Positions 1 through 64,000 of a stretch of DNA of 64,000 nucleotides are shown here, in pieces (the stretch's first letter is position 1; every line of letters starts with the position of its first letter). Origin of the DNA: Thermoleophilia bacterium (GTDB taxonomy: Bacteria; Actinomycetota; Thermoleophilia; Miltoncostaeales; Miltoncostaeaceae); contig JADLHW010000063.1 of the NCBI GenBank assembly GCA_020848615.1, forward strand, positions 22,588 through 86,587, in the 5' to 3' direction. A program made the position numbers and the translations under genes. Under the pieces are notes generated by a model. The model was given only the letters and a program-made list of their open reading frames with translations. It did no database searches and was not told the DNA's origin.

Positions 1-1779
1 CACCGGTTCACCCCGGACCCCGGGCGGATCTACGGCGTCATCTCGCTGGTGTTCTGGTCGCTCATCATCATCGTGACCCTGAAGTACGTCGTGCTGATCA
101 TGCGGGCCGACAACCAGGGGGAGGGCGGCATCATGGCCCTCGTCGCCCTGGTCAAGCGCATCCCGTCCTCGGCGCGCATCGGCGGCGGGCTCATCCTCCT
201 GGGGATCTTCGGCGCGTCGCTGTTCTACGGCGACGGGATGATCACGCCCGCCATCTCGGTGCTGTCGGCCGTGGAGGGCCTGGAGGTCGCCAGCCCCGGC
301 ATCGACTCACTCGTGGTGCCCATGGCGCTGGCGATCCTCACGGGCCTGTTCGCCGTGCAGCGGTTCGGGACGGGCGCGGTGGGCCGGCTGTTCGGCCCCG
401 TGATGCTCGCGTGGTTCACCACGCTCGGCGTGCTGGGCGTCATGGAGATCCGCGTCCACCCCGGCGTGCTGCAGAGCCTGTCACCCACCTACGCGGTGCG
501 GTTCTTCGTCGACAACGGGTCGCTGGCGTTCCTCGCGCTCGGCTCCGTGGTGCTGGCCGTGACCGGGGCGGAGGCCCTGTACGCCGACATGGGGCACTTC
601 GGGCGCCCCGCGATCACCCGCGCGTGGCTGCTGATCGCGTTCCCCGCGCTGCTGCTGAACTACATGGGGCAGGGCGCGCTGCTGGTGAACGAACCCGCCG
701 CCCGGGACAACCCCTTCTACCGGCTCGCGCCGGAGTGGGGGCAGATCCCGCTGGTGGTGCTGGCGACCTGCGCCACCGTGGTGGCCTCGCAGGCGGTCAT
801 CTCCGGCGCGTTCTCGGTGACCCGCCAGGCCATCCAGCTCGGGTTCCTGCCGCGCATGGCGGTGCGCCACACCTCCGCCGACGAGGCCGGGCAGATCTAC
901 GTCCCGGCGATCAACTGGCTGCTGTACGTCGCGGTGTTCGCCCTGGTGCTGGGCTTCCAGTCGAGCTCGAACCTCGCGTCGGCGTACGGCATCGCCGTGA
1001 CCGCGACGCTCGCGATCGACACGCTCCTGGCCTTCTACGTGATCCGGCAGCTGTGGGGGAAGCCCGTGTGGATGGTCGCCCTGGGCGTCACCGGGTTCCT
1101 CGTCGTCGACCTGGCGTTCTTCGCCGCGAACACGACGAAGATCCTGCACGGCGGCTGGTTCCCCATCCTCATGGGGCTCGTCGCGTTCACGATGCTGTCC
1201 ACCTGGTGGCGCGGCAGGCGGCTGGCGCTGCGCCGGCTGGCCGAGCGCGAGATGCCGCTCAAGAAGTTCATCCAGCTCCTGCGCGCCCAATGGGCCCGCT
1301 CCATCCCCGGCATCCCCCTCACGCGCGTCCCCGGCACCGCGGTGTACCTCACCGCGATCGACGGCGGCACCCCGATGCCGCTCAACCGGAACCTCGAGCA
1401 CAACCACGTGCTGCACCAGCGCATCGTGCTGTTCACCTCACGGGTGCGCGGCGTCCCGCTCATCGGCGACGACGAGCGGCTCGAGGTGAGCGAACTGGGG
1501 CAGGGCATCGTGCGGGTCGTCGCGTCCTACGGGTTCCAGGAGCAGCCCAACGTGCCCGCCGCGCTGCGCCTGGCCGCCGCGCACGGCCTGGACGTCGACC
1601 CGGACCACGCCTCGTACTTCCTGGGGCACGTCACGCTGAACCCCGTGGACGGCGAGGGCATGGCCCTGTGGCGCAAGAAGCTGTTCGCCTGGATGAGCAA
1701 GAACTCGTTCCGCGCGTCGACCTACCTGGGCGTGAAGTCCGACGAGGTCATCGAGGTCGGCACCCAGGTCGACATCTGA
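1..1779 (+). CDS. kup: Kup family potassium uptake protein, 5' end cut by window edge
   Basis: Inner-membrane K+ uptake protein of the KUP/HAK family, which takes up K+ with protons. The frame is open from base 1 and the first residues (HRFTPDPGRIYGVISLVFW) already match Kup, so the track's GTG at 49 is not the start; about 40 N-terminal residues lie outside the window. Family blocks are clear: MRADNQGEGGI, FFYGDGMITPAISVLSA-like, EALYADMGHFG, LNYMGQGALL and ASQAVISGAFS. About 12 membrane segments are followed by the cytoplasmic C-terminal domain ending GTQVDI, like E. coli Kup's GTQVEI. It converges on corA across a short hairpin. Confidence 0.97.
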   Translation, partial: HRFTPDPGRIYGVISLVFWSLIIIVTLKYVVLIMRADNQGEGGIMALVALVKRIPSSARIGGGLILLGIFGASLFYGDGMITPAISVLSAVEGLEVASPGIDSLVVPMALAILTGLFAVQRFGTGAVGRLFGPVMLAWFTTLGVLGVMEIRVHPGVLQSLSPTYAVRFFVDNGSLAFLALGSVVLAVTGAEALYADMGHFGRPAITRAWLLIAFPALLLNYMGQGALLVNEPAARDNPFYRLAPEWGQIPLVVLATCATVVASQAVISGAFSVTRQAIQLGFLPRMAVRHTSADEAGQIYVPAINWLLYVAVFALVLGFQSSSNLASAYGIAVTATLAIDTLLAFYVIRQLWGKPVWMVALGVTGFLVVDLAFFAANTTKILHGGWFPILMGLVAFTMLSTWWRGRRLALRRLAEREMPLKKFIQLLRAQWARSIPGIPLTRVPGTAVYLTAIDGGTPMPLNRNLEHNHVLHQRIVLFTSRVRGVPLIGDDERLEVSELGQGIVRVVASYGFQEQPNVPAALRLAAAHGLDVDPDHASYFLGHVTLNPVDGEGMALWRKKLFAWMSKNSFRASTYLGVKSDEVIEVGTQVDI

Positions 1780-1784
1780 CCGGG

Positions 1785-1799
1785 CGCCCCGCGGGGGCG
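1785..1799. terminator. Hairpin between convergent kup and corA
   Basis: CGCCCC-GCG-GGGGCG forms a perfect 6-bp stem with a 3-nt loop just after the kup stop and just before the corA stop. There is no T-tract. It could serve both strands. Confidence 0.45.
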
Positions 1800-2807
1800 T
1801 CAGATCCAGCGTTTCCTGCGGAACCACACCAGCAGGGCCGCGCCGGTGCCCAGCATCACGGCGATCGTGAAGATCACGCTCCACGTGCCGTGGCGGGCGA
1901 GGAACAGCCCGTCCACGTTCATGCCGTAGAAGCCGGTGATCAGGGTCATGGGCAGCACGATCCCCGACAGGATCGTGAGCACGCGGATCACCTCGTTCAG
2001 GCGGTGGGTGATGACCGCCTCGTTGGTGGCCTCCAGGGCCTCGGCGACCTCCTTGTAGTTCTCCAGGAGGTCCCAGATGCGCTCGTTCTTGTCGACGATG
2101 TCGTCGAAGTAGATCTCGAGGTCCTGCGGCGCGTACTCCTTCACGTGCCGCTCCAGGAGCCGCAGCGTGGGTCGCTGCGGCTTGATGATCTTCCGGTAGT
2201 TGATGATCTCCTGCTTGACGTTGGAGATGTCCCGGACGATCTCCTCGCCGCCGCCCTCGAAGATCTGGTCCTCGAGCAGGTCGAGCTTGAAGCCGATCTT
2301 GTCGAGGATCGGGAAGCAGTAGTCGAACATCGAGTCGACGATCTCGTAGAGCAGGTAGCCGGAGCCCTTGCTCATGTGCGCCTCGCGCTCGTCCTCCCGC
2401 GCGTTGCACCGCGCCCACAGCGCCGACAGCGGCTTCAGGGACTCGTTGGGGATCGTGATGATGAGATCCCGGGCGACGAACACGTTCAGCTCGGCCGCCT
2501 GCAGCCGCTGCGTGCGCTTGTCGAAGCGGGGGAAGTGGAGAACGATGAAGACGTACTCGTCGTACTCGTCGATCTTCGCCCGCTGCCGGCGCCGCGAGCG
2601 GACGTCCTCGATGTCCAGCGGGTGGAAGTCGTGGTGCTCGGCGAGCCAGTCGATCTCCAGCTCGCTCGGCGACTCGATGTTCAGCCAGGTGAGGCCGTGC
2701 GCCTCCAGGCGCTGTACATCGGGTTCCTTGGGCGGTGCGTTCTGGGTCTCAGCGAAGTGCCGCGAGGCCCGAGACGACGCTCGGCGGATCTTCGGCAGGT
2801 TCGCCAT
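1800..2807 (-). CDS. corA: CorA family magnesium/cobalt transporter
   Basis: Pentameric Mg2+ channel of the CorA family. The 335-residue length is normal. The N-terminal two thirds is the cytoplasmic alpha/beta funnel with long acidic helices. The C-terminus has two membrane helices, the first ending in the selectivity motif YGMNVDG (a GMN variant with the usual spacing), and a basic tail FRRKRWI. The start is an ATG with no convincing Shine-Dalgarno (SD) sequence. Its linkage to kup looks like simple adjacency, since they are convergent. Confidence 0.95.
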   Translation of the reverse strand: MANLPKIRRASSRASRHFAETQNAPPKEPDVQRLEAHGLTWLNIESPSELEIDWLAEHHDFHPLDIEDVRSRRRQRAKIDEYDEYVFIVLHFPRFDKRTQRLQAAELNVFVARDLIITIPNESLKPLSALWARCNAREDEREAHMSKGSGYLLYEIVDSMFDYCFPILDKIGFKLDLLEDQIFEGGGEEIVRDISNVKQEIINYRKIIKPQRPTLRLLERHVKEYAPQDLEIYFDDIVDKNERIWDLLENYKEVAEALEATNEAVITHRLNEVIRVLTILSGIVLPMTLITGFYGMNVDGLFLARHGTWSVIFTIAVMLGTGAALLVWFRRKRWI

Positions 2808-2941
2808 CGTCCGTCCGCATCGTCATCGGCATGATGTCGCGCCCAGGGGTCACGCGGCCGAGTGTAGCCCAGCGCCGCACCGCCCGTGAGGACGGGATGT
2901 CACGCATCGCGGCGGGCCGGCCGCCGACGCCGCGCCGCGGG

Positions 2942-3613
2942 TCAGTCGATGAGGCCGTTGCGGTACGCGTACCGCGTGGCCTCGGTGCGGTTGCCGACGC
3001 CGAGCTTGCGGTAGATGTTCGACAGGTGGAACTTCACCGTCTGCTCGGTGACGTACAGCTTGCTGGCGATGTCGAGGTTCGACAGGCCCTCGGCGACGAG
3101 CTTGAGGATCGAGAGCTCGCGGTCCGTGAGGCCGCCGGGGTTCTGCGCGGTGACCGGCTCGGTCGCCCCTCCGCCGCCGGAGCCCCGCGGGTGGTAGACG
3201 GTGCCCTCCACCACCTGCCGGATGGTGGACGGCAGGTCCAGCGGGTTGATGGACTTCACCACGTAGCCGGCCGCGCCCTGGCCCAGCGCCTGCTCGATGT
3301 GCTCGGAGTCCTCGAACATCGACAGGATGATGACCTTGACGTCCGGGTGGCTCTTCTTGAGCTGCTGCAGCGTGGTGAGGCCGTCACCCTTCGGCATGCG
3401 CAGGTCGAGGATCACCACGTCCGGCCGCACCTTCGGCACCAGGGCGATCATGTCCTCGCCGTTCATCGCCTCGCCCACGACCTTGATGTCCGGGGCGGTC
3501 TCCAGCGCCCGCTTGATGCCGTCGAGCATCAGGCGGTGGTCGTCGGCGATCGCGACGCGGAGTGGAGGCTTGTTGATGGCGGCGACGGGGTCCGGCAACT
3601 TGGCAGTCGTCAC
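2942..3613 (-). CDS. NarL/FixJ-type response regulator
   Basis: Two-component DNA-binding response regulator of 223 residues. An N-terminal receiver domain (about 18-135) has the acidic pair ADDH, phospho-acceptor Asp70 in VVILDLRMP, and the conserved Lys in GYVVKS. A Gly-rich linker leads to a LuxR-type helix-turn-helix (about 160-215: LTDRELSILKLVAEG and TVKFHLSNIYRKLGV). It starts at GTG. It lies near a stand-alone receiver gene and a divergently transcribed NarX/DesK-type kinase (4291-5436), its most likely partner. The target genes cannot be read from the sequence. A G+C-rich imperfect hairpin around 2910-2930 may terminate it. Confidence 0.93.
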   Translation of the reverse strand: MTTAKLPDPVAAINKPPLRVAIADDHRLMLDGIKRALETAPDIKVVGEAMNGEDMIALVPKVRPDVVILDLRMPKGDGLTTLQQLKKSHPDVKVIILSMFEDSEHIEQALGQGAAGYVVKSINPLDLPSTIRQVVEGTVYHPRGSGGGGATEPVTAQNPGGLTDRELSILKLVAEGLSNLDIASKLYVTEQTVKFHLSNIYRKLGVGNRTEATRYAYRNGLID

Positions 3614-3722
3614 GAGGACGGTATCGGCGCTGCGGACGGATTCCTGAAGCAGCGACGACCAGAACCCTATCGTCCCGCTCGGACGGGCGGTAGCCGGGTG
3701 AGGTCCGTTGCACCCTGGGTGG

Positions 3723-3737
3723 GGCGGGCGACCCGCC
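3723..3737 (-). terminator. Candidate hairpin downstream of the receiver gene
   Basis: GGCGGG-CGA-CCCGCC gives a 6-bp stem just past the receiver-domain stop codon on the minus strand. No T-tract. Weak evidence by itself. Confidence 0.35.
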
Positions 3738-3744
3738 GCCGGGA

Positions 3745-4116
3745 TCAGTCGATCTCGGGCCCGTGGCGCTTGATCGCGGCGACGATGTCCGCCGCCGGGG
3801 TGCCCTTCACCAGGAACTCGGAGGCGCCGCTGTCGAGGCCCGCGGCGATCTCGTGCTCCTTGTCCGCCACCGACAGCATCAGCACCGCGACGTCCGGGAT
3901 GCGCGACTTGAGCTCCAGCGTCGCCTCGAGGCCGTCCACGCCGGGCATGGACAGGTCCATGAGCACGACGTCGGGACGGTGCTCCTCGGCCAGCTCGAGG
4001 GCCTCGGCGCCGTTGTTCGCCTCGGCGACGACCTCGATCTGGGAGTCGCGTTCCAGGAGCCGGCGCAGGAGCGACCGGAACCTGGCGTTGTCATCTGCAA
4101 GAAGGACTCGGACCAT
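3745..4116 (-). CDS. Stand-alone receiver-domain protein (CheY/Spo0F-like)
   Basis: A 123-residue protein that is only a receiver domain: LLADDN acidic pocket, phospho-Asp54 in VVLMDLSMPG, and Lys in FLVKGTP; it ends right after the last helix with no output domain. The track starts 68 residues earlier, but that extension is unlike any receiver, so I use the ATG giving MVRVLLADDN. It is divergent from the histidine kinase (174 bp apart). It may be a phosphate sink, a relay protein or an allosteric partner of the kinase. Which of these is inference; the receiver fold itself is clear. Confidence 0.9.
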   Translation of the reverse strand: MVRVLLADDNARFRSLLRRLLERDSQIEVVAEANNGAEALELAEEHRPDVVLMDLSMPGVDGLEATLELKSRIPDVAVLMLSVADKEHEIAAGLDSGASEFLVKGTPAADIVAAIKRHGPEID

Positions 4117-4267
4117 CACGGTTCGACGGAGACCCTCGCTACTCGCATCGCTGGTGGGGTGTGCGCACTTCGCGGAAGAGCCTAAGCCGGTCACAGTCTC
4201 CGGATGCCTAGACGCGTGGACGGTTCTTCGGACCGGAGAGGTATAGGACCGGGGAACGTCACGCAAG

Positions 4268-4287
4268 TTGCGATCGATAGGATCGCA
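4268..4287. promoter_or_regulatory. Dyad overlapping the -10 of the kinase-trp operon
   Basis: TGCGATC-GATAG-GATCGCA is a perfect 7-bp inverted repeat with a 5-bp spacer. It contains a TAGGAT -10 hexamer placed 7 nt before the kinase ATG, so transcription would begin at the start codon. A bound protein here would block the promoter. The same half-sites with the same spacing occur upstream of gltB (43831-43849). Confidence 0.55.
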
Positions 4288-4290
4288 CAG

Positions 4291-5436
4291 ATGGCCGAAC
4301 AAGAAACGCATGTGGATCACGCCGCGGTTCGCGGTTTGCTTGCGGTCCTCGATTGCCCGGTGTCACCCAGCGGCCTTTCCGACGGCCTCGCCGCCGTCGT
4401 GGAACGGCTCACCGATGCGGTCGGCGCCTCGGCGGCGGCCGTGGTGACCCGCACGGGCAAGGCGGGTTCGCGGATTCTGGCGAATTCCCGCTTCGCGGAG
4501 GACGAGGCGGCCTCCCTCGACGAGCACGCCGGTGATCTGGTGGAGCGCGCGAACGCCGGCGAGACCGGCGACCCCGTGGCCGTTCCGGTGCCCGGGGCGC
4601 TCGGCGACGTGGCCCTGGTGGTGGCCGGTCACGACCACGGCGACCTCCTGAACGCCGCGGCGCTGCGTGCCGCCGCGGAGCGGGTGGGAGCGGCCATCGA
4701 GGTGGCCCGGCTGCGCAGCGACCTGGACCGGGCGATGGCCCAGATCCTGGAGACCGACGAGCGCCTCCTGGGCCGCATCGGCCTGGACATCCACGACGGG
4801 CCCACCCAGCACCTGTCGGTGGCGCTGCTGGAGATCCAGCTGCTGGAGGCCGACCTCGCCGACGCGGCGTCGAACGGGGTCGAGCTGCCGGACGGGCTGC
4901 TGGGCTCGATGGAGCGCATCTACGAGACCCTCGGCGGTGCGCTCACCGAGATGCGCGAGCTCATCGGCCACCTGCGGCCCGCCCAGTTCGAGAACCGCCG
5001 TCTCTCCGAGATCCTGCAGGACGCCCTCACCGCGTTCGAGGCGCGCAGCGGGACGCCGGTGCAGGCCGAGATGTCGGGCGAGTTCCCGGTGAACGGGGTC
5101 TCGGTGACCCAGCGCATCACCTTCTACCGGGTGCTGCAGGAGGCCCTGAACAACGCGCACCGCCACGGGCATGCCCGGCACATCGGGGTGCGGGCCTCCG
5201 ACGAGGACGGCGGCACCCGCCTGGTGGTCGCCGACGACGGCAGGGGCTTCGACGCCGAGGCGGCGCTCAAGCCGCGCTCCGGCGCCCCGATCGCCCGCTT
5301 CGGCCTGCACGGGATGCGGGACCGCACCAACATGCTGGGCGGCACCTTCACGGTCACCAGCGCCCCCGGCGAGGGGTGCACCATCGAGGTGTTCCTGCCC
5401 ACCTGGCGCCCCGAGGACGATCCGTCGCGTGCCTGA
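4291..5436 (+). CDS. NarX/DesK-type sensor histidine kinase, cytoplasmic
   Basis: A 381-residue kinase with no membrane segment, so it is probably a cytosolic sensor. Residues about 10-135 resemble a GAF-like sensor fold (weak similarity). Residues about 155-235 are a HisKA_3 dimerisation domain with phospho-His168 in LDIHDGPTQHL. The C-terminus is a HATPase_c domain (N box EALNNAHRHG, G boxes VADDGRGFD and FGLHGMRDRTNMLGG). I chose ATG 4291 over the track start because a -10 element sits 7 nt upstream. Its stop overlaps trpF by 8 nt, so the kinase is translated as the first gene of a trpFBA operon. The likely partners are the two response-regulator genes to its left. Confidence 0.9.
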   Translation: MAEQETHVDHAAVRGLLAVLDCPVSPSGLSDGLAAVVERLTDAVGASAAAVVTRTGKAGSRILANSRFAEDEAASLDEHAGDLVERANAGETGDPVAVPVPGALGDVALVVAGHDHGDLLNAAALRAAAERVGAAIEVARLRSDLDRAMAQILETDERLLGRIGLDIHDGPTQHLSVALLEIQLLEADLADAASNGVELPDGLLGSMERIYETLGGALTEMRELIGHLRPAQFENRRLSEILQDALTAFEARSGTPVQAEMSGEFPVNGVSVTQRITFYRVLQEALNNAHRHGHARHIGVRASDEDGGTRLVVADDGRGFDAEAALKPRSGAPIARFGLHGMRDRTNMLGGTFTVTSAPGEGCTIEVFLPTWRPEDDPSRA

Positions 5437-5464
5437 GCGGGTACGCGTGCCTGAGCGGGTACGC
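5429..5464 (+). repeat. Perfect 18-bp tandem duplication at the kinase/trpF junction
   Basis: The unit GTGCCTGAGCGGGTACGC occurs twice back to back. In the trpF frame it encodes VPERVR twice, and each copy carries a GTG and the kinase-frame TGA. The 18-bp length keeps the frame, so trpF gains six residues and a spare start codon. Confidence 0.9.
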
Positions 5465-6067
5465 GTGAAGGTGTGCGGGCTCACGGTCCCGCGGGAGGCG
5501 GCCGCGTGCGCCGAGCTGGGGGCGTGGGCCGTGGGCGTGGTGTTCGCGCCGGAGAGCCCCCGCCGGGTCGACGTGGCGACGGCCGCCGGGGTGCTGGCGG
5601 TCCTCCCGCCGGAGGTCCGCCGCGTGGGGGTGTTCGTGGACGCCACCCCGGAGGAGCTGGCGGCGGCGGCGGCGGGCTGCGGGCTCACCCACGTGCAGGT
5701 CCACGGGGCGACCGACGTCGCCGCGGCCCGCCGGGCCACCGGCCTGCCGGTGATCCTGGGGATCCCGTACGACGGGGCGGGGGCGTCGGCGCGCGCCGAC
5801 GCCTCGGACGCCGACCTGGTGCTGTTCGACGCCGCCGTCCCGGGGCGTCACGGCGGCACCGGCACCACCCTCGACTGGGACGCGCTGGCGGCCGGCCGGC
5901 CCCGGCGGGCGTTCGGCCTCGCCGGGGGACTCACCCCGTCGAATGTGGGCGACGCGGTGCGTAGGGTGCAGCCGTCGTTCGTGGACGTCTCGAGCGGCGT
6001 GGAGTCCGCGCCCGGCCGGAAGGACCCGGACCTGGTGCGGCGGTTCATGGAGGCCGTGCGTGGCTGA
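5429..6067 (+). CDS. trpF: Phosphoribosylanthranilate isomerase
   Basis: Third step of tryptophan synthesis from anthranilate (PRA to CdRP), a TIM barrel. About 212 residues, with the hallmark [12 protein letters not shown] at the first strand (catalytic Cys) and the phosphate-binding [15 protein letters not shown] and [16 protein letters not shown] near the end. GTG 5429 is chosen because it creates the same 8-nt RTGNCTGA overlap seen at trpF/trpB and trpB/trpA; GTG 5447 or 5465 remain possible because of the 18-bp duplication. trpC, trpD and trpE are not in the window. Confidence 0.95.
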
Positions 6068-7244
6068 GGTGACACAACGGTTCGGGCCGTTCGGGGGCAG
6101 GTACGTCCCGGAGACGGTCATCGCCGCCCTCGACGAGCTGGCGGACGCGTACCAGCGCCTGCGCGACGACCCGGGCTTCCGCGGCGAGCTGGAGGGGCTG
6201 CTCGGCGCGTACGTGGGCCGGCCCACGCCGCTGTACCGCGCGCGGCGCCTGGGCGAGGCGTACGGCATCGGGCGGCTGTACCTCAAGCGCGAGGACCTGT
6301 GCCACACCGGCGCCCACAAGATCAACAACGCCCTCGGGCAGGTGCTGCTCGCCCGGCGGATGGGCAAGCGGCGCATCATCGCCGAGACCGGCGCGGGGCA
6401 GCACGGCGTGGCCACCGCCACCGCCGCGTCGCTGTTCGGCATGGAGTGCTGCGTCTACATGGGGCGCCTGGACATGCGGCGCCAGCGCCTCAACGTGATC
6501 CGGATGAAGATGCTGGGCGCCGAGGTGCGGCCCGTCGACGCGGGCACCGGCACCCTCAAGCACGCCACCAGCGAGGCGATCCGCGACTGGGTGACCAACG
6601 TGGAGGGCACCCACTACGTGATCGGCTCCGCGGTGGGGCCGGCTCCGTACCCGGAGATCGTCGCGGACCTGCAGCGGGTGATCGGCGACGAGACCCGCGA
6701 GCAGATCCTCGCCGAGGAGGGGCGCCTGCCGGGCACCGTGGTGGCGTGCGTGGGCGGCGGCTCGAACGCCATCGGGATGTTCCGGGCGTTCCTCGACGAC
6801 GCCGAGGTGGCGATCGTGGGCGTGGAGGCCGCGGGCGACGGCATCGGGACCGGGCGCCACGGGGCGTCGCTGTCGGTGGGCCGGCCCGGCGTGCTGCACG
6901 GCTCCTACAGCTACCTGCTGCAGGACGACGACGGCCAGGTCGCCGAGGCCCACTCCATCTCCGCGGGCCTGGACTACCCGGGCGTGGGACCCCAGCACAG
7001 CCACCTGCGCGACACCGGCCGGGTGCGCTACGAGGCCGTCACCGACGCCGAGGCGCTGGAGGCCTTCTCGCTCACCTGTGGCACGGAGGGCATCATCCCG
7101 GCGCTCGAGAGCTCCCACGCGCTGGCCGTCCTCGCCCGCGAGGGGCGGGTGATGGACGCCGCCGGCCCGGTGGTGGTGTGCCTGTCGGGGCGCGGCGACA
7201 AGGACGTCGATCAGGCCAGCGCGGCCCTGGGCATCGATGTCTGA
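6060..7244 (+). CDS. trpB: Tryptophan synthase beta subunit
   Basis: PLP enzyme joining indole and serine to make tryptophan in the alpha2beta2 complex. 394 residues, standard length. PLP lysine is Lys87 in [14 protein letters not shown]; the phosphate loop is [10 protein letters not shown]; the C-terminal [12 protein letters not shown] is intact. The track ORF starts inside trpF, but the family N-terminus ([14 protein letters not shown]) fits GTG 6060, which overlaps the trpF stop by 8 nt; GTG 6069 is an alternative. It is translationally coupled to trpF and trpA. Confidence 0.97.
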
Positions 7245-8049
7245 CGGCGCGGCCCGCATCGCGGCGGCCTTCCCGGCGGACCGCGCGGCGTTCATCCCGT
7301 ACGTGATGGGCGGCTTCCCGGATGTGGCGGCGAGCCTCGCACACGCCCGCGCGATCGGGCCGCACGCCGACGTGCTGGAGATCGGCATCCCGTACTCCGA
7401 CCCCCTGGCCGACGGGCCCACCATCCAGGCCGCCGGGCAGCGCGCCCTGGACGCCGGCACCCGGCCGGGCGACGTGCTGGAGATGGCCGAGGAGCTGCGG
7501 GGCGGCCCGCCGGTCGTGCTGATGACCTACGTGAACCTGCTGATGGCGGCCGGGCCGCGGGCGTTCTTCGAGCGCGCCGCGCGCGCCGGCGTGGCGGGCA
7601 TGATCGTGCCGGACCTGCCCATCGACGAGGGGGACGACATCCGGGACGCCGCGGCCCGGGCGGGCGTCGCGATGGTGCCGCTGGCCGCGCCCACCACCAC
7701 CGACCGGCGCATGGCGATGATCGGCCGCCGCGCCGCCGGCTTCACCTACCTGGTGTCGGTCGCCGGCGTGACGGGCGGCGAGCTGGAGGTGGGGGAGGCC
7801 CTGCGCCGGTTCGTGGAGCGCGCCCGCCGGGCCGTGGACACCCCGCTGGCGGTGGGCTTCGGGATCCGCACGCCCGAGCAGGCGGCCGCGATCGGCGCCT
7901 TCGCCGACGGGGTGGTGGTGGCGAGCCAGCTCATCCGGATGATCGAGGCGTCACCCGACCCCCGGGCCTGCGGACCGGAGCTCGCGGCCTATGCGGAACG
8001 GCTCCAGGACGCCCTGCGGGCCGCGCGAAACGTGCCGCCCGGCTCGTGA
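7237..8049 (+). CDS. trpA: Tryptophan synthase alpha subunit
   Basis: Cleaves indole-3-glycerol phosphate to indole, which passes to TrpB. 270-residue TIM barrel. Catalytic Glu48 lies in [19 protein letters not shown] with Asp59 in the same block; the phosphate-binding regions VSVAGVTG and [11 protein letters not shown] are present. The ATG overlaps the trpB stop by 8 nt (ATGTCTGA). It is the last gene of the kinase-trpFBA operon. I see no strong terminator directly after it; the cold-shock promoter region follows. Confidence 0.97.
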
Positions 8050-8077
8050 CGAAGGTGGCGAACGCCGTGACGTGCGC

Positions 8078-8209
8078 TAGCATCGCGCATCAGCCAGGTC
8101 GAATGCGCCTGGCACGCATCATGCGGGACCGTGGTCGAAGTCGCTCGTAGGGCACCGCCGTACGCGTTTTCACCCTGGATCTCGCCACCTTACATTGGAA
8201 GGAAGCAGC
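8078..8209 (+). promoter_or_regulatory. Promoter and structured 5' leader of the cold-shock gene
   Basis: A TAGCAT -10-like hexamer at 8078 would start a leader of about 120 nt. The leader can form competing hairpins: GCGCAT (8085) with ATGCGC (8103), GCCAGG (8093) with CCTGGC (8108), and ATGCG (8103) with CGCAT (8115). These share bases, so only one can form at a time. Long leaders that change fold with temperature are established for E. coli cspA; a similar role here is inference. Confidence 0.45.
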
Positions 8210-8413
8210 ATGGCGCAGGGCGTCGTCAAGTGGTTCAACGCCGAGAAGGGGTATGGCTTCATCACCCCGGATGACGGTGGAAAGGACCTGTTCGTCCACT
8301 ACTCGGAGATCCAGTCGTCCGGGTACCGCTCGCTCGAGGAAGGCCAGCGGGTCAACTACGAGCCACAGGACAGCCCGAAGGGTCCGCAGGCCAGCCAGGT
8401 CAGCCCACTCTAA
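8210..8413 (+). CDS. CspA-family cold-shock protein
   Basis: Small single-stranded nucleic-acid chaperone of 67 residues with one cold-shock OB fold. RNP1 (KGYGFI) and RNP2 (LFVHYSEI; the usual FVHFSAI) are both visible after the standard start [17 protein letters not shown] 8210 is preceded by a good SD sequence, GGAAGGA, so the track's five extra residues are dropped. It is monocistronic, with a long leader and a strong hairpin after the stop. Csp members range from cold-induced to constitutive, and the sequence does not say which this is. Confidence 0.96.
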
Positions 8414-8440
8414 GGCGAAGCGACACCACGGCAGCACACG

Positions 8441-8474
8441 CGGGGCGCCACTCTCCCGGGGGAGCGGCGCCCCG
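8441..8474. terminator. Strong hairpin between csp and the convergent membrane-protein gene
   Basis: CGGGGCGCC (8441-8449) pairs perfectly with GGCGCCCCG (8466-8474), with an inner CTCCC/GGGAG stem. No T-tract. It lies between two convergent stop codons and could serve both. Confidence 0.65.
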
Positions 8475-8488
8475 CAGTGCGTCCGGGC

Positions 8489-9031
8489 TCAGAACGAGGT
8501 GGGCCCGCGGGGCTCCCTGCCCTCCCAGTCATGGGTGGAGCCGGAGAGCTGCTGATCCCGCTTGAGGCCCATGGCGCGGGCGAAGAACTGGTACGCCTGG
8601 CTCAGCAGGGCGTCCCCCACGTTGAGGGGCGCGCGCCAGAAGATCCAGTACAGGACGTACTGGAAGGGGGACACGGTGCCGATCTTCGGGTGCTTGCTCT
8701 TGGGGACCGGGGGGTGCGCCTGCACCAGCAGGTACGTGGTGCCGGCCTTGTGCTCGGGCAGCTCGCGTTTGTCGATGGGCCACTTGAAGCCCTCGTGGCT
8801 GAGCGTGGGGGGCTGGGTGCCCTTGCGCAGCCAGTCGATCCCGTACTCGAACGACGCCAGGATCACGAAGACCAGGGCGAAGAACACCAGCAGGCCCCAC
8901 CGCGACCAGAGGTGCCCGCTGAACAGCGCGACGACCTCGAGGAACAACACGCAGCCGAGCACCCAGGACGCCGCCCGCCACCACTCCGACTTGTCGTCGG
9001 GGCCGGTCGGCATCTTGGGCGGCGAGCTCAC
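8489..9031 (-). CDS. Hypothetical membrane protein, two N-terminal membrane helices
   Basis: 180 residues of unrecognised family. Two adjacent hydrophobic helices (about 18-60: WVLGCVLFLEVVALF and LLVFFALVFVILASF) are followed by a long hydrophilic part with a WPIDKRELPEHKAGTTYLLVQ segment and an aromatic amphipathic stretch (FQYVLYWIFWRAPLNVGDALL). The GTG start overlaps the stop of the upstream small gene in a GTGA overlap, so the two form an operon. No function is assigned. Confidence 0.8.
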   Translation of the reverse strand: MSSPPKMPTGPDDKSEWWRAASWVLGCVLFLEVVALFSGHLWSRWGLLVFFALVFVILASFEYGIDWLRKGTQPPTLSHEGFKWPIDKRELPEHKAGTTYLLVQAHPPVPKSKHPKIGTVSPFQYVLYWIFWRAPLNVGDALLSQAYQFFARAMGLKRDQQLSGSTHDWEGREPRGPTSF

Positions 9032-9195
9032 TTCGTTCCGATCGTCGCCCTGCCGGAGTTGTCGAGTCTCAGGCCGTCACCCGTCGAGTACATGCACCCG
9101 ACGCCCTTCACGCAGAGCCCCGCGCCGATGAGGCCGTTGGTGACGAGCAGGATGAGGACGAGGAAGAAGCCGATGATGACGAAGACTTTGCTCAC
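9028..9195 (-). CDS. Small single-pass membrane protein (55 aa)
   Basis: Missed as a separate unit by the track, which shows it as the tail of a longer ORF. GTG 9195 gives MSKVFVIIGFFLVLILLVTN, a clear membrane helix after a two-residue cytoplasmic end, then about 30 residues with two cysteines. Its TGA overlaps the next gene's GTG (GTGA). No family is recognised. The divergent HEPN-like/CBS gene begins 79 bp away. Confidence 0.65.
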   Translation of the reverse strand: MSKVFVIIGFFLVLILLVTNGLIGAGLCVKGVGCMYSTGDGLRLDNSGRATIGTK

Positions 9196-9274
9196 AGTCG
9201 GTGCGGTTCGACACCTCGGCGCGGAGTCCTCCCGCGGGTGCCCCCCGGCGGATCGCACCGATAGATTCCCGGCC

Positions 9275-10015
9275 ATGCCGCACCCGGTCCCCCGCGCGAA
9301 CGCCGACCGCTTCCTGGCGGCGTTCCGCACCATCGAGGACCTCCTCTCCCGCGATGCGGAGCGCAACGGTGGCGGGCACCGCCGCGCGTTCGCCGAGCTG
9401 GTGGACGGCTCCGGCCGGCCCGCGGTGCAGCACTTCCGGCGGGAGCTGCGGGAGCTGCAGGAGCTCCGCAACGCGATCGTCCACAAGGCCACGCGGGACG
9501 GCAGGCCGATCGCGGAGCCGCACGACGACACCGTCGAGCTCATCGAGGGGATCGCCCGGCGCATGGCGGAGCCGCCGCCGGCGCTCACGATCGCCGCCCG
9601 CGACGTGATGGTGTGCCACCCGAAGGACGACGTCGGGATGGTCGCGATGCGGATGCGCTCCCGGGGTGTCTCGACGATGCCCGTGCTCGACCGCGGCGCG
9701 GTGGTGGGACTGCTCACATCCGACACGATCACCCGGTGGATGGCCGCGGAGCTGGAGGCCGGCCGGGGCCTGCTGGAGACCGCGCCGGTGCGGGACGTCC
9801 TCGCGCACGCCGAGCACCCGGACGAGCATGCGGTGCTGCCGCCGGGCGCGTCCGCCTACGAGGCGCTCGCCCTGTTCCGCAGGGGCCTGGAGTCGGGCCG
9901 CACGCCGCGGGCGGTGCTCATCACCGCGACGGGCACCGAGACCGGCCGGGTGCAGGGGCTGCTCACCCCGGCGGACATGCCGCGGCTGCTGGAGCTCGCG
10001 GGGGCACTGGGCTGA
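9275..10015 (+). CDS. HEPN-like domain fused to a CBS pair
   Basis: 246 residues. The N-terminal about 95 residues are predicted helical and carry ELRNAIVHKATRDG: Arg65-Asn66 and His70 fit the RN-x3-H motif typical of HEPN ribonuclease domains. Residues about 100-240 form two CBS motifs (VMVCHPKDDVGMVAMRMRSRGVSTMPVLD; then VLPPGASAYEALALFRRG and GLLTPADM), which usually bind adenine nucleotides. ATG 9275 is preceded by TAGATT at 7 nt, a leaderless start. Reading it as a nucleotide-gated RNase or RNA-binding protein is inference; the N-terminus could be only structural. It is followed by a 12-bp hairpin. Confidence 0.75.
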   Translation: MPHPVPRANADRFLAAFRTIEDLLSRDAERNGGGHRRAFAELVDGSGRPAVQHFRRELRELQELRNAIVHKATRDGRPIAEPHDDTVELIEGIARRMAEPPPALTIAARDVMVCHPKDDVGMVAMRMRSRGVSTMPVLDRGAVVGLLTSDTITRWMAAELEAGRGLLETAPVRDVLAHAEHPDEHAVLPPGASAYEALALFRRGLESGRTPRAVLITATGTETGRVQGLLTPADMPRLLELAGALG

Positions 10016-10018
10016 GCC

Positions 10019-10047
10019 CGCCCCGCCGGCGGCCGGCCGGCGGGGCG
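10019..10047. terminator. 12-bp hairpin between convergent genes
   Basis: CGCCCCGCCGGC and GCCGGCGGGGCG form a perfect 12-bp stem with a 5-nt loop, between the stops of the CBS gene and the LEA-like gene. No T-tract; probably bidirectional. Confidence 0.65.
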
Positions 10048-10055
10048 ATCAGGGC

Positions 10056-10319
10056 TCAGGCTTCGTCGGGCCTGCCGGGCTCCTTCAGTGACTCCACGGC
10101 GGCCTTCGCCTTGTCGGAGATGCTGCCCTCGCCGGTGGCGATGTCCTTGAGCTCCGAGGCCTCCTCGGCCACGGTGCCGGCCACGTCCTTGGCCTTCTCG
10201 CCGACGTCGCCCGCGATGTCCTTCGCCTTCTCGGTGGCCTCAGCGGCGACTTCCTTGGCCTTGTCGGCAACGTCGCCGGCGAGGTCCTTCGCCTTGTTGA
10301 CCAGGTCGTCGAGACCCAT
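10056..10319 (-). CDS. LEA group 3-like 11-mer repeat protein
   Basis: 87 residues, Ala/Lys/Glu/Asp-rich and free of Cys and Trp. After MGLDDLVN come register-perfect 11-residue repeats: KAKDLAGDVAD, KAKEVAAEATE, KAKDIAGDVGE, KAKDVAGTVAE, then a looser copy. This period is the hallmark of late-embryogenesis-abundant proteins, which are disordered in water and helical on drying or at membranes. A good SD sequence (AAAGGA) precedes the ATG. A desiccation or osmotic role is inferred from the repeat class. MT0933-type 'antitoxin' proteins have similar composition and cannot be excluded. Confidence 0.8.
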   Translation of the reverse strand: MGLDDLVNKAKDLAGDVADKAKEVAAEATEKAKDIAGDVGEKAKDVAGTVAEEASELKDIATGEGSISDKAKAAVESLKEPGRPDEA

Positions 10320-10441
10320 TGGGCTGTCCTTTCACACGCGGTCGTCGAGCGGGGGTCCGCCCGCGCCGTCAATCTTCCCACAGCGGCGCGCGATCCGGTG
10401 GCGACCGGCGTGGCGGCGCGCGGCGTGCCAGCATCCCCGGC

Positions 10442-11596
10442 GTGGATCCCCGTGCCGACCGCCTGTCCCGCATCGCGCCCTTCGAGGTGATGGAGGTCCT
10501 CGCGCTCGCCCGGCGCCTGGAGGCCGAGGGCCATGACGTGATCCACCTCGAGGTGGGGGAGCCGGACCTCCCGACCCCGGAGCGGGTGGTGGAGGCCGCG
10601 GCGCGTGCCATGCGCGACCGCCCGATGGGGTACACGCCGGCGCTGGGCCTGCCGGAGCTGCGGGAGGCGATCTCCGGCTGGTACGCGTCGGCCCTGGGCG
10701 TGGACGTCCCCGCGGTGCGCATCGTGGTGACCGGCGGGTCGAGCGCCGCCCTGCTGCTGGCCCTCGGCGCGGCCGTGAACCCCGGCGACCGGGTGGCGAT
10801 GGGCGACCCCGGGTATCCGTGCAACCGCCACTTCGCGGCGTTCGTGGAGGGCGACCCGCTGCTGGTCCCGACCGGTCACGAGACCGCCTACCAGCTCACC
10901 GCGGAGCTGCTGGAGGCGGCGTGGGAGCCGGGCGTGCGGGCGGTGATCGCCGCGTCGCCGTCGAACCCCACCGGCACGCTCATCCCGCCGGAGGAGTGGC
11001 GGCGCCTCGCCGGGCTGTGCGCGGATCGCGGGGCCCTGCTGATCGCCGACGAGATCTACCAGGGCCTCACGTACGGGCGGGACCCGGAGACGGTGCTGTC
11101 GGTCGCCGACGACGTGGTCGTGGTGAACAGCTTCTCGAAGTACTTCCAGATGACCGGGTGGCGGGTGGGCTGGCTGGTGGTGCCCCCCGGGTGGGTGCGC
11201 GACATCGAGAAGCTCGCCCAGAACCTGTTCATCTGCGCGCCCGCGCCCGGCCAGTACGCGGCGCTCGCGGCGCTGGAGCCCGAGACGATCGCGGTGCTGG
11301 AGGATCGGCGCGCGGAGCTGCACCGCCGGCGCGACGTCCTGCTCGCCGAGCTGCCGCGCACCGGGCTGCGGGTGCGGGCCGTCCCGGAGGGGGCGTTCTA
11401 CGTGTATGCCGACAGCGCGGAGGTCGCGCCCGACAGCTTCGCGCTGGCCGGCCGGCTGCTGCGGGAGCGGCACGTGGCCGTCACCCCGGGGCGGGACTTC
11501 GGGCTCGCCGCGCCCGAGCGCCACATCCGCATCGCCTACACCCAGCCGGTCGACCGGCTACGGGAGGCCGTGGACCGCATCGCGGCGGCCGTCTGA
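10442..11596 (+). CDS. Class I/II PLP-dependent aminotransferase
   Basis: 384-residue fold-type I aminotransferase of the aspartate aminotransferase superfamily. Substrate-side motif LEVGEPDLPTP near the N-terminus, GYTPALGLPELR, ASPSNPTGT, IADEIYQGL, and PLP Lys233 in VNSFSKYFQMTGWRVGW; the C-terminal Arg is in HIRIAYTQP. The substrate cannot be told from the sequence: aspartate, branched-chain or succinyl-DAP relatives share these motifs. GTG 10442 is chosen because it gives the family N-terminus and has CAGCAT 7 nt upstream, consistent with a leaderless start. No metabolic partner is adjacent. Confidence 0.92.
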   Translation: MDPRADRLSRIAPFEVMEVLALARRLEAEGHDVIHLEVGEPDLPTPERVVEAAARAMRDRPMGYTPALGLPELREAISGWYASALGVDVPAVRIVVTGGSSAALLLALGAAVNPGDRVAMGDPGYPCNRHFAAFVEGDPLLVPTGHETAYQLTAELLEAAWEPGVRAVIAASPSNPTGTLIPPEEWRRLAGLCADRGALLIADEIYQGLTYGRDPETVLSVADDVVVVNSFSKYFQMTGWRVGWLVVPPGWVRDIEKLAQNLFICAPAPGQYAALAALEPETIAVLEDRRAELHRRRDVLLAELPRTGLRVRAVPEGAFYVYADSAEVAPDSFALAGRLLRERHVAVTPGRDFGLAAPERHIRIAYTQPVDRLREAVDRIAAAV

Positions 11597-11599
11597 CGG

Positions 11600-12862
11600 T
11601 CAGCGCAGCCGGGAGACGCGGGTGGCGGTCATCACCCGCAGGCCCCGGGAGTACGAGCCGTTGGGGACCGCGAGGAAGGCCAGGGTGATGCGGCCCGCGG
11701 CATCGGTGCCCAGGTCCGGCATGACCGCCCGGAAGCCGCGGACGCCGACGTCGGCGCGCGGGCCCCAGGTGCCGGCCGGCGCGGTCCGGCTCGCGATGAG
11801 GGATCCGAAGGTGCCCCGCGGGTGCGACCAGGCGACCAGCGCCGCGCCGTCCGGGCCCAGCACCGCCACCGGGGCGCCCACGTTGCGGGGGCCCCGGCCC
11901 AGGCGCCGCGCCGCCTGCCAGTCGCCTCCGGCGAGGCGGCGCGCGGCCCGCACCTCCAGGCGCCCCGCGACGCGGGCGCGCCACGCGGCGACGGCCGTGC
12001 CGTCCTCGGCGATGGCGGCCGCCGGGGCGAGCGCGCAGTCGTCGGCGGACGCGCCGCCACCGACCCGCTGCGCCACCGACCATGCGGCCCCGCTCCACTC
12101 CCCGACGTCCACGGCTCCGGCGGTGCACCACGCGACGAGGGCACGGCCGCCCGGGGCCACCGCGACCGCGGGGGTGCCCTCCGCCGGGCCGAGGTCCACG
12201 GGGGTCCCGGTGCTGCCGGCGGCGGCCAGGAGGTGCCCGCCGGCGACCCACGCGGTGACGGTGCGGCCGTCGGCGGCCGCCGCGAACGCGCTGGCGGTGG
12301 CCGCGGGCGCGAGGTCCGCGGGGGCGCCCCACGCGGCGCCCGCCCGGGTGACGGCCGTGAGCGGTCCCGCGGCGCCGCCGCGCCACAGCAGTTCCCGCCT
12401 CCCCGGGCCCAGTGCCACGTGGAGCGAGGTGATCCGTTCGGCGGGCGGGAACACCGCGGGCGAGGAGGGGAGACCGGCGAGCCCGTAGCCCAGGGCCCGG
12501 GGTTCGCCCGACGTGATGCCCTGGCGCGCCCACAGCAGCAGCGCGCGGTTCCCGGAGGCCGCGGCCACCACGGGGCCCGCGAAGTGGTCGGTCACGAAGT
12601 CGGCGATCACCGGGGGGCCGAAGCGGCCACCCGCCGACGGCCGTTGTGCGATCTCCACGAGGTCACGGCCGCGCGCGGTCCCGGAGCGCTGCCAGGCGAG
12701 GGCGGCGGTGCCGTCCGGCGCGACCGAGAGATCCGGCCGGGACCACGGGTACCGGGTGCCGCTGCCGGACACCTGCACGGGGGCGCGCCACACGGCGCCT
12801 GCGGCGGTGGTCGCGGCGACGGCGAGGCCGGTGGCGGTGAGCAGGGCGGCGCGGGCGAGCAC
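11600..12862 (-). CDS. Secreted repeat protein, probable beta-propeller
   Basis: About 420 residues. The chosen GTG 12862 gives a short signal peptide, MLARAALLTATGLAVAATTAAGA; GTG 12895 would add an acidic extension that spoils it. The rest is built of repeats with a DGTAALAW-like core: VAPDGTAALAWQRSG, APGGRALVAWCTAG, AEDGTAVAAWRARV, GPDGAALVAWSHPRG. This is typical of sialidase-like or propeller proteins but lacks catalytic Asp-box motifs. The function is unknown, probably extracellular. The track's 867-residue frame is mostly shadow of the next operon. Confidence 0.75.
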   Translation of the reverse strand: MLARAALLTATGLAVAATTAAGAVWRAPVQVSGSGTRYPWSRPDLSVAPDGTAALAWQRSGTARGRDLVEIAQRPSAGGRFGPPVIADFVTDHFAGPVVAAASGNRALLLWARQGITSGEPRALGYGLAGLPSSPAVFPPAERITSLHVALGPGRRELLWRGGAAGPLTAVTRAGAAWGAPADLAPAATASAFAAAADGRTVTAWVAGGHLLAAAGSTGTPVDLGPAEGTPAVAVAPGGRALVAWCTAGAVDVGEWSGAAWSVAQRVGGGASADDCALAPAAAIAEDGTAVAAWRARVAGRLEVRAARRLAGGDWQAARRLGRGPRNVGAPVAVLGPDGAALVAWSHPRGTFGSLIASRTAPAGTWGPRADVGVRGFRAVMPDLGTDAAGRITLAFLAVPNGSYSRGLRVMTATRVSRLR

Positions 12863-12935
12863 CGGCGTATCCAACCACGCGGCCGGATCCGCCACACCGT
12901 TCCCGCCGACCGGCGGATCTGCGAGGATCCCCGCG

Positions 12936-13517
12936 ATGGCAGACCAGGCGCCACCCCCGCCGCCTCCGCCGCCGGCCCGGACACGTCCGGACTGGGGCAG
13001 GCGGCTGCTCCTCGCGGCGATCGCCCTCGTCGCGGTCGTGCTCATGACGCTCGCCGCGTCGGCGGTCGTGCCGCGCTGGTGGGCGCACCGGATCGGCGAC
13101 CAGGTGAACGACAGCATGTTCGCCGGCTTCGGCCTCGGGCTGCTGTATGGCCTCATCTTCACGGCGCTGCCGCTCATCGTGCTCTGGTACACGTTCCACC
13201 GGCGCAGGCCGTGGAAGGTGTGGGTGGGCGGCCTCATCCTGGCGGTGATCGTGGCCCTGCCGAACCTCATGACCCTCGCGATCGTCCTGGGCACGGGCAA
13301 CGCCGCGCACGCCGGCGAGCGGACGCTCGACGTGGAGGCGCCGCTGTTCCGCGGCTTCAGCCTGGTGGGCGCCCTGCTTGCGGTGGTCGCCGTCGGGTTC
13401 TGGCGGGACCAGCGCTTCAGCCACGTCCGGACCCGCCGGCAGAACACCAGGCTGCGCAACGACCTGGACGCGGCCCGAACGCCCCCGGCGGACGCCGGCG
13501 AGGGCGAGCCGAGGTGA
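12936..13517 (+). CDS. Hypothetical multi-pass membrane protein
   Basis: 193 residues: a Pro-rich cytoplasmic start (MADQAPPPPPPPPART), then four hydrophobic segments (LLLAAIALVAVVLMTLAAS, FGLGLLYGLIFTALPLIVLW, VGGLILAVIVALPNLMTLAIVL, FSLVGALLAVVAVGF) and a basic hydrophilic tail. ATG 12936 has GAGGAT at 7 nt, matching the window's leaderless pattern loosely. It overlaps the next gene by GTGA. No family is recognised; paired expression with the next membrane protein suggests a two-component membrane assembly, by inference. Confidence 0.78.
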   Translation: MADQAPPPPPPPPARTRPDWGRRLLLAAIALVAVVLMTLAASAVVPRWWAHRIGDQVNDSMFAGFGLGLLYGLIFTALPLIVLWYTFHRRRPWKVWVGGLILAVIVALPNLMTLAIVLGTGNAAHAGERTLDVEAPLFRGFSLVGALLAVVAVGFWRDQRFSHVRTRRQNTRLRNDLDAARTPPADAGEGEPR

Positions 13518-14377
13518 GCACCGACGGGGAGCCGGACACCCGCGTCCGCCCGGCGGACGAGGACGACGACCGCCCCCGCTGGTACCGGGAGCAGCTCGAC
13601 AAGCTCAGGGCCCTCACCGACGACGAGGACCTGGACGCCTACCTGGCGGGCGTGGAGCCCCGTGGGCCGCGTGAGCAGGAGATGCTCACCGAGCTCGCGT
13701 CGCACCAGCCGGTGCTGGCGATGCCCGAGCAGTTCCTGCCGGCACACCACCGCGCCGTGCGCTCGCTGGAGGCGGTCCGCCGCCACGGCTTCCGCCGTCC
13801 GGTGCTGCGCAGCCTGGGGCCGTTCACCACCGTCGTGCGGTACCCGATCGAGCTGGTCGCCCGGTACATCGTGGTGTCGTACGTGCAGCAGGTGAGCACG
13901 GACCTGCGGAACCTCTACCGGCTGCGTGAGGCCCAGGCGCCGCTCGGGACCATCGAGAACCGCCGCCTGCGGCGCGCCCGCCGCGACGCGGAGGACATGC
14001 GCACCGTCTTCCAGGGCCGCACCATCGGCCTGCCCACCTTCCTCATCGGCGGCGCGCTGCTGCCGGTGGCGGCGGCGCTGTCCAACGCGGCGTCCGGGGT
14101 CACCTCCAATGGCGGCTGGCCGTTCGTGCTGGCCACGGTCATCGGGCTGCTGGTCGCCGCGTTCGTGAGCTGGGTGGTCCTGCGGGGCGCCGCCCTCGCG
14201 CATCGGCGCATCCAGATCGCCACGCGCGTGCCGCTGGAGCGCCTGTGGCAGACCATCGGGTCGGCGGGCAAGCCGCCCCGTGACGACGGCTCCACGTTCG
14301 CGCTCATCGCGATCGTGGTGACCGTCGGCGCCTGGCTGGTGTTCCCGCTGCTCGTGCTGTTCGCCGTCGTGAGCTGA
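13514..14377 (+). CDS. Hypothetical membrane protein, partner of the preceding gene
   Basis: 287 residues. A long acidic/basic cytoplasmic N-terminus (DRPRWYREQLDKLRALTDDEDLDAYL), a middle helical region with a possible amphipathic segment (YPIELVARYIVVSYVQQ), and three C-terminal membrane helices (LPTFLIGGALLPVAAAL, WPFVLATVIGLLVAAFVSWVVL, FALIAIVVTVGAWLVFPLLVLFAVV). The GTG start shares a GTGA overlap with the upstream gene. No homologous family is recognised. The track ORF of 851 residues includes antisense shadow; only this C-terminal part is real. Confidence 0.78.
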   Translation: MSTDGEPDTRVRPADEDDDRPRWYREQLDKLRALTDDEDLDAYLAGVEPRGPREQEMLTELASHQPVLAMPEQFLPAHHRAVRSLEAVRRHGFRRPVLRSLGPFTTVVRYPIELVARYIVVSYVQQVSTDLRNLYRLREAQAPLGTIENRRLRRARRDAEDMRTVFQGRTIGLPTFLIGGALLPVAAALSNAASGVTSNGGWPFVLATVIGLLVAAFVSWVVLRGAALAHRRIQIATRVPLERLWQTIGSAGKPPRDDGSTFALIAIVVTVGAWLVFPLLVLFAVVS

Positions 14378-14378
14378 A

Positions 14379-14396
14379 CCGCGCGACGCCGCGCGG
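14379..14396. terminator. Hairpin between convergent genes
   Basis: CCGCGC-GACGCC-GCGCGG, a 6-bp stem directly after the membrane-protein stop, facing the sugar dehydrogenase stop. No T-tract. Confidence 0.45.
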
Positions 14397-14402
14397 CCCG
14401 GC

Positions 14403-16820
14403 TCACCGGCGGCGCAGGGTCACGGTGCGCGCCGTCCGCCACGAGCCGGAGGCCGATGCCCGCACCCGCAGGCGCACGGCGGCGAACCCCCGGTCACGCA
14501 GCGAGACGCGGATGCTGGTGCCGGTGAGCGCCGCGGCGCCGACGGCGCGCCACCGCCGCCCCGACCTCGCCTGCACCGAGAGCCGCGCGGCGCGGCTTCC
14601 GCCGGTGACGCGGGCGGAGATCACGATGCGGCCCTTGGCGCGCGTCACCCGCAGGCGGGTGAGGCGCGGCGCGGCGGGGGTGGGCCGCGGGGCGGACGCG
14701 GGGTTCTGCTGCGGGCCGGATGCGGCGCCGTACCGTGCCGTGACCGTCTGGGCGGAATCCGGTGTGGTGAACGCCACGCGGTTCGCGGCGACCAGGCCGG
14801 CGCCCGTGTCGATGCCCCGCAGGACGTACTGGACGCCACCGACGGTGACCGTCGGGGGCGCCGACAGCGTGTGCTCCTGGCCGATGGCGGAGGGACGCAC
14901 GTGCGGCGTGACGCGTCCCTGCCCGTCCAGCACGAGCTGCACGCCCGCCGGGACGCTCGTCAGCGCCAGGTCGCGGGTCTCCGGCAGCAGCTCCGTCGCA
15001 ACGGTCGTCGACCCCCTGAGGCTGTCGGTCGCCGTCGCCCGGATCTCGTAGTGCACGTTGTCGCCGTGCTGGTCCGACACGACCGTGCCGGCGGCGCCGG
15101 TGTGGCCGGCGTCGTAGTGCAGGTGGTCGAGGTGGTGGATCACGATCGCCCAGGTGATCTTCGCGGGCGGGATCGCGCCGTCCTCGGCGTCGGTCGCCGA
15201 GATCGTGAAGGGGATGGCGTCGCCGATGCGGTACGTGGTGCGCGGCACCGTGATCGTCACGGAGGGCCGCGTGTTGCCCGAGTCGACGGGGACCGTGGCC
15301 GTCGCGGTGGCCCCCTGCTGGTCCTTCACGGTGAGCGTCGCGGTGTACGAGCCCCTGGCGTAGGTGTGGGTGACCGTCGGGCCCGTGGCCGTCGAGCCGT
15401 CGCCGAACCTCCACGCGTAGGTGAGGGTGGCCCCGGGATCCGGGTCGGCCGACCCGGCGGCGCTGAGCGTGGTGCGCAGGGGGGCCGCGCCGGACGCGGG
15501 CACCGCCTTCGCGACGGCCACCGGCGGGTTGTTGGAGCTGATGTAGGCGATCTCGCGGATCTGGCCCATGGAGATGCTGGCGTATGCGACGGTGCCGGCC
15601 GGCGTGACCTGGATGTCCACCGGGTTGCCCCACGACCCCGCCGTGCCGAAGTCCTCGAGACCGCTCTGCGGCCGGTAGAGCATGAACCTGTCGAGGCTGT
15701 AGTCGGCCAGGAACACGGCGCCGCGGTACCGGGCGGGGTAGGCGGTGCCGCGGTACATCGGGCCGCCGGTGATGGATCCGCCCTCGTTCGCCGCGTGCGA
15801 CAGGGCGACCAGCGGGCCGGCGCTGCCGGCACCGGTGCCGCCCTCGGCCGGGGCGTACACGGACCGGCAGGTGGCGGCGGTCGCCGGGTCGGTGGCGTAG
15901 CCCACCTGCTTGGCCGGCCCCGTGCCGGCGCCCTCCCAGCAGGGCCACCCGTAGTTGCGGTCGCGGTCGGGGTTCGTGCCGTCGGGGGAGACGACGTCGA
16001 GCTCCTCCCAGTCGTTCCAGCCGACGTCGGCCACGTAGACGGCGCCGGTCTGGGCGTCCAGGCCGAACCGGAACGGGTTCCGGAATCCGCGGGCCATCAC
16101 GCGGGACCGCACGGACCCGGGGCTCGCCGCGGCGTGGTACGGGTTGTCGGGGACGCCGTCGCCGGTGGCCGGGTCGATGCGCAGCAGCTTGCCGGCGAGG
16201 CTGTCGAGGTCCTGGCTGCGCAGCGCGAGGGGATCCACGTCCTTGAACGTCGCGCCGTCGCCCAGGGAGATGAGCAGGCGTCCCTGCCCGTCCAGCCGCA
16301 GGCCCCCGCCGATGTGGTTGACCGGCGTCACCTCGAGGCCGCTCACCAGCACGCGCCGGCTCGCCGCGTCGGCGCGCAGCGGGTTCGCGGCGGACGGCCG
16401 GTACGCGGCCACGATCACCTCGGCGCGGTTCACGGTGTCGGGCGCCGCGGGGTTCACCTCGCGCGTGAGGAACACGTACACCTCGCCTGAGGCGCCCACG
16501 GCGAGGCCCAGCAGGCCGCCGTCCTTCACGGAGTTCACCTCGGCGCGCAGGTCGAGGAACACCTGGTTCGCGCCGTTGTCGACCACCCACACCCGGCCGT
16601 CCTTCTCGGCGACCAGCATCCGGCCGTCGGGCCGGTACGCGAACGCGGTGGGCAGGGAGAAGCCCGATGCGAGGGTGCGCAGGCTGAAGCCGGACGGCGG
16701 CCCGGCGGCCGCGGGGCCGACGGCCGCCAGGGCGACGAGCCCCAGGCTCATGCCCCCGGCGGCGACGATGGCGGACAGGGACAGCGCCGCACGGCGGCGG
16801 CGGGGACGGCACAGCGACAT
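14403..16820 (-). CDS. Secreted PQQ-type glucose/sorbosone dehydrogenase with PKD domain
   Basis: 805 residues. A basic n-region and hydrophobic core (MSLCRPRRRRAALSLSAIVAAGG...) form a signal peptide; the track's extra 70 residues are dropped. Residues about 40-390 are a GSDH propeller (LPTAFAYRPDGRMLVAEKDGRVWVV, NHIGGGLRLDGQGRLLISLGDG, MARGFRNPFRFGLD, VGWNDWEELDVV, GGPMYRG). A PKD domain follows (TYAWRFGDGST), then beta-rich domains and an Arg-rich Ig-like tail. It probably oxidises sugars outside the membrane, using PQQ by family analogy. Many such fusions are annotated only as PQQ-dependent dehydrogenases. SD sequence GAGG precedes the ATG. Confidence 0.9.
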   Translation of the reverse strand: MSLCRPRRRRAALSLSAIVAAGGMSLGLVALAAVGPAAAGPPSGFSLRTLASGFSLPTAFAYRPDGRMLVAEKDGRVWVVDNGANQVFLDLRAEVNSVKDGGLLGLAVGASGEVYVFLTREVNPAAPDTVNRAEVIVAAYRPSAANPLRADAASRRVLVSGLEVTPVNHIGGGLRLDGQGRLLISLGDGATFKDVDPLALRSQDLDSLAGKLLRIDPATGDGVPDNPYHAAASPGSVRSRVMARGFRNPFRFGLDAQTGAVYVADVGWNDWEELDVVSPDGTNPDRDRNYGWPCWEGAGTGPAKQVGYATDPATAATCRSVYAPAEGGTGAGSAGPLVALSHAANEGGSITGGPMYRGTAYPARYRGAVFLADYSLDRFMLYRPQSGLEDFGTAGSWGNPVDIQVTPAGTVAYASISMGQIREIAYISSNNPPVAVAKAVPASGAAPLRTTLSAAGSADPDPGATLTYAWRFGDGSTATGPTVTHTYARGSYTATLTVKDQQGATATATVPVDSGNTRPSVTITVPRTTYRIGDAIPFTISATDAEDGAIPPAKITWAIVIHHLDHLHYDAGHTGAAGTVVSDQHGDNVHYEIRATATDSLRGSTTVATELLPETRDLALTSVPAGVQLVLDGQGRVTPHVRPSAIGQEHTLSAPPTVTVGGVQYVLRGIDTGAGLVAANRVAFTTPDSAQTVTARYGAASGPQQNPASAPRPTPAAPRLTRLRVTRAKGRIVISARVTGGSRAARLSVQARSGRRWRAVGAAALTGTSIRVSLRDRGFAAVRLRVRASASGSWRTARTVTLRRR

Positions 16821-16890
16821 CGGGCACCTCGGCACGTTCGGACGCCTCCCGATTCGGCCGTCGCGTGCCGGTCCTGAGCGATGCGGCAGG

Positions 16891-16932
16891 CCGCGGCCAG
16901 GATGTCCCGAGGTCGGGACATCCTGGCCGCGG
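16891..16932 (-). terminator. Perfect 20-bp inverted repeat after the chemoreceptor gene
   Basis: CCGCGGCCAGGATGTCCCGA, a 2-nt loop GG, and its exact complement. It lies 10 nt past the chemoreceptor stop and upstream of the dehydrogenase gene. It is the longest perfect dyad I found in the window. There is no T-tract in either direction. Confidence 0.75.
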
Positions 16933-16942
16933 TCGCCGGACT

Positions 16943-18727
16943 TCAGTCCTTCGGCTCCCGGTAGCGACGCTCCAGGTGCTGCTCGACGGTGCGCGGCGTG
17001 CCGCGCTTGTCGGGCGCTCCCGGGTTCCACACCGTGTAGCGGGACACCATGCCCACCAGCACCTCGGCGGTGGAGGTGAGGCCCAGGGCGGTCTCCTCGA
17101 CGCGCTGGGTCCCGGCGGCGGTCTCGCCGGACGACGCCGCCACCTGCTCGGCGGCGGCCGCGTTCTGCTCGCTCACCGAGGCGACCGCCGCGATCCCCTC
17201 CCGCACCGTCCGGGTGCCGGTGGACAGGTCCCCGGCCGCCGTGGCGACCTCGCCCACCTCGGCGGTGAGGCCGGCGACGTCCCCGGAGATCGTCTGGAAC
17301 GCCTCGCGCGCCTCGCCGGCACGGCGGACGCCGTCGGCGACCTCGCGCTGGCCGTCCTCCATCGCGGCGACCGCACGGCCGGTCTCGGCCTGGATGTCGC
17401 CCACGATCGCGGCGATCGACCCGGCCTGCTCCTGCGTGGACTCGGCGAGCTGGCGCACCTCCTCGGCGACCACGGCGAAGCCGCGGCCGTGCTCGCCGGC
17501 CCGTGCCGCCTCGATCGCCGCGTTGAGGGCGAGGAGGTTGGTCTGGGCGGCGATGTCGGTGATGGTGGCCACGATCGCGCCGATGTCGTCGCTCTTGGAG
17601 CCCAGGCCCTCGACGACCTCGGCGGTGCGGCCCACGGCCTGCTCGATGCGGTCCATGACCTCGGCGGTGCGGGCCATGGCGGCCGCGCCCTCCGCGGCGG
17701 TGGAGTCCGCGCGCCGCGCGGCGTCGGCGAGCCGGTCGGCGCCGCCGGCGACGGCCTCGACGCGGTCGGCCATCTCCTCGGCCTCCCGTGTCACGCGCAT
17801 CGCGTCGGCGGCCTGGTTGCTGGACGCGTCGGCGACCACGTCGATCGTGGAGGCGACCTCCGCGACGGCCCGTCCCGCGCCGCCGGCGGTCTCCGACAGC
17901 TCCCCGGCGGTGCCGAGCAGGCTCCGGCCCGTCTCGCCGACCGACCGGACGATGTCGTGGAACGTCGCCATGAGTGCGTTGAACGCATGGGCGAGGTCAC
18001 CGACCTCGTCGACACGGGTCGCGTCGACGCGGGCGGTGAGGTCCCCGCCGTGGGCGATGGACATCATGTGCACCTGCAGGCGCCCGAGGCGGCGGGTGAT
18101 GTTCCGCGTCTCCATGATGCCGAGCCCGGCCGCGAGGGCCACCGCCAGGGCGGCCAGGATGCCGAGCAGGAGCCGCACCGACCCGACCGCGTCGTCGGTC
18201 GCCGTGGCGCCGGCCGTCGCCTCGGCCTCACCGAGGCGCGTGAGGCCGTTGGCGAGTTCGTCGCCGGTGGTGTTCAGCTCCGCGTTCGCGAACCGGACGG
18301 CCTCGCCGGTGCGCCCGGCGTCGAGCAGCCCCTCCAGGCGGGCGTCCATCCGCGACCACGTGGCGTAGCCGTCCTTCACCTTGGCGTACGCGGCGCGGCC
18401 CGCGCCGTCGGCGATCGAGCCCCCGAGCGTGGCGAACGCCTTCTCGAAGACCGCGACATCGGCCCGGTGCATGTCGCTGCCGTCCTCGTTCAGCACCCGT
18501 GAACGCCCGCCGAGGGCAACGTTCTGGGCCTGGGAGACGCGCATGTTGTACGCGGCGGCGGCCGCGGCGTGCGCATCGGCGGCGCTCGCGGAGTACCGGG
18601 TCTGGTCGCCCGTGACGGTCCCGATCCGGAGCCATCCGACGGTGAGGGCGATCAGGAAGGCGGCGGTGGTGATGGCGAAGGCGAGGGCCAGCCGCTGGCC
18701 CACCTTCAGCCGGTGCATGACGTCCAT
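16943..18727 (-). CDS. Methyl-accepting chemotaxis protein
   Basis: 594-residue chemoreceptor. Membrane helix 1 is [19 protein letters not shown], then a helical periplasmic four-helix-bundle sensor (about 40-190), membrane helix 2 ([19 protein letters not shown]), a HAMP domain (about 215-265) and a signalling domain with hairpin tip [20 protein letters not shown] ([18 protein letters not shown]). ATG 18727 with GGAGG upstream is chosen over the 107-residue track extension. The C-terminus lacks a CheR-binding pentapeptide. It is divergent from a second chemoreceptor. No che or flagellar genes are in the window, so its output pathway lies elsewhere. Confidence 0.95.
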
Positions 18728-19047
18728 TGGGGGGTCGACCTCCATGTCGACGAGGACTGCGTGTGTCCACATCGGGTGTCGTCCGGACGGGACCCCGTCT
18801 TGACGACCGGGACGCCGTGGCGGCGGTCCCCCCCGTGTCGGCGGGGCGTCCGTCCCGTCCGGCGGGACGGACGTCCCCGGATCCGGTTCGGCGCTCATTC
18901 CCGTGGCGGGGCGGCCGAGAGGGGAATCACGGACGACCCCGCGCGCCGGCAGTGCAGGCCGTGTCCCGTTCGCCATGGAACCCCGATTCGCCCCGCGCCG
19001 GCCCGCGGGATCCCGCATGGCGGTCCATCGCGTCTCAGGAGACCCCA
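18728..19047. promoter_or_regulatory. 320-bp intergenic region between divergent chemoreceptor genes, with a 10-bp dyad
   Basis: No gene is supported here. GTCCGTCCCG (18848-18857) and CGGGACGGAC (18863-18872) form a 10-bp inverted repeat with 5-bp spacer, roughly central between the two genes, so it could be a shared operator. I see no sigma-28 type promoter (TAAA plus GCCGATAA) on either strand. Confidence 0.45.
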
Positions 19048-20790
19048 ATGGAGCTCATCGGGGACGGTCCCGGTGCGGCCGCGTTCGCGGCCGGCCGTCC
19101 GGCCGTCGTGACCGTCGGCCGGCGCCTCGCCGCCGCCTTCGCGGTGATCGCCGCGCTGGCCGGCGTCCTCGGCCTCGTGGCCGTACGGTCCGTCGGCGAG
19201 GTGAACACCACCTACGCGCGGGTGCTGGAGGTCCGGGCGGCGAACCGCGCCGCCGCGATCGGCCTGGAGACCGAGATCGCCCGGGAGGCGGCGGCGTTCC
19301 GCGGCCTGGTGCTCACCGGTGACGACGGGTTCGGCGAGCGGTTCGACGCCGCGTCGGCGGCGTTCACGACGGGCATGGCCGAGATCCGCCGGCGGGACGC
19401 CTCCGCCGGACCCTCGCTGGACCGGGTGACATCCGCCCATGCCGAGTACCTCGCGGCGGTGCGGCTCGCCCGCACCGCGCTGGAGGCCGGCGACCGGGCC
19501 CGCGCGACCCGCCTGGTCGCGGAGCGCGTGGGACCGGCGAACCAGCGTGCCCAGGCGGCCCTGGAGCCGTTCGTGGCGGCGCAGACCGCGGCGATGGGGG
19601 CGGGCCGCCGGGAGGCGGAGTCGGCCACGTCGGCGGCGCGCCTGGAGGTGCTGGTCGTGCTGATCGCGGCGGTCGTGCTCACGTTGCTGCTCGCGGTGCT
19701 CACGGGCCGGTCGGTCACGCGGCCCCTGGCGGCCCTCGGGACCCGCCTGCGGGCCATCGCGGACGGCGACGGGGACCTCACCCTGCGCGTGACGGTGCGG
19801 CGGCACGACGAGATCGGCGCCGTGGGGGCCGAGTTCAACCGGTTCGCGGACCGCGTGCACGCCATCGTCCGCCAGGTCCGGGACCAGGCCGGGGCCCAGG
19901 TCCGCATCGCGGGGGAGCTTGCGAGCGCGAGCGACCAGTCCGGGCGGGCTGTGGAGCAGATCGCGGTGACGGTGGAGGACATCGCGAAGGGCGCCTCGAC
20001 CCAGGCCGGTGGGGCCCAGGCGGCCGCGGACGCCGCGGACACCCTCGGGGCGGCCGTGGGTCGCCTCACCGGCAGCGGCGACGCCGCGGCGGAAGCCGCG
20101 GACGACGCGGGCCGTGCCGCGAGCGGCGGCCACGAGGTCGTCACCTCCGCCGGGGAGGCGATCGCCCGTGTGTCCCGGCGGTTCGCCGAGGCGTCGGAGG
20201 TCGTGGGCGGCCTCGGTGCGAAGGGCGAGGCGATCGGGGAGATCGCGGGCACCATCGACGCGATCGCCGAGCAGACGAACCTCCTCGCGCTGAACGCGGC
20301 GATCGAGGCCGCGCGAGCCGGCGAGGCGGGCCGCGGGTTCGCGGTGGTCGCGGAGGAGGTCCGGGTGCTGGCGGAGGGGAGCCGTGACGCGGCCGCCTCC
20401 ATCGGGCGCATCATCGCCGACATCCAGGCGGGGACCCGGGCGGCGGTGGGGGCGATGAACAGCGGCCGGGACGAGGTGACCGCCGGTGTCGGCGCCGTCG
20501 CCCGGGCCGGCGAGGCGTTCGACGAGATCCGGTCGCGGGTGGAGCGCGTGACGGGGGAGATCGCCGTGGTCGCCCAGGCGGGCCGGGAGATGGAGGCCGG
20601 GGTCGCCGAGATGCGCGGGCGGTCCGCGGACGTCGCGGCGGTGAGCCAGGAGAACGCGGCGGCGGCCCAGGAGGTGGCGGCCGCCACCGAGCAGACGGCG
20701 GCGGCGTCACAGGAGGTGTCGGCGTCCGCGACGGCCCTCGCCGGAAGCGCGGAGGCCCTGGCCGGCCTGGTGGCGGGCTTCACCGTGTGA
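19048..20790 (+). CDS. Methyl-accepting chemotaxis protein, second copy
   Basis: 580-residue chemoreceptor. Membrane helix 1 ([20 protein letters not shown]), a periplasmic helical sensor (CHASE3/four-helix type, about 50-185), membrane helix 2 ([22 protein letters not shown]), HAMP, and a tip [45 protein letters not shown] is placed 6 nt before ATG 19048. The signalling tip is very close to the first copy while the sensor halves differ, fitting an old duplication with diverged ligand specificity. It is followed by a long hairpin. Confidence 0.95.
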
Positions 20791-20800
20791 CGGGGGTGTG

Positions 20801-20833
20801 GCGGCCGTCCCCCGGTGGCGCGGGGGCGGCCGC
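20801..20833. terminator. 12-bp bulged hairpin between convergent genes
   Basis: GCGGCCG-(T)-CCCCC pairs with GGGGG-CGGCCGC around an 8-nt loop, with one bulged T. It lies between the chemoreceptor stop and the TolB-like gene stop. No T-tract. Confidence 0.6.
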
Positions 20834-20839
20834 CGCTCG

Positions 20840-21904
20840 TCACGGCTGCCAGTTCGCGGTGACCGAGACGGTGGAGATGCCGCGCAGGATGATGCGGCCC
20901 CGCCTGCCGCCGATGCCGACGAGCCGCAGCCGGCCGGCGCCCGCGATGAAGTCCTCGTTCATCAGCAGGGTCCGGCCGTCGGCGGACACGGCTTCCGGGT
21001 ACGCGATGACGCGGCTCGATCCCAGGCGCCGCACCGCCCCGCTCGCGGCGTTCACCGTGATCGGCACCGAGTGGTCGTCCCCGCCGATCGACCCGATCAC
21101 GGTGGTGCCGTCCGGTGTCCAGGCGCTGGCGAACGGCCCGGTGATCAGGAACGGGCCGGGGGGCACGGAGGTGAGCCGGCGCGCGCCCCCGCCGCCCGGG
21201 TTCACGGTCCAGATCTGCGAGTGGATGACCGTCGACGGTTGCCCGCCGATCCTGACGCGCCGCCGGGCGTACCGCGTGACCGCGATCCTCGCGGGGCCCC
21301 AGACCGGGCCGGTGGCGTCCCGCACGGCCAGGATGCGGGCCGGCATGCTGGCGGGGTCGGCGACGTACACGTTGCTGGTGGTGCTCCCGAACCGGCCGGC
21401 GGAGTAGGCGATGCGGGTGCCGTCGGGCGACCAGTCGACGCTGTCCACCTGGTTCCCCGGCGCGCGGACGAGCGTCGTGCGGGCACCGGTGGCGGCGTCG
21501 ATGAGCGCGAGCCCCTCACCGCTCACGAAGCCGGCCGCCGTGGCGGTCTCGGTGACGCACACGAGCCGCGTGCCGTCGGGCGACCACACGGGCATGTTCC
21601 GGCAGATCTGCCCGGACGCCACGACCGAGCCGCCGGCGATCGTGAGGATGCGGACGGGCCCCGGCCCGGCGCTCCCGCGGAGCGGCTGGTACGCGAGCCT
21701 GGTCCCGTCGGGGGAGATCACGGCGTTCGTCCCGCGCGCCGCGAGCACGTGGGCACCGCCGCCGTCGTCGTTCGCCAGGTGGATGCGGTCACCGGTGCCC
21801 GTGGGCTTCTGGAACGCGATGGTGGCCTGCCCGGTGGCGGGCACGGCGAGGACGGCGATGCTCGCCGCGACGGCGAGGCGGCGGACGACGGGTGCTGCGG
21901 CCAT
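20840..21904 (-). CDS. Secreted TolB-like beta-propeller protein
   Basis: 354 residues. Signal peptide MAAAPVVRRLAVAASIAVLAVPATGQA. WD40/PD40-like blades follow: ISPDGTRLAYQ, WSPDGTRLVCV, WSPDGTRIAYS, WTPDGTTVIGS, VSADGRTLLM. This is the 'TolB-like translocation protein' class, common as secreted proteins in Actinomycetota without a Tol-Pal system. A strong SD sequence (AGGAG, 6 nt) precedes the ATG. Its binding partner is unknown and nothing nearby suggests one. Confidence 0.85.
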   Translation of the reverse strand: MAAAPVVRRLAVAASIAVLAVPATGQATIAFQKPTGTGDRIHLANDDGGGAHVLAARGTNAVISPDGTRLAYQPLRGSAGPGPVRILTIAGGSVVASGQICRNMPVWSPDGTRLVCVTETATAAGFVSGEGLALIDAATGARTTLVRAPGNQVDSVDWSPDGTRIAYSAGRFGSTTSNVYVADPASMPARILAVRDATGPVWGPARIAVTRYARRRVRIGGQPSTVIHSQIWTVNPGGGGARRLTSVPPGPFLITGPFASAWTPDGTTVIGSIGGDDHSVPITVNAASGAVRRLGSSRVIAYPEAVSADGRTLLMNEDFIAGAGRLRLVGIGGRRGRIILRGISTVSVTANWQP

Positions 21905-21982
21905 GGAGGTCTCCTGGGACGGTGCGCCGTGCGTGGACGTGCAGATGCTCGCATCCGGGGGCGACGGTGCCCGGCGGTCGCG

Positions 21983-22678
21983 TCAGCCGATGACGACGCC
22001 GCCGCCACCGCCGGTGCGGCCGCCGGACGTGACCACGACGCGGCGCACCGCGTCGGAGGATCCCCACAGCTGCGGGTTCTCCGGGTTGAAGTGGACCCGG
22101 ATGCGCTTGGCTCCGGCGGTGTCCGTCCCCTTCACGGTGAAGAAGCCCTTGGCGTTGGGGTGCACCTCGTCGCCCAGCGGGGTGATCGCATTGGGGCCCA
22201 CCTTGCGCACCATCGTCACGCCGGCGGTCCGCCCGAGCAGGCCCACCAGGGGCGGGGCGACCTGCGGGAGGATGCGTCCCCTGATGACGATGCGGCCCTT
22301 CGTGAGGGTCCTGACCGAGATGATCTTCACGCGGCTGCGGCCCGCCTGGGGCGTGACGCCCGCGGAGTCCGCCGCGGTGGCGGCGCCGGTGCCGTCGGTG
22401 GCCGTCACCCGGCAGCTCAGCGGGACGCCGTACCGGTAGTAGGGGTCGGCGATCCGCAGCGTCGGGCCGGTGGCGCGGGTGGAGCCGTTGAAGATCCACT
22501 CGTACGTGTACGACACCGGGGTCCCGGCCCACGTGCCGGTGGAGCACTTCACGGTCTCGCCATAGCGCACGTCGCCGGTGATGGCCGGCTGGGCCACGAC
22601 GCTCGGCGCCGCCGCCGCCGTGGTGGCACACGCGGCGACCACGACGAGCGCGCTGCCGGTGAGGTGCTTCAGTCGCAT
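21983..22678 (-). CDS. Secreted Ig-like domain protein of unknown function
   Basis: 231 residues. Signal peptide MRLKHLTGSALVVVAACATTAAAA. Residues about 30-110 resemble a bacterial Ig-like fold seen in Solirubrobacterales-type secreted proteins (GDVRYGETVKCSTGTWAGTPVSYTYEWIFNG). A second beta-rich part follows, then a Gly-rich end (GGRTGGGGGVVIG). It could sit on the cell surface. The next minus-strand gene starts 79 bp downstream. Confidence 0.75.
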   Translation of the reverse strand: MRLKHLTGSALVVVAACATTAAAAPSVVAQPAITGDVRYGETVKCSTGTWAGTPVSYTYEWIFNGSTRATGPTLRIADPYYRYGVPLSCRVTATDGTGAATAADSAGVTPQAGRSRVKIISVRTLTKGRIVIRGRILPQVAPPLVGLLGRTAGVTMVRKVGPNAITPLGDEVHPNAKGFFTVKGTDTAGAKRIRVHFNPENPQLWGSSDAVRRVVVTSGGRTGGGGGVVIG

Positions 22679-22809
22679 CGAAACCCCCGGGAACGTGGAT
22701 GGCGGCGCCCATCACAGCACGCGAACCGGTGTGCTCCAAAAGGCGGGTCGGCACGCGTCGCATCCGGCGGTGCCGGGGCGCCGCGAGGTCCCTGAGCACG
22801 CGACCGAGG

Positions 22810-23004
22810 TCAGCCGCGCCGGGACGCCGCGGGGTCAGCGCGTGGCCGCAGGGCCCGGACGGCCTCGACGCCTCGCACGCCCTCGCCACGCGCGATCTCG
22901 TCTCGGGCGGCGGTGAGGTCGCGGAGCGCCTCCGGGCCGGCGAGCAGGGACGCCGTCTCCTCCTCGATGCGTTCGTCCGACGGGTCCTCGTGGTGTTCGG
23001 TCAT
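22810..23004 (-). CDS. Small acidic protein resembling the C-terminus of Phd/YefM antitoxins
   Basis: 64 residues. The stretch SLLAGPEALRDLTAARDEIARGEGVRGVE resembles the C-terminal toxin-binding tail of Phd/YefM antitoxins (pattern: LxxPEAL-x-LxxAxxEIARGE). The usual N-terminal DNA-binding domain is absent, and no RelE/Doc-type toxin gene is adjacent. It lies 54 bp downstream of an XRE regulator on the same strand. It may be a remnant or a stand-alone antitoxin tail. No clear SD sequence. The family link comes from pattern memory only. Confidence 0.5.
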   Translation of the reverse strand: MTEHHEDPSDERIEEETASLLAGPEALRDLTAARDEIARGEGVRGVEAVRALRPRADPAASRRG

Positions 23005-23058
23005 GTGGGGCGGTGCGCGTCGTGGGGCCGGGTCATCGGTCCCGTCGGGAGTGGGGGC

Positions 23059-23583
23059 TCATCCAGTGGCCGGCTGCCGCAGGACCTCGTCGCGCTCCCG
23101 CTGGGTGAGCACGCCGCGCATGGGTGAGACCTCCCGCATCTCGATGGCATCGGTGTCGAGGCCGGTGAGGATCCGGTGCAACCCGGGCAGGTCGCCTTCG
23201 CCCACCAGGGTGCTCCACCGCTCGAGGTTGGTGCGGTGCGGCTCTCCGCGAAGGTCGTCGCGAAGCCGCTCGATGTTGCCGAGGAGCCGGGGCGTCCATT
23301 CCTCGAGCGTCCGCCGGTCCAGGAGGGTGGAGATCCGGCGGTGCAGCAGCCACGACCGCCGGACCGATCTCGGCATCTCGAGCCGGACCGGGCGGCGGAC
23401 GACCTCCAGGCCGAACCCCATGCACGACAGCAGCCGTCCGAGCATCTCGTCGCTGGGCTCGACCCGCCCGGAGAGCATCTGGCTGATGCTCGGCTGGCGG
23501 ACTCCGCTGAGTCGCGCGAGCTCCGACTGGGTCGTGCCCGTCTCGCTCATCACCCTGCCGAGGATGTCACGCCGCTCGCTCAC
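23059..23583 (-). CDS. XRE-family transcriptional regulator
   Basis: 174 residues. An N-terminal helix-turn-helix (about 12-65: TTQSELARLSGVRQPSISQMLSGRVEPS) is typical of XRE/Cro repressors. The C-terminal half is helical and Arg-rich (SWLLHRRISTLLDRRTLEEW, LLGNIERLRDDLRGEP) with no named domain. GTG 23583 is chosen; the track's upstream residues cross a dyad that looks like its own operator. With TATACA ending 6 nt before the GTG, the message may be leaderless. Autorepression through the dyad is likely. The tail could bind a partner such as a toxin or nucleotidyltransferase. Confidence 0.8.
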   Translation of the reverse strand: MSERRDILGRVMSETGTTQSELARLSGVRQPSISQMLSGRVEPSDEMLGRLLSCMGFGLEVVRRPVRLEMPRSVRRSWLLHRRISTLLDRRTLEEWTPRLLGNIERLRDDLRGEPHRTNLERWSTLVGEGDLPGLHRILTGLDTDAIEMREVSPMRGVLTQRERDEVLRQPATG

Positions 23584-23589
23584 GGGAGG

Positions 23590-23612
23590 TGTATAGCAGC
23601 TGACGCTATACA
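23590..23612. promoter_or_regulatory. 8-bp dyad over the XRE gene promoter
   Basis: TGTATAGC and GCTATACA are perfect inverted repeats separated by 7 bp. On the minus strand the proximal arm includes TATACA, a -10-like hexamer 6 nt before the regulator's GTG. It is A+T-rich against a very G+C-rich background. It is a probable autoregulatory operator. Confidence 0.65.
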
Positions 23613-23697
23613 TGAGCAAGGATCGGCGCTGCCGGGTGGGGACACCATGCGGACACGGAGCGGCTCGGAGTCGGTCACACCGCCGATTCAAGGCAAC

Positions 23698-23725
23698 AAA
23701 AAAGCCCCACGTTTGCGGGGCTTTT
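23698..23725 (-). terminator. Intrinsic terminator of tRNA-Asn
   Basis: On the minus strand, AAAAGCCCC, a short loop, then GGGGCTTTTTT. A classic rho-independent terminator 8 nt past the tRNA 3' end, and the only one I found in the window with a real T-tract. Confidence 0.9.
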
Positions 23726-23732
23726 CATGAAG

Positions 23733-23804
23733 CTCCTCGGGTAGGACTCGAACCTACAACCCTCCGGTTAACAGCCGGATGCTCTACCATTGAGCTACCG
23801 AGGA
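23733..23804 (-). tRNA. tRNA-Asn (GTT)
   Basis: 72 nt on the minus strand. Acceptor stem TCCTCGG/CCGAGGA with G discriminator; D-arm GCTCAATGGTAGAGC; anticodon loop CTGTTAA giving anticodon GTT; T-arm GGTTCGAGTCC. CCA is not encoded. The Asn-tRNA is relevant to gatCAB in the same window, since that enzyme can make Asn-tRNA(Asn) by transamidation in organisms that charge it with Asp. Confidence 0.97.
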
Positions 23805-23809
23805 ACGCT

Positions 23810-23832
23810 TGATCCGGAATCGTATCGGATCA
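23810..23832 (-). promoter_or_regulatory. Candidate tRNA-Asn promoter within a 7-bp dyad
   Basis: TGATCCG and CGGATCA are inverted repeats with a 9-bp spacer. The spacer holds TACGAT on the minus strand, a plausible -10 about 14 nt before the tRNA 5' end. No good -35 is visible. It could be a promoter with an overlapping control site. Confidence 0.4.
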
Positions 23833-23852
23833 TCCCGCCGGACGCTTGAAGG

Positions 23853-24527
23853 TCAGGGCCTCCGCGGCGGCTCGGTGAACCGGTGCAGGTAGATCACGCG
23901 TCCCTGCTCGTCCGGCCGCCCCTCGTACCGGACCTCCTCGCGCTCGTGGCGCCACCCGGCCTCCCGCATCTCGGTGACCAGGGACGACGCCGCGGGCCGC
24001 CGTGGGTCGGCGATCAGGACGGTCCCGCCGGGCCGCACCAGCCGCAGGATGAGGGCGGCGAGCTGCGGCCCGTGCCGGTTCTCGTACGCCACGTCCGCGC
24101 CGATCACCAGGTCCCAGGGGCGGGCGGCGAGCAGGGCCTCGGGCGGGGCGCCCCAGTCGGCCTCCATCGTGGGCAGCTCCCGGAGCCGGTTGGCGTTCGC
24201 GTTCGCCCTGGCGAACTCCAGGGCCTCCGGGTACCAGTCGGTCGCCAGGACGTCCGCGCCGCCGCGCAGGGCGACCATGGAGGGCAGGCCCAGGCCCGCG
24301 CCCACCTCCAGCACCCGCAGGCCGGCGAGGTCCATGGTGGTGAGGTGCGCGGCGAGCACGATCCCCGACGGCCACAGGTCCGCCCAGTACGGGAGCCGCT
24401 CGTCGAGGGCGTACTCCTCCTCGTCGATGAGCTCCTCGGCCTGGCGGGGGTGGGTCACGCTGAGCCGCAGACGGCCGACGAGCACGTCGTCGGTCACCAG
24501 GTCGTAGCCCTCCGGGAAGCCCGTCAC
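23853..24527 (-). CDS. Class I SAM-dependent methyltransferase, METTL21/FAM86-like
   Basis: 224 residues. A seven-strand methyltransferase core with motif I VLEVGAGLGLPSM, an acidic residue ending strand 2 (ADVLATDWYPEAL), and VIGADVAYENRHGPQL. The N-terminal YWADLWPSGIVLA block is typical of the METTL21/ETFB-KMT group, which methylates lysines on proteins; some relatives act on nicotinamide, so the substrate is open. GTG 24527 is used because TAGCCT lies 8 nt upstream; the track's GTG 24581 adds 18 unlikely residues. It is divergent from the next gene. Confidence 0.82.
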   Translation of the reverse strand: MTGFPEGYDLVTDDVLVGRLRLSVTHPRQAEELIDEEEYALDERLPYWADLWPSGIVLAAHLTTMDLAGLRVLEVGAGLGLPSMVALRGGADVLATDWYPEALEFARANANANRLRELPTMEADWGAPPEALLAARPWDLVIGADVAYENRHGPQLAALILRLVRPGGTVLIADPRRPAASSLVTEMREAGWRHEREEVRYEGRPDEQGRVIYLHRFTEPPRRP

Positions 24528-24611
24528 GGCGCGGGAGGCTACCGGGCTCGACCCCGCCCGTCCCGGCCCGCTATCCTCCACCGGTCGTCCGATGGATCAA
24601 GGGAGCAGTGG

Positions 24612-25004
24612 ATGAGCGAGGAGACCGAGGGCACCGTGGCCGAGGAGGCCGTCGAGGAGGCCCCCGCCGCAGAGACCGAGGTCGCCGTCGCCGAGCCGGC
24701 CGCCGAGGCCGAGGAGGCGGTGGAGGAGCAGGATGAGGCCCCCGCCGATGAACCCGTCGCCGAGACCGCCGCGGAGCCCGTCGCCGCCGCGACGCCGCTG
24801 CGCCGCGAGGCGCTCGTCTACCTCTGCGAGCGCGGGCACCGCACCCTCATCATGTTCGGGGAGCCGCCCGCGACCTGCAACGCGCAGATCACGCGGAATC
24901 AGCTCTGCGGCCGCCAGATCTACCACATGACCGAGCTGCCCGAGCAGGTGCAGAAGGCGCTCAACCCGATCAAGGCCTCCAAGAAGAAGGCCGGCAAGAA
25001 GTAA
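24612..25004 (+). CDS. Small protein with acidic tail and Cys/His domain, unrecognised
   Basis: 130 residues in three parts: an acidic low-complexity start (runs of EEAVEEAPAAETEV), a compact domain of about 50 residues (YLCERGHRTLIMFGEPPATCNAQITRNQLCGRQIYHM), and a Lys-rich end (KASKKKAGKK). The Cys/His residues could hold one zinc ion. The charge split suggests binding to a nucleic acid or a basic protein. I do not recognise the family. SD GGGAG lies before ATG 24612; TATCCT at about 24573 may be its -10. Confidence 0.75.
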   Translation: MSEETEGTVAEEAVEEAPAAETEVAVAEPAAEAEEAVEEQDEAPADEPVAETAAEPVAAATPLRREALVYLCERGHRTLIMFGEPPATCNAQITRNQLCGRQIYHMTELPEQVQKALNPIKASKKKAGKK

Positions 25005-25021
25005 CGCCGCTCCGCCGGCTC

Positions 25022-25048
25022 GCCGTCGCCCCTCGTGGGGCGGCGGTC
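25022..25048. terminator. Hairpin between convergent genes
   Basis: GCCGTCGCCCC-TCGT-GGGGCGGCGG forms about 10 pairs including a G-T wobble. It lies between the Cys/His-protein stop and the emfourin stop. Confidence 0.5.
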
Positions 25049-25373
25049 AGCCGCGGGCGCGCAGGGCCAGCTCCGCGAGACGGCCCAGCAGCGGACGCAG
25101 CGGCGGCGGCGCCGAGGCGTCGTCGCAGCTCACGCGCACCGCCCCGTCGGGGGCGTCGATGCGCAGCACGTAGCGCACCGCGTCCGGCGGGCCGCCGGAC
25201 CCCGGGGCCGCGTCCTCCGCCGCCGGCTCCTCGGCGAGCACGCCGGAGGCGTCCACCAGGCCCCGCAGCTCCTCGGCCTCCGGTGCGGGCAGGGCGTCCA
25301 CGTCCACCTCCATCCGCAGGGGCTCGGCCATCAGCCCGGCGTACCCCCCGGACATCTCGAACCGGATGCGCAC
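25047..25373 (-). CDS. Emfourin-like protealysin inhibitor
   Basis: 108 residues. It begins VRIRFEMSGGYAGL, the characteristic start of emfourin-type inhibitors, small proteins encoded beside protealysin-like M4 peptidases that bind and block them. The middle is acidic and variable (DASGVLAEEPAAEDAAPGSGG) and the end helical. GTG 25373 begins 2 nt after the M4 gene's stop, so protease and inhibitor are co-translated. Assignment rests on the N-terminal motif and the gene order; both agree. Confidence 0.85.
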   Translation of the reverse strand: MRIRFEMSGGYAGLMAEPLRMEVDVDALPAPEAEELRGLVDASGVLAEEPAAEDAAPGSGGPPDAVRYVLRIDAPDGAVRVSCDDASAPPPLRPLLGRLAELALRARG

Positions 25374-25375
25374 CG

Positions 25376-26425
25376 CTACCGCGGCAGCCCGACGGCGGCG
25401 AACGCCTCGCGCACGGCGTCCGGGGTCCCGGCGGGCACGTCGCCGGTGCGGGCCAGCTCCGTGGCGCAGGCGCCGATGACCGACACCGCGTCGTTGAACG
25501 CCGCCGTCGCCCACAACCGCAGCAGGGCCGTGTACCACACCCGCATCGCCGCGGGCGTCCCGACGCGCAGGGCGGTGAGGACGAACGCGCGGTTCGGGAT
25601 GCCGCTGTTGATGTGCACCCCGCCGTCGTCGTCCTGGCCGGTGTAGAGGTCGTCCATGTGCGCCGGCTGCGGGTCCCTGCCGAGCACGTCGTCGTCGTAG
25701 GCGGTGCCCGGGTCCTTCATCGACCGGATCGCGACGCCGGTGACCTGCGGGCCGATGACCTCGTTGCCCACCAGCCAGTCCGCGTCCTGGGCGGTCACCC
25801 CCTCGGCGTGCTGGCTGATGGCCGCGCCGAACACGTCCGAGAAGTGCTCGTTCAGCGCCCCCGACTGGCCCCGGTACTCGAGCGCCGCGGTGAACTGGGT
25901 CACGCCGTGCGCGAGTTCGTGGGCCACCACCTCCAGGGACCGGGTGAAGCTGAGGAACACCCTCCCGTCGCCGTCGCCGAAGGTCATCTCGTCGCCGTCC
26001 CAGTAGGCGTTCATGTAGCGGACGCCGTAGTGGACGTTGAGCAGCAGCGGCATCCCGTGGCCGTCCACGGAGTCCCGTGACAGATGGGACCGCAGGTAGT
26101 CGCGCACCGTGCCGGCGTGGTCGTACGCGGCGTCGGCGTCCGGGTCGCCGGTGGGCGCGGCGCCCTCGGCGCGCACCCGGCGGACGCGCTGCTCCCATGT
26201 CCCCGAGGAGTCCCACACCTCGCGCCCCGCGGCGGCGCCGGTCGCCGGCTCCGGCTGGACGGCCAGGACGCCCGGGGCCGCCCGGGTGGCGAGCCGGCGC
26301 AGGCGCGCGTGGCGGGACAGGGTGGCGGACACGCGCGCCCGCTCCCGGACCTCGGGGTCCTCCGAACGGGCGATGCGGTCCAGCAGGTACGGCGGGACGA
26401 AACAGCAGCGGCATGCGCGGCCCAT
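25376..26425 (-). CDS. Protealysin-like M4 family metallopeptidase
   Basis: 349 residues, thermolysin family, with a short precursor instead of a signal peptide. The N-terminus CRCCFVPPYLLDRIARS carries the PPY-L motif of protealysin-type propeptides, which implies cytoplasmic storage or non-Sec release. Zinc motif HELAH (His169, Glu170, His173), third ligand Glu193 in LNEHFSDVFG, and HINSGIPN. Strong SD (AGGAGGAA) before ATG 26425. It sits between oligoendopeptidase F and its inhibitor gene. Four cysteines in the first ten residues are unusual and might bind metal or redox partners. Confidence 0.92.
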   Translation of the reverse strand: MGRACRCCFVPPYLLDRIARSEDPEVRERARVSATLSRHARLRRLATRAAPGVLAVQPEPATGAAAGREVWDSSGTWEQRVRRVRAEGAAPTGDPDADAAYDHAGTVRDYLRSHLSRDSVDGHGMPLLLNVHYGVRYMNAYWDGDEMTFGDGDGRVFLSFTRSLEVVAHELAHGVTQFTAALEYRGQSGALNEHFSDVFGAAISQHAEGVTAQDADWLVGNEVIGPQVTGVAIRSMKDPGTAYDDDVLGRDPQPAHMDDLYTGQDDDGGVHINSGIPNRAFVLTALRVGTPAAMRVWYTALLRLWATAAFNDAVSVIGACATELARTGDVPAGTPDAVREAFAAVGLPR

Positions 26426-26439
26426 GCTTCCTCCTCGGC

Positions 26440-28233
26440 TCAGCCCGCCTCGGCGGCCTCCACCATGCGGGTCATCTCCGCGAACCCGGGCTCCCAGCAC
26501 GCCGGGTCGTCCAGGTCCACCCCGAGCGGGCGCAGCAGGTCCGCGGGTGCGGCGCTGCCGCCGGCGGCCAGGAACGCCATGTACCGCTCCGCGAACGGGG
26601 CGCCCTCCGCCCGGTACCGGGAGTACAGGGCGAGGGTCACCAGGTGCGCGAACACGTACGCATACGTGTAGAAGCGCGTCGAGATGAAGTGCGGGATGTA
26701 CGACCACCCCAGGCGGTACCCCTCCGGCAGGCCCACCGAGTCGCCGTAGTACGCGCGGTTGCGGTCCAGCCAGATCTCCGAGAGGCGGTCGGCGGTGAGC
26801 GTCTGGCCCTCCGCGCGGATCCCGTAGGCCCGCTGCTCGTACCGCGCCAGGACCGTCTGCCGGAACACCGTCGCGAAGCTGCCCTCCACCCGCTCGCAGA
26901 TGAGGGCCCGCCGTGTCGCGGGGTCGGTCTCGGTGCCCATGAGGTGATCGAACGTGAGCAGCTCCGCGAACGTGGACGGCACCTCCGCCAGCGCGAGGCC
27001 CGTGTGCACCGACAGGGCGGTCTGCCGGGACGCCGCCAGGGTGAAGTGCATGCCGTGACCCAGCTCGTGGGCGAGGGTCATGACGTCGTCCATGCGGTCC
27101 GTGAAGTTCATGAGCACGTACGGGGAGGCGTCCTGCGCCACCGACGCGCAGAACGCGCCGCCGCGCTTGCCCGTGCGGGGCTCGGCGTCCACCCGGCGCT
27201 CGGTGAAGAAGCCCCCGGCGATCTCCGCGATGCGCGGCGAGAAGCGCCCGAAGGAGGTGTCGATGAGCCGGCGGGCCTCCGGGAAGTCCACGCCGCGGCC
27301 CGCGCCGATGGGCGCGTACTGGTCCCACAGCTCCAGCCGGTCGAGGCCGAGGATCCCGGCCTTCGCGCGGAACCAGCGCTGCGCGAGGCCGTAGTTGGCC
27401 TCCACCGCGTCCATCATGGTGTCCACGACGGCGCGGTCCAGCTCGTTGCGCAGGTGCGTGCGGTCCATCGGGTCCTCGTGCCCGCGCAGGCGGTCCATCG
27501 CCAGGCGGTCCGCCACCAGCGTGTCGTACACGTGCGACAGGGTGTCGGCGTGCGGGTCCAGGCCCTCGTACAGGGCCTCCAGCGCTCGTCGCCGCAGGTC
27601 CCGCCCCGGGTCGCGGACGTGGGCGAGCAGCCGGTCGATGGTGTGCGGTTCCGGGCCGTCCCCGGCGTCGAACGCGACCTCCAGGGTGGAGGTGATGCGG
27701 GAGAACAGCGTCTGCCAGGCGCTGGTGGCCGCGGGCTCCCGCTCGGCGAGCATCCGCTCCTCCGGCTCGCTGAGCATGTACGGCGCGAACCGGCGCATCC
27801 CGATGAGGTGATGGCGGTCGGCGGCCACCTGCGGGCTGTCCGCCAGCTCCACCGCGCGGACCTCGTCGAGGGCCATCCACTCCAGCTCGAAGAACCGCAG
27901 GGCGTTGCCGGCCTCCACGAGGCTGCGGTCGATGAACGCGGAGAGGTCCCGGTTCTCCTCGTCGGTCACGTCCACCGACTCGCGCAGGTGGGCGTAGGAG
28001 CTCACGCGCGAGAGCTCGTTGTCGAGCACGGCGAGCTCGGCGAGCGCCTCCGCCAGGCCGTCGGCGGTGATCGTCGCCAGGGCGCCGCGGTACGCCGACT
28101 CGAATGCGCGGGACCGCTCCAGCGCGGCCTGCATGCGCCGGCGAGCCTCCTGGGCGCCGTCGACGAGGGGGGCGAGGTCCCAGCGGACGCCTGCGGCGTT
28201 GGGACCGGTGGGGGCAAGGGTGTCGGTCGTCAT
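26440..28233 (-). CDS. pepF: Oligoendopeptidase F (M3 family)
   Basis: 597 residues, cytoplasmic zinc peptidase cutting short peptides. Helical N-terminal domain, then zinc motif HELGH (His389, Glu390, His393) in DVMTLAHELGHGMHFTLA, and the downstream Glu-bearing helix ALAEVPSTFAE; C-terminal HFISTRFYTYAYVFAHL. ATG 28233 overlaps the PHP gene's stop as ATGA, and TACCCT lies 7 nt upstream inside the PHP gene, so an internal leaderless promoter may add to operon transcription. It works with the M4 gene 14 bp downstream in peptide turnover. Confidence 0.95.
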   Translation of the reverse strand: MTTDTLAPTGPNAAGVRWDLAPLVDGAQEARRRMQAALERSRAFESAYRGALATITADGLAEALAELAVLDNELSRVSSYAHLRESVDVTDEENRDLSAFIDRSLVEAGNALRFFELEWMALDEVRAVELADSPQVAADRHHLIGMRRFAPYMLSEPEERMLAEREPAATSAWQTLFSRITSTLEVAFDAGDGPEPHTIDRLLAHVRDPGRDLRRRALEALYEGLDPHADTLSHVYDTLVADRLAMDRLRGHEDPMDRTHLRNELDRAVVDTMMDAVEANYGLAQRWFRAKAGILGLDRLELWDQYAPIGAGRGVDFPEARRLIDTSFGRFSPRIAEIAGGFFTERRVDAEPRTGKRGGAFCASVAQDASPYVLMNFTDRMDDVMTLAHELGHGMHFTLAASRQTALSVHTGLALAEVPSTFAELLTFDHLMGTETDPATRRALICERVEGSFATVFRQTVLARYEQRAYGIRAEGQTLTADRLSEIWLDRNRAYYGDSVGLPEGYRLGWSYIPHFISTRFYTYAYVFAHLVTLALYSRYRAEGAPFAERYMAFLAAGGSAAPADLLRPLGVDLDDPACWEPGFAEMTRMVEAAEAG

Positions 28234-29132
28234 CCGGGCGAGGGTACACCCTGGTCCAGGGCCCGGAAGAGCCCGTCCGGCGTGTCCGGCGGCAGGGGAG
28301 GGACGCCCGTGTCGCCCAGCTCGAAGCGCTGCCCCGGGGCGTGGAAGTCCGACCCGCCGCACGGCACCAGGCGCAGCCGCCGGGCGATCAGCGCGTACGC
28401 GTCGCGCTGCTCCGGCGTGTGTTCCGGGCGGTGCACCTCGATGCCCACGAGGCCGGCGTCGCGCAGGGACTGGACGGTGCCGTGCAGGTGCCGGGTCCCG
28501 AGCCGCAGGGTGGCGGGGTGGGCGAGCACCGGCGCCCCGCCGGAGGCCCGCACCAGGCGGACCGCCTCGTGCGGGCCGACGCCGCGGTGCGGCACGTACG
28601 CCGGGGCGTCGTCGGCGAGGAACCGCGCGAAGGCGTCCGCGCGGGAGGCCGCGTGGCCGGCGTCGACCAGCGCCGCGGCGACGTGCGGACGGCCCACCGT
28701 GCCGTCGGTGTGCCGGGCCACGTCGGCCATCGTGACCGGTGCCCCCAGCTCCGCGAGGCGCGCGAGGATGCGCTCCATGCGACGGGCGCGATGCCCGCGG
28801 AGCTCCTGCAGGCGGCCGGCGAGCGGTTCGGGGGCGGGGCCCGGCAGGTAGCCGAGCAGGTGGAACATGCCGCGCTCCACGGCGACGCTGATCTCGATGC
28901 CGGGGATCACCCGGACGCCCGTCGCGGCGCCCGCGGCGAGCGCCTCGTCCAGCCCGGCGAGCGTGTCGTGGTCGGTCACGGCCAGCGTCCCGATCCCCAG
29001 CCCGGCGGCGCGATGGACCAGTTCCGCGGGGGCGAGGTCCCCGTCGGAGGCGCGGGTGTGCGCGTGCAGGTCGGCGCGCGCGGGGGTGCTCAGTCGGCGG
29101 TGCCCTCGGCCACGGGCAGGTGCAGCCCGCAC
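28230..29132 (-). CDS. PHP-domain phosphoesterase
   Basis: About 290-300 residues. PHP metal motifs are intact: ADLHAHTRASDG, AVTDHDTLAG, IPGIEIS, VLAHPATLR, CGGSDFHAPG. This subfamily hydrolyses 3',5'-bisphosphonucleosides or 5' ends of RNA. Removing pAp would suit its neighbour CysH, because pAp is the by-product of PAPS reduction; that match is inference but attractive. The start is ambiguous: GTG 29132 (AAGG 6 nt upstream, 43-nt overlap with cysH) or a CTG at 29093 in a CTGA overlap, which gives the more family-like N-terminus. Confidence 0.87.
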   Translation of the reverse strand: MRAAPARGRGHRRLSTPARADLHAHTRASDGDLAPAELVHRAAGLGIGTLAVTDHDTLAGLDEALAAGAATGVRVIPGIEISVAVERGMFHLLGYLPGPAPEPLAGRLQELRGHRARRMERILARLAELGAPVTMADVARHTDGTVGRPHVAAALVDAGHAASRADAFARFLADDAPAYVPHRGVGPHEAVRLVRASGGAPVLAHPATLRLGTRHLHGTVQSLRDAGLVGIEVHRPEHTPEQRDAYALIARRLRLVPCGGSDFHAPGQRFELGDTGVPPLPPDTPDGLFRALDQGVPSPG

Positions 29133-29812
29133 TCGACCTTGCCGGTGCCCGCCCAGCGGCCGGCCCGCGGGTCCTCGCCGGGGGCGACCGCCCTGGTGCA
29201 CGGCATGCAGCCGATGCTGGGGTAGCCCCGGTCGTGGAGCGGGTTGTAGGGGATGTCGTGGGCGTACAGGTAGCCCATGACGTCCTCGGTGGTCCAGTCC
29301 GCCAGCGGCTGGACCTTCACGACGCCGCGGCCGGCGTCCAGCTCCACCTTGCGGGCGGCGGCGCGGGTGCTGGCCTGCTCCCGGCGGATGCCGGTGATCC
29401 AGGCGTCCATGCCCTCCAGGGCGCGCGCGAGGGGCGCCACCTTGCGCAGGGCGCAGCAGCGGTCCGGGTCGCGGAGCCACAGCTCCGGCCCCTCGTCGTG
29501 CGCCTGCTCCCCCACCGTGCGCAGCGGGTCGACGCGTTCCACCGTGAGGTCGTACCGCTCGATGAGCGCGTCCCTGGTGGCGTACGTCTCGGGGAACAGG
29601 AGCCCCGTGTCGAGCTCCACGATGCGCACCCGCAGCCCCGCATCGTGCAGCATGTGCACGAGCACCGAGGACTGGAACTGCCACGAGCAGGTCAGCACGA
29701 TGCGGTCGCCGAAGCGCTCGGCCGCCCACGCCAGCAGATCCTGGGCGGGCAGCGGCTCGAAGCGCCGGGCGAGCTCGTCGGCCTCCGCGGCCGTCATCGG
29801 TGCGCCGATCAT
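29090..29812 (-). CDS. cysH: Phosphoadenylyl/adenylyl-sulfate reductase
   Basis: 240 residues; reduces APS or PAPS to sulfite in sulfate assimilation. LTCSWQFQSSVLVHML is the PP-loop region; ELDTGLLFPETYATRD, WITGIRREQASTR and QPLADWTTEDV are conserved. Paired cysteines CCALRK and CMPCTRAV, plus ECGLH, match the [4Fe-4S]-bearing type, which usually prefers APS. ATG 29812 is chosen because TAGCCT is 7 nt upstream (leaderless). First gene of the cysH-PHP-pepF-M4-inhibitor cluster. No ATP sulfurylase or sulfite reductase gene is in the window. Confidence 0.94.
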   Translation of the reverse strand: MIGAPMTAAEADELARRFEPLPAQDLLAWAAERFGDRIVLTCSWQFQSSVLVHMLHDAGLRVRIVELDTGLLFPETYATRDALIERYDLTVERVDPLRTVGEQAHDEGPELWLRDPDRCCALRKVAPLARALEGMDAWITGIRREQASTRAAARKVELDAGRGVVKVQPLADWTTEDVMGYLYAHDIPYNPLHDRGYPSIGCMPCTRAVAPGEDPRAGRWAGTGKVECGLHLPVAEGTAD

Positions 29813-29843
29813 CTCCACGAGGCTACCAGAGGAAAAGAGGGGC

Positions 29844-30170
29844 ATGTCCGGGGGGAATACGGGGAATTCGCGGCTGGTGTACACCAGCGACGCCGGACGG
29901 GTGGAGGAGGAACGCCCCGCGGCGGAGCCGCCCGCCGGCGACGGGATCGTGCGCGTGAGCCGCACCAAGGCGGGCCGGAAGGGCAAGACGGTCACGCTGG
30001 TCACCGGGCTGCCGCACGGCGACCTGGAGGCCGTCGCGAAGGAGCTGAAGCGGCTCTGCGGATCCGGGGGCGCCGTGAAGGACGGCGTGGTGGAGCTGCA
30101 GGGCGACCACCGCGACAGGGTGGTGCTCGCGCTGAGCGGCCGTTACCGGGTCAAGCCGGCCGGGGGCTGA
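29844..30170 (+). CDS. SUI1/eIF1-like translation factor (YciH type)
   Basis: 108 residues. After a short variable start, VRVSRTKAGRKGKTVTLVTGL and GCGGAVKDG-like LCGSGGAVKDGVVELQGDHRDRV are the SUI1 core. Bacterial YciH proteins resemble eukaryotic eIF1 and influence start-codon choice in vitro, mainly against non-canonical or leaderless starts. That is notable in a window rich in leaderless genes. SD AGGAAAAGAGG precedes the ATG. Its last 20 nt overlap the convergent Ppx gene. It is 31 bp from cysH, head to head. Confidence 0.93.
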   Translation: MSGGNTGNSRLVYTSDAGRVEEERPAAEPPAGDGIVRVSRTKAGRKGKTVTLVTGLPHGDLEAVAKELKRLCGSGGAVKDGVVELQGDHRDRVVLALSGRYRVKPAGG

Positions 30171-31701
30171 CCGGCCCGGAGCCCGCCGCCAGCAGGGACA
30201 GGGGCGCGCCGAACGCGCGCTCCATGTGCGGGCCCTCGGCCTCGGCCGACCACAGGGCCAGCGACGGGTCCCCGGAGCACTTCACCGTGATCTCCAGGCT
30301 CCCGTCGCGCATCCGGCAGCGCAGGCTCCGCACCTGGCCGGCCTTCGCCCGCTCGAGCTGCTCGGCGAGCCGCAGCAGGGCGACGCCCCGCCGGTAGGCC
30401 CTCTCGTCGGAGGGGCGCAGCAGCTGCGCGTACGGCTCCAGGGACGGCACGCCCTTGCGGTGCCCGCGGAGCATGCTGGCGATCAGGGCGAGCTCCCGGT
30501 GGTTGAACCCCGGCAGGCTCGTGTTGAGGCTGAGGTACTCGGAGTGCCGGTGGTGGGCGCTGTAGTCCACGTGCACCCCCACGTCGTGCAGCATCGCGGC
30601 GGCCCACAGGACCTCCCGCTCCCCGGTGTCGCCGGGATGCAGGCCCAGGCGGGCGGTCGCGTCGAACGCCATGAGCGCGACCGCCGCGACCTGCTCGGCG
30701 TGCTCGCGCTCGAAGCCGAACCGGGCGCCGGCGTTGAGCACCGAGGTGCGGCGCACGTCCTCCAGCAGCGGCGGGTCCTGCCCCGCGAGGTAGTGCTCCA
30801 TGAACACGCCCTCCCGCAGCCCCTGGGCCGTGACGTCCATGCGCCGGCAGCCCAGCACGGCCATGGCCTCGTCGATCGCCAGGGCGGCGGCGAGGATGAT
30901 GTCCGCCCGGTCGGAGCGCAGGCCGGGCAGGCCCCGCCGCTGGTCCACCGGCAGCGCCAGCAGGGCGTCGATGGTGTCCCCGAGCGCCTCCCGAGAGATG
31001 CGGTGCCCGTCGGGGTTCACGAACGGCGCGCCGGTGCGGCGCTGCTCCATCACCGCGAGGGTCCGCACCGCGCCGCCGATGCCGACGATGCGTCCGCCGC
31101 CCTCCAGCCACCGGTGGTCCTGCAGGGTCCTGCGGACGTGCTTGCGCAGCGCCGCGACCTCCCGGCCGGAGCGCTGATCGCCGGTGAGGAACGCCTCGGT
31201 GAGCCGCACCGCGCCCAGCGGGGCACTCATCGAGTTGGTGAGCAGGCGGTCCGCGATGCGGCCGATCTGCAGCGACCCGCCGCCGATGTCCAGGAACCAG
31301 CCGTCCCGCACGGTGGTGCCGTTCACCGCCGCCAGGTAGCCGTACCGCGCCTCGTCGGCCTCGGTGAGCACCCGCACCGGGAGGCCCGTGCCGGTGAGGG
31401 CCGCCAGCGCCTCCTCCTGGTTCGCGGCATCCCGCACGGCGCTGGTCGCCACGCCGTCCACCGCGTCGATGTGCGCCGCCGCGCAGTACGCGGCGTACAG
31501 GGCCGCCGCGTGCTCGGCGCGCGCCAGGGCACGGCGCTTCAGACGGCCGTCGGCCTGACCCTCCGAGAGACGCACGGCCTCGCGGATCTCGTCGACCAGC
31601 CGGAACCACTCGCCCGGGATCCAGCGGAACACCACCAGCCGGAAGCTGTTGGAGCCCATGTCGACGATCGCGATCGTCCGCTCCTGCGCCGGCGCGTTCA
31701 C
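30151..31701 (-). CDS. Ppx/GppA phosphatase with C-terminal HD domain
   Basis: 516 residues. N-terminal ASKHA fold typical of exopolyphosphatase and pppGpp phosphatase (IAIVDMGSNSFRLVV, ATSAVRDAAN, LDIGGGSLQI, IVGIGGAVRTLA). The C-terminal half has HD-domain motifs (AAMLHDVGVHVDYSAHHRHSEYL). It hydrolyses polyphosphate and/or the alarmone pppGpp; the sequence does not choose between them. GTG 31701 with GAGGG upstream is preferred over the track's start 14 codons earlier. Its 3' end overlaps the convergent SUI1 gene by 20 nt. Confidence 0.94.
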   Translation of the reverse strand: MNAPAQERTIAIVDMGSNSFRLVVFRWIPGEWFRLVDEIREAVRLSEGQADGRLKRRALARAEHAAALYAAYCAAAHIDAVDGVATSAVRDAANQEEALAALTGTGLPVRVLTEADEARYGYLAAVNGTTVRDGWFLDIGGGSLQIGRIADRLLTNSMSAPLGAVRLTEAFLTGDQRSGREVAALRKHVRRTLQDHRWLEGGGRIVGIGGAVRTLAVMEQRRTGAPFVNPDGHRISREALGDTIDALLALPVDQRRGLPGLRSDRADIILAAALAIDEAMAVLGCRRMDVTAQGLREGVFMEHYLAGQDPPLLEDVRRTSVLNAGARFGFEREHAEQVAAVALMAFDATARLGLHPGDTGEREVLWAAAMLHDVGVHVDYSAHHRHSEYLSLNTSLPGFNHRELALIASMLRGHRKGVPSLEPYAQLLRPSDERAYRRGVALLRLAEQLERAKAGQVRSLRCRMRDGSLEITVKCSGDPSLALWSAEAEGPHMERAFGAPLSLLAAGSGPVSPRPA

Positions 31702-31811
31702 ACGACCCTCGTTTCCGGTTTGCCGAGCGCTAACCGCACGCATACCCGGCTCTCACCCGGGCGGGATTGGATGCCGCCCAACGCTCCACCACACCCCGAA
31801 AGGACACCGCG

Positions 31812-31964
31812 ATGACCGTCGTCGCACTTCCCCAGTCGAGTGAGCTCTCCCGCATCGCCGCCCTGCTGGACCGCATGGACCCGCAGCCCGCCGGCGAGTG
31901 CACCGTCCCCGGTTGCCTCCACCTGCACGGCGAGGCCACGCGCGACCTCCCGGCGGCGGCTTGA
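31812..31964 (+). CDS. Small hypothetical protein (50 aa)
   Basis: 50 residues: a helical start (MTVVALPQSSELSRIAALLDRM) and a Cys/His cluster ECTVPGCLHLHGEA that might bind zinc (CxxxxC-x-H-x-H). SD-like AAAGGA precedes ATG 31812. It is divergent from the Ppx gene. Family not recognised. Codon use is normal for the window, supporting a real gene, but the evidence is limited. Confidence 0.5.
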   Translation: MTVVALPQSSELSRIAALLDRMDPQPAGECTVPGCLHLHGEATRDLPAAA

Positions 31965-31998
31965 GTCCCGCCCCGGCGTCCCGCGGCACTCCGCACGG

Positions 31999-33192
31999 CT
32001 ACTCGCCGGGGTGCCGCGGGATCTCCCGGAGGAAGGGCCGGGAATCGGCGGCGGCGAGGGCGATGCGCCCCGCCGCCAGGTCGAGCAGGGGCGCGCCGGC
32101 GAGCCGGTGACGCCACCCCGACGCGAGCGGGGACTCGTCTCCGTCGCGTCCGCCGATCGCGTGCGCCAGGTACGTCTCCACCTCGTCGCGCGTCGCGAGC
32201 AGGCTCGGCGCCAGGTCGGCCTCGGCGGCCCGGGCCGCCACCAGGATCTGCCCGAGGGCCGCGAGGCTCTCCATGCGCACCTGCACCTCCGGCGGCGGCG
32301 GCGGGGGCATGCTCATGGGCGGCGTGTCATTCCCGCGGCGGATCGCCTCCAGCATCGCCTCGACGTCCGAGGCGCGGACCCGCTCCGGCAGGCCGCGCTC
32401 CTGCTGGAGCTGCTGGGCGGTCGTGGGCCGCCTGCGGGCCATCTCGAGCAGCGTCCGGTCGGGGACCACCCAGGCCGCGGGCCGGTCGCGGCGGGCGGCC
32501 TCCAGCTCCCGCCACCGCGCGAGCTCCTTCAGCACCGCCCGGTCACGGGCGCTGAGCTTGCCCTGGCCCTTGACCTTCCGCCAGGACTCCTCCGGATCCG
32601 GCATCCACCGTGAGGCGGTCCCATAGCGGCGCTCGTGCTCCTCGGCGACCCAGTCGGCCCGCCCCAGGCGCTCGGCGCGCTGGCACAGCTCCCCCCACAG
32701 GCGCTCCAGGTGCTCGACGTCGGCGCGGGCGTACCGCAGCTGCCGGGCGCTGAGCGGCCTGCGGCTCCAGTCGGTGTACTGCTCGCCCTTGTCCAGGCGC
32801 ACCTTCAGGACCCGGTCCAGCAGCACCGACAGCCCCTGGCCGGCGCCGAGGCCCACGAACCCGGCGGCCAGCTGCACGTCCACGAGGTTCGCCGGGCTCG
32901 TGGCGTAGTTCATCGCCAGCAGCGTGAGGTCCGCGGACGGCGCATGCATGATCGTGAGCAGCGACGGGTCGGCGACCAGCGCGGCGAGCGGCTCGATGGG
33001 GGCGCCCTCGATGGGGTCGACCAGATGCACCGCGTCGCCCACCGCCACCTGCACCAGGCACGGCTGCGGCGAGTACGTGCGCTCCCACAGGAACTCGAAG
33101 TCGATGGTGAAGCGTCCCGCCGCCCGGGCGGAGCGCACGACGGCGCCCACGCCGGAGGCGTCGGTGATGACCTGAGGGGTGTCGCTCGCCAC
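31999..33192 (-). CDS. rnd: Ribonuclease D
   Basis: 397 residues. DEDDy-type 3'-5' exonuclease domain at the N-terminus (TIDFEFLWERTY; note DFE rather than the usual DTE; MHAPSADLTLL; LRYARADVEHL), then two HRDC-like helical regions (RDRAVLKELARWRELEAARRDRP). It trims tRNA and other small RNA 3' ends. The GTG start has TAGGGT 6 nt upstream, giving a leaderless message from a promoter shared with the divergent ABC-F gene. The C-terminal 120 residues, after a Pro-rich linker (MSMPPPPPPE), are less conserved. Confidence 0.92.
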   Translation of the reverse strand: MASDTPQVITDASGVGAVVRSARAAGRFTIDFEFLWERTYSPQPCLVQVAVGDAVHLVDPIEGAPIEPLAALVADPSLLTIMHAPSADLTLLAMNYATSPANLVDVQLAAGFVGLGAGQGLSVLLDRVLKVRLDKGEQYTDWSRRPLSARQLRYARADVEHLERLWGELCQRAERLGRADWVAEEHERRYGTASRWMPDPEESWRKVKGQGKLSARDRAVLKELARWRELEAARRDRPAAWVVPDRTLLEMARRRPTTAQQLQQERGLPERVRASDVEAMLEAIRRGNDTPPMSMPPPPPPEVQVRMESLAALGQILVAARAAEADLAPSLLATRDEVETYLAHAIGGRDGDESPLASGWRHRLAGAPLLDLAAGRIALAAADSRPFLREIPRHPGE

Positions 33193-33197
33193 CCCGC

Positions 33198-33204
33198 TAC
33201 CCTA
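33198..33204. promoter_or_regulatory. Symmetrical bidirectional -10 for RNase D and ABC-F genes
   Basis: TACCCTA reads as TACCCT on the plus strand and TAGGGT on the minus strand. It is 8 nt from the ABC-F GTG and 6 nt from the RNase D GTG. Both would be leaderless, driven by the same seven base pairs. Confidence 0.6.
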
Positions 33205-33211
33205 TCCGGTC

Positions 33212-35092
<1,881 letters not shown>

Positions 35093-35108
35093 CCCACGGC
35101 CCGCCGTG

Positions 35109-35306
35109 TCAGGACGCGCGGCTGTCGGGCGGCTCGGGGGCCGCGGGCAACGCCCATGCGCGCTCCAGCCGGGCGACCTCCCCCGCCGCGCCGACCCTGT
35201 GGAAGTACGCGTCGCGGGCGGCGCGGAACTCCTGCCAGTCGGAGGCCGAACGCGTCCGCGGGCGGTGCTCGTCGTGTGGGGCCGGGCCGGGTGAATCGCC
35301 GCGCAT
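35109..35306 (-). CDS. Small hypothetical protein (65 aa)
   Basis: 65 residues, polar and Arg-rich (EHRPRTRSASDWQEFRAARDAYFHRVGAAGEVARLERAWALP), no Cys. Good SD (AGGAG) before ATG 35306. It converges on the ABC-F gene with a 16-bp gap holding CACGGC-CC-GCCGTG. The family is not recognised. The DWQEFRAARDAYFHR core could be a helical binding module. Confidence 0.55.
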   Translation of the reverse strand: MRGDSPGPAPHDEHRPRTRSASDWQEFRAARDAYFHRVGAAGEVARLERAWALPAAPEPPDSRAS

Positions 35307-35457
35307 GCTGCTCCTCCCATGCTCGTCGCCGAGTGGGGACATCCTGATCACCCGGCGGCGGGCAATGCGATGGGGGAGAACCCCGGATGTGCCGGCGGAG
35401 GGCGCGTCCGGAGCGCGGATGGGCGATTCCGGCGGGTTCGGGACCCGCGGGCCGGCC

Positions 35458-35482
35458 GTCCCGGGCCCCGGCGCGCCGGGAC
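35458..35482 (-). terminator. Candidate terminator of the osmoprotectant operon
   Basis: GTCCCGG pairs with CCGGGAC over an 11-nt loop, beginning 19 nt past the substrate-binding protein stop on the minus strand. No T-tract. The 194-bp gap 35307-35500 holds nothing else I can support. Confidence 0.4.
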
Positions 35483-35500
35483 CCGGACGGGAAAACCGTG

Positions 35501-36469
35501 TCAGTCGATGCCGAGATCGGAGACGAAGCCCGCCGCCACGTCCTCCGGGTCCTCCTTGTCGAGGTCCACCGCGGCGTTGAGCTCCTGGATCTTCTCCTGG
35601 GTGAGGCCCTCGTCGACCTGGGCGAGGGTCTGCTCCAGGGCGGACCTCTGGTCCGCGGTGAGGCCCTCCAGCCACCCGGTGTTCACCACCGGGTAGGTCC
35701 GGAACGGCACCTTCCCGGAGAACGCGCCCCTGTCGTCCTTGATGAGCACCAGGGGCAGCTTGGCGAGCTGCGGGTCGGTGCCGAACGCGTAGACGCACTG
35801 CGCCTTGCCGTCCTCGATGGGCTTGTAGCGCAGGTTGATGTCGACGGTGATGGTGGACTTGAACTTCACCCCGTACTCCTTCTGGAGCAGCGGCAGGCCG
35901 TCGTCGCGGGTGAGGTGCTCGGCGTTCGCGGAGTACACGAGCTTGCCGGAGGCCTTGCCCAGGGAGGTGAGGTCGGTGATGCCGTCGGCGTCGACGGCCT
36001 CCTGGGTGCACGCCACCTCGTTGCCGTTGTTGTACGGGGCGGGGGGCAGGGCGGTGAGGCCGCGGGCGGCCGAGTCGTCCACCACCTGCTGGAAGAAGGC
36101 GTCCTTGGTGTCCGGGGCGTCCGCCGCGGTCTTCTTCAGGACGTTGAACCAGGTGGTGCCGTCGTACTCCGGGTACAGGTCGATCTGCCCGTCGCGGACG
36201 GCCTTGTCCGCGAGGTCGGTGCTGGCGAGGCTCGTCACCGAGGCGTCGAAGCCGCGGGCGTTCAGGGCCGCCGCGTATGCGTCGGCGACGACCGTGCTCT
36301 CGGTGAAGCCCTTGTCGGCGATGCGGACCGCCGCGCCGCCGCCGTCCAGGCCCGAGGTGTCGCCACCGGAGCCGGCGTCGCTCCCGGAGTCGCTGCCGCA
36401 GGCGGCGACGCCCGCCGCCAGGGTCGTGGTGAGCAGGATCGCCGCGAGCGTGCGTGTCCGTGGGGTCAC
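35501..36469 (-). CDS. Osmoprotectant ABC transporter, substrate-binding lipoprotein
   Basis: 322 residues. Lipoprotein signal LAAILLTTTLAAGVAAC with lipobox Cys, then a Gly/Ser linker and an OpuAC fold (VRIADKGFTESTVVADAYAAAL, QIDLYPEYDGTTW, DINLRYKPIEDGKAQCVYAFGTDP, YPVVNTGWLEGLT). It binds glycine betaine, choline or carnitine outside the membrane. The GTG start has AGGAG upstream and a GTGA overlap with the permease. Last gene in a four-gene operon; the specific ligand is not readable. Confidence 0.95.
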   Translation of the reverse strand: MTPRTRTLAAILLTTTLAAGVAACGSDSGSDAGSGGDTSGLDGGGAAVRIADKGFTESTVVADAYAAALNARGFDASVTSLASTDLADKAVRDGQIDLYPEYDGTTWFNVLKKTAADAPDTKDAFFQQVVDDSAARGLTALPPAPYNNGNEVACTQEAVDADGITDLTSLGKASGKLVYSANAEHLTRDDGLPLLQKEYGVKFKSTITVDINLRYKPIEDGKAQCVYAFGTDPQLAKLPLVLIKDDRGAFSGKVPFRTYPVVNTGWLEGLTADQRSALEQTLAQVDEGLTQEKIQELNAAVDLDKEDPEDVAAGFVSDLGID

Positions 36470-37155
36470 GTGGTGCTCCTCATCGTTTTGGTCGGTCGGG
36501 AAGCGCGGGCGAGCCGGAGGCCCCGCGGGGTGAGCAGCCGCTCGGCGAGCGCGAGCATGCCGCCCACCGCGAGGGCCAGGAGGGCGGTGGGGATCGCGCC
36601 GGCCAGCAGGATCTCGTCGTCGGCGTTCGCGAGCCCGCTGAGGATGAGGACCCCCAGGCCGTTCGCGCCCACCGACGCGCCCAGCGCCGCGGTGGCGACG
36701 ATCTGGATCGCGGAGACCCGGATGCCCGTGAACACCAGCGGCAGCGCCATGGGCAGCTCGACGCGGCCCAGCACCGCCAGGGGCGTGAACCCCATCCCGC
36801 GGGCCGCCTCGACGGCGCCGCGGTCCACCTCGCGGATCCCGGTGTGGGCGTTCAGCAGGACCGGGGGGACGCCAAGCGCGACGAGGCCCACCAGCGTCGG
36901 ACCCTCGCCGATCGTCGACAGGGCCACCGCCAGGGCCAGCAGCGCGAAGGTCGGGATCGTGCGGCCCAGGTTCGCGACCGCGGACACCACGAAACCGGTC
37001 ACGCGGCCCGTCTTGGCCGCGACGACCCCGAGGGTCACGCCGATCACCGTCGCGAGGACGAGGGCCTCCAGCGACAGCCGCACGTGGATCCACAGCTGGT
37101 GCCAGCCGTCGAGGTTCGGGTCGTTGAACGCGTCCCAGATCCCGGCCGGGCTCAC
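36466..37155 (-). CDS. Osmoprotectant ABC transporter permease 1
   Basis: 229-residue OpuC/ProW-type permease with about five to six membrane helices (ALVLATVIGVTLGVVAA, FALLALAVALSTIG, VGLVALGVPPVLLNAHTGI). The EAA-type coupling loop EAARGMGFTPLAVLGRVELPMALP contacts the ATPase. GTG start in a GTGA overlap with permease 2, and its stop makes a GTGA overlap with the binding-protein gene. Confidence 0.94.
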   Translation of the reverse strand: MSPAGIWDAFNDPNLDGWHQLWIHVRLSLEALVLATVIGVTLGVVAAKTGRVTGFVVSAVANLGRTIPTFALLALAVALSTIGEGPTLVGLVALGVPPVLLNAHTGIREVDRGAVEAARGMGFTPLAVLGRVELPMALPLVFTGIRVSAIQIVATAALGASVGANGLGVLILSGLANADDEILLAGAIPTALLALAVGGMLALAERLLTPRGLRLARASRPTKTMRSTT

Positions 37156-37808
37156 AGGGCGGCCCTCGCCCGCGTCCACGGGGTGAGCAGGCGCTCGGCG
37201 AGCACCAGCAGGGCGTCCAGCACGATCGCCAGCGCCGTGGCGAGCACGGTGCCCACGAGGATGGGGGTGAGGAACAACTGGCGCTGGATGCCGTCCAGCA
37301 GGATCAGTTCACCGAGGCCGTCACCGCCCACGAACACCGCGATCGTGGCGATGCCCACGGTGCTCACCGTCGCGAGCCGCACGCCGGCCATGATCGACGG
37401 CACCGCCAGCGGCAGCTCCACGCGCAGGAGGATCTGCCGCGGCGTGAGGCCCATCCCGGCCGCGGCCTCCCGCACGGCGGCGGGGACGCTGCGCAGGCCC
37501 ACCACGGTGTTGCGGATGAGCATGGTGAGGGCGTAGGCGATGAGCCCGATGACCGCCGGCAGGTTGCCGATGCCCGTGAACGGCACCAGGAAGGAGAACA
37601 GGGCGATGCTCGGGATCGTGTACAGCACGTCCGCCGTGCCGGCGGCACCGGCGAACGCCACCCGCCGCCCGCGCACCAGGATCCCCAGCGGGATCGCGAT
37701 GGCGACGGCCGCGACGACCGACACGGCGGTGATCTCCAGGTGGGCGACGGTCGCCCGGACGATGTCGTCGGTGTGCCGCTCGATCCAGTCCCAGCGGATC
37801 TCGGGCAT
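37152..37808 (-). CDS. Osmoprotectant ABC transporter permease 2
   Basis: 218-residue partner permease. Membrane helices include AVSVVAAVAIAIPLGILV, IALFSFLVPFTGIGNLPAVI and FLTPILVGTVLATALAIVLDALL; the coupling loop is EAAAGMGLTPRQILLRVELPLAVP. ATG 37808 overlaps the ATPase stop as ATGA; the track's 25 extra residues are discarded. Heterodimeric permeases are usual for OpuB/OpuC systems. Confidence 0.94.
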   Translation of the reverse strand: MPEIRWDWIERHTDDIVRATVAHLEITAVSVVAAVAIAIPLGILVRGRRVAFAGAAGTADVLYTIPSIALFSFLVPFTGIGNLPAVIGLIAYALTMLIRNTVVGLRSVPAAVREAAAGMGLTPRQILLRVELPLAVPSIMAGVRLATVSTVGIATIAVFVGGDGLGELILLDGIQRQLFLTPILVGTVLATALAIVLDALLVLAERLLTPWTRARAAL

Positions 37809-38968
37809 CAGGCGGCCTCCGACCGCGCCACCGGGCCGCGCAGCGACCCCGTGATGGCGTCGACGCCCACCAGCCCGACGCACGCCCCGTCGCCGTCCAC
37901 CACGACGCCGTACGCGGCACCGGCCTCGAACAGCGCCGCGAGGGCGTCGCGGAGCGTCGTCACGCGGTCCAGCACCGGCTCCACCCGGGCCGTGCCCGCG
38001 GGCTCGCCCAGCCGGTCCATCGCCCGCCAGTACCGGGGCCGGCCACGCTCATCGGTCACCAGCACCGCGTCCTCCAGCGGCCGGAGCGCGCCCGCCGCGA
38101 TGCGCTCGCGCACCGACTCCGCCGGCGTCCCCTCGGCCACCAGCGGCGCCGGGGCGAGCTCGAGATCCTCCAGTCGCACCAGGCTCAGTCCCTTGAGCGT
38201 CCGGTCGGCCCCGACGAAGTCGGCGACGAAGCTGTTGGCGGGGGCGGAGAGCAGCTCCGCGGGCGGCGCGCACTGGATGAGGCGGCCGCCGTCCATCACG
38301 GCCACGAGGTCCGCCATCTTCACGGCCTCGTCGATGTCGTGGCTCACGAACACCACGGTCTTCGGCACCTGGCGGTGCAGCCGCAGGAAGTCGTTCTGCA
38401 GGCGCTCCCGGGTGATGGGGTCCACCGCCGAGAACGGCTCGTCCATGAGCATCACGGGCGGGTCCGCGGCGAGGGCCCGCGCGAGGCCCACGCGCTGCTG
38501 CTGGCCGCCGGACAGCTCCGCGGGGTACCGGTGGGCGTACTCCTCCGGTTCCAGGCCGATGAGCCGCATGAGCTCGTCCGCCCGCGTCCGGATCCGGTCC
38601 TTCGGCCATCCCAGGAGCTTCGGGACGGTCGCGATGTTCGCGAACACCGTGAGGTGGGGCAGGAGCCCAACCTGCTGGATGACGTACCCGATCTCCCGGC
38701 GCAGGTCCGCCGGGCGGCGGTCCCGCACGGAGACCCCGTCGATGAGGATCTCCCCGGATGACGGCTCGATGAGGCGGTTCACCATCTTCAGCGCCGTCGT
38801 CTTGCCGCACCCCGACGGGCCGATGAGGACGCACACCGCCCCGGCGGGCACCGTGAGCGAGAGCTCGGCGACGGCGTCCCGCGGCGCACCGCGGTAGCGC
38901 TTGCTGATGCCCCGCAGCTCGAGGACACCGGCGCGGGGCGCTCCGGCGGGGGCGGCGGAGGCGGTCAT
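37808..38968 (-). CDS. Osmoprotectant ABC transporter ATPase with CBS domains
   Basis: 386 residues, ProV/OpuCA type. Walker A GPSGCGKTT, Q-loop VIQQVGLLPHLTV, signature LSGGQQQRVGLARAL, Walker B VMLMDEPFSAVD, H-loop SHDIDEA. After about residue 240 come CBS domains (RPLEDAVLVTDERGRPRYWRAMD, TLRDALAALFEAGAAYGVVVDGDGACVGLVGVD), which sense ionic strength in OpuA systems. First gene of the operon. TAGGTT lies 6 nt before ATG 38968, so the operon mRNA is probably leaderless. Confidence 0.95.
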   Translation of the reverse strand: MTASAAPAGAPRAGVLELRGISKRYRGAPRDAVAELSLTVPAGAVCVLIGPSGCGKTTALKMVNRLIEPSSGEILIDGVSVRDRRPADLRREIGYVIQQVGLLPHLTVFANIATVPKLLGWPKDRIRTRADELMRLIGLEPEEYAHRYPAELSGGQQQRVGLARALAADPPVMLMDEPFSAVDPITRERLQNDFLRLHRQVPKTVVFVSHDIDEAVKMADLVAVMDGGRLIQCAPPAELLSAPANSFVADFVGADRTLKGLSLVRLEDLELAPAPLVAEGTPAESVRERIAAGALRPLEDAVLVTDERGRPRYWRAMDRLGEPAGTARVEPVLDRVTTLRDALAALFEAGAAYGVVVDGDGACVGLVGVDAITGSLRGPVARSEAA

Positions 38969-39050
38969 GGGGCGAACCTACCCCAGGAGGGGCGGTCGCA
39001 CTCCGGGGATCGGGGGGTCCGGTGAGCTTCCTCACCGGACCCCCGCCGGA

Positions 39051-42000
39051 CTACTCGGTCGAGATGTTCGGGTCGGCCTGCTGGGTCACCGGGACCAGCG
39101 CGAGGAAGTGGTCCGCCGGCGCGGCCATGAGGGCGTCGATCCTCCCCGCCTCGGCGTCCTGCCCGGAGTCCGACAGCGCGACCCGGTACGGGGCGAGGAG
39201 CTCGACCACCTGGGCCTCGTCGGACTCGTCGAGCTCGACGATGCTCACCTTCGCGGCCTTGCTGAGGCGCCGGCGGATCGCCGCCTCGTCGAGGTTCCAC
39301 TCCGGGTTCTGACGGACGTAGACCACGCCGCCGGTCATGCCGGAGCACATCCACGGGCCCGGGTCGCCCAGCACCACGACACGGCCGCCGGTCATGTACT
39401 CGAACGCGAAGCCCTTGCAGTTCGCGCGGGCCGCGAGGGAGCCGCGCCGGTCGTCGAGCGGGCCGTCCGGCTCGCCGCCGATGACCAGGTCCGCGCCGGA
39501 CAGGCGGATGCCCGCCCGGGCGTCGGCGTCGCCCTGGATGAGGAACCTGCCGCGCTGCGCGCCGTACGCGAAGCTCTTGCCCACGTGGCCGCCCACCAGC
39601 TCGCCGCGGCCGTTCGGGGCCTTCAGCACCTGGATCTCGCCGCCCAGGGCGCACTTGCCGACGCCGTCCTGCGCGCCGCCGAACACCCGCACGCGCACCC
39701 CGCCGACGTTGAACGCGCCCAGGCCGGAGCCCGTGGCCGCCCCCTTGGTGAACGCGAGGTCCACCATGGGCCCGTTGCCCGTGCCGCGCTCCGCCTCGGT
39801 GAGGATGTCGGGGTTGCCGCCGTGCCCGTCGGCGCCGTTGCCGTTGCCGTCGAAGCTCCAGCTGGTGTTCACGTGCGTGTGGGCCCGGGCGATCATGCCC
39901 GCGAGGTCGACGCCGAGGTTCCGGTCGGCCGCCGTGGTGGTCTCCTCCTCCACCGCCAGGGCGGAGCCGGCGGCGAGCCGCTGCGCGGCGACCTCCGGGG
40001 CGCGGTGCGGCGGCGGCGGGTTGAACTCCCGGAAGTACCGGGCCTGGCCGGCGGGGGCGGTGATGATCTGCTCCCGAACCGGGGTGAGCAGGCCCGACAG
40101 GTCGAGCCGGTCGTGATGGGACACCTGCACCAGGCGGTCCGCGTGGCCCACCAGCTCCTGCACGCTGCTCGCGCCCATCCGGCCGGCGAGCTCCCGCATG
40201 GCGGAGCCCATCTCGGTGAAGTAGCGCACCAGGGCCTCGGCGGCCGGCTCGAACTGCCGGGGCACGAACCGCTTGAGGCCGCGCTCCTTGGCCTCGTGCT
40301 CGTCCTCCATCTGGGTCGCGATGCCCACGTGGCAGGTGTCGAGCTGGCATCCGCGGCAGATCGTGCAGCCGATGGCGACCATCGCGGCGGTGCCGAAGCC
40401 CAGGCGGTTCGCGCCCAGGCAGATGAGCTTGATGGCGTCCGCGGCGGACCGCAGGCCCCCGTCCGCCCAGATCTCGACGCGGTCACGGATCCCCGCCTCG
40501 GTGAGGGCGTGATGGGCGAGCGCGGTGCCGATCTCGCACGGCAGGCCGGCGCGCCGCAGGGCGTGCTGCCGGGCGGCGCCGGTGCCGCCGTCGAACCCGG
40601 AGAGCGTGATGACGTCGGCGCCGGCCTTGGCGATGCCGATGGCGATCGTGCCGATGCCCGGCACCACCGGGACCTTCACGATCACCTTCACGTGAGGGTT
40701 CGCGGTCTTCAGCTCGTCGATGAGCTGCGCGAGGTCCTCGATCGAGTACAGGTCGTGGTTGTTGCTGGGGCTGATGAGGTCCGAGCCGACCTGCGCGTTC
40801 CGGGCGCGGGCGATCGCGGCGGTGACCTTGGAGCCCGGCAGGTGGCCGCCCTCGCCGGGCTTCGCGCCCTGCCCGATCTTGATCTCCACGATCTCCGAGG
40901 AGTTGATGAGCAGCGAGGACACCCCGAAGCGGCCCGAGGCGATCTGCTGGCCGCGGTGCTTGGGGTATTTCCCGTACATGTCCGGGATCTCGCCGCCCTC
41001 GCCGTTCATGCAGAGCATGTCGGCGCGGGCCGCGGCCTCCGCGTAGGCGCGGAACGCGACCTCGTTCTGGGAGCCGAAGCTCATGGAGCTGATCACGAAC
41101 GGCAGGCTGTGCTCGCCCACCGACCCGTCCACGCCGGCGCCCGGGATGCGGTCGGCCTCGGGGGCGAGCTGCGGGGCCATGGCGTGGCGCAGGGCCACGG
41201 GCTGGTCGCGCTCCAGCTGGTCGAGGGTCTCGGCGTACTCCTCGTAGCCGCGCTCGCTGTTGGCGACGCGGGCGAGGGCCTTCCAGACCTTCGGGTACAT
41301 GCGCGGCAGCTTGACCTTGCTGGGGTTGTCGTCGCCGCTGCGGATGCGCTGGCCCTGGACGGCGAGCTCCTCCATCCCGGCGAAGCCCAGGCCGCGGCCC
41401 TCGCTGGCGGTGAAGCCCGGCATCGCCAGGATGTCGAGGATCTCGGGCTGCACGCCGATGGCGGACATGAGCCGCGCGTACCCGCGCAGCTCGTGGATGC
41501 CGAGGGTGGACAGCACCTTCTCGATGCCCTTCTGCAGGGCCTGCAGGAGGTTCGTGGCGGCGACCGCGGGCTCCGGGTTCGCCTGCACGGCGAACTCGAG
41601 CATCGCGTACGGCACCAGCGCCTGGGCGCCCAGGCCCAGGGCCACCATCACGTCGTGGACGTTGCGGATGCCGGCCGAGTGCAGCAGCAGGCTCACGTTG
41701 CGGCGGATCGAGCTGCCGTCGGCCTGGTGCTCCTCGCGGAGGGCCTTGTCGACGGCGGCCACGGCGAGCATGGGGTCGCAGACCCGCTCGGAGGCGGTGG
41801 CGCCCTGGTCGTGCAGGACGACGACCTCCGCGCCGTCGCGGACCGCCTCGACGGCCCGACGGGCCATCTCGTCGACGTGGGCCCGGGTGGTGGAGGTGTC
41901 CGGGTACGCGAGGCTGATCCGGGTGGCGGTGCCGCCCCACGCGGCCATCACGTCCTCGTAGATGGACACGCCCTGGCCCACGGCGACCCGGCGAAGCTCC

Positions 42001-43709
42001 GGCAGGGACAGGCCCGCGCCGGGCCGCATGCCGCCCAGCAGGACGGGCATGCGCAGCTCGCAGCGCTGCGGCGGCTCCGGCTCGACGCCCTCGATGGGGG
42101 GACGCCGGCCCAGCACGACGCGCGTGGAGAAGTGCTCGACCTCGCGCTCCCGGTCGATGGCCGGGTTCGTCACCACGGCCACCGTCTCCTGGAAGTAGTC
42201 CGACAGCGGCATGGGGACCGGGGTGAACGGGCCCAGGGGGCCGTCCCAGCCCAGGGAGCCCACCGGCTCGGCGCCCCGCTCCGCGTGGAACTCGGCCTGC
42301 TGCTTGTCGCTCTCGATCCAGCCGGCGGAGGCCAGCAGGACGTTCAGCGGGATGTCCGGCTCACCCGCGGTGTGCCGCGGGTCGTCCGCGACGATGGTGG
42401 GGTCCAGGCCGCCGGCGAGCAGCGCCCGGGTCTCGGCGCCGGGGAGGGCACCGCGGGACTTGGCCCGCTCGTAGACCTCCTGCTGCAGCTCCGGGTACTC
42501 GAGCACGCCGGGCACGCCGTCCTCGCCCAGCACGATCGCCATCTTCTCGCCCGGCGCCATGGGGCGCGGGTCGCGGATGAGCTCCGCCACCGGGATCACG
42601 CCCGGCTCGGAGGACACCGCGTACCACACGTCGGTCTCGATCCACCACAGGGGCCGCAGGCCCATGGCGTCCACGCAGAACACCATCTCGTTCTGCGCGC
42701 GGGTGGCGAGCGCCACCGGGCCCTGGGCGTACGGGCCCAGCGCCTCGCGGTAGTGGACGTACAGGTCCTGGAGGTGGGTGGGGAGGCGGTGCACCTCGCC
42801 GAGGATCGGCGGGAGCACGAACTCCACGGCCTCCAGCAGGGACAGGCCCTTCTCGAACACCAGGCCCTCGAGCAGGCGGTTGAGGTCCTGGGAGTCGGAG
42901 CCCTGGTTGGTGGTCGGCAGGCCGAGCTGCTGGCACTGCTCGCGCAGCTGGGCGATGGTGTTGATCTCGCCGTTGTGCCCCAGCAGCGAGAACGGCTGCA
43001 CGCGGCTGAACGTGGGGTAGGTGTTCGTGGAGTACCGGTTGTGGGCGATGATCCGCGACGCCGCGAAGTCCGGTTCCGCCATCTCCGGGTAGAACCGCGG
43101 GATGACCTCCGGCTGCCCCTGGACCTTGTAGACCACGTCGTTCGCGCTGAACGAGGCGACGTGGCAGTCGAGCTCCCGCTCGAAGTCCACCATCGCGAGG
43201 TAGCACTCGCGGGACGCGGCGCGGCCCGGTTCGGCGGCGAGCGCGGCGAGCTGCCAGAAGACCGGCGGGGTCTCCGCGGCGCGCGGCCCCAGCGCCGAGC
43301 GGTCCACGTCGCCCTCGCCGCACCACAGGATCTCGAAGCCGCGGGCCTGGACCAGGCCCTGCAGGCGGGCGCCCTGGGTCTCCGCCGCCTCCTCGGAGTC
43401 GAAGAAGACGTGGGCGACCACGAAGCGCGGGTCCTCGGCGAGCGCCGCGTCCAGGCCGGACTCCGCGAGCCGGCGGGCCCACATGGGACGCGGCATGTCG
43501 ATGAGCAGGCCCGAGCCGTCGCCCTCACCGTCCACGCTGCCGGAGCGGTGCACCATCATCTGGAGCGCCGTCAGGGCGTGCTCGACCATGCGTCGATCGG
43601 GTTTCCCGTCGCGCGTCACGAACGCCGCCAGGGCGCACGCGTCGTGCTCGATGAGGTCGGGAAGCCCGTGCGGCGGCATCGCTGCGAAGGCTGGCGGCTT
43701 CAAGGTCAT
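39051..43709 (-). CDS. gltB: Glutamate synthase large subunit
   Basis: 1552 residues; makes two glutamates from glutamine and 2-oxoglutarate. Class II amidotransferase domain with nucleophile Cys25 (EHDACALAAF), exposed after removal of a 24-residue propeptide; central domain; FMN/2-oxoglutarate domain (SSMSFGSQNEVAFRAYAEAA, NGEGGEIPDMYGKY, LSGFDGGTGAA); [3Fe-4S] cysteines in CTICRGCQLDTCHVGIATQ; C-terminal beta-helix (GGHVGKSFAYGAQRGRFLIQG). Length is normal. gltD is not adjacent, so the NADPH subunit is elsewhere or a ferredoxin donates electrons. ATG 43709 has GAGG upstream and a recognisable distal promoter. Confidence 0.97.
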   Translation of the reverse strand: MTLKPPAFAAMPPHGLPDLIEHDACALAAFVTRDGKPDRRMVEHALTALQMMVHRSGSVDGEGDGSGLLIDMPRPMWARRLAESGLDAALAEDPRFVVAHVFFDSEEAAETQGARLQGLVQARGFEILWCGEGDVDRSALGPRAAETPPVFWQLAALAAEPGRAASRECYLAMVDFERELDCHVASFSANDVVYKVQGQPEVIPRFYPEMAEPDFAASRIIAHNRYSTNTYPTFSRVQPFSLLGHNGEINTIAQLREQCQQLGLPTTNQGSDSQDLNRLLEGLVFEKGLSLLEAVEFVLPPILGEVHRLPTHLQDLYVHYREALGPYAQGPVALATRAQNEMVFCVDAMGLRPLWWIETDVWYAVSSEPGVIPVAELIRDPRPMAPGEKMAIVLGEDGVPGVLEYPELQQEVYERAKSRGALPGAETRALLAGGLDPTIVADDPRHTAGEPDIPLNVLLASAGWIESDKQQAEFHAERGAEPVGSLGWDGPLGPFTPVPMPLSDYFQETVAVVTNPAIDREREVEHFSTRVVLGRRPPIEGVEPEPPQRCELRMPVLLGGMRPGAGLSLPELRRVAVGQGVSIYEDVMAAWGGTATRISLAYPDTSTTRAHVDEMARRAVEAVRDGAEVVVLHDQGATASERVCDPMLAVAAVDKALREEHQADGSSIRRNVSLLLHSAGIRNVHDVMVALGLGAQALVPYAMLEFAVQANPEPAVAATNLLQALQKGIEKVLSTLGIHELRGYARLMSAIGVQPEILDILAMPGFTASEGRGLGFAGMEELAVQGQRIRSGDDNPSKVKLPRMYPKVWKALARVANSERGYEEYAETLDQLERDQPVALRHAMAPQLAPEADRIPGAGVDGSVGEHSLPFVISSMSFGSQNEVAFRAYAEAAARADMLCMNGEGGEIPDMYGKYPKHRGQQIASGRFGVSSLLINSSEIVEIKIGQGAKPGEGGHLPGSKVTAAIARARNAQVGSDLISPSNNHDLYSIEDLAQLIDELKTANPHVKVIVKVPVVPGIGTIAIGIAKAGADVITLSGFDGGTGAARQHALRRAGLPCEIGTALAHHALTEAGIRDRVEIWADGGLRSAADAIKLICLGANRLGFGTAAMVAIGCTICRGCQLDTCHVGIATQMEDEHEAKERGLKRFVPRQFEPAAEALVRYFTEMGSAMRELAGRMGASSVQELVGHADRLVQVSHHDRLDLSGLLTPVREQIITAPAGQARYFREFNPPPPHRAPEVAAQRLAAGSALAVEEETTTAADRNLGVDLAGMIARAHTHVNTSWSFDGNGNGADGHGGNPDILTEAERGTGNGPMVDLAFTKGAATGSGLGAFNVGGVRVRVFGGAQDGVGKCALGGEIQVLKAPNGRGELVGGHVGKSFAYGAQRGRFLIQGDADARAGIRLSGADLVIGGEPDGPLDDRRGSLAARANCKGFAFEYMTGGRVVVLGDPGPWMCSGMTGGVVYVRQNPEWNLDEAAIRRRLSKAAKVSIVELDESDEAQVVELLAPYRVALSDSGQDAEAGRIDALMAAPADHFLALVPVTQQADPNISTE

Positions 43710-43786
43710 ACGCGGCCTCGATGTGCTCGTCTTGGAACGACCGTGATGCGGGCATGCGCCGGACGCCTCGCGTTCGGCGAAACCCC

Positions 43787-43815
43787 ATTCAACGGCCGGG
43801 ACGTTGGTGCGTCAA
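43787..43815 (-). promoter_or_regulatory. gltB promoter (-35 TTGACG, 17 bp, -10 TTGAAT)
   Basis: On the minus strand TTGACG and TTGAAT are separated by exactly 17 bp. Transcription would begin near 43780, giving a leader of about 70 nt before gltB, unlike the leaderless genes nearby. Confidence 0.55.
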
Positions 43816-43830
43816 TCTCACGGGCGATCG

Positions 43831-43849
43831 TTGCGATCAGCGCGATCGC
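43831..43849. promoter_or_regulatory. TTGCGATC-N5-GATCGC dyad upstream of gltB
   Basis: TTGCGATC, five bases AGCGC, GATCGC: the same half-sites and spacing as at 4268-4286. It sits about 15 bp upstream of the gltB -35, where an activator would bind. It is nested in a larger 8-bp inverted repeat, GGCGATCG (43823) and CGATCGCC (43843). Confidence 0.5.
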
Positions 43850-43899
43850 CTCGCCGGCTGGCTCAAGTTCACCGGCATCCTGCCGATTGGGCGGGCGTC

Positions 43900-44274
43900 A
43901 TGGCCCATCCTGAGCTTACAGAGGCGCAGTACCGGCTCGTCGCCGCCGTGGCCGAGCGCGAGGGGTGGCATGCCCTGGAGGATCCGCCCCTGTCGGGCGG
44001 GCCCCGCACGCTCGCCGAGCATGCCGCCGTGATGTCGTTCCGGGGCGCGCTCCCGGCGGCCCGCGGGCGGACGCCGCGGCGCGACACGGAGCGCATCGCC
44101 CGCATCGTCATGTTCGCGCTGGGCGCGGCGGGCCTCATCGCCTGCTGGCTGGTGAGCCCGGAGCGCACCGCGGCCGCCCTGCTCATCGTCGGGGTGTTCT
44201 GCCTGTTCGCGCTGCGCCGCCGCGGCCGCCGGGGCCACGGCCGCATGCCCGCCCGCCGCCGGCTGGGCTGGTAG
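43900..44274 (+). CDS. Hypothetical membrane protein (124 aa)
   Basis: 124 residues: a soluble start (MAHPELTEAQYRLVAAVAEREGWHALED), then two close hydrophobic segments (IVMFALGAAGLIACWLVS and TAAALLIVGVFCLFAL) forming a hairpin, and a very basic tail (RRRGRRGHGRMPARRRLGW). Divergent from gltB; next is the rhomboid gene. The family is not recognised. Confidence 0.65.
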   Translation: MAHPELTEAQYRLVAAVAEREGWHALEDPPLSGGPRTLAEHAAVMSFRGALPAARGRTPRRDTERIARIVMFALGAAGLIACWLVSPERTAAALLIVGVFCLFALRRRGRRGHGRMPARRRLGW

Positions 44275-44324
44275 CGCCACCCGCTCCCGGGGCCGCCGCC
44301 CGCCGCCCCGGTACCATTGCGGCC

Positions 44325-45197
44325 GTGAGCTCCGAGGTGCCCACCGGCCACGAGCCCGACGTCATGCGCTGCTACCGGCATCCCGACCGGGAGACGCTGG
44401 TGCGGTGCTCCAACTGCGACCGGCCGATCTGCCCGTCGTGCATGACCCCCGCCGCCGTGGGGATCCGCTGCCCGGAGTGCACCGGCCGCGGGGGCACGAC
44501 CCGCGTGCGCCACATCGGCCGGCCGCAGACCGACACCGCGGTGGTGACCATCGCGCTCATCGTCGTGAACTGCATCGTGTTCGCCGGGGAGCTGTTCCAG
44601 GGCGTGGGCGTGAGCGGCATCACGGGGTCCCGGATCGTCTCCGACGGGGCCGTGTGGGCGGCGCCGGTCGCCGACGGCGAGCTGTGGCGCCTGGTGAGCG
44701 CCGGCTTCATCCACGCGAGCCTCTTCCACATCCTGTTCAACATGTGGGCGCTGTGGGTGCTCGGCGGGGCCCTGGAGAGCTGGATCGGCGCGAAGCGGCT
44801 GCTCATCACCTTCGGCGGCTCGGTGCTGTGGGGGTCCGCCGGGGCGATCCTCCTGAGCCCGGACTCCCCCACGGTGGGCGCGTCCGGCGGCGTGTTCGGC
44901 CTCATGGGGGCGATGGTCGTGATGTCCCGGCAGCGGGGCATGGAGTTCATGTCCTCCGGCATCGGGGTGGTGCTGCTGCTCAACCTCGGCATCACGTTCG
45001 CGATCCCCGGGATCTCCGTGGGCGGCCACCTCGGGGGCCTGGCGGGGGGCGTCGGCGCGGCCCTGGTGCTGTCGGGCTTCGGCCGGGGGCACCTGGCGTA
45101 CGGGCGCTGGACGGCGCCGGTGGTCGCCGGCTCGGCGGTGCTCATCGCGGGCGCCGTCGCCGTGGCGATCGTCGCCGCGAACGCCGCCGTGGGGTGA
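44325..45197 (+). CDS. Rhomboid family serine protease with N-terminal zinc-binding motif
   Basis: 290 residues. The N-terminus (CYRHPDRETLVRCSNCDRPICPSCMTPAAVGIRCPEC) is a B-box-like zinc module common on actinobacterial rhomboids. Six or seven membrane helices follow, with the rhomboid WRLVSAGFIHASLFHILFNMWAL, catalytic Ser187 in VGASGGVFGLMG and His235 in SVGGHLGGLAGG. It cleaves membrane proteins within the bilayer. GTG 44325 has TACCAT 7 nt upstream, the clearest leaderless configuration together with gatC. Confidence 0.95.
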   Translation: MSSEVPTGHEPDVMRCYRHPDRETLVRCSNCDRPICPSCMTPAAVGIRCPECTGRGGTTRVRHIGRPQTDTAVVTIALIVVNCIVFAGELFQGVGVSGITGSRIVSDGAVWAAPVADGELWRLVSAGFIHASLFHILFNMWALWVLGGALESWIGAKRLLITFGGSVLWGSAGAILLSPDSPTVGASGGVFGLMGAMVVMSRQRGMEFMSSGIGVVLLLNLGITFAIPGISVGGHLGGLAGGVGAALVLSGFGRGHLAYGRWTAPVVAGSAVLIAGAVAVAIVAANAAVG

Positions 45198-45294
45198 CCC
45201 CCGGGGGCCGCCCGGCGTGACACACCGGCGGTTCCGTGCGACGATGCCCGGCGGCCGAACCCCGCCACCAACGCACCGCAGCCCCCGGGCGACG

Positions 45295-46062
45295 ATGGAC
45301 ATCGGCAACACACTCCGCGACGCACGCCGCCGCAAGGACCTCGGTCTTCCCGACTGCGAGGCCGCCACCCGCATCCGCGGGCGCTACCTCACGGCCCTGG
45401 AGGACGAGCGCTTCGAGCTGCTCCCGGAGCCGGCCTACGCCCGGGCGTTCCTGCGGACGTACGCGACGTTCCTGGACCTGGACCCCCGGCCCCTGCTGGA
45501 GGAGCTCGACGAGCGCCTCGGCGGGCCGGCCGGCGAGGAGGCGCGGCCGGCGCCGTCGCGGCCGCGGCCGGTGCGCGTCCCCCGTGGCCGGCGGCGCGGG
45601 CCGGGCCGCGTGGGCCTGCTGCTGGCGGGGGGCGTGGCCGTGGTCGCCGCGGCCGTCTGGCTGGGCGGCAACGACGGCGGCGAACCGGCCCTGTCGATCG
45701 CACAGGTGCCGACCACGCCCGGTGACGGGCCCGGCTCCGGCGGGACGACGACCGCCCGGACGGCGCCGGTGGTCACGCCGCCCGCGTCCCGGCCCACGCG
45801 GAACACCGCGGCCAGCCTGCGCCTCGCCGGGACCGCACCGGACGGCAGCTGGGTGCAGGTGCGCCGCGCCGGGCCGAACGGGCCGGTCGTGTTCGAGGGG
45901 ATGATCGGGGCCGGCGATGCCCGGTCCTTCCGCCTCGCCACCAGGCTGTGGATGCGCGTGGGGTGGGGGCCCTCGCTGCGGGCGACCGTGGGCGGCCGCG
46001 TGCAGCCGCTCCCCGACGGGACCTCCGAGGTCACCGTCACCAGCGCCGGCATCTCCAGCTGA
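45295..46062 (+). CDS. RodZ-like helix-turn-helix membrane protein
   Basis: 255 residues. An N-terminal HTH_25 domain (MDIGNTLRDARRRKDLGLPDCEAATRIRGRYLTALEDERFELLPEPAYARAFLRTYA), an Arg/Pro-rich linker, one membrane helix (VGLLLAGGVAVVAAAVWLG), a Thr/Pro linker and a C-terminal beta domain of DUF4115 type (GSWVQVRRAGPNGPVVFEGMIGAGDARSF). RodZ links the cell-shape machinery to the membrane. ATG 45295 is the family start. The next gene starts 1 nt after its stop. Confidence 0.88.
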   Translation: MDIGNTLRDARRRKDLGLPDCEAATRIRGRYLTALEDERFELLPEPAYARAFLRTYATFLDLDPRPLLEELDERLGGPAGEEARPAPSRPRPVRVPRGRRRGPGRVGLLLAGGVAVVAAAVWLGGNDGGEPALSIAQVPTTPGDGPGSGGTTTARTAPVVTPPASRPTRNTAASLRLAGTAPDGSWVQVRRAGPNGPVVFEGMIGAGDARSFRLATRLWMRVGWGPSLRATVGGRVQPLPDGTSEVTVTSAGISS

Positions 46063-46063
46063 C

Positions 46064-46435
46064 GTGGACCGGGCGGAACGCGCGGCGGGGCTCGGGGCCC
46101 TGGCCGGCGGCGTCGCGGCCCTCGCGGCGGGCACCGGCCTCCTGTCGCTGCGCCACGATCCGCGCTGGGCGCGGGACCTGGGCGATTTGGCGGTGCACGC
46201 CCAGCTGATGCTGGTGGTGGGCACCGTCGCCCTCGCCGGCGCCCTGCTGGGCCTGTGCGCCGGCACCCGGCGGCCCGCGGCGTTCGCCGGGGCGCTGATG
46301 CTCACCGCGATGCTCGCCACCCCCGCGCTGGTTGCCGGCGCTCGCCTGGGGCCGGTGGCGGCGGGGCTGGTTGCGATCTGCGCGCCGCTGGTGGGCGTGC
46401 CGCTGGGCGCGCGACTGGGGCGGGGGACCGTCTAG
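46064..46435 (+). CDS. Hypothetical membrane protein (123 aa)
   Basis: 123 residues, Ala/Gly/Leu-rich, four predicted membrane helices (ALAGGVAALAAGTGLL, LMLVVGTVALAGALLGL, AAFAGALMLTAMLATPAL, VAAGLVAICAPLVGVPL). The GTG follows the RodZ-like gene's stop by 1 nt, so it is co-translated with it. Its TAG stop overlaps the convergent M42 gene's TAG in the tetranucleotide CTAG. The family is unknown. Confidence 0.7.
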   Translation: MDRAERAAGLGALAGGVAALAAGTGLLSLRHDPRWARDLGDLAVHAQLMLVVGTVALAGALLGLCAGTRRPAAFAGALMLTAMLATPALVAGARLGPVAAGLVAICAPLVGVPLGARLGRGTV

Positions 46436-47475
46436 GAGTCGCGCGGGAGCTCGTGCACGCGCTCCACCAGCGCGGCCACGAGGTCGATGCACGCCCGCAC
46501 GTCGTCCGGGTGGACCGCCTCCACGGAGGAGTGGCCGTACCGCTGCGGGATCGACACGCACCCCGCGATGCTGCCCTCGCCCGAGAGCTGCAGCGACGCG
46601 GTGTCGGTGCCGCCCTTGTCGGACACGTGGAACTGGTGGGGGATGTCCCGCTCCACCGCGAGGGACTCCAGGAGGTCGACCAGGGCGCGGGAGCCGATCG
46701 CGCTGGCGTCCATCACCCGGATCGCGGCGCCCGCGCCGAGCTTCGTGCCGCCGCCCTTCTGGCCGGGGCCGTCCCCGGACGGGCACGTGTCGATCGCCAG
46801 GCCCACGTGCGGCCGCACCCGCCCCGCGGCGGCGCGGGCGCCGCGCAGGCCCACCTCCTCCTGCACCGTGGCCGCCGCGATCACCTCGGTGGGCGAGGGG
46901 CCGGCGGCCCGCATGGCCTCCAGCATCACGAACACGCCCACGCGGTCGTCCAGCGCCTTGCAGGTCACCAGGTCCCCCAGGGTGCGGAGCGTCCGCACGC
47001 GGGTGACCACGTCGCCGGGGCGCACGAGCTCCCGCACCCGGTCGGCGGAGCGGCCGGTGTCGACGACGAGGTCCTCCAGCTTGGGGGCCTTCCCGCGCGC
47101 GTCGGCGTCCAGGACGTGCACCGGCGGCGTGCCGACCACGCCGTCCAGCGGCTCCCGGCCGTGCACCAGCACGCGCTGGCTCACCAGGGTGCGGGCATCC
47201 CAGCCGCCCAGCGGGATGACGCGCACGAACCCCGAGGACTCGTCCACCGCGGTGACCATCAGCCCGATCTCGTCCATGTGCGCGGCGAGCATCAGCCGGC
47301 CCGGCGTCCCCCCGCCGTTCGCCGCCGCGCGCGTGCCGAGCAGGGACCCCAGGGGGTCCGTCTCGACCCGGTCGCACACCGCCTCCAGCTCGGGGCGGAC
47401 GATCGCCGCGACGGCCTCCTCGCGGCCGGACGGTCCGTGGGCCTCGGCGAGCCGGGCGAGCAGGTCCATGCGCAT
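46432..47475 (-). CDS. M42 family metallopeptidase (aminopeptidase)
   Basis: 347 residues. Di-metal aminopeptidase of the FrvX/glutamyl-aminopeptidase group: AAHMDEIGLMVT (first metal His/Asp), CKALDDRVGVFVMLEAM, ATVQEEVGLRGA (catalytic Glu and metal Glu), LAIDTCPSGD, and HVSDKGGTDTASLQLSGEG with IPQRYGHSSVEAV. It trims N-terminal residues from peptides, often as a dodecamer. ATG 47475 has TAGGGT 7 nt upstream (leaderless); ATG 47469 is an alternative. Confidence 0.94.
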   Translation of the reverse strand: MRMDLLARLAEAHGPSGREEAVAAIVRPELEAVCDRVETDPLGSLLGTRAAANGGGTPGRLMLAAHMDEIGLMVTAVDESSGFVRVIPLGGWDARTLVSQRVLVHGREPLDGVVGTPPVHVLDADARGKAPKLEDLVVDTGRSADRVRELVRPGDVVTRVRTLRTLGDLVTCKALDDRVGVFVMLEAMRAAGPSPTEVIAAATVQEEVGLRGARAAAGRVRPHVGLAIDTCPSGDGPGQKGGGTKLGAGAAIRVMDASAIGSRALVDLLESLAVERDIPHQFHVSDKGGTDTASLQLSGEGSIAGCVSIPQRYGHSSVEAVHPDDVRACIDLVAALVERVHELPRDS

Positions 47476-47568
47476 CGCCGGGACCCTACCGCGCGCACCG
47501 GGGCCCGGCGGCGGTCCCGCGCATCGCCGTCCCCACGCCATTCCGGGTCGGTCGAGGCCGTGCCGGCG

Positions 47569-48786
47569 TCAGTCGCCGAGGACCGGAGGGCCGGCGAGGA
47601 GGCGGTCCGGGGTGGCCTCGCGGCCCACCAGGGCGCGGAGCCGGTCGTTCACGTCCCAGAGGTTGACGTTCATCGCCGCGGTGATCAGCCCGCCGCGCAG
47701 CCAGAAGACGACGAAGGCGCCGGTGCCCCCGTCCGGGTCGCCGGGCTCGCCGCGGATCACCACCTCGTCGTCGGCGGAGCCGTGACCGACGTACTCCATG
47801 CCCAGGTCGAACTGGTCGGTGTAGAAGTACGGCTGCCAGTCGTAGCGCTGGTCGCCGCCGAGCAGCACCTGGCCGGCGAGCCGGCCCTGGCGGATCGCGT
47901 TGTCCCAGTGCTCGACCCGCAGCCGGTCGCCCGAGCCGGCCCACACGGCGTTCGCCAGGTCTCCCACCGCGCTGACGTGCGGGTCGGCGGTGCGCAGCCG
48001 CTCGTCGACCAGCACCCCGTTGTCCACCGCGAGGCCCGCGTCCGCGGCGAGCCCGGCGTTCGGCACGGCACCCACGCCGATCACCACCAGGTCCGCCGGC
48101 ACGGTCTGCCCGCCCGCCCGGACCCCGGTCACCCGGTCCTCACCGAGGATCGCCTCCACCGTGACGCCGGTGCGCAACTCGACGCCGTGCCGCCGGTGCA
48201 GGCGCGCGAAGACGTCGCCCAGCAGCGGACCCATCGCCGCACGCAGCGGCACGTCGGCGTACTCCAGCACGGTCACCTCCGCGCCGGCCAGCCGGGCGGC
48301 GGCGGCCACCTCCAGCCCGATCCAACCCGCACCGACCACCACGACCCGGCGCCCGGGCCCGAACGCCGCCCGCAGGGCGAGGCTGTCGCCGATGCGGCGC
48401 AGGGTGTGCACGCCCGGCAGGCGCACGCCCTCGATCGGCGGCACCCGGGGCCGGGCGCCGGTGGCCAGCACCAGGTCGGCGTACGCCAGCTCGACGCCGG
48501 AGGCGAGCCGCACCCGGCGGCCGGCCAGGTCCAGCGCCACCGCCGCGTCGTTCAGGTGGGTGGCCACGCCGTGCTCCCGGTACCAGCCCGGGGGGTGCAC
48601 GTAGAGCGAGTCGGCCTGCGCGCTCCCCTGCAGCACGTCCTTGGACAGGCCGGGGCGCTCGTAGGGGGCCTCACCCTCGTCGCCGACCAGGGCGAGCGGC
48701 CCGTCGTAGCCGCCGTCGCGAAGCGTCGTGAGCACGGTGGCACCGGCCAGGCCGGCTCCCACGACGAGGATCCCCGCGTTGCTCAT
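47569..48786 (-). CDS. FAD-dependent ferredoxin-reductase-like oxidoreductase
   Basis: 405 residues. FAD fold VVGAGLAGATVLTTLR, NAD fold VVVVGAGWIGLEVAAAA, second FAD motif TADPHVSAVGDLAN, and a C-terminal reductase domain (VEHWDNAIRQGRLAGQVLLG, PYFYTDQFDLGMEYVGHG). This is the putidaredoxin/rubredoxin reductase type serving Rieske oxygenases or P450s. No ferredoxin, oxygenase or P450 gene is beside it, so its partner lies elsewhere. It has an SD-like GAGGGCG before the ATG. Confidence 0.93.
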   Translation of the reverse strand: MSNAGILVVGAGLAGATVLTTLRDGGYDGPLALVGDEGEAPYERPGLSKDVLQGSAQADSLYVHPPGWYREHGVATHLNDAAVALDLAGRRVRLASGVELAYADLVLATGARPRVPPIEGVRLPGVHTLRRIGDSLALRAAFGPGRRVVVVGAGWIGLEVAAAARLAGAEVTVLEYADVPLRAAMGPLLGDVFARLHRRHGVELRTGVTVEAILGEDRVTGVRAGGQTVPADLVVIGVGAVPNAGLAADAGLAVDNGVLVDERLRTADPHVSAVGDLANAVWAGSGDRLRVEHWDNAIRQGRLAGQVLLGGDQRYDWQPYFYTDQFDLGMEYVGHGSADDEVVIRGEPGDPDGGTGAFVVFWLRGGLITAAMNVNLWDVNDRLRALVGREATPDRLLAGPPVLGD

Positions 48787-48871
48787 CGCCCTCGACCTCC
48801 CGTCCGTAGCCGCGTCCCTCGCGGTCCGCCGACGCCGCCCGGCGGTCGGTCACCTCGGCGGTCGATTTCGA

Positions 48872-49342
48872 TTACCCGTTGCCCCGGTTCTCATGCGGGT
48901 CGCATCGAGCGGTGCCGCGTGGGTCCAGCAGGGCCAGGCGGGGAGGGACGACGGAGGGAGGGGGGCCGCCGTCCCGGTCCCAGGAGGCGAAGGCCACATG
49001 GAGGGCGGCGTGGGCCGCGGGGAGGTCCGTCCAGTCGAGGCCCAGCTCGCCCGGGGCGACGTCGTGGAGGCGGCTCCAGGCGCGAGCCAGCAGCACGCGG
49101 GCGCCGTGCGGGTTGCCGCGGCGGTGATGCTCCAGCGAGACGGCGAGCTGGATGAGGCCCTGGAGCAGCACCATGGCGCGGTCGTCCGGCCGGCGGCGCC
49201 ACACCGCCTCGAGCTCCTCGTGGGCGTCGAAGTACGCCCCGGCCCGGCAGCACGTCAGGTAGCGGGCGAGGGCTCCGCGTCGGGCGGCCGCGTCGCCGCC
49301 AGCATCGGGAACGGGTCCATCGACGTGCCGCGGCGGGTCCAT
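48872..49342 (-). CDS. DUF309 domain protein
   Basis: About 156 residues. The DUF309 core is ARYLTCCRAGAYFDAHEELEAVWRRRPDDRAMVLLQGLIQLAVSLEHHRRGNPHGARVLL, an all-helical fold with the AHE(E/V)LE motif; function unknown, sometimes next to sporulation or RNA genes. The 5' end overlaps the LytM-like gene by 88 nt if ATG 49342 is used (SD-like GGTGA at 4 nt). A CTG at 49258 would give a CTGA overlap but leaves the domain short of its usual first helix. The start is therefore uncertain. Confidence 0.8.
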   Translation of the reverse strand: MDPPRHVDGPVPDAGGDAAARRGALARYLTCCRAGAYFDAHEELEAVWRRRPDDRAMVLLQGLIQLAVSLEHHRRGNPHGARVLLARAWSRLHDVAPGELGLDWTDLPAAHAALHVAFASWDRDGGPPPSVVPPRLALLDPRGTARCDPHENRGNG

Positions 49343-50406
49343 GCGATCACCAGGCTCCCCGTCGACCGGCCCAGGGGCTGGCCCATCGCCACGCGGGCCC
49401 CGTGGCTCACGCCGGGCGCATAGCTGGCGAGCGGCCCGTACCCGACCCGGTTGCCGTCCTCGCGGACGATCCAGAACGCCACGCCCTGCGCCCGCTCCGT
49501 GGCGGTGCCCGCCACCAGCCGGCCCTCCACGGCGGCCACCACATGCGTCATCGCGGCGGTCGCGACGCCGACCCCGCACAGGTCCTGCACGGAGCAGGTG
49601 GCGTCCGCGTACCGGGCCTCGCCGCCCTCGCGGACGGCCAGCGGGAACGCGAAGCCGGTGAGCGTGGCCGACTGGGCGCCCACGGGCGCGTTGCCGCCCC
49701 ACACGGTCACCACGGGCGGACCGTCGCCCACCGACGGGGGCTCGGGCGCCACCGGCGGGACGATGCCGCCGTTCCCCAGGCCGCCGCCGCCCGCGCACGA
49801 GGGCGTGGCGTCCTGATCGGCCAGGAGCGGCCGCCGTGACGGGTCGCCGCCGAGCGCCGCGTAGTACGAGGAGACCCCCGCGGTCCAGTTCCCGTTGAGG
49901 CCGGTCGGGTCGTTCTTGGCGCCGACGGGAGCCCACTTGGCGCCGATCTCGGCGATGGTGTCCCGGCCCTCCGGCAGGTAGTACCTCGCGAGGGTGGACA
50001 CCGCGTAGCGCACGGCGTCGCCCTCGGACGGGAAGACCATGCCGGGTCCCAGCCCGAACGGGTTGTTGATCGCCGCCGCCGGCCCGTAGGTGCCGAGCAT
50101 CGTCTCGTGTGCGGCGATCGCGACGATGAGCCGCGGGTCGATGCCGGACTGCGAGGACACCTCCACCAGGACGGTGCCGAGGCCCGCCATGGGGCTGCCC
50201 GCGTTCAGGAGGATCTGGTCGAGCCCGGCGCTGTCGCCGGGGACGACGCAGGCGAGCGCCGAGTTGGCGTCCGGCAGCTGCACGGACGGCTCGCCCGGCT
50301 TGGGCTTCTGATCCGTGGCGACGGCCAGGCCGGCCCCGCCCCCGATGAGGGCGACGGCGACCGCGGGCCCGACGAGGGCCGTGAGGGCACGGGGAGGGCG
50401 CGACAT
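49255..50406 (-). CDS. Secreted protein: glucosaminidase-like region plus degenerate LytM/M23-like domain
   Basis: 383 residues. Signal peptide MSRPPRALTALVGPAVAVALIGGGAG. Residues about 75-200 look like a glucosaminidase or lysozyme-like domain (SGIDPRLIVAIAAHETMLGTYGPAAAINNPFGLGP, with a candidate catalytic Glu). The last about 130 residues follow the M23/LytM layout (GYGPLASYAPGVSHGARVAMGQPLGRSTGS) but lack the HxxxD and HxH zinc ligands, so this half is likely inactive. Such domains activate amidases in other bacteria (EnvC/NlpD). ATG 50406 with TAGGAT at 7 nt. The role in wall remodelling is inference. Confidence 0.8.
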   Translation of the reverse strand: MSRPPRALTALVGPAVAVALIGGGAGLAVATDQKPKPGEPSVQLPDANSALACVVPGDSAGLDQILLNAGSPMAGLGTVLVEVSSQSGIDPRLIVAIAAHETMLGTYGPAAAINNPFGLGPGMVFPSEGDAVRYAVSTLARYYLPEGRDTIAEIGAKWAPVGAKNDPTGLNGNWTAGVSSYYAALGGDPSRRPLLADQDATPSCAGGGGLGNGGIVPPVAPEPPSVGDGPPVVTVWGGNAPVGAQSATLTGFAFPLAVREGGEARYADATCSVQDLCGVGVATAAMTHVVAAVEGRLVAGTATERAQGVAFWIVREDGNRVGYGPLASYAPGVSHGARVAMGQPLGRSTGSLVIAWTRRGTSMDPFPMLAATRPPDAEPSPAT

Positions 50407-50429
50407 CAGGACAATCCTATGCCCGTTTC

Positions 50430-50478
50430 CGGACATTCCAGTAGGGCGGCCGGTTACGGTGTAACGCCGGAATGTCCG
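50430..50478. promoter_or_regulatory. Nested dyads between divergent genes
   Basis: CGGACATTCC (50430) and GGAATGTCCG (50469) are a perfect 10-bp inverted repeat 29 bp apart, the second overlapping the small gene's ATG. Between them GTTAC-GGT-GTAAC is a 5-bp dyad carrying a TACGGT -10-like hexamer. Probably a control region for one or both genes. Confidence 0.5.
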
Positions 50479-50657
50479 ATTCGCCGCCACGCCGTACCAT
50501 CGGCATCGCCCTCGCCGGCCTGACGCTCGCGCTCTTCGCCCTGCAGCTGGTGTCGCTGGCGATGGGCTGGTTCGAGGTCGCGGCGGCCTGCGCCGCCGTC
50601 TTCGTGGCGGGCTGGTTCGCGCTGAGGTCCTGGCAGCGGCGGGCCCGGGCGGGCTAG
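50472..50657 (+). CDS. Small membrane protein (61 aa)
   Basis: 61 residues with two membrane helices (IGIALAGLTLALFALQLVSLAM and VAAACAAVFVAGWFAL) and a basic end (RSWQRRARAG). No SD; the start lies inside a 10-bp dyad and TACGGT is 11 nt upstream. Its TAG stop overlaps the convergent O-methyltransferase TAG in CTAG. The family is not recognised. Confidence 0.65.
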   Translation: MSDSPPRRTIGIALAGLTLALFALQLVSLAMGWFEVAAACAAVFVAGWFALRSWQRRARAG

Positions 50658-51301
50658 CCGCGGACGACGCTGACCGTGACGCCGTCGCCCACCGCCAGCA
50701 CGGCGGTGGACAGCCGCGGATGGTCGATCGCCGCGCGGGTGAACGCCCGCAGCGCCTCCGCATGCTCACCCGGGCGTTCCGCGACCACCTCGCCGTCGTA
50801 GAGCACGTTGTCGGCGACGATGAACCCGCCGGCACGCACCAGCCGCACCGCGTGCTCCAGGTACGCGGGGTACGCCGGCTTGTCGGCATCGATGTAGCAG
50901 AGGTCGTAGGCGCCGTCCGGGAGCCCCGGCAGCGTCGCCCCCGCCGGACCCCGCATCACGTGCACGCGGTCCGCCAGGCCCGCCGCCGCGAACCACCGCT
51001 CCGCGCGCGTCGCCCGGTGCGGGTCGGCCTCCAGGGTGTCCAGGCGGCCGCCGTCCCGGAGCGCCTCCGCCATCCACGTCGCCGAGATCCCCAGGTACGT
51101 GCCGATCTCCAGCACCCGGCGCCCCCCGGAGGCCGTCACCAGCACCGCGAGCAGCCGGCCCAGCTCGGGGTGGGTCATCATCACCGCGCCCGGGTCGCCA
51201 CGGTTCTCCCCGGTCACGCGCCGCACCAGCGGCGACGGGGCCGCGAGGGCGTCCAGGTACGCCGCCAGGGCGGGCGTCATCTCCACGCGGCCGTCGGACA
51301 T
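50654..51301 (-). CDS. SAM-dependent O-methyltransferase (CCoAOMT/COMT-like)
   Basis: 215 residues. Core RRVLEIGTYLGISATWMAEAL (motif I), LDTLEADPHRATRAERWF, CYIDADKPAYPAYLEHAVRLVRAGGFIVADNVLYDG (metal-binding Asp and Asn), HPRLSTAVLAVGDGVTVSV. A Mg2+-dependent class acting on catechols or other diols. It is the last gene of an operon with an ABC-2 exporter (ATGA overlap), so methylation and export may act on one small molecule; that is inference. Confidence 0.93.
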   Translation of the reverse strand: MSDGRVEMTPALAAYLDALAAPSPLVRRVTGENRGDPGAVMMTHPELGRLLAVLVTASGGRRVLEIGTYLGISATWMAEALRDGGRLDTLEADPHRATRAERWFAAAGLADRVHVMRGPAGATLPGLPDGAYDLCYIDADKPAYPAYLEHAVRLVRAGGFIVADNVLYDGEVVAERPGEHAEALRAFTRAAIDHPRLSTAVLAVGDGVTVSVVRG

Positions 51302-52080
51302 CAGTCCCTCCCGAGCCTGCGGAGCCCGGTGAGCGCCCACACGCCGAGCACCGCCAGCAGCAGGGCGATCGCCCCGAGGCCGGGCCACACCTCGCCCCAG
51401 CCGGCGCCGCCCAGCTCGGTGGCGCGGGACGCCTCCAGGATGCGGGTCACCGGGTTCCAGTCGGCGACGGTGCGCAGCCAGCCGTGCTGCAGCTCCCGCG
51501 GGGCGTAGGCCACGGAGGTGAAGATCGCGATGAACACCACCAGCTGCATGAGCGGCGCCGCCTGCACCGTGCGGGCCCGCAGCGCGACGCCCATGGACCA
51601 CAGCGACGTGGCCACGCCGAAGCCGGCGGCCATCACGTAGACGATGACCGTGCCGATGAGCCCCGGCGGGGTGACCCCGCCGATGGTCCCGGCGATGAGC
51701 ACGACGGTGGTGGTGAACAGGCTGCGCATGCCGGCGGCGGTGAACGGCCCGGCCACCAGCGACAGGCGCGGGGCCGGGCTGCTGACGAGCCGGTCCAGGA
51801 AGCCGCCCTCGATGTCACGGGCGAGCGTGGTGCCGGCGTTCACGCCCGCGAACCCCGCCCCCATGACCGTGGCGAACGGGATGGTGAACGCCAGGTAGCT
51901 GCCGGTGCCGATGGGCAGGGCCCCCACGCCGTGGAACGCGCCGGAGGTCGCCACCAGGATGAACAGCGGCATCACCAGGGAGGGGATGAACACCGACGGC
52001 ATGCGGCGCACCAGGATGATGGCCCGCCAGGCGAGCATCCCGCTGACCGCCGCGGTGCGTGCCAGGGTCCCGCCGGCCAT
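51301..52080 (-). CDS. ABC-2 type exporter permease 2 (DrrB-like)
   Basis: 259 residues, six membrane helices of ABC-2 type, with FLDRLVSSPAPRLSLVAGPFTAAGMRSL resembling the conserved ABC-2 loop. The ATG overlaps the upstream permease stop as ATGA and its stop overlaps the methyltransferase ATG. It is the same length as permease 1 and shares the DxERGFFDRLVTSP-like element, so the two are paralogues. Confidence 0.92.
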   Translation of the reverse strand: MAGGTLARTAAVSGMLAWRAIILVRRMPSVFIPSLVMPLFILVATSGAFHGVGALPIGTGSYLAFTIPFATVMGAGFAGVNAGTTLARDIEGGFLDRLVSSPAPRLSLVAGPFTAAGMRSLFTTTVVLIAGTIGGVTPPGLIGTVIVYVMAAGFGVATSLWSMGVALRARTVQAAPLMQLVVFIAIFTSVAYAPRELQHGWLRTVADWNPVTRILEASRATELGGAGWGEVWPGLGAIALLLAVLGVWALTGLRRLGRD

Positions 52081-52859
52081 CACACCGCCCCCAGCCGGCG
52101 CCGCAGCGCCAGGGCGCTCCCGCCGACCGTGCACACGGCGAACCCGGCGATGACCGCCAGTGAGATGGCGGCGGCCCCCGGGCGGAACCCCTCGATCACC
52201 TGCGCGCGCATGCCCTCCACCAGGTGGGAGATGGGGTTGACGTCCGCGACGGTCCTGAACCAGCCGCTCATCGTCTCCCGCGGGAAGAACGCCGACGAGA
52301 AGAACATGAAGGCGAAGAACAGCGGGAACGCGCCCTGCACGGCCTCGGTGGACCCGGTGCGCAGCGCCAGGAGGATCCCGAGTCCCCCGATGGGGATCGC
52401 CAGGAGCGCGGCGAGGCCGACGAGCGTGAGGAACCCGGGCACGCCGCCCTCGATGCGCACCCCGAACGCCACGCCGATGAGCACGAACAGGGTGGCCTGG
52501 CAGGCGGCCAGCAGCACCCCGGCGGCCAGCCGGTTGGTGAGCAGCACGATCCGCGAGACCGGTGAGGTGACCAGCCGGTCGAAGAAGCCCCGCTCGATGT
52601 CTCCCGCGAAGAAGGCGCCGGAGGTGACCCCGCCGATCAGCACGCCCTGCAGCACCGTCCCGGAGATCCCGAAGTCCAGGTAGCCGTGCACCTTCGGGAA
52701 GCCCGGGATGAACGCGATGCCGCGGTCGAACGAGGCGGTGAAGATCGCCATGAGCAGCAGGGGGAAGAACAGGGCGGGGAACCAGGACTGCGGCACCTGG
52801 AAGGTCCCGGCGATCGCCCGTCGGGCGAGCGCCCAGGTCTGGCGGAGCGCGAGGCTCAC
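52080..52859 (-). CDS. ABC-2 type exporter permease 1 (DrrB-like)
   Basis: 259 residues. Cytoplasmic start LRQTWALARRAIAGTFQVP, then six helices with GDIERGFFDRLVTSPVSRIVLLTNRLAAG and FFSSAFFPRETMSGWFRTVADVNPISHLVEGMRA, the classic DrrB C-terminal signature. GTG 52859 is in a GTGA overlap with the ATPase gene. It pairs with permease 2 to form the membrane channel. Confidence 0.93.
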   Translation of the reverse strand: MSLALRQTWALARRAIAGTFQVPQSWFPALFFPLLLMAIFTASFDRGIAFIPGFPKVHGYLDFGISGTVLQGVLIGGVTSGAFFAGDIERGFFDRLVTSPVSRIVLLTNRLAAGVLLAACQATLFVLIGVAFGVRIEGGVPGFLTLVGLAALLAIPIGGLGILLALRTGSTEAVQGAFPLFFAFMFFSSAFFPRETMSGWFRTVADVNPISHLVEGMRAQVIEGFRPGAAAISLAVIAGFAVCTVGGSALALRRRLGAV

Positions 52860-53854
52860 CTCCTGCGCCCCCGGCGCCCCCGCCCGGCCGCGGGGGACTC
52901 CCCGCCGCCGTGACCCTCCAGGCGCCGCCCGGTCTTCTCCACGAACACGTCGTCCAGGGTGGGCTGGTGCAGGTCCAGGGACGCGGTGGGGATGCCGGCC
53001 TCGTCCAGCGCCCGCACGGCCTCCGCGACGCGGGCGGCCCCGCCGGGCAGGCGGGCGGCGGCGGTGCCCGGGGGCCGTGCCTCCACCTCGGGCCCGAACC
53101 GCTGCAGGACCTCCTGCGCCGCATCGCGCCGTTCCGGGTCGGCGGGGGTGATGACCAGGGCGGGGTCGCCCACCTCGGCCTTCAGCCGCTGCGGCGTGCC
53201 CTCGGCGACGATCCTCCCGCCGTCGATGATCCCCACGCGGCCGGCCAGCTGGTCGGCCTCCTCCAGGTACTGGGTGGTGAGGAACACGGTCGTCCCGGCC
53301 TCGGCGTTCAGGCGGCGCACCTCCTCCCACAGCGCCAGCCGCGAGGTGGGGTCCAGGCCCGTGGTGGGCTCGTCCAGGAACAAGACGACGGGTTCGTGCA
53401 CCAGCGCGAGCGCGAGGTCGAGGCGCCGCCGCATCCCGCCGGAGTACGTGCCCACGCGGCGGTCGGCCGCCTCGGTGAGTCCCACGCGCTCCAGCAGCCG
53501 CTCGGCGGTGGCACGGCAGTCGGCGCGCGACAGGCCGTGCAGGACGCCCTGCAGGCGCAGCAGCTCCCGGCCGGTCATGAAGGGGTCGATCGCGGCGTCC
53601 TGCAGGGCCACGCCGATCGCGCGGCGCACCGCGTGGGCCTCGTGGGCGACGTCGAAGCCCGCGACCCTCGCGGTGCCGCCGGTGGGGCGCAGGAGCGTGG
53701 CAAGCATCCGCACCGTCGTGCTCTTGCCGGCGCCGTTGGGACCGAGGAACCCGTACACCTCGCCGGTGCGGACCTCCAGATCCACGCCGTCCACGGCCCG
53801 GATCCCCCCCTTGAACTCGCGGACCAGGCCGTGGGCCACGATGGCCTCGTTCAT
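52856..53854 (-). CDS. ABC-2 type exporter ATPase (DrrA-like)
   Basis: 332 residues. Walker A GPNGAGKST, signature TYSGGMRRRLDLALALV, Walker B VVLFLDEPTTGLDP, H-loop LTTQYLEEADQL. The C-terminal extension (PTLDDVFVEKTGRRL) is typical of daunorubicin-resistance ATPases. Strong SD GGAGGAACG before ATG 53854. First gene of ATPase-permease-permease-methyltransferase. The substrate is unknown; the DrrA class exports lipophilic compounds. Confidence 0.94.
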   Translation of the reverse strand: MNEAIVAHGLVREFKGGIRAVDGVDLEVRTGEVYGFLGPNGAGKSTTVRMLATLLRPTGGTARVAGFDVAHEAHAVRRAIGVALQDAAIDPFMTGRELLRLQGVLHGLSRADCRATAERLLERVGLTEAADRRVGTYSGGMRRRLDLALALVHEPVVLFLDEPTTGLDPTSRLALWEEVRRLNAEAGTTVFLTTQYLEEADQLAGRVGIIDGGRIVAEGTPQRLKAEVGDPALVITPADPERRDAAQEVLQRFGPEVEARPPGTAAARLPGGAARVAEAVRALDEAGIPTASLDLHQPTLDDVFVEKTGRRLEGHGGGESPAAGRGRRGRRR

Positions 53855-53904
53855 CGTTCCTCCGTGACGTGCGCGCATCCGCCGGACGTGGGTACCATGG
53901 GCGG

Positions 53905-54258
53905 ATGGAATCGACCGATCGTGCTGCGGCGCTGGAGCGTATCGACCGGCTTGAGGCCGACATCCGGCAGGCGCTTCAGGAGAAGGACCTCGCCTCCGAC
54001 GCCGACGAGCGCTCCGACGGGCACCATCACCCCGCGGAGGCCGCGACCGACGCGGAGGCCCGCGAGAAGCAGCTGCGCGAGGTCTTCCGGCTGCGCGACC
54101 AGCTCGAGCGCCTGGAACGGGCGCGGCTGAACGTGGAGGCGGGCACGTACGGCGTGTGCGCCGACTGCGGCCAGCCCATCCCGGAGGGCCGGCTGCGAGC
54201 CGTCCCCGACGCGGAGCGGTGCGTGGCGTGCCAGAGCAAGGTGGCGCGCCGCCGCTGA
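53905..54258 (+). CDS. DksA/TraR family zinc-finger protein
   Basis: 117 residues. Helical coiled-coil N-terminus (AALERIDRLEADIRQALQEKD) and a four-Cys zinc finger CADCGQPIPEGRLRAVPDAERCVACQ. DksA-type proteins enter the RNA polymerase secondary channel and alter transcription, often with ppGpp. ATG 53905 has TACCAT at 6 nt (leaderless). It is divergent from the exporter operon. Confidence 0.92.
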   Translation: MESTDRAAALERIDRLEADIRQALQEKDLASDADERSDGHHHPAEAATDAEAREKQLREVFRLRDQLERLERARLNVEAGTYGVCADCGQPIPEGRLRAVPDAERCVACQSKVARRR

Positions 54259-54262
54259 GCGG

Positions 54263-54291
54263 CGTCCGCGGCCGTCACGCCGCGGCGGACG
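54263..54291. terminator. Hairpin overlapping the heme A synthase stop
   Basis: CGTCCGC (54263) and GCGGACG (54285) form a 7-bp stem enclosing further G+C pairs, just after the DksA-like stop and covering the stop of the convergent gene. No T-tract. Confidence 0.45.
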
Positions 54292-55264
54292 TGCCCACCG
54301 TCTCGCGTGCGCCGGACGCGGCGCCCGGCCCGTCGCCGGTGCGGGAGACCGGGGGACGCGCGATCCGCCACGCGGCGGTGACCCCCCACGACCACACCAG
54401 GCCGGCGACCGCCAGGTGGGCGGCGATCACCTCCCACGGCAGGCCGTGGCGGTACTGGATCTCACCGATGGCGATCTGGACCGCCAGCACGGGCAGGAAG
54501 ACGGCCACGGACCGCCGGGCGAGGCGGTCGCGCGGGGCCTCCTTCCAGATCCACACCGCGAGGACGCACATGAGCACCACCAGGACACCCACCGCGCGGA
54601 CGTGCAGCCACGCCGCGTTCTCGAGGTTGCCGTAACGCTCGAGGACATCGTCGTCGCCGGAGTGCGGGCCCGCGGCGGTCACCAGCACCCCGGTCACGAC
54701 CACCACCAGCAGCGCGAGCGCGGTGAGCGCGGCGAACGGGCCCTGCCGGTCGTCGGTCGCGCGGCGCACGCCGTGGATGTGGTCGTGGGCGGTGATCACC
54801 AGCAGGACGCCGCTGGTGAGCGCGCCGATGGACAGCAGGAAGTGGCATCCCACCATCAGGGGGTGCAGGCCCGACAGCACCGTGACCCCGCCCAGCGGGA
54901 TCTGGGCGATGGACTGCAGCATCGCCGCCAGCGCGTGACCGCGGATTCCGGGGGACGGGTTGCGGACGCGGCGGGCGGCGAGCCACGTGAACACCGTGAA
55001 CACGATGATCGCCGCGGACGCGACGCGGTTGGAGTACTCGATCACCGCGTGCCATCCGCTCTCCGGCACCACCCCGCCGTCGCACAGCGGCCAGTCCGGG
55101 CAGCCCAGGCCGGAGTCCGTGAGCCGCACGAGCCCGCCGCTGAGGATGATGACCCACAGCAGCCCGGCGTTGACCATCGCGATGCGGTGGAACCCGACCG
55201 GGTCGCCGAACCGGCCCATGAGGCCTCCGGCACGGCCGGCGATGCTGGTGGGGCTCCTGCGCAC
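54275..55264 (-). CDS. ctaA: Heme A synthase (CtaA/COX15)
   Basis: 329 residues; oxidises heme O to heme A for aa3-type cytochrome oxidase. Eight membrane helices with the conserved GGLVRLTDSGLGCPDWPLCDG near helix 1, His in EYSNRVASA-flanked helices, LGGVTVLSGLHPLMVGCHFLLS, and HVRAVGVLVVLM. I choose GTG 55264 because TAGCAT is 7 nt upstream; ATG 55273 from the track lies in the -10 itself. Neighbouring copper protein CopCD fits cytochrome oxidase maturation. Confidence 0.93.
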   Translation of the reverse strand: MRRSPTSIAGRAGGLMGRFGDPVGFHRIAMVNAGLLWVIILSGGLVRLTDSGLGCPDWPLCDGGVVPESGWHAVIEYSNRVASAAIIVFTVFTWLAARRVRNPSPGIRGHALAAMLQSIAQIPLGGVTVLSGLHPLMVGCHFLLSIGALTSGVLLVITAHDHIHGVRRATDDRQGPFAALTALALLVVVVTGVLVTAAGPHSGDDDVLERYGNLENAAWLHVRAVGVLVVLMCVLAVWIWKEAPRDRLARRSVAVFLPVLAVQIAIGEIQYRHGLPWEVIAAHLAVAGLVWSWGVTAAWRIARPPVSRTGDGPGAASGARETVGTSAAA

Positions 55265-55271
55265 GGCCGCC

Positions 55272-55281
55272 ATGCTAGCTT
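55272..55281. promoter_or_regulatory. Overlapping divergent -10 elements
   Basis: ATGCTAGCTT gives TAGCAT on the minus strand (7 nt from the ctaA GTG) and TAGCTT on the plus strand (toward the 55341 gene). They share the central TA, so both promoters use the same DNA. Confidence 0.5.
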
Positions 55282-55340
55282 CGCCGCCGTTGCACCCGGA
55301 CGTGTCACAGGTCGCTCAGGTCAGGGATGATCGGCAGCCG

Positions 55341-55892
55341 ATGCCGACGACCGCGCACACGCAACCCGCCGACGCCCCGGATCCCCGCCGCCGCCGGCTG
55401 GGCAGGATCCTGGGGCTGCTGCTCACGGCCCTGGCCGTCGCCGCGGCGGTGTGGTTCGGCGTGACCGCCGGGGTCCGGGAGGACCGCATCGTGTCGCGGG
55501 TCGCCGAGCTCCAGGGAATGGCCCCCGATCGTCCCCCGGCCGCCGGCCGCGCACCCATCGCCGGCCTGCGGCTGCAGAGCCTCGCGGCGCTCGGGTGGGC
55601 ACCGGCGGGCACGCGCGTGGACGAGGTCGCGGGACGGGCGGCCAGCACCGTCTTCTTCAGCCGCGCGGGGCGGGACATCGCCCTGACGGTGGTGTCGGGC
55701 CAGCCCGTCCCGCCGGAGCGCGGCGCCGTGCGGATCACGCGCGGCGGCGTGGAGATGTTCCGCCAGGATCGCGGCGGGCGGCTGGTCCTCAGCTGGCGGC
55801 GGGCGGGGCGCACCACGGTGCTGTCGGCCGCCGGGGTGCCGCAGCCGGAGCTCATGGACCTGGTCGTCGGGCTCACTCCGGGTCGCCGGTGA
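55341..55892 (+). CDS. Single-pass membrane protein of unknown function
   Basis: 183 residues from ATG 55341: basic start (PDPRRRRLG), one membrane helix (ILGLLLTALAVAAAVWFGVTAG), then an extracytoplasmic part (RLQSLAALGWAPAGTRVDEVAGRAASTVFFSRAGRDIALTVVSGQPV) of anti-sigma or DUF4367-like flavour without a firm family. In-frame GTG 55302 or TTG 55290 lie closer to the -10 TAGCTT. Stands between ctaA and CopCD. The function is unknown. Confidence 0.7.
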   Translation: MPTTAHTQPADAPDPRRRRLGRILGLLLTALAVAAAVWFGVTAGVREDRIVSRVAELQGMAPDRPPAAGRAPIAGLRLQSLAALGWAPAGTRVDEVAGRAASTVFFSRAGRDIALTVVSGQPVPPERGAVRITRGGVEMFRQDRGGRLVLSWRRAGRTTVLSAAGVPQPELMDLVVGLTPGRR

Positions 55893-55979
55893 CCGAAAGA
55901 TCACCCGAACGGGGTAACAAGTCGGCGCCGCGGCGGTCGATAGGGGTGACACCTCCACCCCGGACCTCCAGGAGTCACG

Positions 55980-56069
55980 ATGCTCGCGAGCTTCGTCGCC
56001 CGCCATCTCGCCGTCGGCTTCACGCTGACCTCCGCGCTGCTCCTGGTGCTCCATACGACCCTGAACTAG
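55980..56069 (+). CDS. 29-codon ORF upstream of the CopC-CopD gene
   Basis: Too short for the track. ATG 55980 has AGGAG 5 nt upstream, the best translation signal in this area. It encodes MLASFVARHLAVGFTLTSALLLVLHTTLN, a hydrophobic peptide, and stops with TAG at 56067. The CopCD frame (-1 relative) starts being conserved 3 nt later. It may be a leader peptide, or the true 5' part of CopCD joined by a frameshift. Confidence 0.45.
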   Translation: MLASFVARHLAVGFTLTSALLLVLHTTLN

Positions 56070-56110
56070 GGCGTCGCCGCCGCATCGCCGCCGTCCTGGC
56101 GGCGGTCCTC

Positions 56111-57433
56111 GTGGCGTTGCTGCTGCTTCCGGCGACGGGGGCCGCGCATGCCCGCATGCGGGGCGTGGAGCGCATCGACACGGGCCTCCGGCTGAGCTTC
56201 GGCGCGCCGGTCGAGTCCGCGTTCCTGGAGGTGTTCGTGCGGCGCGGCGGCGTGACCGGCCCCGTCGCCGCGCGGGTGGACCCCGTGGACCCGCAGGCCG
56301 TGCTGGTGCCGCTCCCCACGCCGCGCACGGACGAGATGGTGACGTGGCGCGTGCTGTCGCAGGACGGCCACGTCACCTCGGGCCGGTACATCACCGTCCC
56401 GATGCGGCCCGGCCCGGACGGCGTCCACACCGGTGAGAACGACGATGCCGCCGGCGCCGGCGACTGGATCGCCGGGATCGGCCGCGGGCTGGCGCTGCTG
56501 GGCGGGATCCTCGCCCTCGGCCTGGTGGCGTTCCGCCGGGTGGTGGTGGACGCGGCGGTGGCCTCCGGCGGCCTGGCCCCTCCGGGGGCGCCGCCCGCCG
56601 AGGGCTTCCGGGAGCGCGCCGGCGCCGCGCTGGGCGCGGTCGCACGCACCTGGCGCGACCTCTGGCGCCGCGCGCTCGACCTCAGCGTCATCGGGGCCGT
56701 CATCGTCGCGGCCGGCACCCTGGTCGCGCTGGACGACGCCGGCCTGGGAACCCTGCTGCGCGACACCCGGCTGGGAACCGGCCTCCTCGTCATCGCCGTG
56801 GCGGCGGTGGCCGGCGGCGCGCTGGACGCTGCGTCGCGCCGTCGCGCGGGTGCCGAGCCGCCCTGGTTCATCGTCGCCATGGCCGTTCCTCCCGCGGCGG
56901 TCCTGGGGGCGATGTCCTGGATGGGTCATGCGTCCAGCGGCAACGACGCGACGCTGAACATCGGGGCCGACATGGTCCACAACGCCGCGACGGCCGCGTG
57001 GATCGGGGGGCTGCTGGGCCTCGCGGCGTACCTGCTGCCCGCCGGGGCGGCCCTGGACGCCGCCGACCGCGTGCGGCTGGTGGCCCAGGGCGTGGTCCGG
57101 TTCTCCGCCCTCGCCACCATCGCGGTGACGCTGCTGGTGATCACCGGCGTCTACCGGGCGCTGGCGGAGGTGGCCGAACCCGGCGACCTGGTCGGCACCG
57201 CCTACGGGGTCACCCTGGTGGTGAAGCTCGGGATCTTCGTGGTCATGCTCGCCGCCGGCGGCTACAACCGGTTCGTGCTGCACCCCCGCCTGGAGCGGGC
57301 CGCCCTGGGGCTGCCCCGCGGTGAGGCCGCCGCCGCCGAGCGGCTCGCCGCCAGCGTGCGCGCGGAGCTCGTGCTGGCGGGCCTGCTGCTGGCCGCGGTG
57401 GCCGTGCTCGTGTCGAACGCCCCCACGGTCTGA
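56111..57433 (+). CDS. CopC-CopD fusion, copper handling; start codon unclear
   Basis: About 440 residues. After a signal-like LLLLPATGAAHA, a CopC domain (HARMRGVERIDTGLRLSFGAPVESAFLEVFV; DGHVTSGRYITV) with the N-terminal His expected to bind copper; then eight or so membrane helices of CopD (WMGHASSGNDATLNIGADMVHNAATAAWIGGLLGL, GVYRALAEVAEPGDL, GGYNRFVLHPRLE). RRRRIAAVLAAVLVALLLL just before looks like the n-region of the signal peptide, but no ATG, GTG, TTG or CTG occurs in this frame upstream of it near the 29-codon ORF. GTG 56111 is only a fallback. Confidence 0.8.
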   Translation: MALLLLPATGAAHARMRGVERIDTGLRLSFGAPVESAFLEVFVRRGGVTGPVAARVDPVDPQAVLVPLPTPRTDEMVTWRVLSQDGHVTSGRYITVPMRPGPDGVHTGENDDAAGAGDWIAGIGRGLALLGGILALGLVAFRRVVVDAAVASGGLAPPGAPPAEGFRERAGAALGAVARTWRDLWRRALDLSVIGAVIVAAGTLVALDDAGLGTLLRDTRLGTGLLVIAVAAVAGGALDAASRRRAGAEPPWFIVAMAVPPAAVLGAMSWMGHASSGNDATLNIGADMVHNAATAAWIGGLLGLAAYLLPAGAALDAADRVRLVAQGVVRFSALATIAVTLLVITGVYRALAEVAEPGDLVGTAYGVTLVVKLGIFVVMLAAGGYNRFVLHPRLERAALGLPRGEAAAAERLAASVRAELVLAGLLLAAVAVLVSNAPTV

Positions 57434-57464
57434 ACGCCCGGCCGGGTCCGGTACCATGCCCGCC

Positions 57465-57746
57465 GTGATCGACGCGGACGTCGTCCGGCACGTTGCCCGC
57501 CTGGCCCGCCTCGCCCTCTCCGAGGACGAGCGCGAGACCATGCGCCGCGAGCTGTCGGGCATTCTCGAGCATGTGGACCAGGTGCGGGGGCTGGACCTCT
57601 CGGAGGTGCCGCCCACCACGCACGCCATCCCGCTGCAGAACGTGCTCCGGGACGACGCCCCCAGGCCCAGCCTGCCCACCGAGCTGGCGCTGCGCGAGGC
57701 CCCGGAGGTCGCCGGCGGCGGCTTCTCGGTGGGGCGGATGGGCTGA
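57465..57746 (+). CDS. gatC: Asp/Glu-tRNA amidotransferase subunit C
   Basis: 93 residues; small subunit that holds GatA and GatB together. [59 protein letters not shown] is standard GatC. GTG 57465 is used: TACCAT is exactly 7 nt upstream, and the ATG at 57456 is part of that hexamer. First gene of gatCAB; gatA begins 2 nt after its stop. Confidence 0.95.
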
Positions 57747-57748
57747 GC

Positions 57749-59191
57749 ATGGCGGGGCTCACCGACCTCACGGCCGAGCAGGCCATCGCCGCGCTGCGCG
57801 CCCGGGAGATCTCCTCGGTGGACCTCACCGAGGCGCACCTGGCCCGCGCCGAGGCCGACGACTGGCACGCGTTCCTCGCCGTCGACCGGGACGGGGCGCT
57901 CGCCCGCGCCCGGGAGATCGACGCCATGCCGGAGCGCCCGCCGCTGGCCGGCGTCCCCATCGGCATCAAGGACGCGCTGTCCACCCGGGACCTGGTCACC
58001 ACCTCCGGCTCCAAGATCCTCGAGGGGTTCCGCCCCGTGTACACGGCCACCTGCGTCGACCGCCTGGAGCGGGCCGGGGCGGTGGTGATCGGCAAGACCA
58101 ACATGGACGAGTTCGCCATGGGGTCGAGCACCGAGAACTCCGCGTACGGCCCCACCCTCAACCCGTGGGACCGCACGCGCGTGCCGGGCGGCAGCTCCGG
58201 CGGGTCCGCCGCGTGCGTCGCGGCCCGCCAGGTGCCGTGGTCGCTGGGCAGCGACACCGGCGGGTCCATCCGGCAGCCCGCCGCCCTGTGCGGCATCGTG
58301 GGCGTGAAGCCCACGTACGGCGCGATCTCCCGGTACGGGCTCATCGCGTTCGCGTCGTCCCTGGACCAGGTGGGCCCGTTCGCCCGCACCGTCCGCGACG
58401 CCTCCCTGCTGCTCGGCCACATGGTGGGCCGGGACCCCATGGACGCGACCTCCCTGGACTGGCCGGACCCCATCGCCGTGCCGGACGCGGAGCGCCTGGA
58501 CGGCGTGCGGGTGGGCGTGGTGGAGGAGCTGATGGGCGAGGGCGTCGACCCGGGCGTCCGCGACGCCGTCGAGGCCGCCCTGCGCACCGTGGAGGACCTG
58601 GGCGGCACCCTGGTGCCGGTCCACCTCCCGCACAGCCGGTACGCCCTGTCGACGTACTACCTCATCGCGCCGGCCGAGGCGTCCGCGAACCTCGCCCGGT
58701 TCGACGGGATCCGGTACGGGCACCGCACCGATCACGCCGAGAACCTGCTGGAGACCTACGAGAACACCCGCGCGGAGGGCTTCGGGCCCGAGGTGAAGCG
58801 CCGCATCATGCTCGGCACGTTCGCGCTGTCCTCCGGCTACTACGACGCCTACTACGGGCAGGCGCAGCGTGTGCGCACCCTCATCTCCCGGGACTTCGAG
58901 GAGGTGTTCTCCCAGGTGGACGTGGTGGCGTCGCCCACCTCGCCCACGGTGGCCTTCCCCCTGGGCGCGCGCACCGCCGACCCGCTCGCCATGTACCTGT
59001 CGGACATCTGCACGATCCCGGTCAGCCTCGCCGGGCTGCCGTCGGCGTCGATCCCCTGCGGGGTCTCCGACGGCATGCCGGTGGGCCTGCAGCTCGCCGG
59101 CCCGGCGCTGTCGGAGAACCGGCTGCTCGCCACGGCCCACGCGCTGGAGACGGCCCTGGCCTTCGACACCCGGCCCCCGGGGCTCGCATGA
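57749..59191 (+). CDS. gatA: Asp/Glu-tRNA amidotransferase subunit A
   Basis: 480 residues, the amidase that releases ammonia from glutamine for transamidation. Catalytic triad Lys74 (IGIKDAL), cis-Ser about 149 and Ser173 ([10 protein letters not shown] and [14 protein letters not shown]), spaced as in the family. Its stop overlaps the gatB ATG as ATGA. With GatB and GatC it converts Glu-tRNA(Gln) and Asp-tRNA(Asn). Confidence 0.97.
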
Positions 59192-60645
59192 GCGACGCCC
59201 GCTGGGAGGCCGTCATCGGCATCGAGATCCACGCGCAGCTGCTCACCCGCACGAAGATGTTCTGCGGGTGCGCGCTGAGCTTCGGGGACGACCCCAACGT
59301 CCACACGTGCCCGGTGTGCCTCGCGCACCCGGGCGCCCTGCCGGTCACCAACCGGGAGGCCGTGCGCCTGGCGATCGTCGCCGGCCACGCCCTGGGCTGC
59401 GAGATCGCCGAGCGCTCGGTGTTCTCGCGCAAGAACTACTTCTATCCGGACCTCCCCAAGGCGTACCAGATCAGCCAGTACGACGAGCCGGTGTGCCTGG
59501 GCGGGACCTTCCGGTATCTCACCGAGGACGGCGAGCGGACGGTGGGGATCACCCGCGCCCACCTGGAGGAGGACGCCGCGAAGCTCATCCACACCGGGGG
59601 CGACGGCCGCCGCGCGGGCGCCGAGTCGTCGGTGGTGGACTTCAACCGCGGCGGCACCCCGCTGCTGGAGATCGTGACCGAGCCGGACCTGCGCTCCGGC
59701 GCGGAGGCCGCGGCGTTCCTGAAGCAGCTGCGGCAGACCCTGGTGCAGCTGGGCGTCACCGACGGGAACATGGAGCAGGGCTCCATGCGCGCCGACGCGA
59801 ACATCAGCGTCCGGCCCGCCGGCCGCGAGGCGTTCGGCACGAAGACCGAGCTGAAGAACATGAACTCCTTCACGTTCCTGGAGCGCGGCATCACCGCCGA
59901 GATCGCCCGGCAGATCGCCGTCCTCGAGGACGGCGGCACGATCACGCAGGAGACGCTGCACTACGAGCCCACCCCGGGTGAGATCACGTCGCTGCGCTCC
60001 AAGGAGGAGGCGCACGACTACCGCTACTTCCCCGAGCCGGACCTGGTGCCCGTGGTGCCGGACCGCGCATGGGTGGAGGAGATCCGGGCGTCGCTGCCGG
60101 AGCTGCCCATCGACCGGCGCGAGCGGTGGATGCGCGACCTGGGCCTCACCTTCGAGGACGCCGAGGTGCTGTCGGAGACCGCCGAGCTGGCCGGGTACTT
60201 CGAGGCCGTCGCCGCCGTCGCGCCGCCGAAGTCCGCGGCGAACTGGGTGCGCGGCGAGCTGCGGGCCCAGCTGCGCGAGCGCGGCGAGGAGCCGTGGGAG
60301 AGCGAGGTCACACCGGCGGCGCTCGGCGAGATCATCGCCATGGCCGAGGCCCGGGAGATCTCGATGCCCAACGCCAAGGCCGTGCTGGCCGAGGTCGTGG
60401 CCACCGGCGCCGCGCCCCGCGAGGTGGTCGAGGCCAAGGGGCTCGGGGCGATCAGCGACGAGACCGAGCTCATCGCGATCGTCGACCGGCTGCTGGCCGA
60501 GAACGCCGCCCAGGCCCAGCAGCTGCGCGACGGCAGGGACAAGGTGGTGGGGTTCTTCGTGGGGCAGGCCATGAGGGCCACCCAGGGGCGCGCCGACCCC
60601 GCCCGCGTGGGGGAGCTGGTGCGCGAGCGGGCGCTGGGCGGGTAG
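59188..60645 (+). CDS. gatB: Asp/Glu-tRNA amidotransferase subunit B
   Basis: 485 residues; binds the mischarged tRNA and uses ATP to activate it. [38 protein letters not shown] (zinc Cys), [49 protein letters not shown]-terminal YqeY-like tail ([24 protein letters not shown]). The tail binds tRNA. ATG in an ATGA overlap with gatA. Confidence 0.97.
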
Positions 60646-60650
60646 CCCGA

Positions 60651-61115
60651 GTGGCGGTCGTCGGGGTCAACCACGTGAACGTCCACGCGCACGACCTCGA
60701 GGCGTCCGCGCGGTTCTACGAGGACCTGTTCGGGCTGGAGCGCATTCCCAACCCCGACCTCGGCACCCCGACGGTGTGGCTGCGCATGGGCGACCAGCAG
60801 CTGCACCTGTCCGTGCGCGGGGGCGAGCCGCCCTTCACGCAGCACTTCGCCGTGACGGTCGACGACTTCGCGACGGTGTACCGCCGGGCGATGGCGATGG
60901 GCGTGCAGGACCCGGAGCCGTTCGGCCACCACGTGTACCGCCTGCCCGACGGCGCCGTGCAGTTCTACGTGCGGGACCCCGCCGGCAACCTGGTGGAGGT
61001 CGACTTCCCCGACGCCGACGCCCTGGAGCCCGGGCTCATCGAGGACCTGCGGCCGTTGCGGCGCCCCCAGACGGGGGTGCACGCCACCGCCACCCTGTTC
61101 CTGCCGCCCCGCTGA
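60651..61115 (+). CDS. VOC/glyoxalase superfamily protein
   Basis: 154 residues, two betaalphabetabetabeta modules (VVGVNHVNVHAHDLEASARFYEDLFGLERI and QHFAVTVDDFATVYRRAMAMG, then VQFYVRDPAGNLVEVDFPD). Metal-binding positions His8 and Glu near LVEVDF are present, so it may be an active glyoxalase or dioxygenase-like enzyme; the substrate is unknown. GTG 60651 follows the gatB stop by 5 nt, so it belongs to the gatCAB transcript. Confidence 0.88.
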   Translation: MAVVGVNHVNVHAHDLEASARFYEDLFGLERIPNPDLGTPTVWLRMGDQQLHLSVRGGEPPFTQHFAVTVDDFATVYRRAMAMGVQDPEPFGHHVYRLPDGAVQFYVRDPAGNLVEVDFPDADALEPGLIEDLRPLRRPQTGVHATATLFLPPR

Positions 61116-61151
61116 CGGCGCGGCGGGCGCCCCGCCCGTCAGACTCCGGCG

Positions 61152-62267
61152 ATGGGCGCGTACGACATCGGCGCGGTGGCGATGGTCCTCGTGGGCGTGG
61201 CCCTCGGGGTCCGCCGAGGCGGCGTGCGGATCGCGCTGCCACTGGGCGTGCTGGTGGCGGGCGTGGCGCTGGTCGACCGCTTCGAGGCGCGGGTGCTGGA
61301 CGTGCTCGGCAACGCGGTGTGGGCGCCGCTGGTGCTCGTCGGCGGGCTGCTGGTGGCCGTGGCGGTGGCGGCCGCCGCCGCGGACGCCGTCGGGGACGGG
61401 CGGCCGCTGGGCCCGGAGGACCGCGTGCTGGGGGCCGTGCTGGGCGCCGGCCTGGGCGTGATGGCGGTGTGGCTCGCCGCCGCGCTCGTGGACGCGTCGG
61501 GGCCGCGGGGCCGTGAGGCGGTGGGCCGCTCCGCCGTGGCCGTGCGCCTGCTGGAGGCCGTGCCGCCGGACGCCGTGCTGGAGCGGCTCGCCCGCCTGGA
61601 CGACATCCCGGTGATCTCGACGTTCGTCCCCACGCGGCAGCCCCCGCAGGATCCGGGGGTCGTGGCCCCGCGGGCCGTGCTGGACCGGGTGCGGGCGTCG
61701 GTGGTGCGCATCGACACCGACGCCTGCGGCGGCCGGTGGCTCGGCACGGGATGGGTCGCGGCGCCGGGCGTGGTGGTCACCAACGCCCACGTGGTCGCCG
61801 GTGAGGACCGCCCGCGGGTCACGGACGCCGGTGACGGCACCCGCACCGGGACGGTGGTGTACGCGGACCTCCGCAACGATGTCGCCGTCGTGCGCGTGGA
61901 CGGCCTGGACGTCCCGGCGCTGCCCATCGGGGCGGACCCGGCATACGGCGCGCAGCTCGTGTTCACCGGGCACCCGGACGGCGGGCCGCTGTCCCACCGC
62001 CCGGCGACCTCCGGCGGGGTGGAGTCCACGTTCACGCGGGACGCCGTCGGCCGGCCGGCGTGGCGGCCGTTCCTGGTGCTGCGCGGCATCGTGCGGCCGG
62101 GCAACAGCGGCGGCCCGGTCACCGACGGCCGCGGGCGGCTGGTGGGGATGATCTCCGCGGGCGACGGCGACCGGCTCGGGTTCGCCGTGCCGGTGGCGCA
62201 GCTGCGCGCGGCGCTCGCGGCGCCCCGCGCCGGCGCCGCCGTGCCGTGTTCGGCCACGCCGGGCTGA
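61152..62267 (+). CDS. MarP-like membrane serine protease
   Basis: 371 residues. N-terminal CvpA-like region with four membrane helices (about 1-115), then a trypsin-like domain with His213 (VVTNAHVVAG), Asp243 (RNDVAVVRVD) and Ser319 (GNSGGPVTDG); Cys192 may pair with Cys366. This order and spacing match mycobacterial MarP, a periplasmic protease needed for acid and oxidative stress resistance. A CAGACT hexamer is 6 nt before the ATG. The last codons form a hairpin with the convergent gene's stop. Confidence 0.93.
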   Translation: MGAYDIGAVAMVLVGVALGVRRGGVRIALPLGVLVAGVALVDRFEARVLDVLGNAVWAPLVLVGGLLVAVAVAAAAADAVGDGRPLGPEDRVLGAVLGAGLGVMAVWLAAALVDASGPRGREAVGRSAVAVRLLEAVPPDAVLERLARLDDIPVISTFVPTRQPPQDPGVVAPRAVLDRVRASVVRIDTDACGGRWLGTGWVAAPGVVVTNAHVVAGEDRPRVTDAGDGTRTGTVVYADLRNDVAVVRVDGLDVPALPIGADPAYGAQLVFTGHPDGGPLSHRPATSGGVESTFTRDAVGRPAWRPFLVLRGIVRPGNSGGPVTDGRGRLVGMISAGDGDRLGFAVPVAQLRAALAAPRAGAAVPCSATPG

Positions 62268-62281
62268 CGGGCGGTCAGCCC
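62261..62281. terminator. Hairpin containing both convergent stop codons
   Basis: GGGCTGAC-GGGCG-GTCAGCCC, perfect 8-bp stem. The TGA of the protease gene and the TGA of the beta-helix gene are in opposite arms, so one dyad both stops translation and can end transcription for each strand. Confidence 0.6.
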
Positions 62282-63954
62282 CTGGGGCCGTAGTCCGGCA
62301 GCGGGGTGCCGGCCTCGTACGCGCCGATGTCCGGGCGGGCGCCGGCGAAGCCGTCGGTGACGCCCGGCAGGACGGTCCCGGCGTCCACCACCGCCGCGCC
62401 GGCGGCGGGGCGCAGGTCCTGTGCCGGATGGCGGTCCAGCGGCACCGACGGGAACGCCGCCGCGGAGGCGAACGCCGACATGTCCACCGCCACCGCGTGG
62501 CGCTCGGTCGTGCGGGCGCGCAGCTCCGCGAGCCCCGTGTACCGCGTGGTCCCGAAGACGCCGGCGAATGCCTGCGAGGTGCCGAACGCGTCGAAGTCCA
62601 TGTCCGGCCGCACCAGGGTACGGGCGTCCAGCGGCCGGCCGGTGCCGTTCTGGTAGCCGCCGAACGTGCCGCCCGGACCGCCGATGAACAGGTTGTTCCG
62701 GCTCACCAGTCGCGTCACGGGCCGCCCGGAGTACACGCCGAACGCGTCGCCGGTCTTCACGGCCGTGTTGTTCAGCAGGACGTCGCCGGTGCTGCCCCGG
62801 TACGGCTTGAAGACGACGTGGGTGACGTTGAACGCGCTGTTGCGGACGAAGTAGGTGGGGCCGCCCAGGCCCGGCTGCGACGACAGGGCGACGAACACGT
62901 CGGTGAGGCGGTTGTGGGTGATGCGGCAGTCGTGGGCGCAGAAGTCGGCCTCCACGCCGTCGTCACCGGCCTGGGAGACCTCGTTGAAGGTGATGTCGAT
63001 GCTGAACTGGCTCCTGGCCTCCGCGTCCTCCATCAGGGAGATGCCGTCCCGGAAGCCCCGCACCCGGTTGTGGGTGATCACGTGCCCGGGCCCGGTCACC
63101 AGGATGCCCTCGCCCAGGTTGGCGCCCTCGGCGCCCATCGCGGCGTCCGTCCACGGCGTGACGCCCGTGACCGTGTTGTCGGCGATGTAGGCGTTGCGGG
63201 CGGGCAGGTACGTGATGATCCCGTGGCCCTCGAGGTCGCGGGTGGCGGTGACCGTGGACCGGGTGATCGCGAAGTCGTGGGTGCCGTTGAAGCGGACACG
63301 GCCGTTCACGGTGAGGCGGTCCAGGTGCACCCACCGACGTTCGAAGATCCCGACCTCGCCGTCGATCACGGCGCCGTCGGTGCCGCGGATGACGATGGGC
63401 CTGCCGGGCGCTCCGGAGACGTCGACGGTGAACCCCGGGTACCGGCCGGCGCCCAGCTCGATGATGTCGCCGGGGCGGGCCGCGTCGAGCGCGGATGCCA
63501 GGGTGGCGGGGGTGACGGTGCGCGTGGCCGGGCCGCCGGCGGGCGCCGGCACCGGGCGGGTGCGCGCGCGCAGCACCCGGGTGCGGGACCCGCCGTCGGG
63601 GTCGCGCAGCCGCAGGCGCACCTCGTACCGCGTGCCGGGCCGCAGGCCCATGATGCTGCCCGCATGGCGTTCGGGCCACGAGAAGCCCTCCAGCGCGCCC
63701 GCGGGGGTGCGCCGCAGGGACATCGCCCGGGACCAGCGCGCGGTGCCGGCGACCCGCTGGTCGACCGCGACGCGGGCGTCGCGGTCGCGGTCGCCCCGAA
63801 CGGGCCACAGCAGCGTGAGCGCCGTGGTGGTGGGGGACGGCGCGGTGGGCGTCGTGGGCAGGCTCGCCCGGGGCGCGGGAGCGGGGAGGGCGGTGGCGGG
63901 TATGGCCGCGACGGCGGCGATGGCCGCGACGGCGGGGGCACGGAAACGCCGCAT
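62275..63954 (-). CDS. Secreted right-handed parallel beta-helix protein
   Basis: 559 residues from ATG 63954. Signal peptide MRRFRAPAVAAIAAVAAIPATALPAPAPRA. Residues about 40-140 resemble a fibronectin type III fold (AGSIMGLRPGTRYEVRLRLRDPDGG); the rest is a parallel beta-helix with PbH1 repeats (AYIADNTVTGV, HVITHNRVRGF, FNEVSQAGDDGVEADFCAHDC, ITHNRLTDVFV, VSRNNLFIGG). Possibly a polysaccharide lyase or a surface binder; catalytic residues are not identifiable. ATG 63993 would add 13 residues. Confidence 0.85.
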   Translation of the reverse strand: MRRFRAPAVAAIAAVAAIPATALPAPAPRASLPTTPTAPSPTTTALTLLWPVRGDRDRDARVAVDQRVAGTARWSRAMSLRRTPAGALEGFSWPERHAGSIMGLRPGTRYEVRLRLRDPDGGSRTRVLRARTRPVPAPAGGPATRTVTPATLASALDAARPGDIIELGAGRYPGFTVDVSGAPGRPIVIRGTDGAVIDGEVGIFERRWVHLDRLTVNGRVRFNGTHDFAITRSTVTATRDLEGHGIITYLPARNAYIADNTVTGVTPWTDAAMGAEGANLGEGILVTGPGHVITHNRVRGFRDGISLMEDAEARSQFSIDITFNEVSQAGDDGVEADFCAHDCRITHNRLTDVFVALSSQPGLGGPTYFVRNSAFNVTHVVFKPYRGSTGDVLLNNTAVKTGDAFGVYSGRPVTRLVSRNNLFIGGPGGTFGGYQNGTGRPLDARTLVRPDMDFDAFGTSQAFAGVFGTTRYTGLAELRARTTERHAVAVDMSAFASAAAFPSVPLDRHPAQDLRPAAGAAVVDAGTVLPGVTDGFAGARPDIGAYEAGTPLPDYGPRG

Positions 63955-64000
63955 GGATGCGACGCGGAGCGGGGTCGCATGGAGGCGCCGCATGGATGCG
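63947..64000 (-). repeat. 15-bp direct repeat covering two start codons
   Basis: CGCCGCATGGATGCG occurs at 63947-63961 and 63986-64000, 39 bp apart. On the minus strand each copy provides an ATG giving MRR, so the beta-helix gene has a duplicated start. The window ends here, so further copies are possible. Confidence 0.8.

Follow-up and report, generated by a model that had tools for sequence, protein, structure and literature searches.

HEPN domains with an intact motif can act as toxins, as processing enzymes or possibly as RNA binders. A ligand-sensing domain is paired with a HEPN RNase in Csm6 and Csx1, where the CARF domain senses cyclic oligoadenylate made by CRISPR complexes. Fusions of HEPN to CBS domains, some of them with an HD domain, were reported in 2013 by Anantharaman et al., and ligand-regulated RNA stability was proposed for them (PMC3710099). 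DS-11, described with DefensePredictor (Science 2026), is a single CBS+HEPN protein that protects against phage, and its defence requires both the HEPN catalytic residues and Tyr157 of the CBS part, a predicted ATP contact (PMC13092281). In the HepT/MntA (HEPN/MNT) toxin-antitoxin system the HEPN RNase has an Rx4H site (PMC7641770), and in the archaeal factor HibA a CBS module, which binds AMP best, is linked to the translation machinery (PMC13324472).

In this work we analyzed a window of 64,000 nucleotides (the whole stretch of DNA studied here, from a Thermoleophilia bacterium, contig JADLHW010000063.1) and a gene in it that encodes a protein with a HEPN-like and a CBS part. The gene is present in one copy in its own genome and has a syntenic orthologue in a sister species (MAG Ga0077560, LNFL01000017.1), with 87% protein identity and the neighbour order kept. 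The protein very probably combines a HEPN-type active site with a single conserved CBS nucleotide site, and it is likely to be a self-contained HEPN endoRNase that cleaves RNA under the control of an adenine nucleotide. The principle itself was known already, from the HEPN-CBS prediction of 2013 and from DS-11. In the literature searched, the family to which the protein belongs, its conserved residues, its two genomic settings and its link to EF1724 of Enterococcus faecalis appear to be undescribed. The features of the locus are listed below.

9262-9267, forward strand: TAGATT, candidate -10 element ending 7 nt 5' of the ATG; TACGAT at equal spacing in the sister species
9275-10015, forward strand: HEPN-CBS protein gene, intact open reading frame of 246 aa with an ATG start
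9296-9568, forward strand: N-terminal helical domain, HEPN-like, residues 8-98 (AlphaFold; dN/dS of residues 1-99, 0.09)
9335-9349, forward strand: E21...S25, position of the Ex3[KR] motif (family alignment)
9467-9484, forward strand: R65-N66-x3-H70, HEPN Rx4H active-site motif, invariant in 16/16 members
9584-9754, forward strand: CBS1, about residues 104-160 (PF00571)
9776-10006, forward strand: CBS2, about residues 168-244, with G228 and T231-x-x-D234; G228 and D234 invariant in 16/16 members
10020-10030/10036-10046, forward strand: perfect 11-bp GC hairpin, possible bidirectional terminator, conserved in the sister species

The window protein shares with the examples of Anantharaman et al. 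(Pelobacter gi 118580987; alr3009, with HD) the fusion of HEPN to CBS, while some of these examples add an HD phosphohydrolase domain that is absent here, a distinction drawn from their description. With DS-11 (NCBIfam NF053863) it has in common a CBS pair and a HEPN domain in one protein. However, it scored 12.9 bits against the DS-11 model, below the curated cut-off of 260 bits, with a match confined to the CBS part (residues 104-159 against profile positions 78-134 of 305), and all family members scanned fell far below the cut-off (best E = 0.00014). The model has its CBS pair at about positions 77-191 with about 114 residues after it, from which HEPN would follow CBS, an order read from the profile coordinates only, whereas the window protein is HEPN-first. 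As judged from these comparisons of sequence, the window family is distinct from DS-11.

The CARF-HEPN RNases Csm6 and Csx1 likewise join a ligand sensor to a HEPN RNase, but in the window protein a CBS pair takes the place of CARF, and a partner enzyme was not seen. HepT needs a second gene for its neutralisation, whereas none of the neighbours seen in the window or in the sister species resembles a nucleotidyltransferase gene. The hibernation factors HibA and Dri resemble the window protein in their CBS module; they have HPF/RaiA or CBS-only partners and no HEPN domain.

HEPN domains are defined by an Rx4-6H motif with a polar residue after R, located at the end of helix 3 of a four-helix core, and an additional Ex3[KR] motif occurs in many, not all, HEPN families (PMC3710099). 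The RN-x3-H motif placed in the N-terminal domain by the original prediction is present as ELRNAIVH at residues 63-70, with the Arg65 codon at 9467-9469 and the His70 codon at 9482-9484. The 16 members of the family alignment came from Actinomycetota, Chloroflexota and Bacillota-like contigs, and most of them share about 20-33% identity with the window protein. R65, N66 and H70 proved invariant in all 16, so that the conservation expected of Arg65 and His70 was indeed found, and together with G228 and D234 they make up the only invariant columns. Because the three residues are kept in such divergent members, RNx3H is more than a chance occurrence. The Ex3[KR] position is acidic in 15 of the 16 members, with K or R at +4 in 13; the window protein has E21, Ser25 and then Arg26 there, which places them in the first predicted helix and not in the second.

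An AlphaFold model built on an alignment of four sequences (mean pLDDT 63.5; CBS1 poorly modelled) contained helices at residues 8-30, 39-53 (broken), 55-74 and 84-98, and it placed RNx3H within the C-terminal part of the third helix. The pLDDT was about 71-88 over most of residues 11-70 and about 73-81 over residues 81-100. On the proposed HEPN fold the evidence is divided: this model of modest confidence has a four-helix N-domain with the motif late in helix 3, while Foldseek gave no significant HEPN match. Its search of the PDB returned only weak CBS matches and a Csx1 hit that is meaningless alone (E = 2.7); a structure search against viral models found no match, and the N-domain profile matched no HEPN chain among solved structures. 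Pfam gave no significant family match for residues 1-100 of the window protein, and a GAF match (E = 0.007) was judged to be due to chance, as it spans the domain boundary. Across the family, the known HEPN profiles of Pfam gave no significant match, with HEPN_RiboL-PSP at E = 0.015 and HEPN_Apea at E = 0.034 in one member each. By hhalign, RNx3H falls in register with the HEPN motif of RiboL-PSP, a weak match (P = 0.043; reversed control, 0.28), and weak PADLOC matches of the N-domain of other members include PD-T4-5, described as a distant AbiF/D relative.

In CBS domains, the Asp of the [ST]xxD motif normally holds the ribose of the bound adenine nucleotide. The assignment of the C-terminal half as a CBS pair was confirmed by two PF00571 stretches in the window protein (E = 9.9e-11, Pfam), and CBS was detected in 13/13 family members scanned. 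In CBS2 the adenine-nucleotide signature G-x-x-T-x-x-D has G228 and D234 in every one of the 16 members and T231 in 12. The ribose-binding Asp of CBS1 (columns 148-151) is not conserved across the family.

Only five residues are invariant, three of the HEPN site and two of the CBS2 nucleotide motif, and for this reason we favour reading the protein as HEPN plus a CBS2 nucleotide site. The HEPN assignment draws also on the Ex3[KR] pair, on the motif lying late in helix 3 and on the weak PADLOC and RiboL-PSP matches, and a regulated RNase is suggested by the low dN/dS (see below) and by the precedent of DS-11, which needs both HEPN and CBS residues. It can be hypothesized that the CBS pair forms a Bateman module, presumably dimerising, whose single conserved site (CBS2, G228/D234) would report a soluble adenine nucleotide, i.e., AMP, ADP, ATP or a derivative. 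Dimerisation would pair two HEPN domains, with R65, N66 and H70 of both protomers forming a putative metal-independent RNase site at the interface, and the CBS-bound nucleotide would switch this site on or off for RNA cleavage. If a nucleotide at the CBS module gates the RNase site in this way, a separate antitoxin gene would be unneeded.

The gene is flanked by trpB, trpA, a cold-shock-type gene and an aminotransferase gene (named by sequence reading), and further minus-strand neighbours are a 180-aa gene and an 87-aa gene that matches YtxH below threshold. Between the window and the sister species the dN/dS of the HEPN-CBS gene was 0.128, indicating strong purifying selection; in the same two-species comparison three of its neighbours had higher values (trpA, 0.21; the aminotransferase gene, 0.18; the 180-aa gene, 0.29). 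By part, dN/dS was 0.09 for residues 1-99 and 0.155 for the remainder, the CBS half. Therefore, both halves are maintained at the protein level, with the stricter constraint on the HEPN-like one.

The copies of the family fall into two settings, either beside defence genes or among housekeeping genes. One copy (L038) adjoins SIR2 and HerA, genes for a type IV restriction enzyme and for two cytosine methylases accompany another (L130), and a third (L040) overlaps a type IIG restriction-methylation gene by 4 nt. A copy located downstream of HmaB-HmaC, at a distance of about 50 nt, and next to an integrase-like gene (L135:809-7550) is possibly an accessory of the Hma system. In Rhodococcus a copy (L037) is carried by a conjugative plasmid that also has an HNH gene and encodes a helicase similar to those of defence systems. 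A defence function is probable for the copies that adjoin restriction-modification, SIR2-HerA or Hma genes. The housekeeping setting comprises the window, the sister species, several members of another actinobacterial class and two Bacillota-like contigs.

In these two contigs (L042 and L043) the HEPN-CBS gene immediately precedes lspA and rluD, and in L043 it comes after fhs and before pyrR-, permease- and pyrB-like genes. In the numbering of E. faecalis, ef1723 is signal peptidase II (PMC7117660), and ef1721, ef1720 and ef1719 are pyrR, pyrP and pyrB (PMC5383250, PMC2902013). According to this published numbering, EF1724 ('CBS domain-containing protein') is the gene beside lspA, as in L043, and the L043 gene is its presumed orthologue, by gene order and annotation. 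In a Tn-seq study EF1724 was found in 100% of 24 enterococcal species, scored as 'Fitness Important' with a dVal of 0.020 and was among the core genes distinguishing enterococci from Vagococcus (PMC7701990). Such a requirement speaks of importance and not of nuclease activity, and a polar effect on lspA could account for it. The Enterococcus setting points to chromosomal RNA control or a stress response.

These data allow other readings of the protein. Its N-domain might be a helical bundle that merely resembles HEPN, with R, N and H kept for packing or a protein interface, for example; the domain has no significant structure or family match, as this reading would have it, but RNx3H, its predicted position in helix 3, the Ex3[KR] pair and the polar N after R all fit the description of HEPN, which makes a lookalike improbable. 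Two further readings concern the role of the protein. In anti-phage abortive infection of the DS-11 type, infection would alter a nucleotide signal, CBS would bind it, HEPN would cleave RNA and growth would stop. Such a role agrees with DS-11 itself, which combines these two domain types and depends on both sites, with the plasmid and island copies that adjoin defence genes (L038, L135, L130 and L040) and with the patchy occurrence of the family, found in 4 of 397 genomes in a sample of the phylum and in 7 of 250 in one class. It is at odds with the surroundings of the window gene, which are trpB/trpA and aminotransferase genes in an order kept in the sister species, and with the members of another actinobacterial class and the Bacillota-like contigs, which also sit among housekeeping genes. 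In addition, the presumed orthologue in Enterococcus belongs to the core of the genus and is important in broth without phage, and no member exceeds the DS-11 cut-off. We consider abortive infection rather unlikely.

The stable synteny, the dN/dS of 0.13 and the position immediately before lspA-rluD in the two Bacillota-like contigs would suit a housekeeping or stress regulator, in which a nucleotide-gated HEPN cuts or merely binds a specific cellular RNA and so tunes translation or RNA turnover to energy state. The same may be said of the occurrence of EF1724 in all 24 enterococcal species and its 'Fitness Important' score, and fusions of CBS modules to domains that bind RNA or the ribosome are known, e.g., archaeal HibA (PMC13324472). 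However, the strict invariance of R, N and H speaks for catalysis rather than mere binding, this role does not account for the island copies beside defence genes, and L043 is equated with EF1724 by gene order. A regulator of this kind is a plausible role, which we put forward with some doubt. Both roles overlap the nucleotide-controlled RNase mechanism and each other, and the confidences placed in them need not add up to one. In the window organism, chromosomal RNA or stress control is more likely than dedicated defence.

Returning to the nucleotide-controlled HEPN endoRNase, we tentatively suggest that the family is a widespread but sparse group of HEPN-first, CBS-gated RNases, each a one-gene switch from adenine nucleotide to RNA cleavage, which may act as an accessory of restriction, SIR2-HerA and Hma defence islands and may have turned, through domestication, into a core fitness gene of Enterococcus (EF1724) and of the window lineage. 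If the proposed nucleotide control is right, adenine-nucleotide state would directly set RNase activity within one polypeptide, with neither an antitoxin nor a messenger synthase. The family would link a defence-island gene to an apparently domesticated one, and it offers a candidate function for a fitness gene of the enterococcal core whose sole annotation is 'CBS domain-containing protein'. The single well-defined CBS site and the tractable chromosomal member EF1724 make testable the question of the activating ligand, which is shared with DS-11.

Members from the same phylum were L045, L046 and L058-L063, and the full-length plasmid members were those of Rhodococcus (L037) and Candidatus Chlorohelix (L040). 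Degraded or shortened copies were observed on Corynebacterium and Rhodococcus plasmids (L038:4923-5534, L039:4965-5480 and L041:4965-5396). The copy on pBL90 of Corynebacterium glutamicum is broken by an in-frame stop and its N-terminal part is unreadable, and the two copies of Rhodococcus plasmids are shortened and lie beside IS21 genes, suggesting repeated loss. Matches in G058, G038 and G043 were judged to be CBS-only similarity, the plausible gene in L003 was an ordinary 130-aa CBS protein, and low-scoring N-domain matches from the class search were treated as noise.

Two members come from contigs filed under phages, L042 and L043. The stretches L043:3214-10179 and L042:601-2226, whose records (OR846607.1, OR849199.1) were submitted as clones of Enterococcus/Listeria phages from wastewater, contain bacterial chromosomal genes, and both records look like bacterial contigs mislabelled as phage. 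Since the neighbours in them (lspA and rluD; FTHFS and pyr-type genes) are those of a bacterial chromosome, they are not evidence for phage carriage. Motif scans of a viral collection revealed members on two contigs (L081 and L090), and scans of viral contigs with family proteins or alignments returned only the L081 locus again, as L087. In L090 (IMGVR_UViG_3300009048_000003) a single N on either side (6941 and 8672) sets off the family gene and an aldo/keto-reductase-like gene within a contig that has phage tail-like genes. This contig is probably a chimeric scaffold, and it was rejected as phage evidence because the N positions flank the piece with the family gene.

The gene had also been credited with its own leaderless promoter and terminator, and both claims held only in part. 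In favour of the promoter is the equal spacing of TAGATT and TACGAT before the ATG in the two species, where a TAnnnT element without room for a leader fits a leaderless start, as seen in two genomes only; against it, a scan with the sigma-70 consensus gave no match. The hairpin at 10020-10046 is unusually stable (folding energy of the region, -47.4 kcal/mol; z, -3.7) and conserved in the sister species, but it has no U-tract and is thus not a U-tract terminator. Because of this and of its position between convergent genes, it is a hairpin-type terminator at best.

It should be mentioned that both the window (8195-8413) and the Enterococcus-like contig (L043:2832-3044) have a cold-shock-type gene at a distance of about 1-2 kb from the HEPN-CBS gene, which may be a coincidence. 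The divergent neighbour at 9028-9195 on the reverse strand encodes a conserved 55-aa membrane-type protein with a GTG start and has an 80-bp intergenic region in common with the HEPN-CBS gene.
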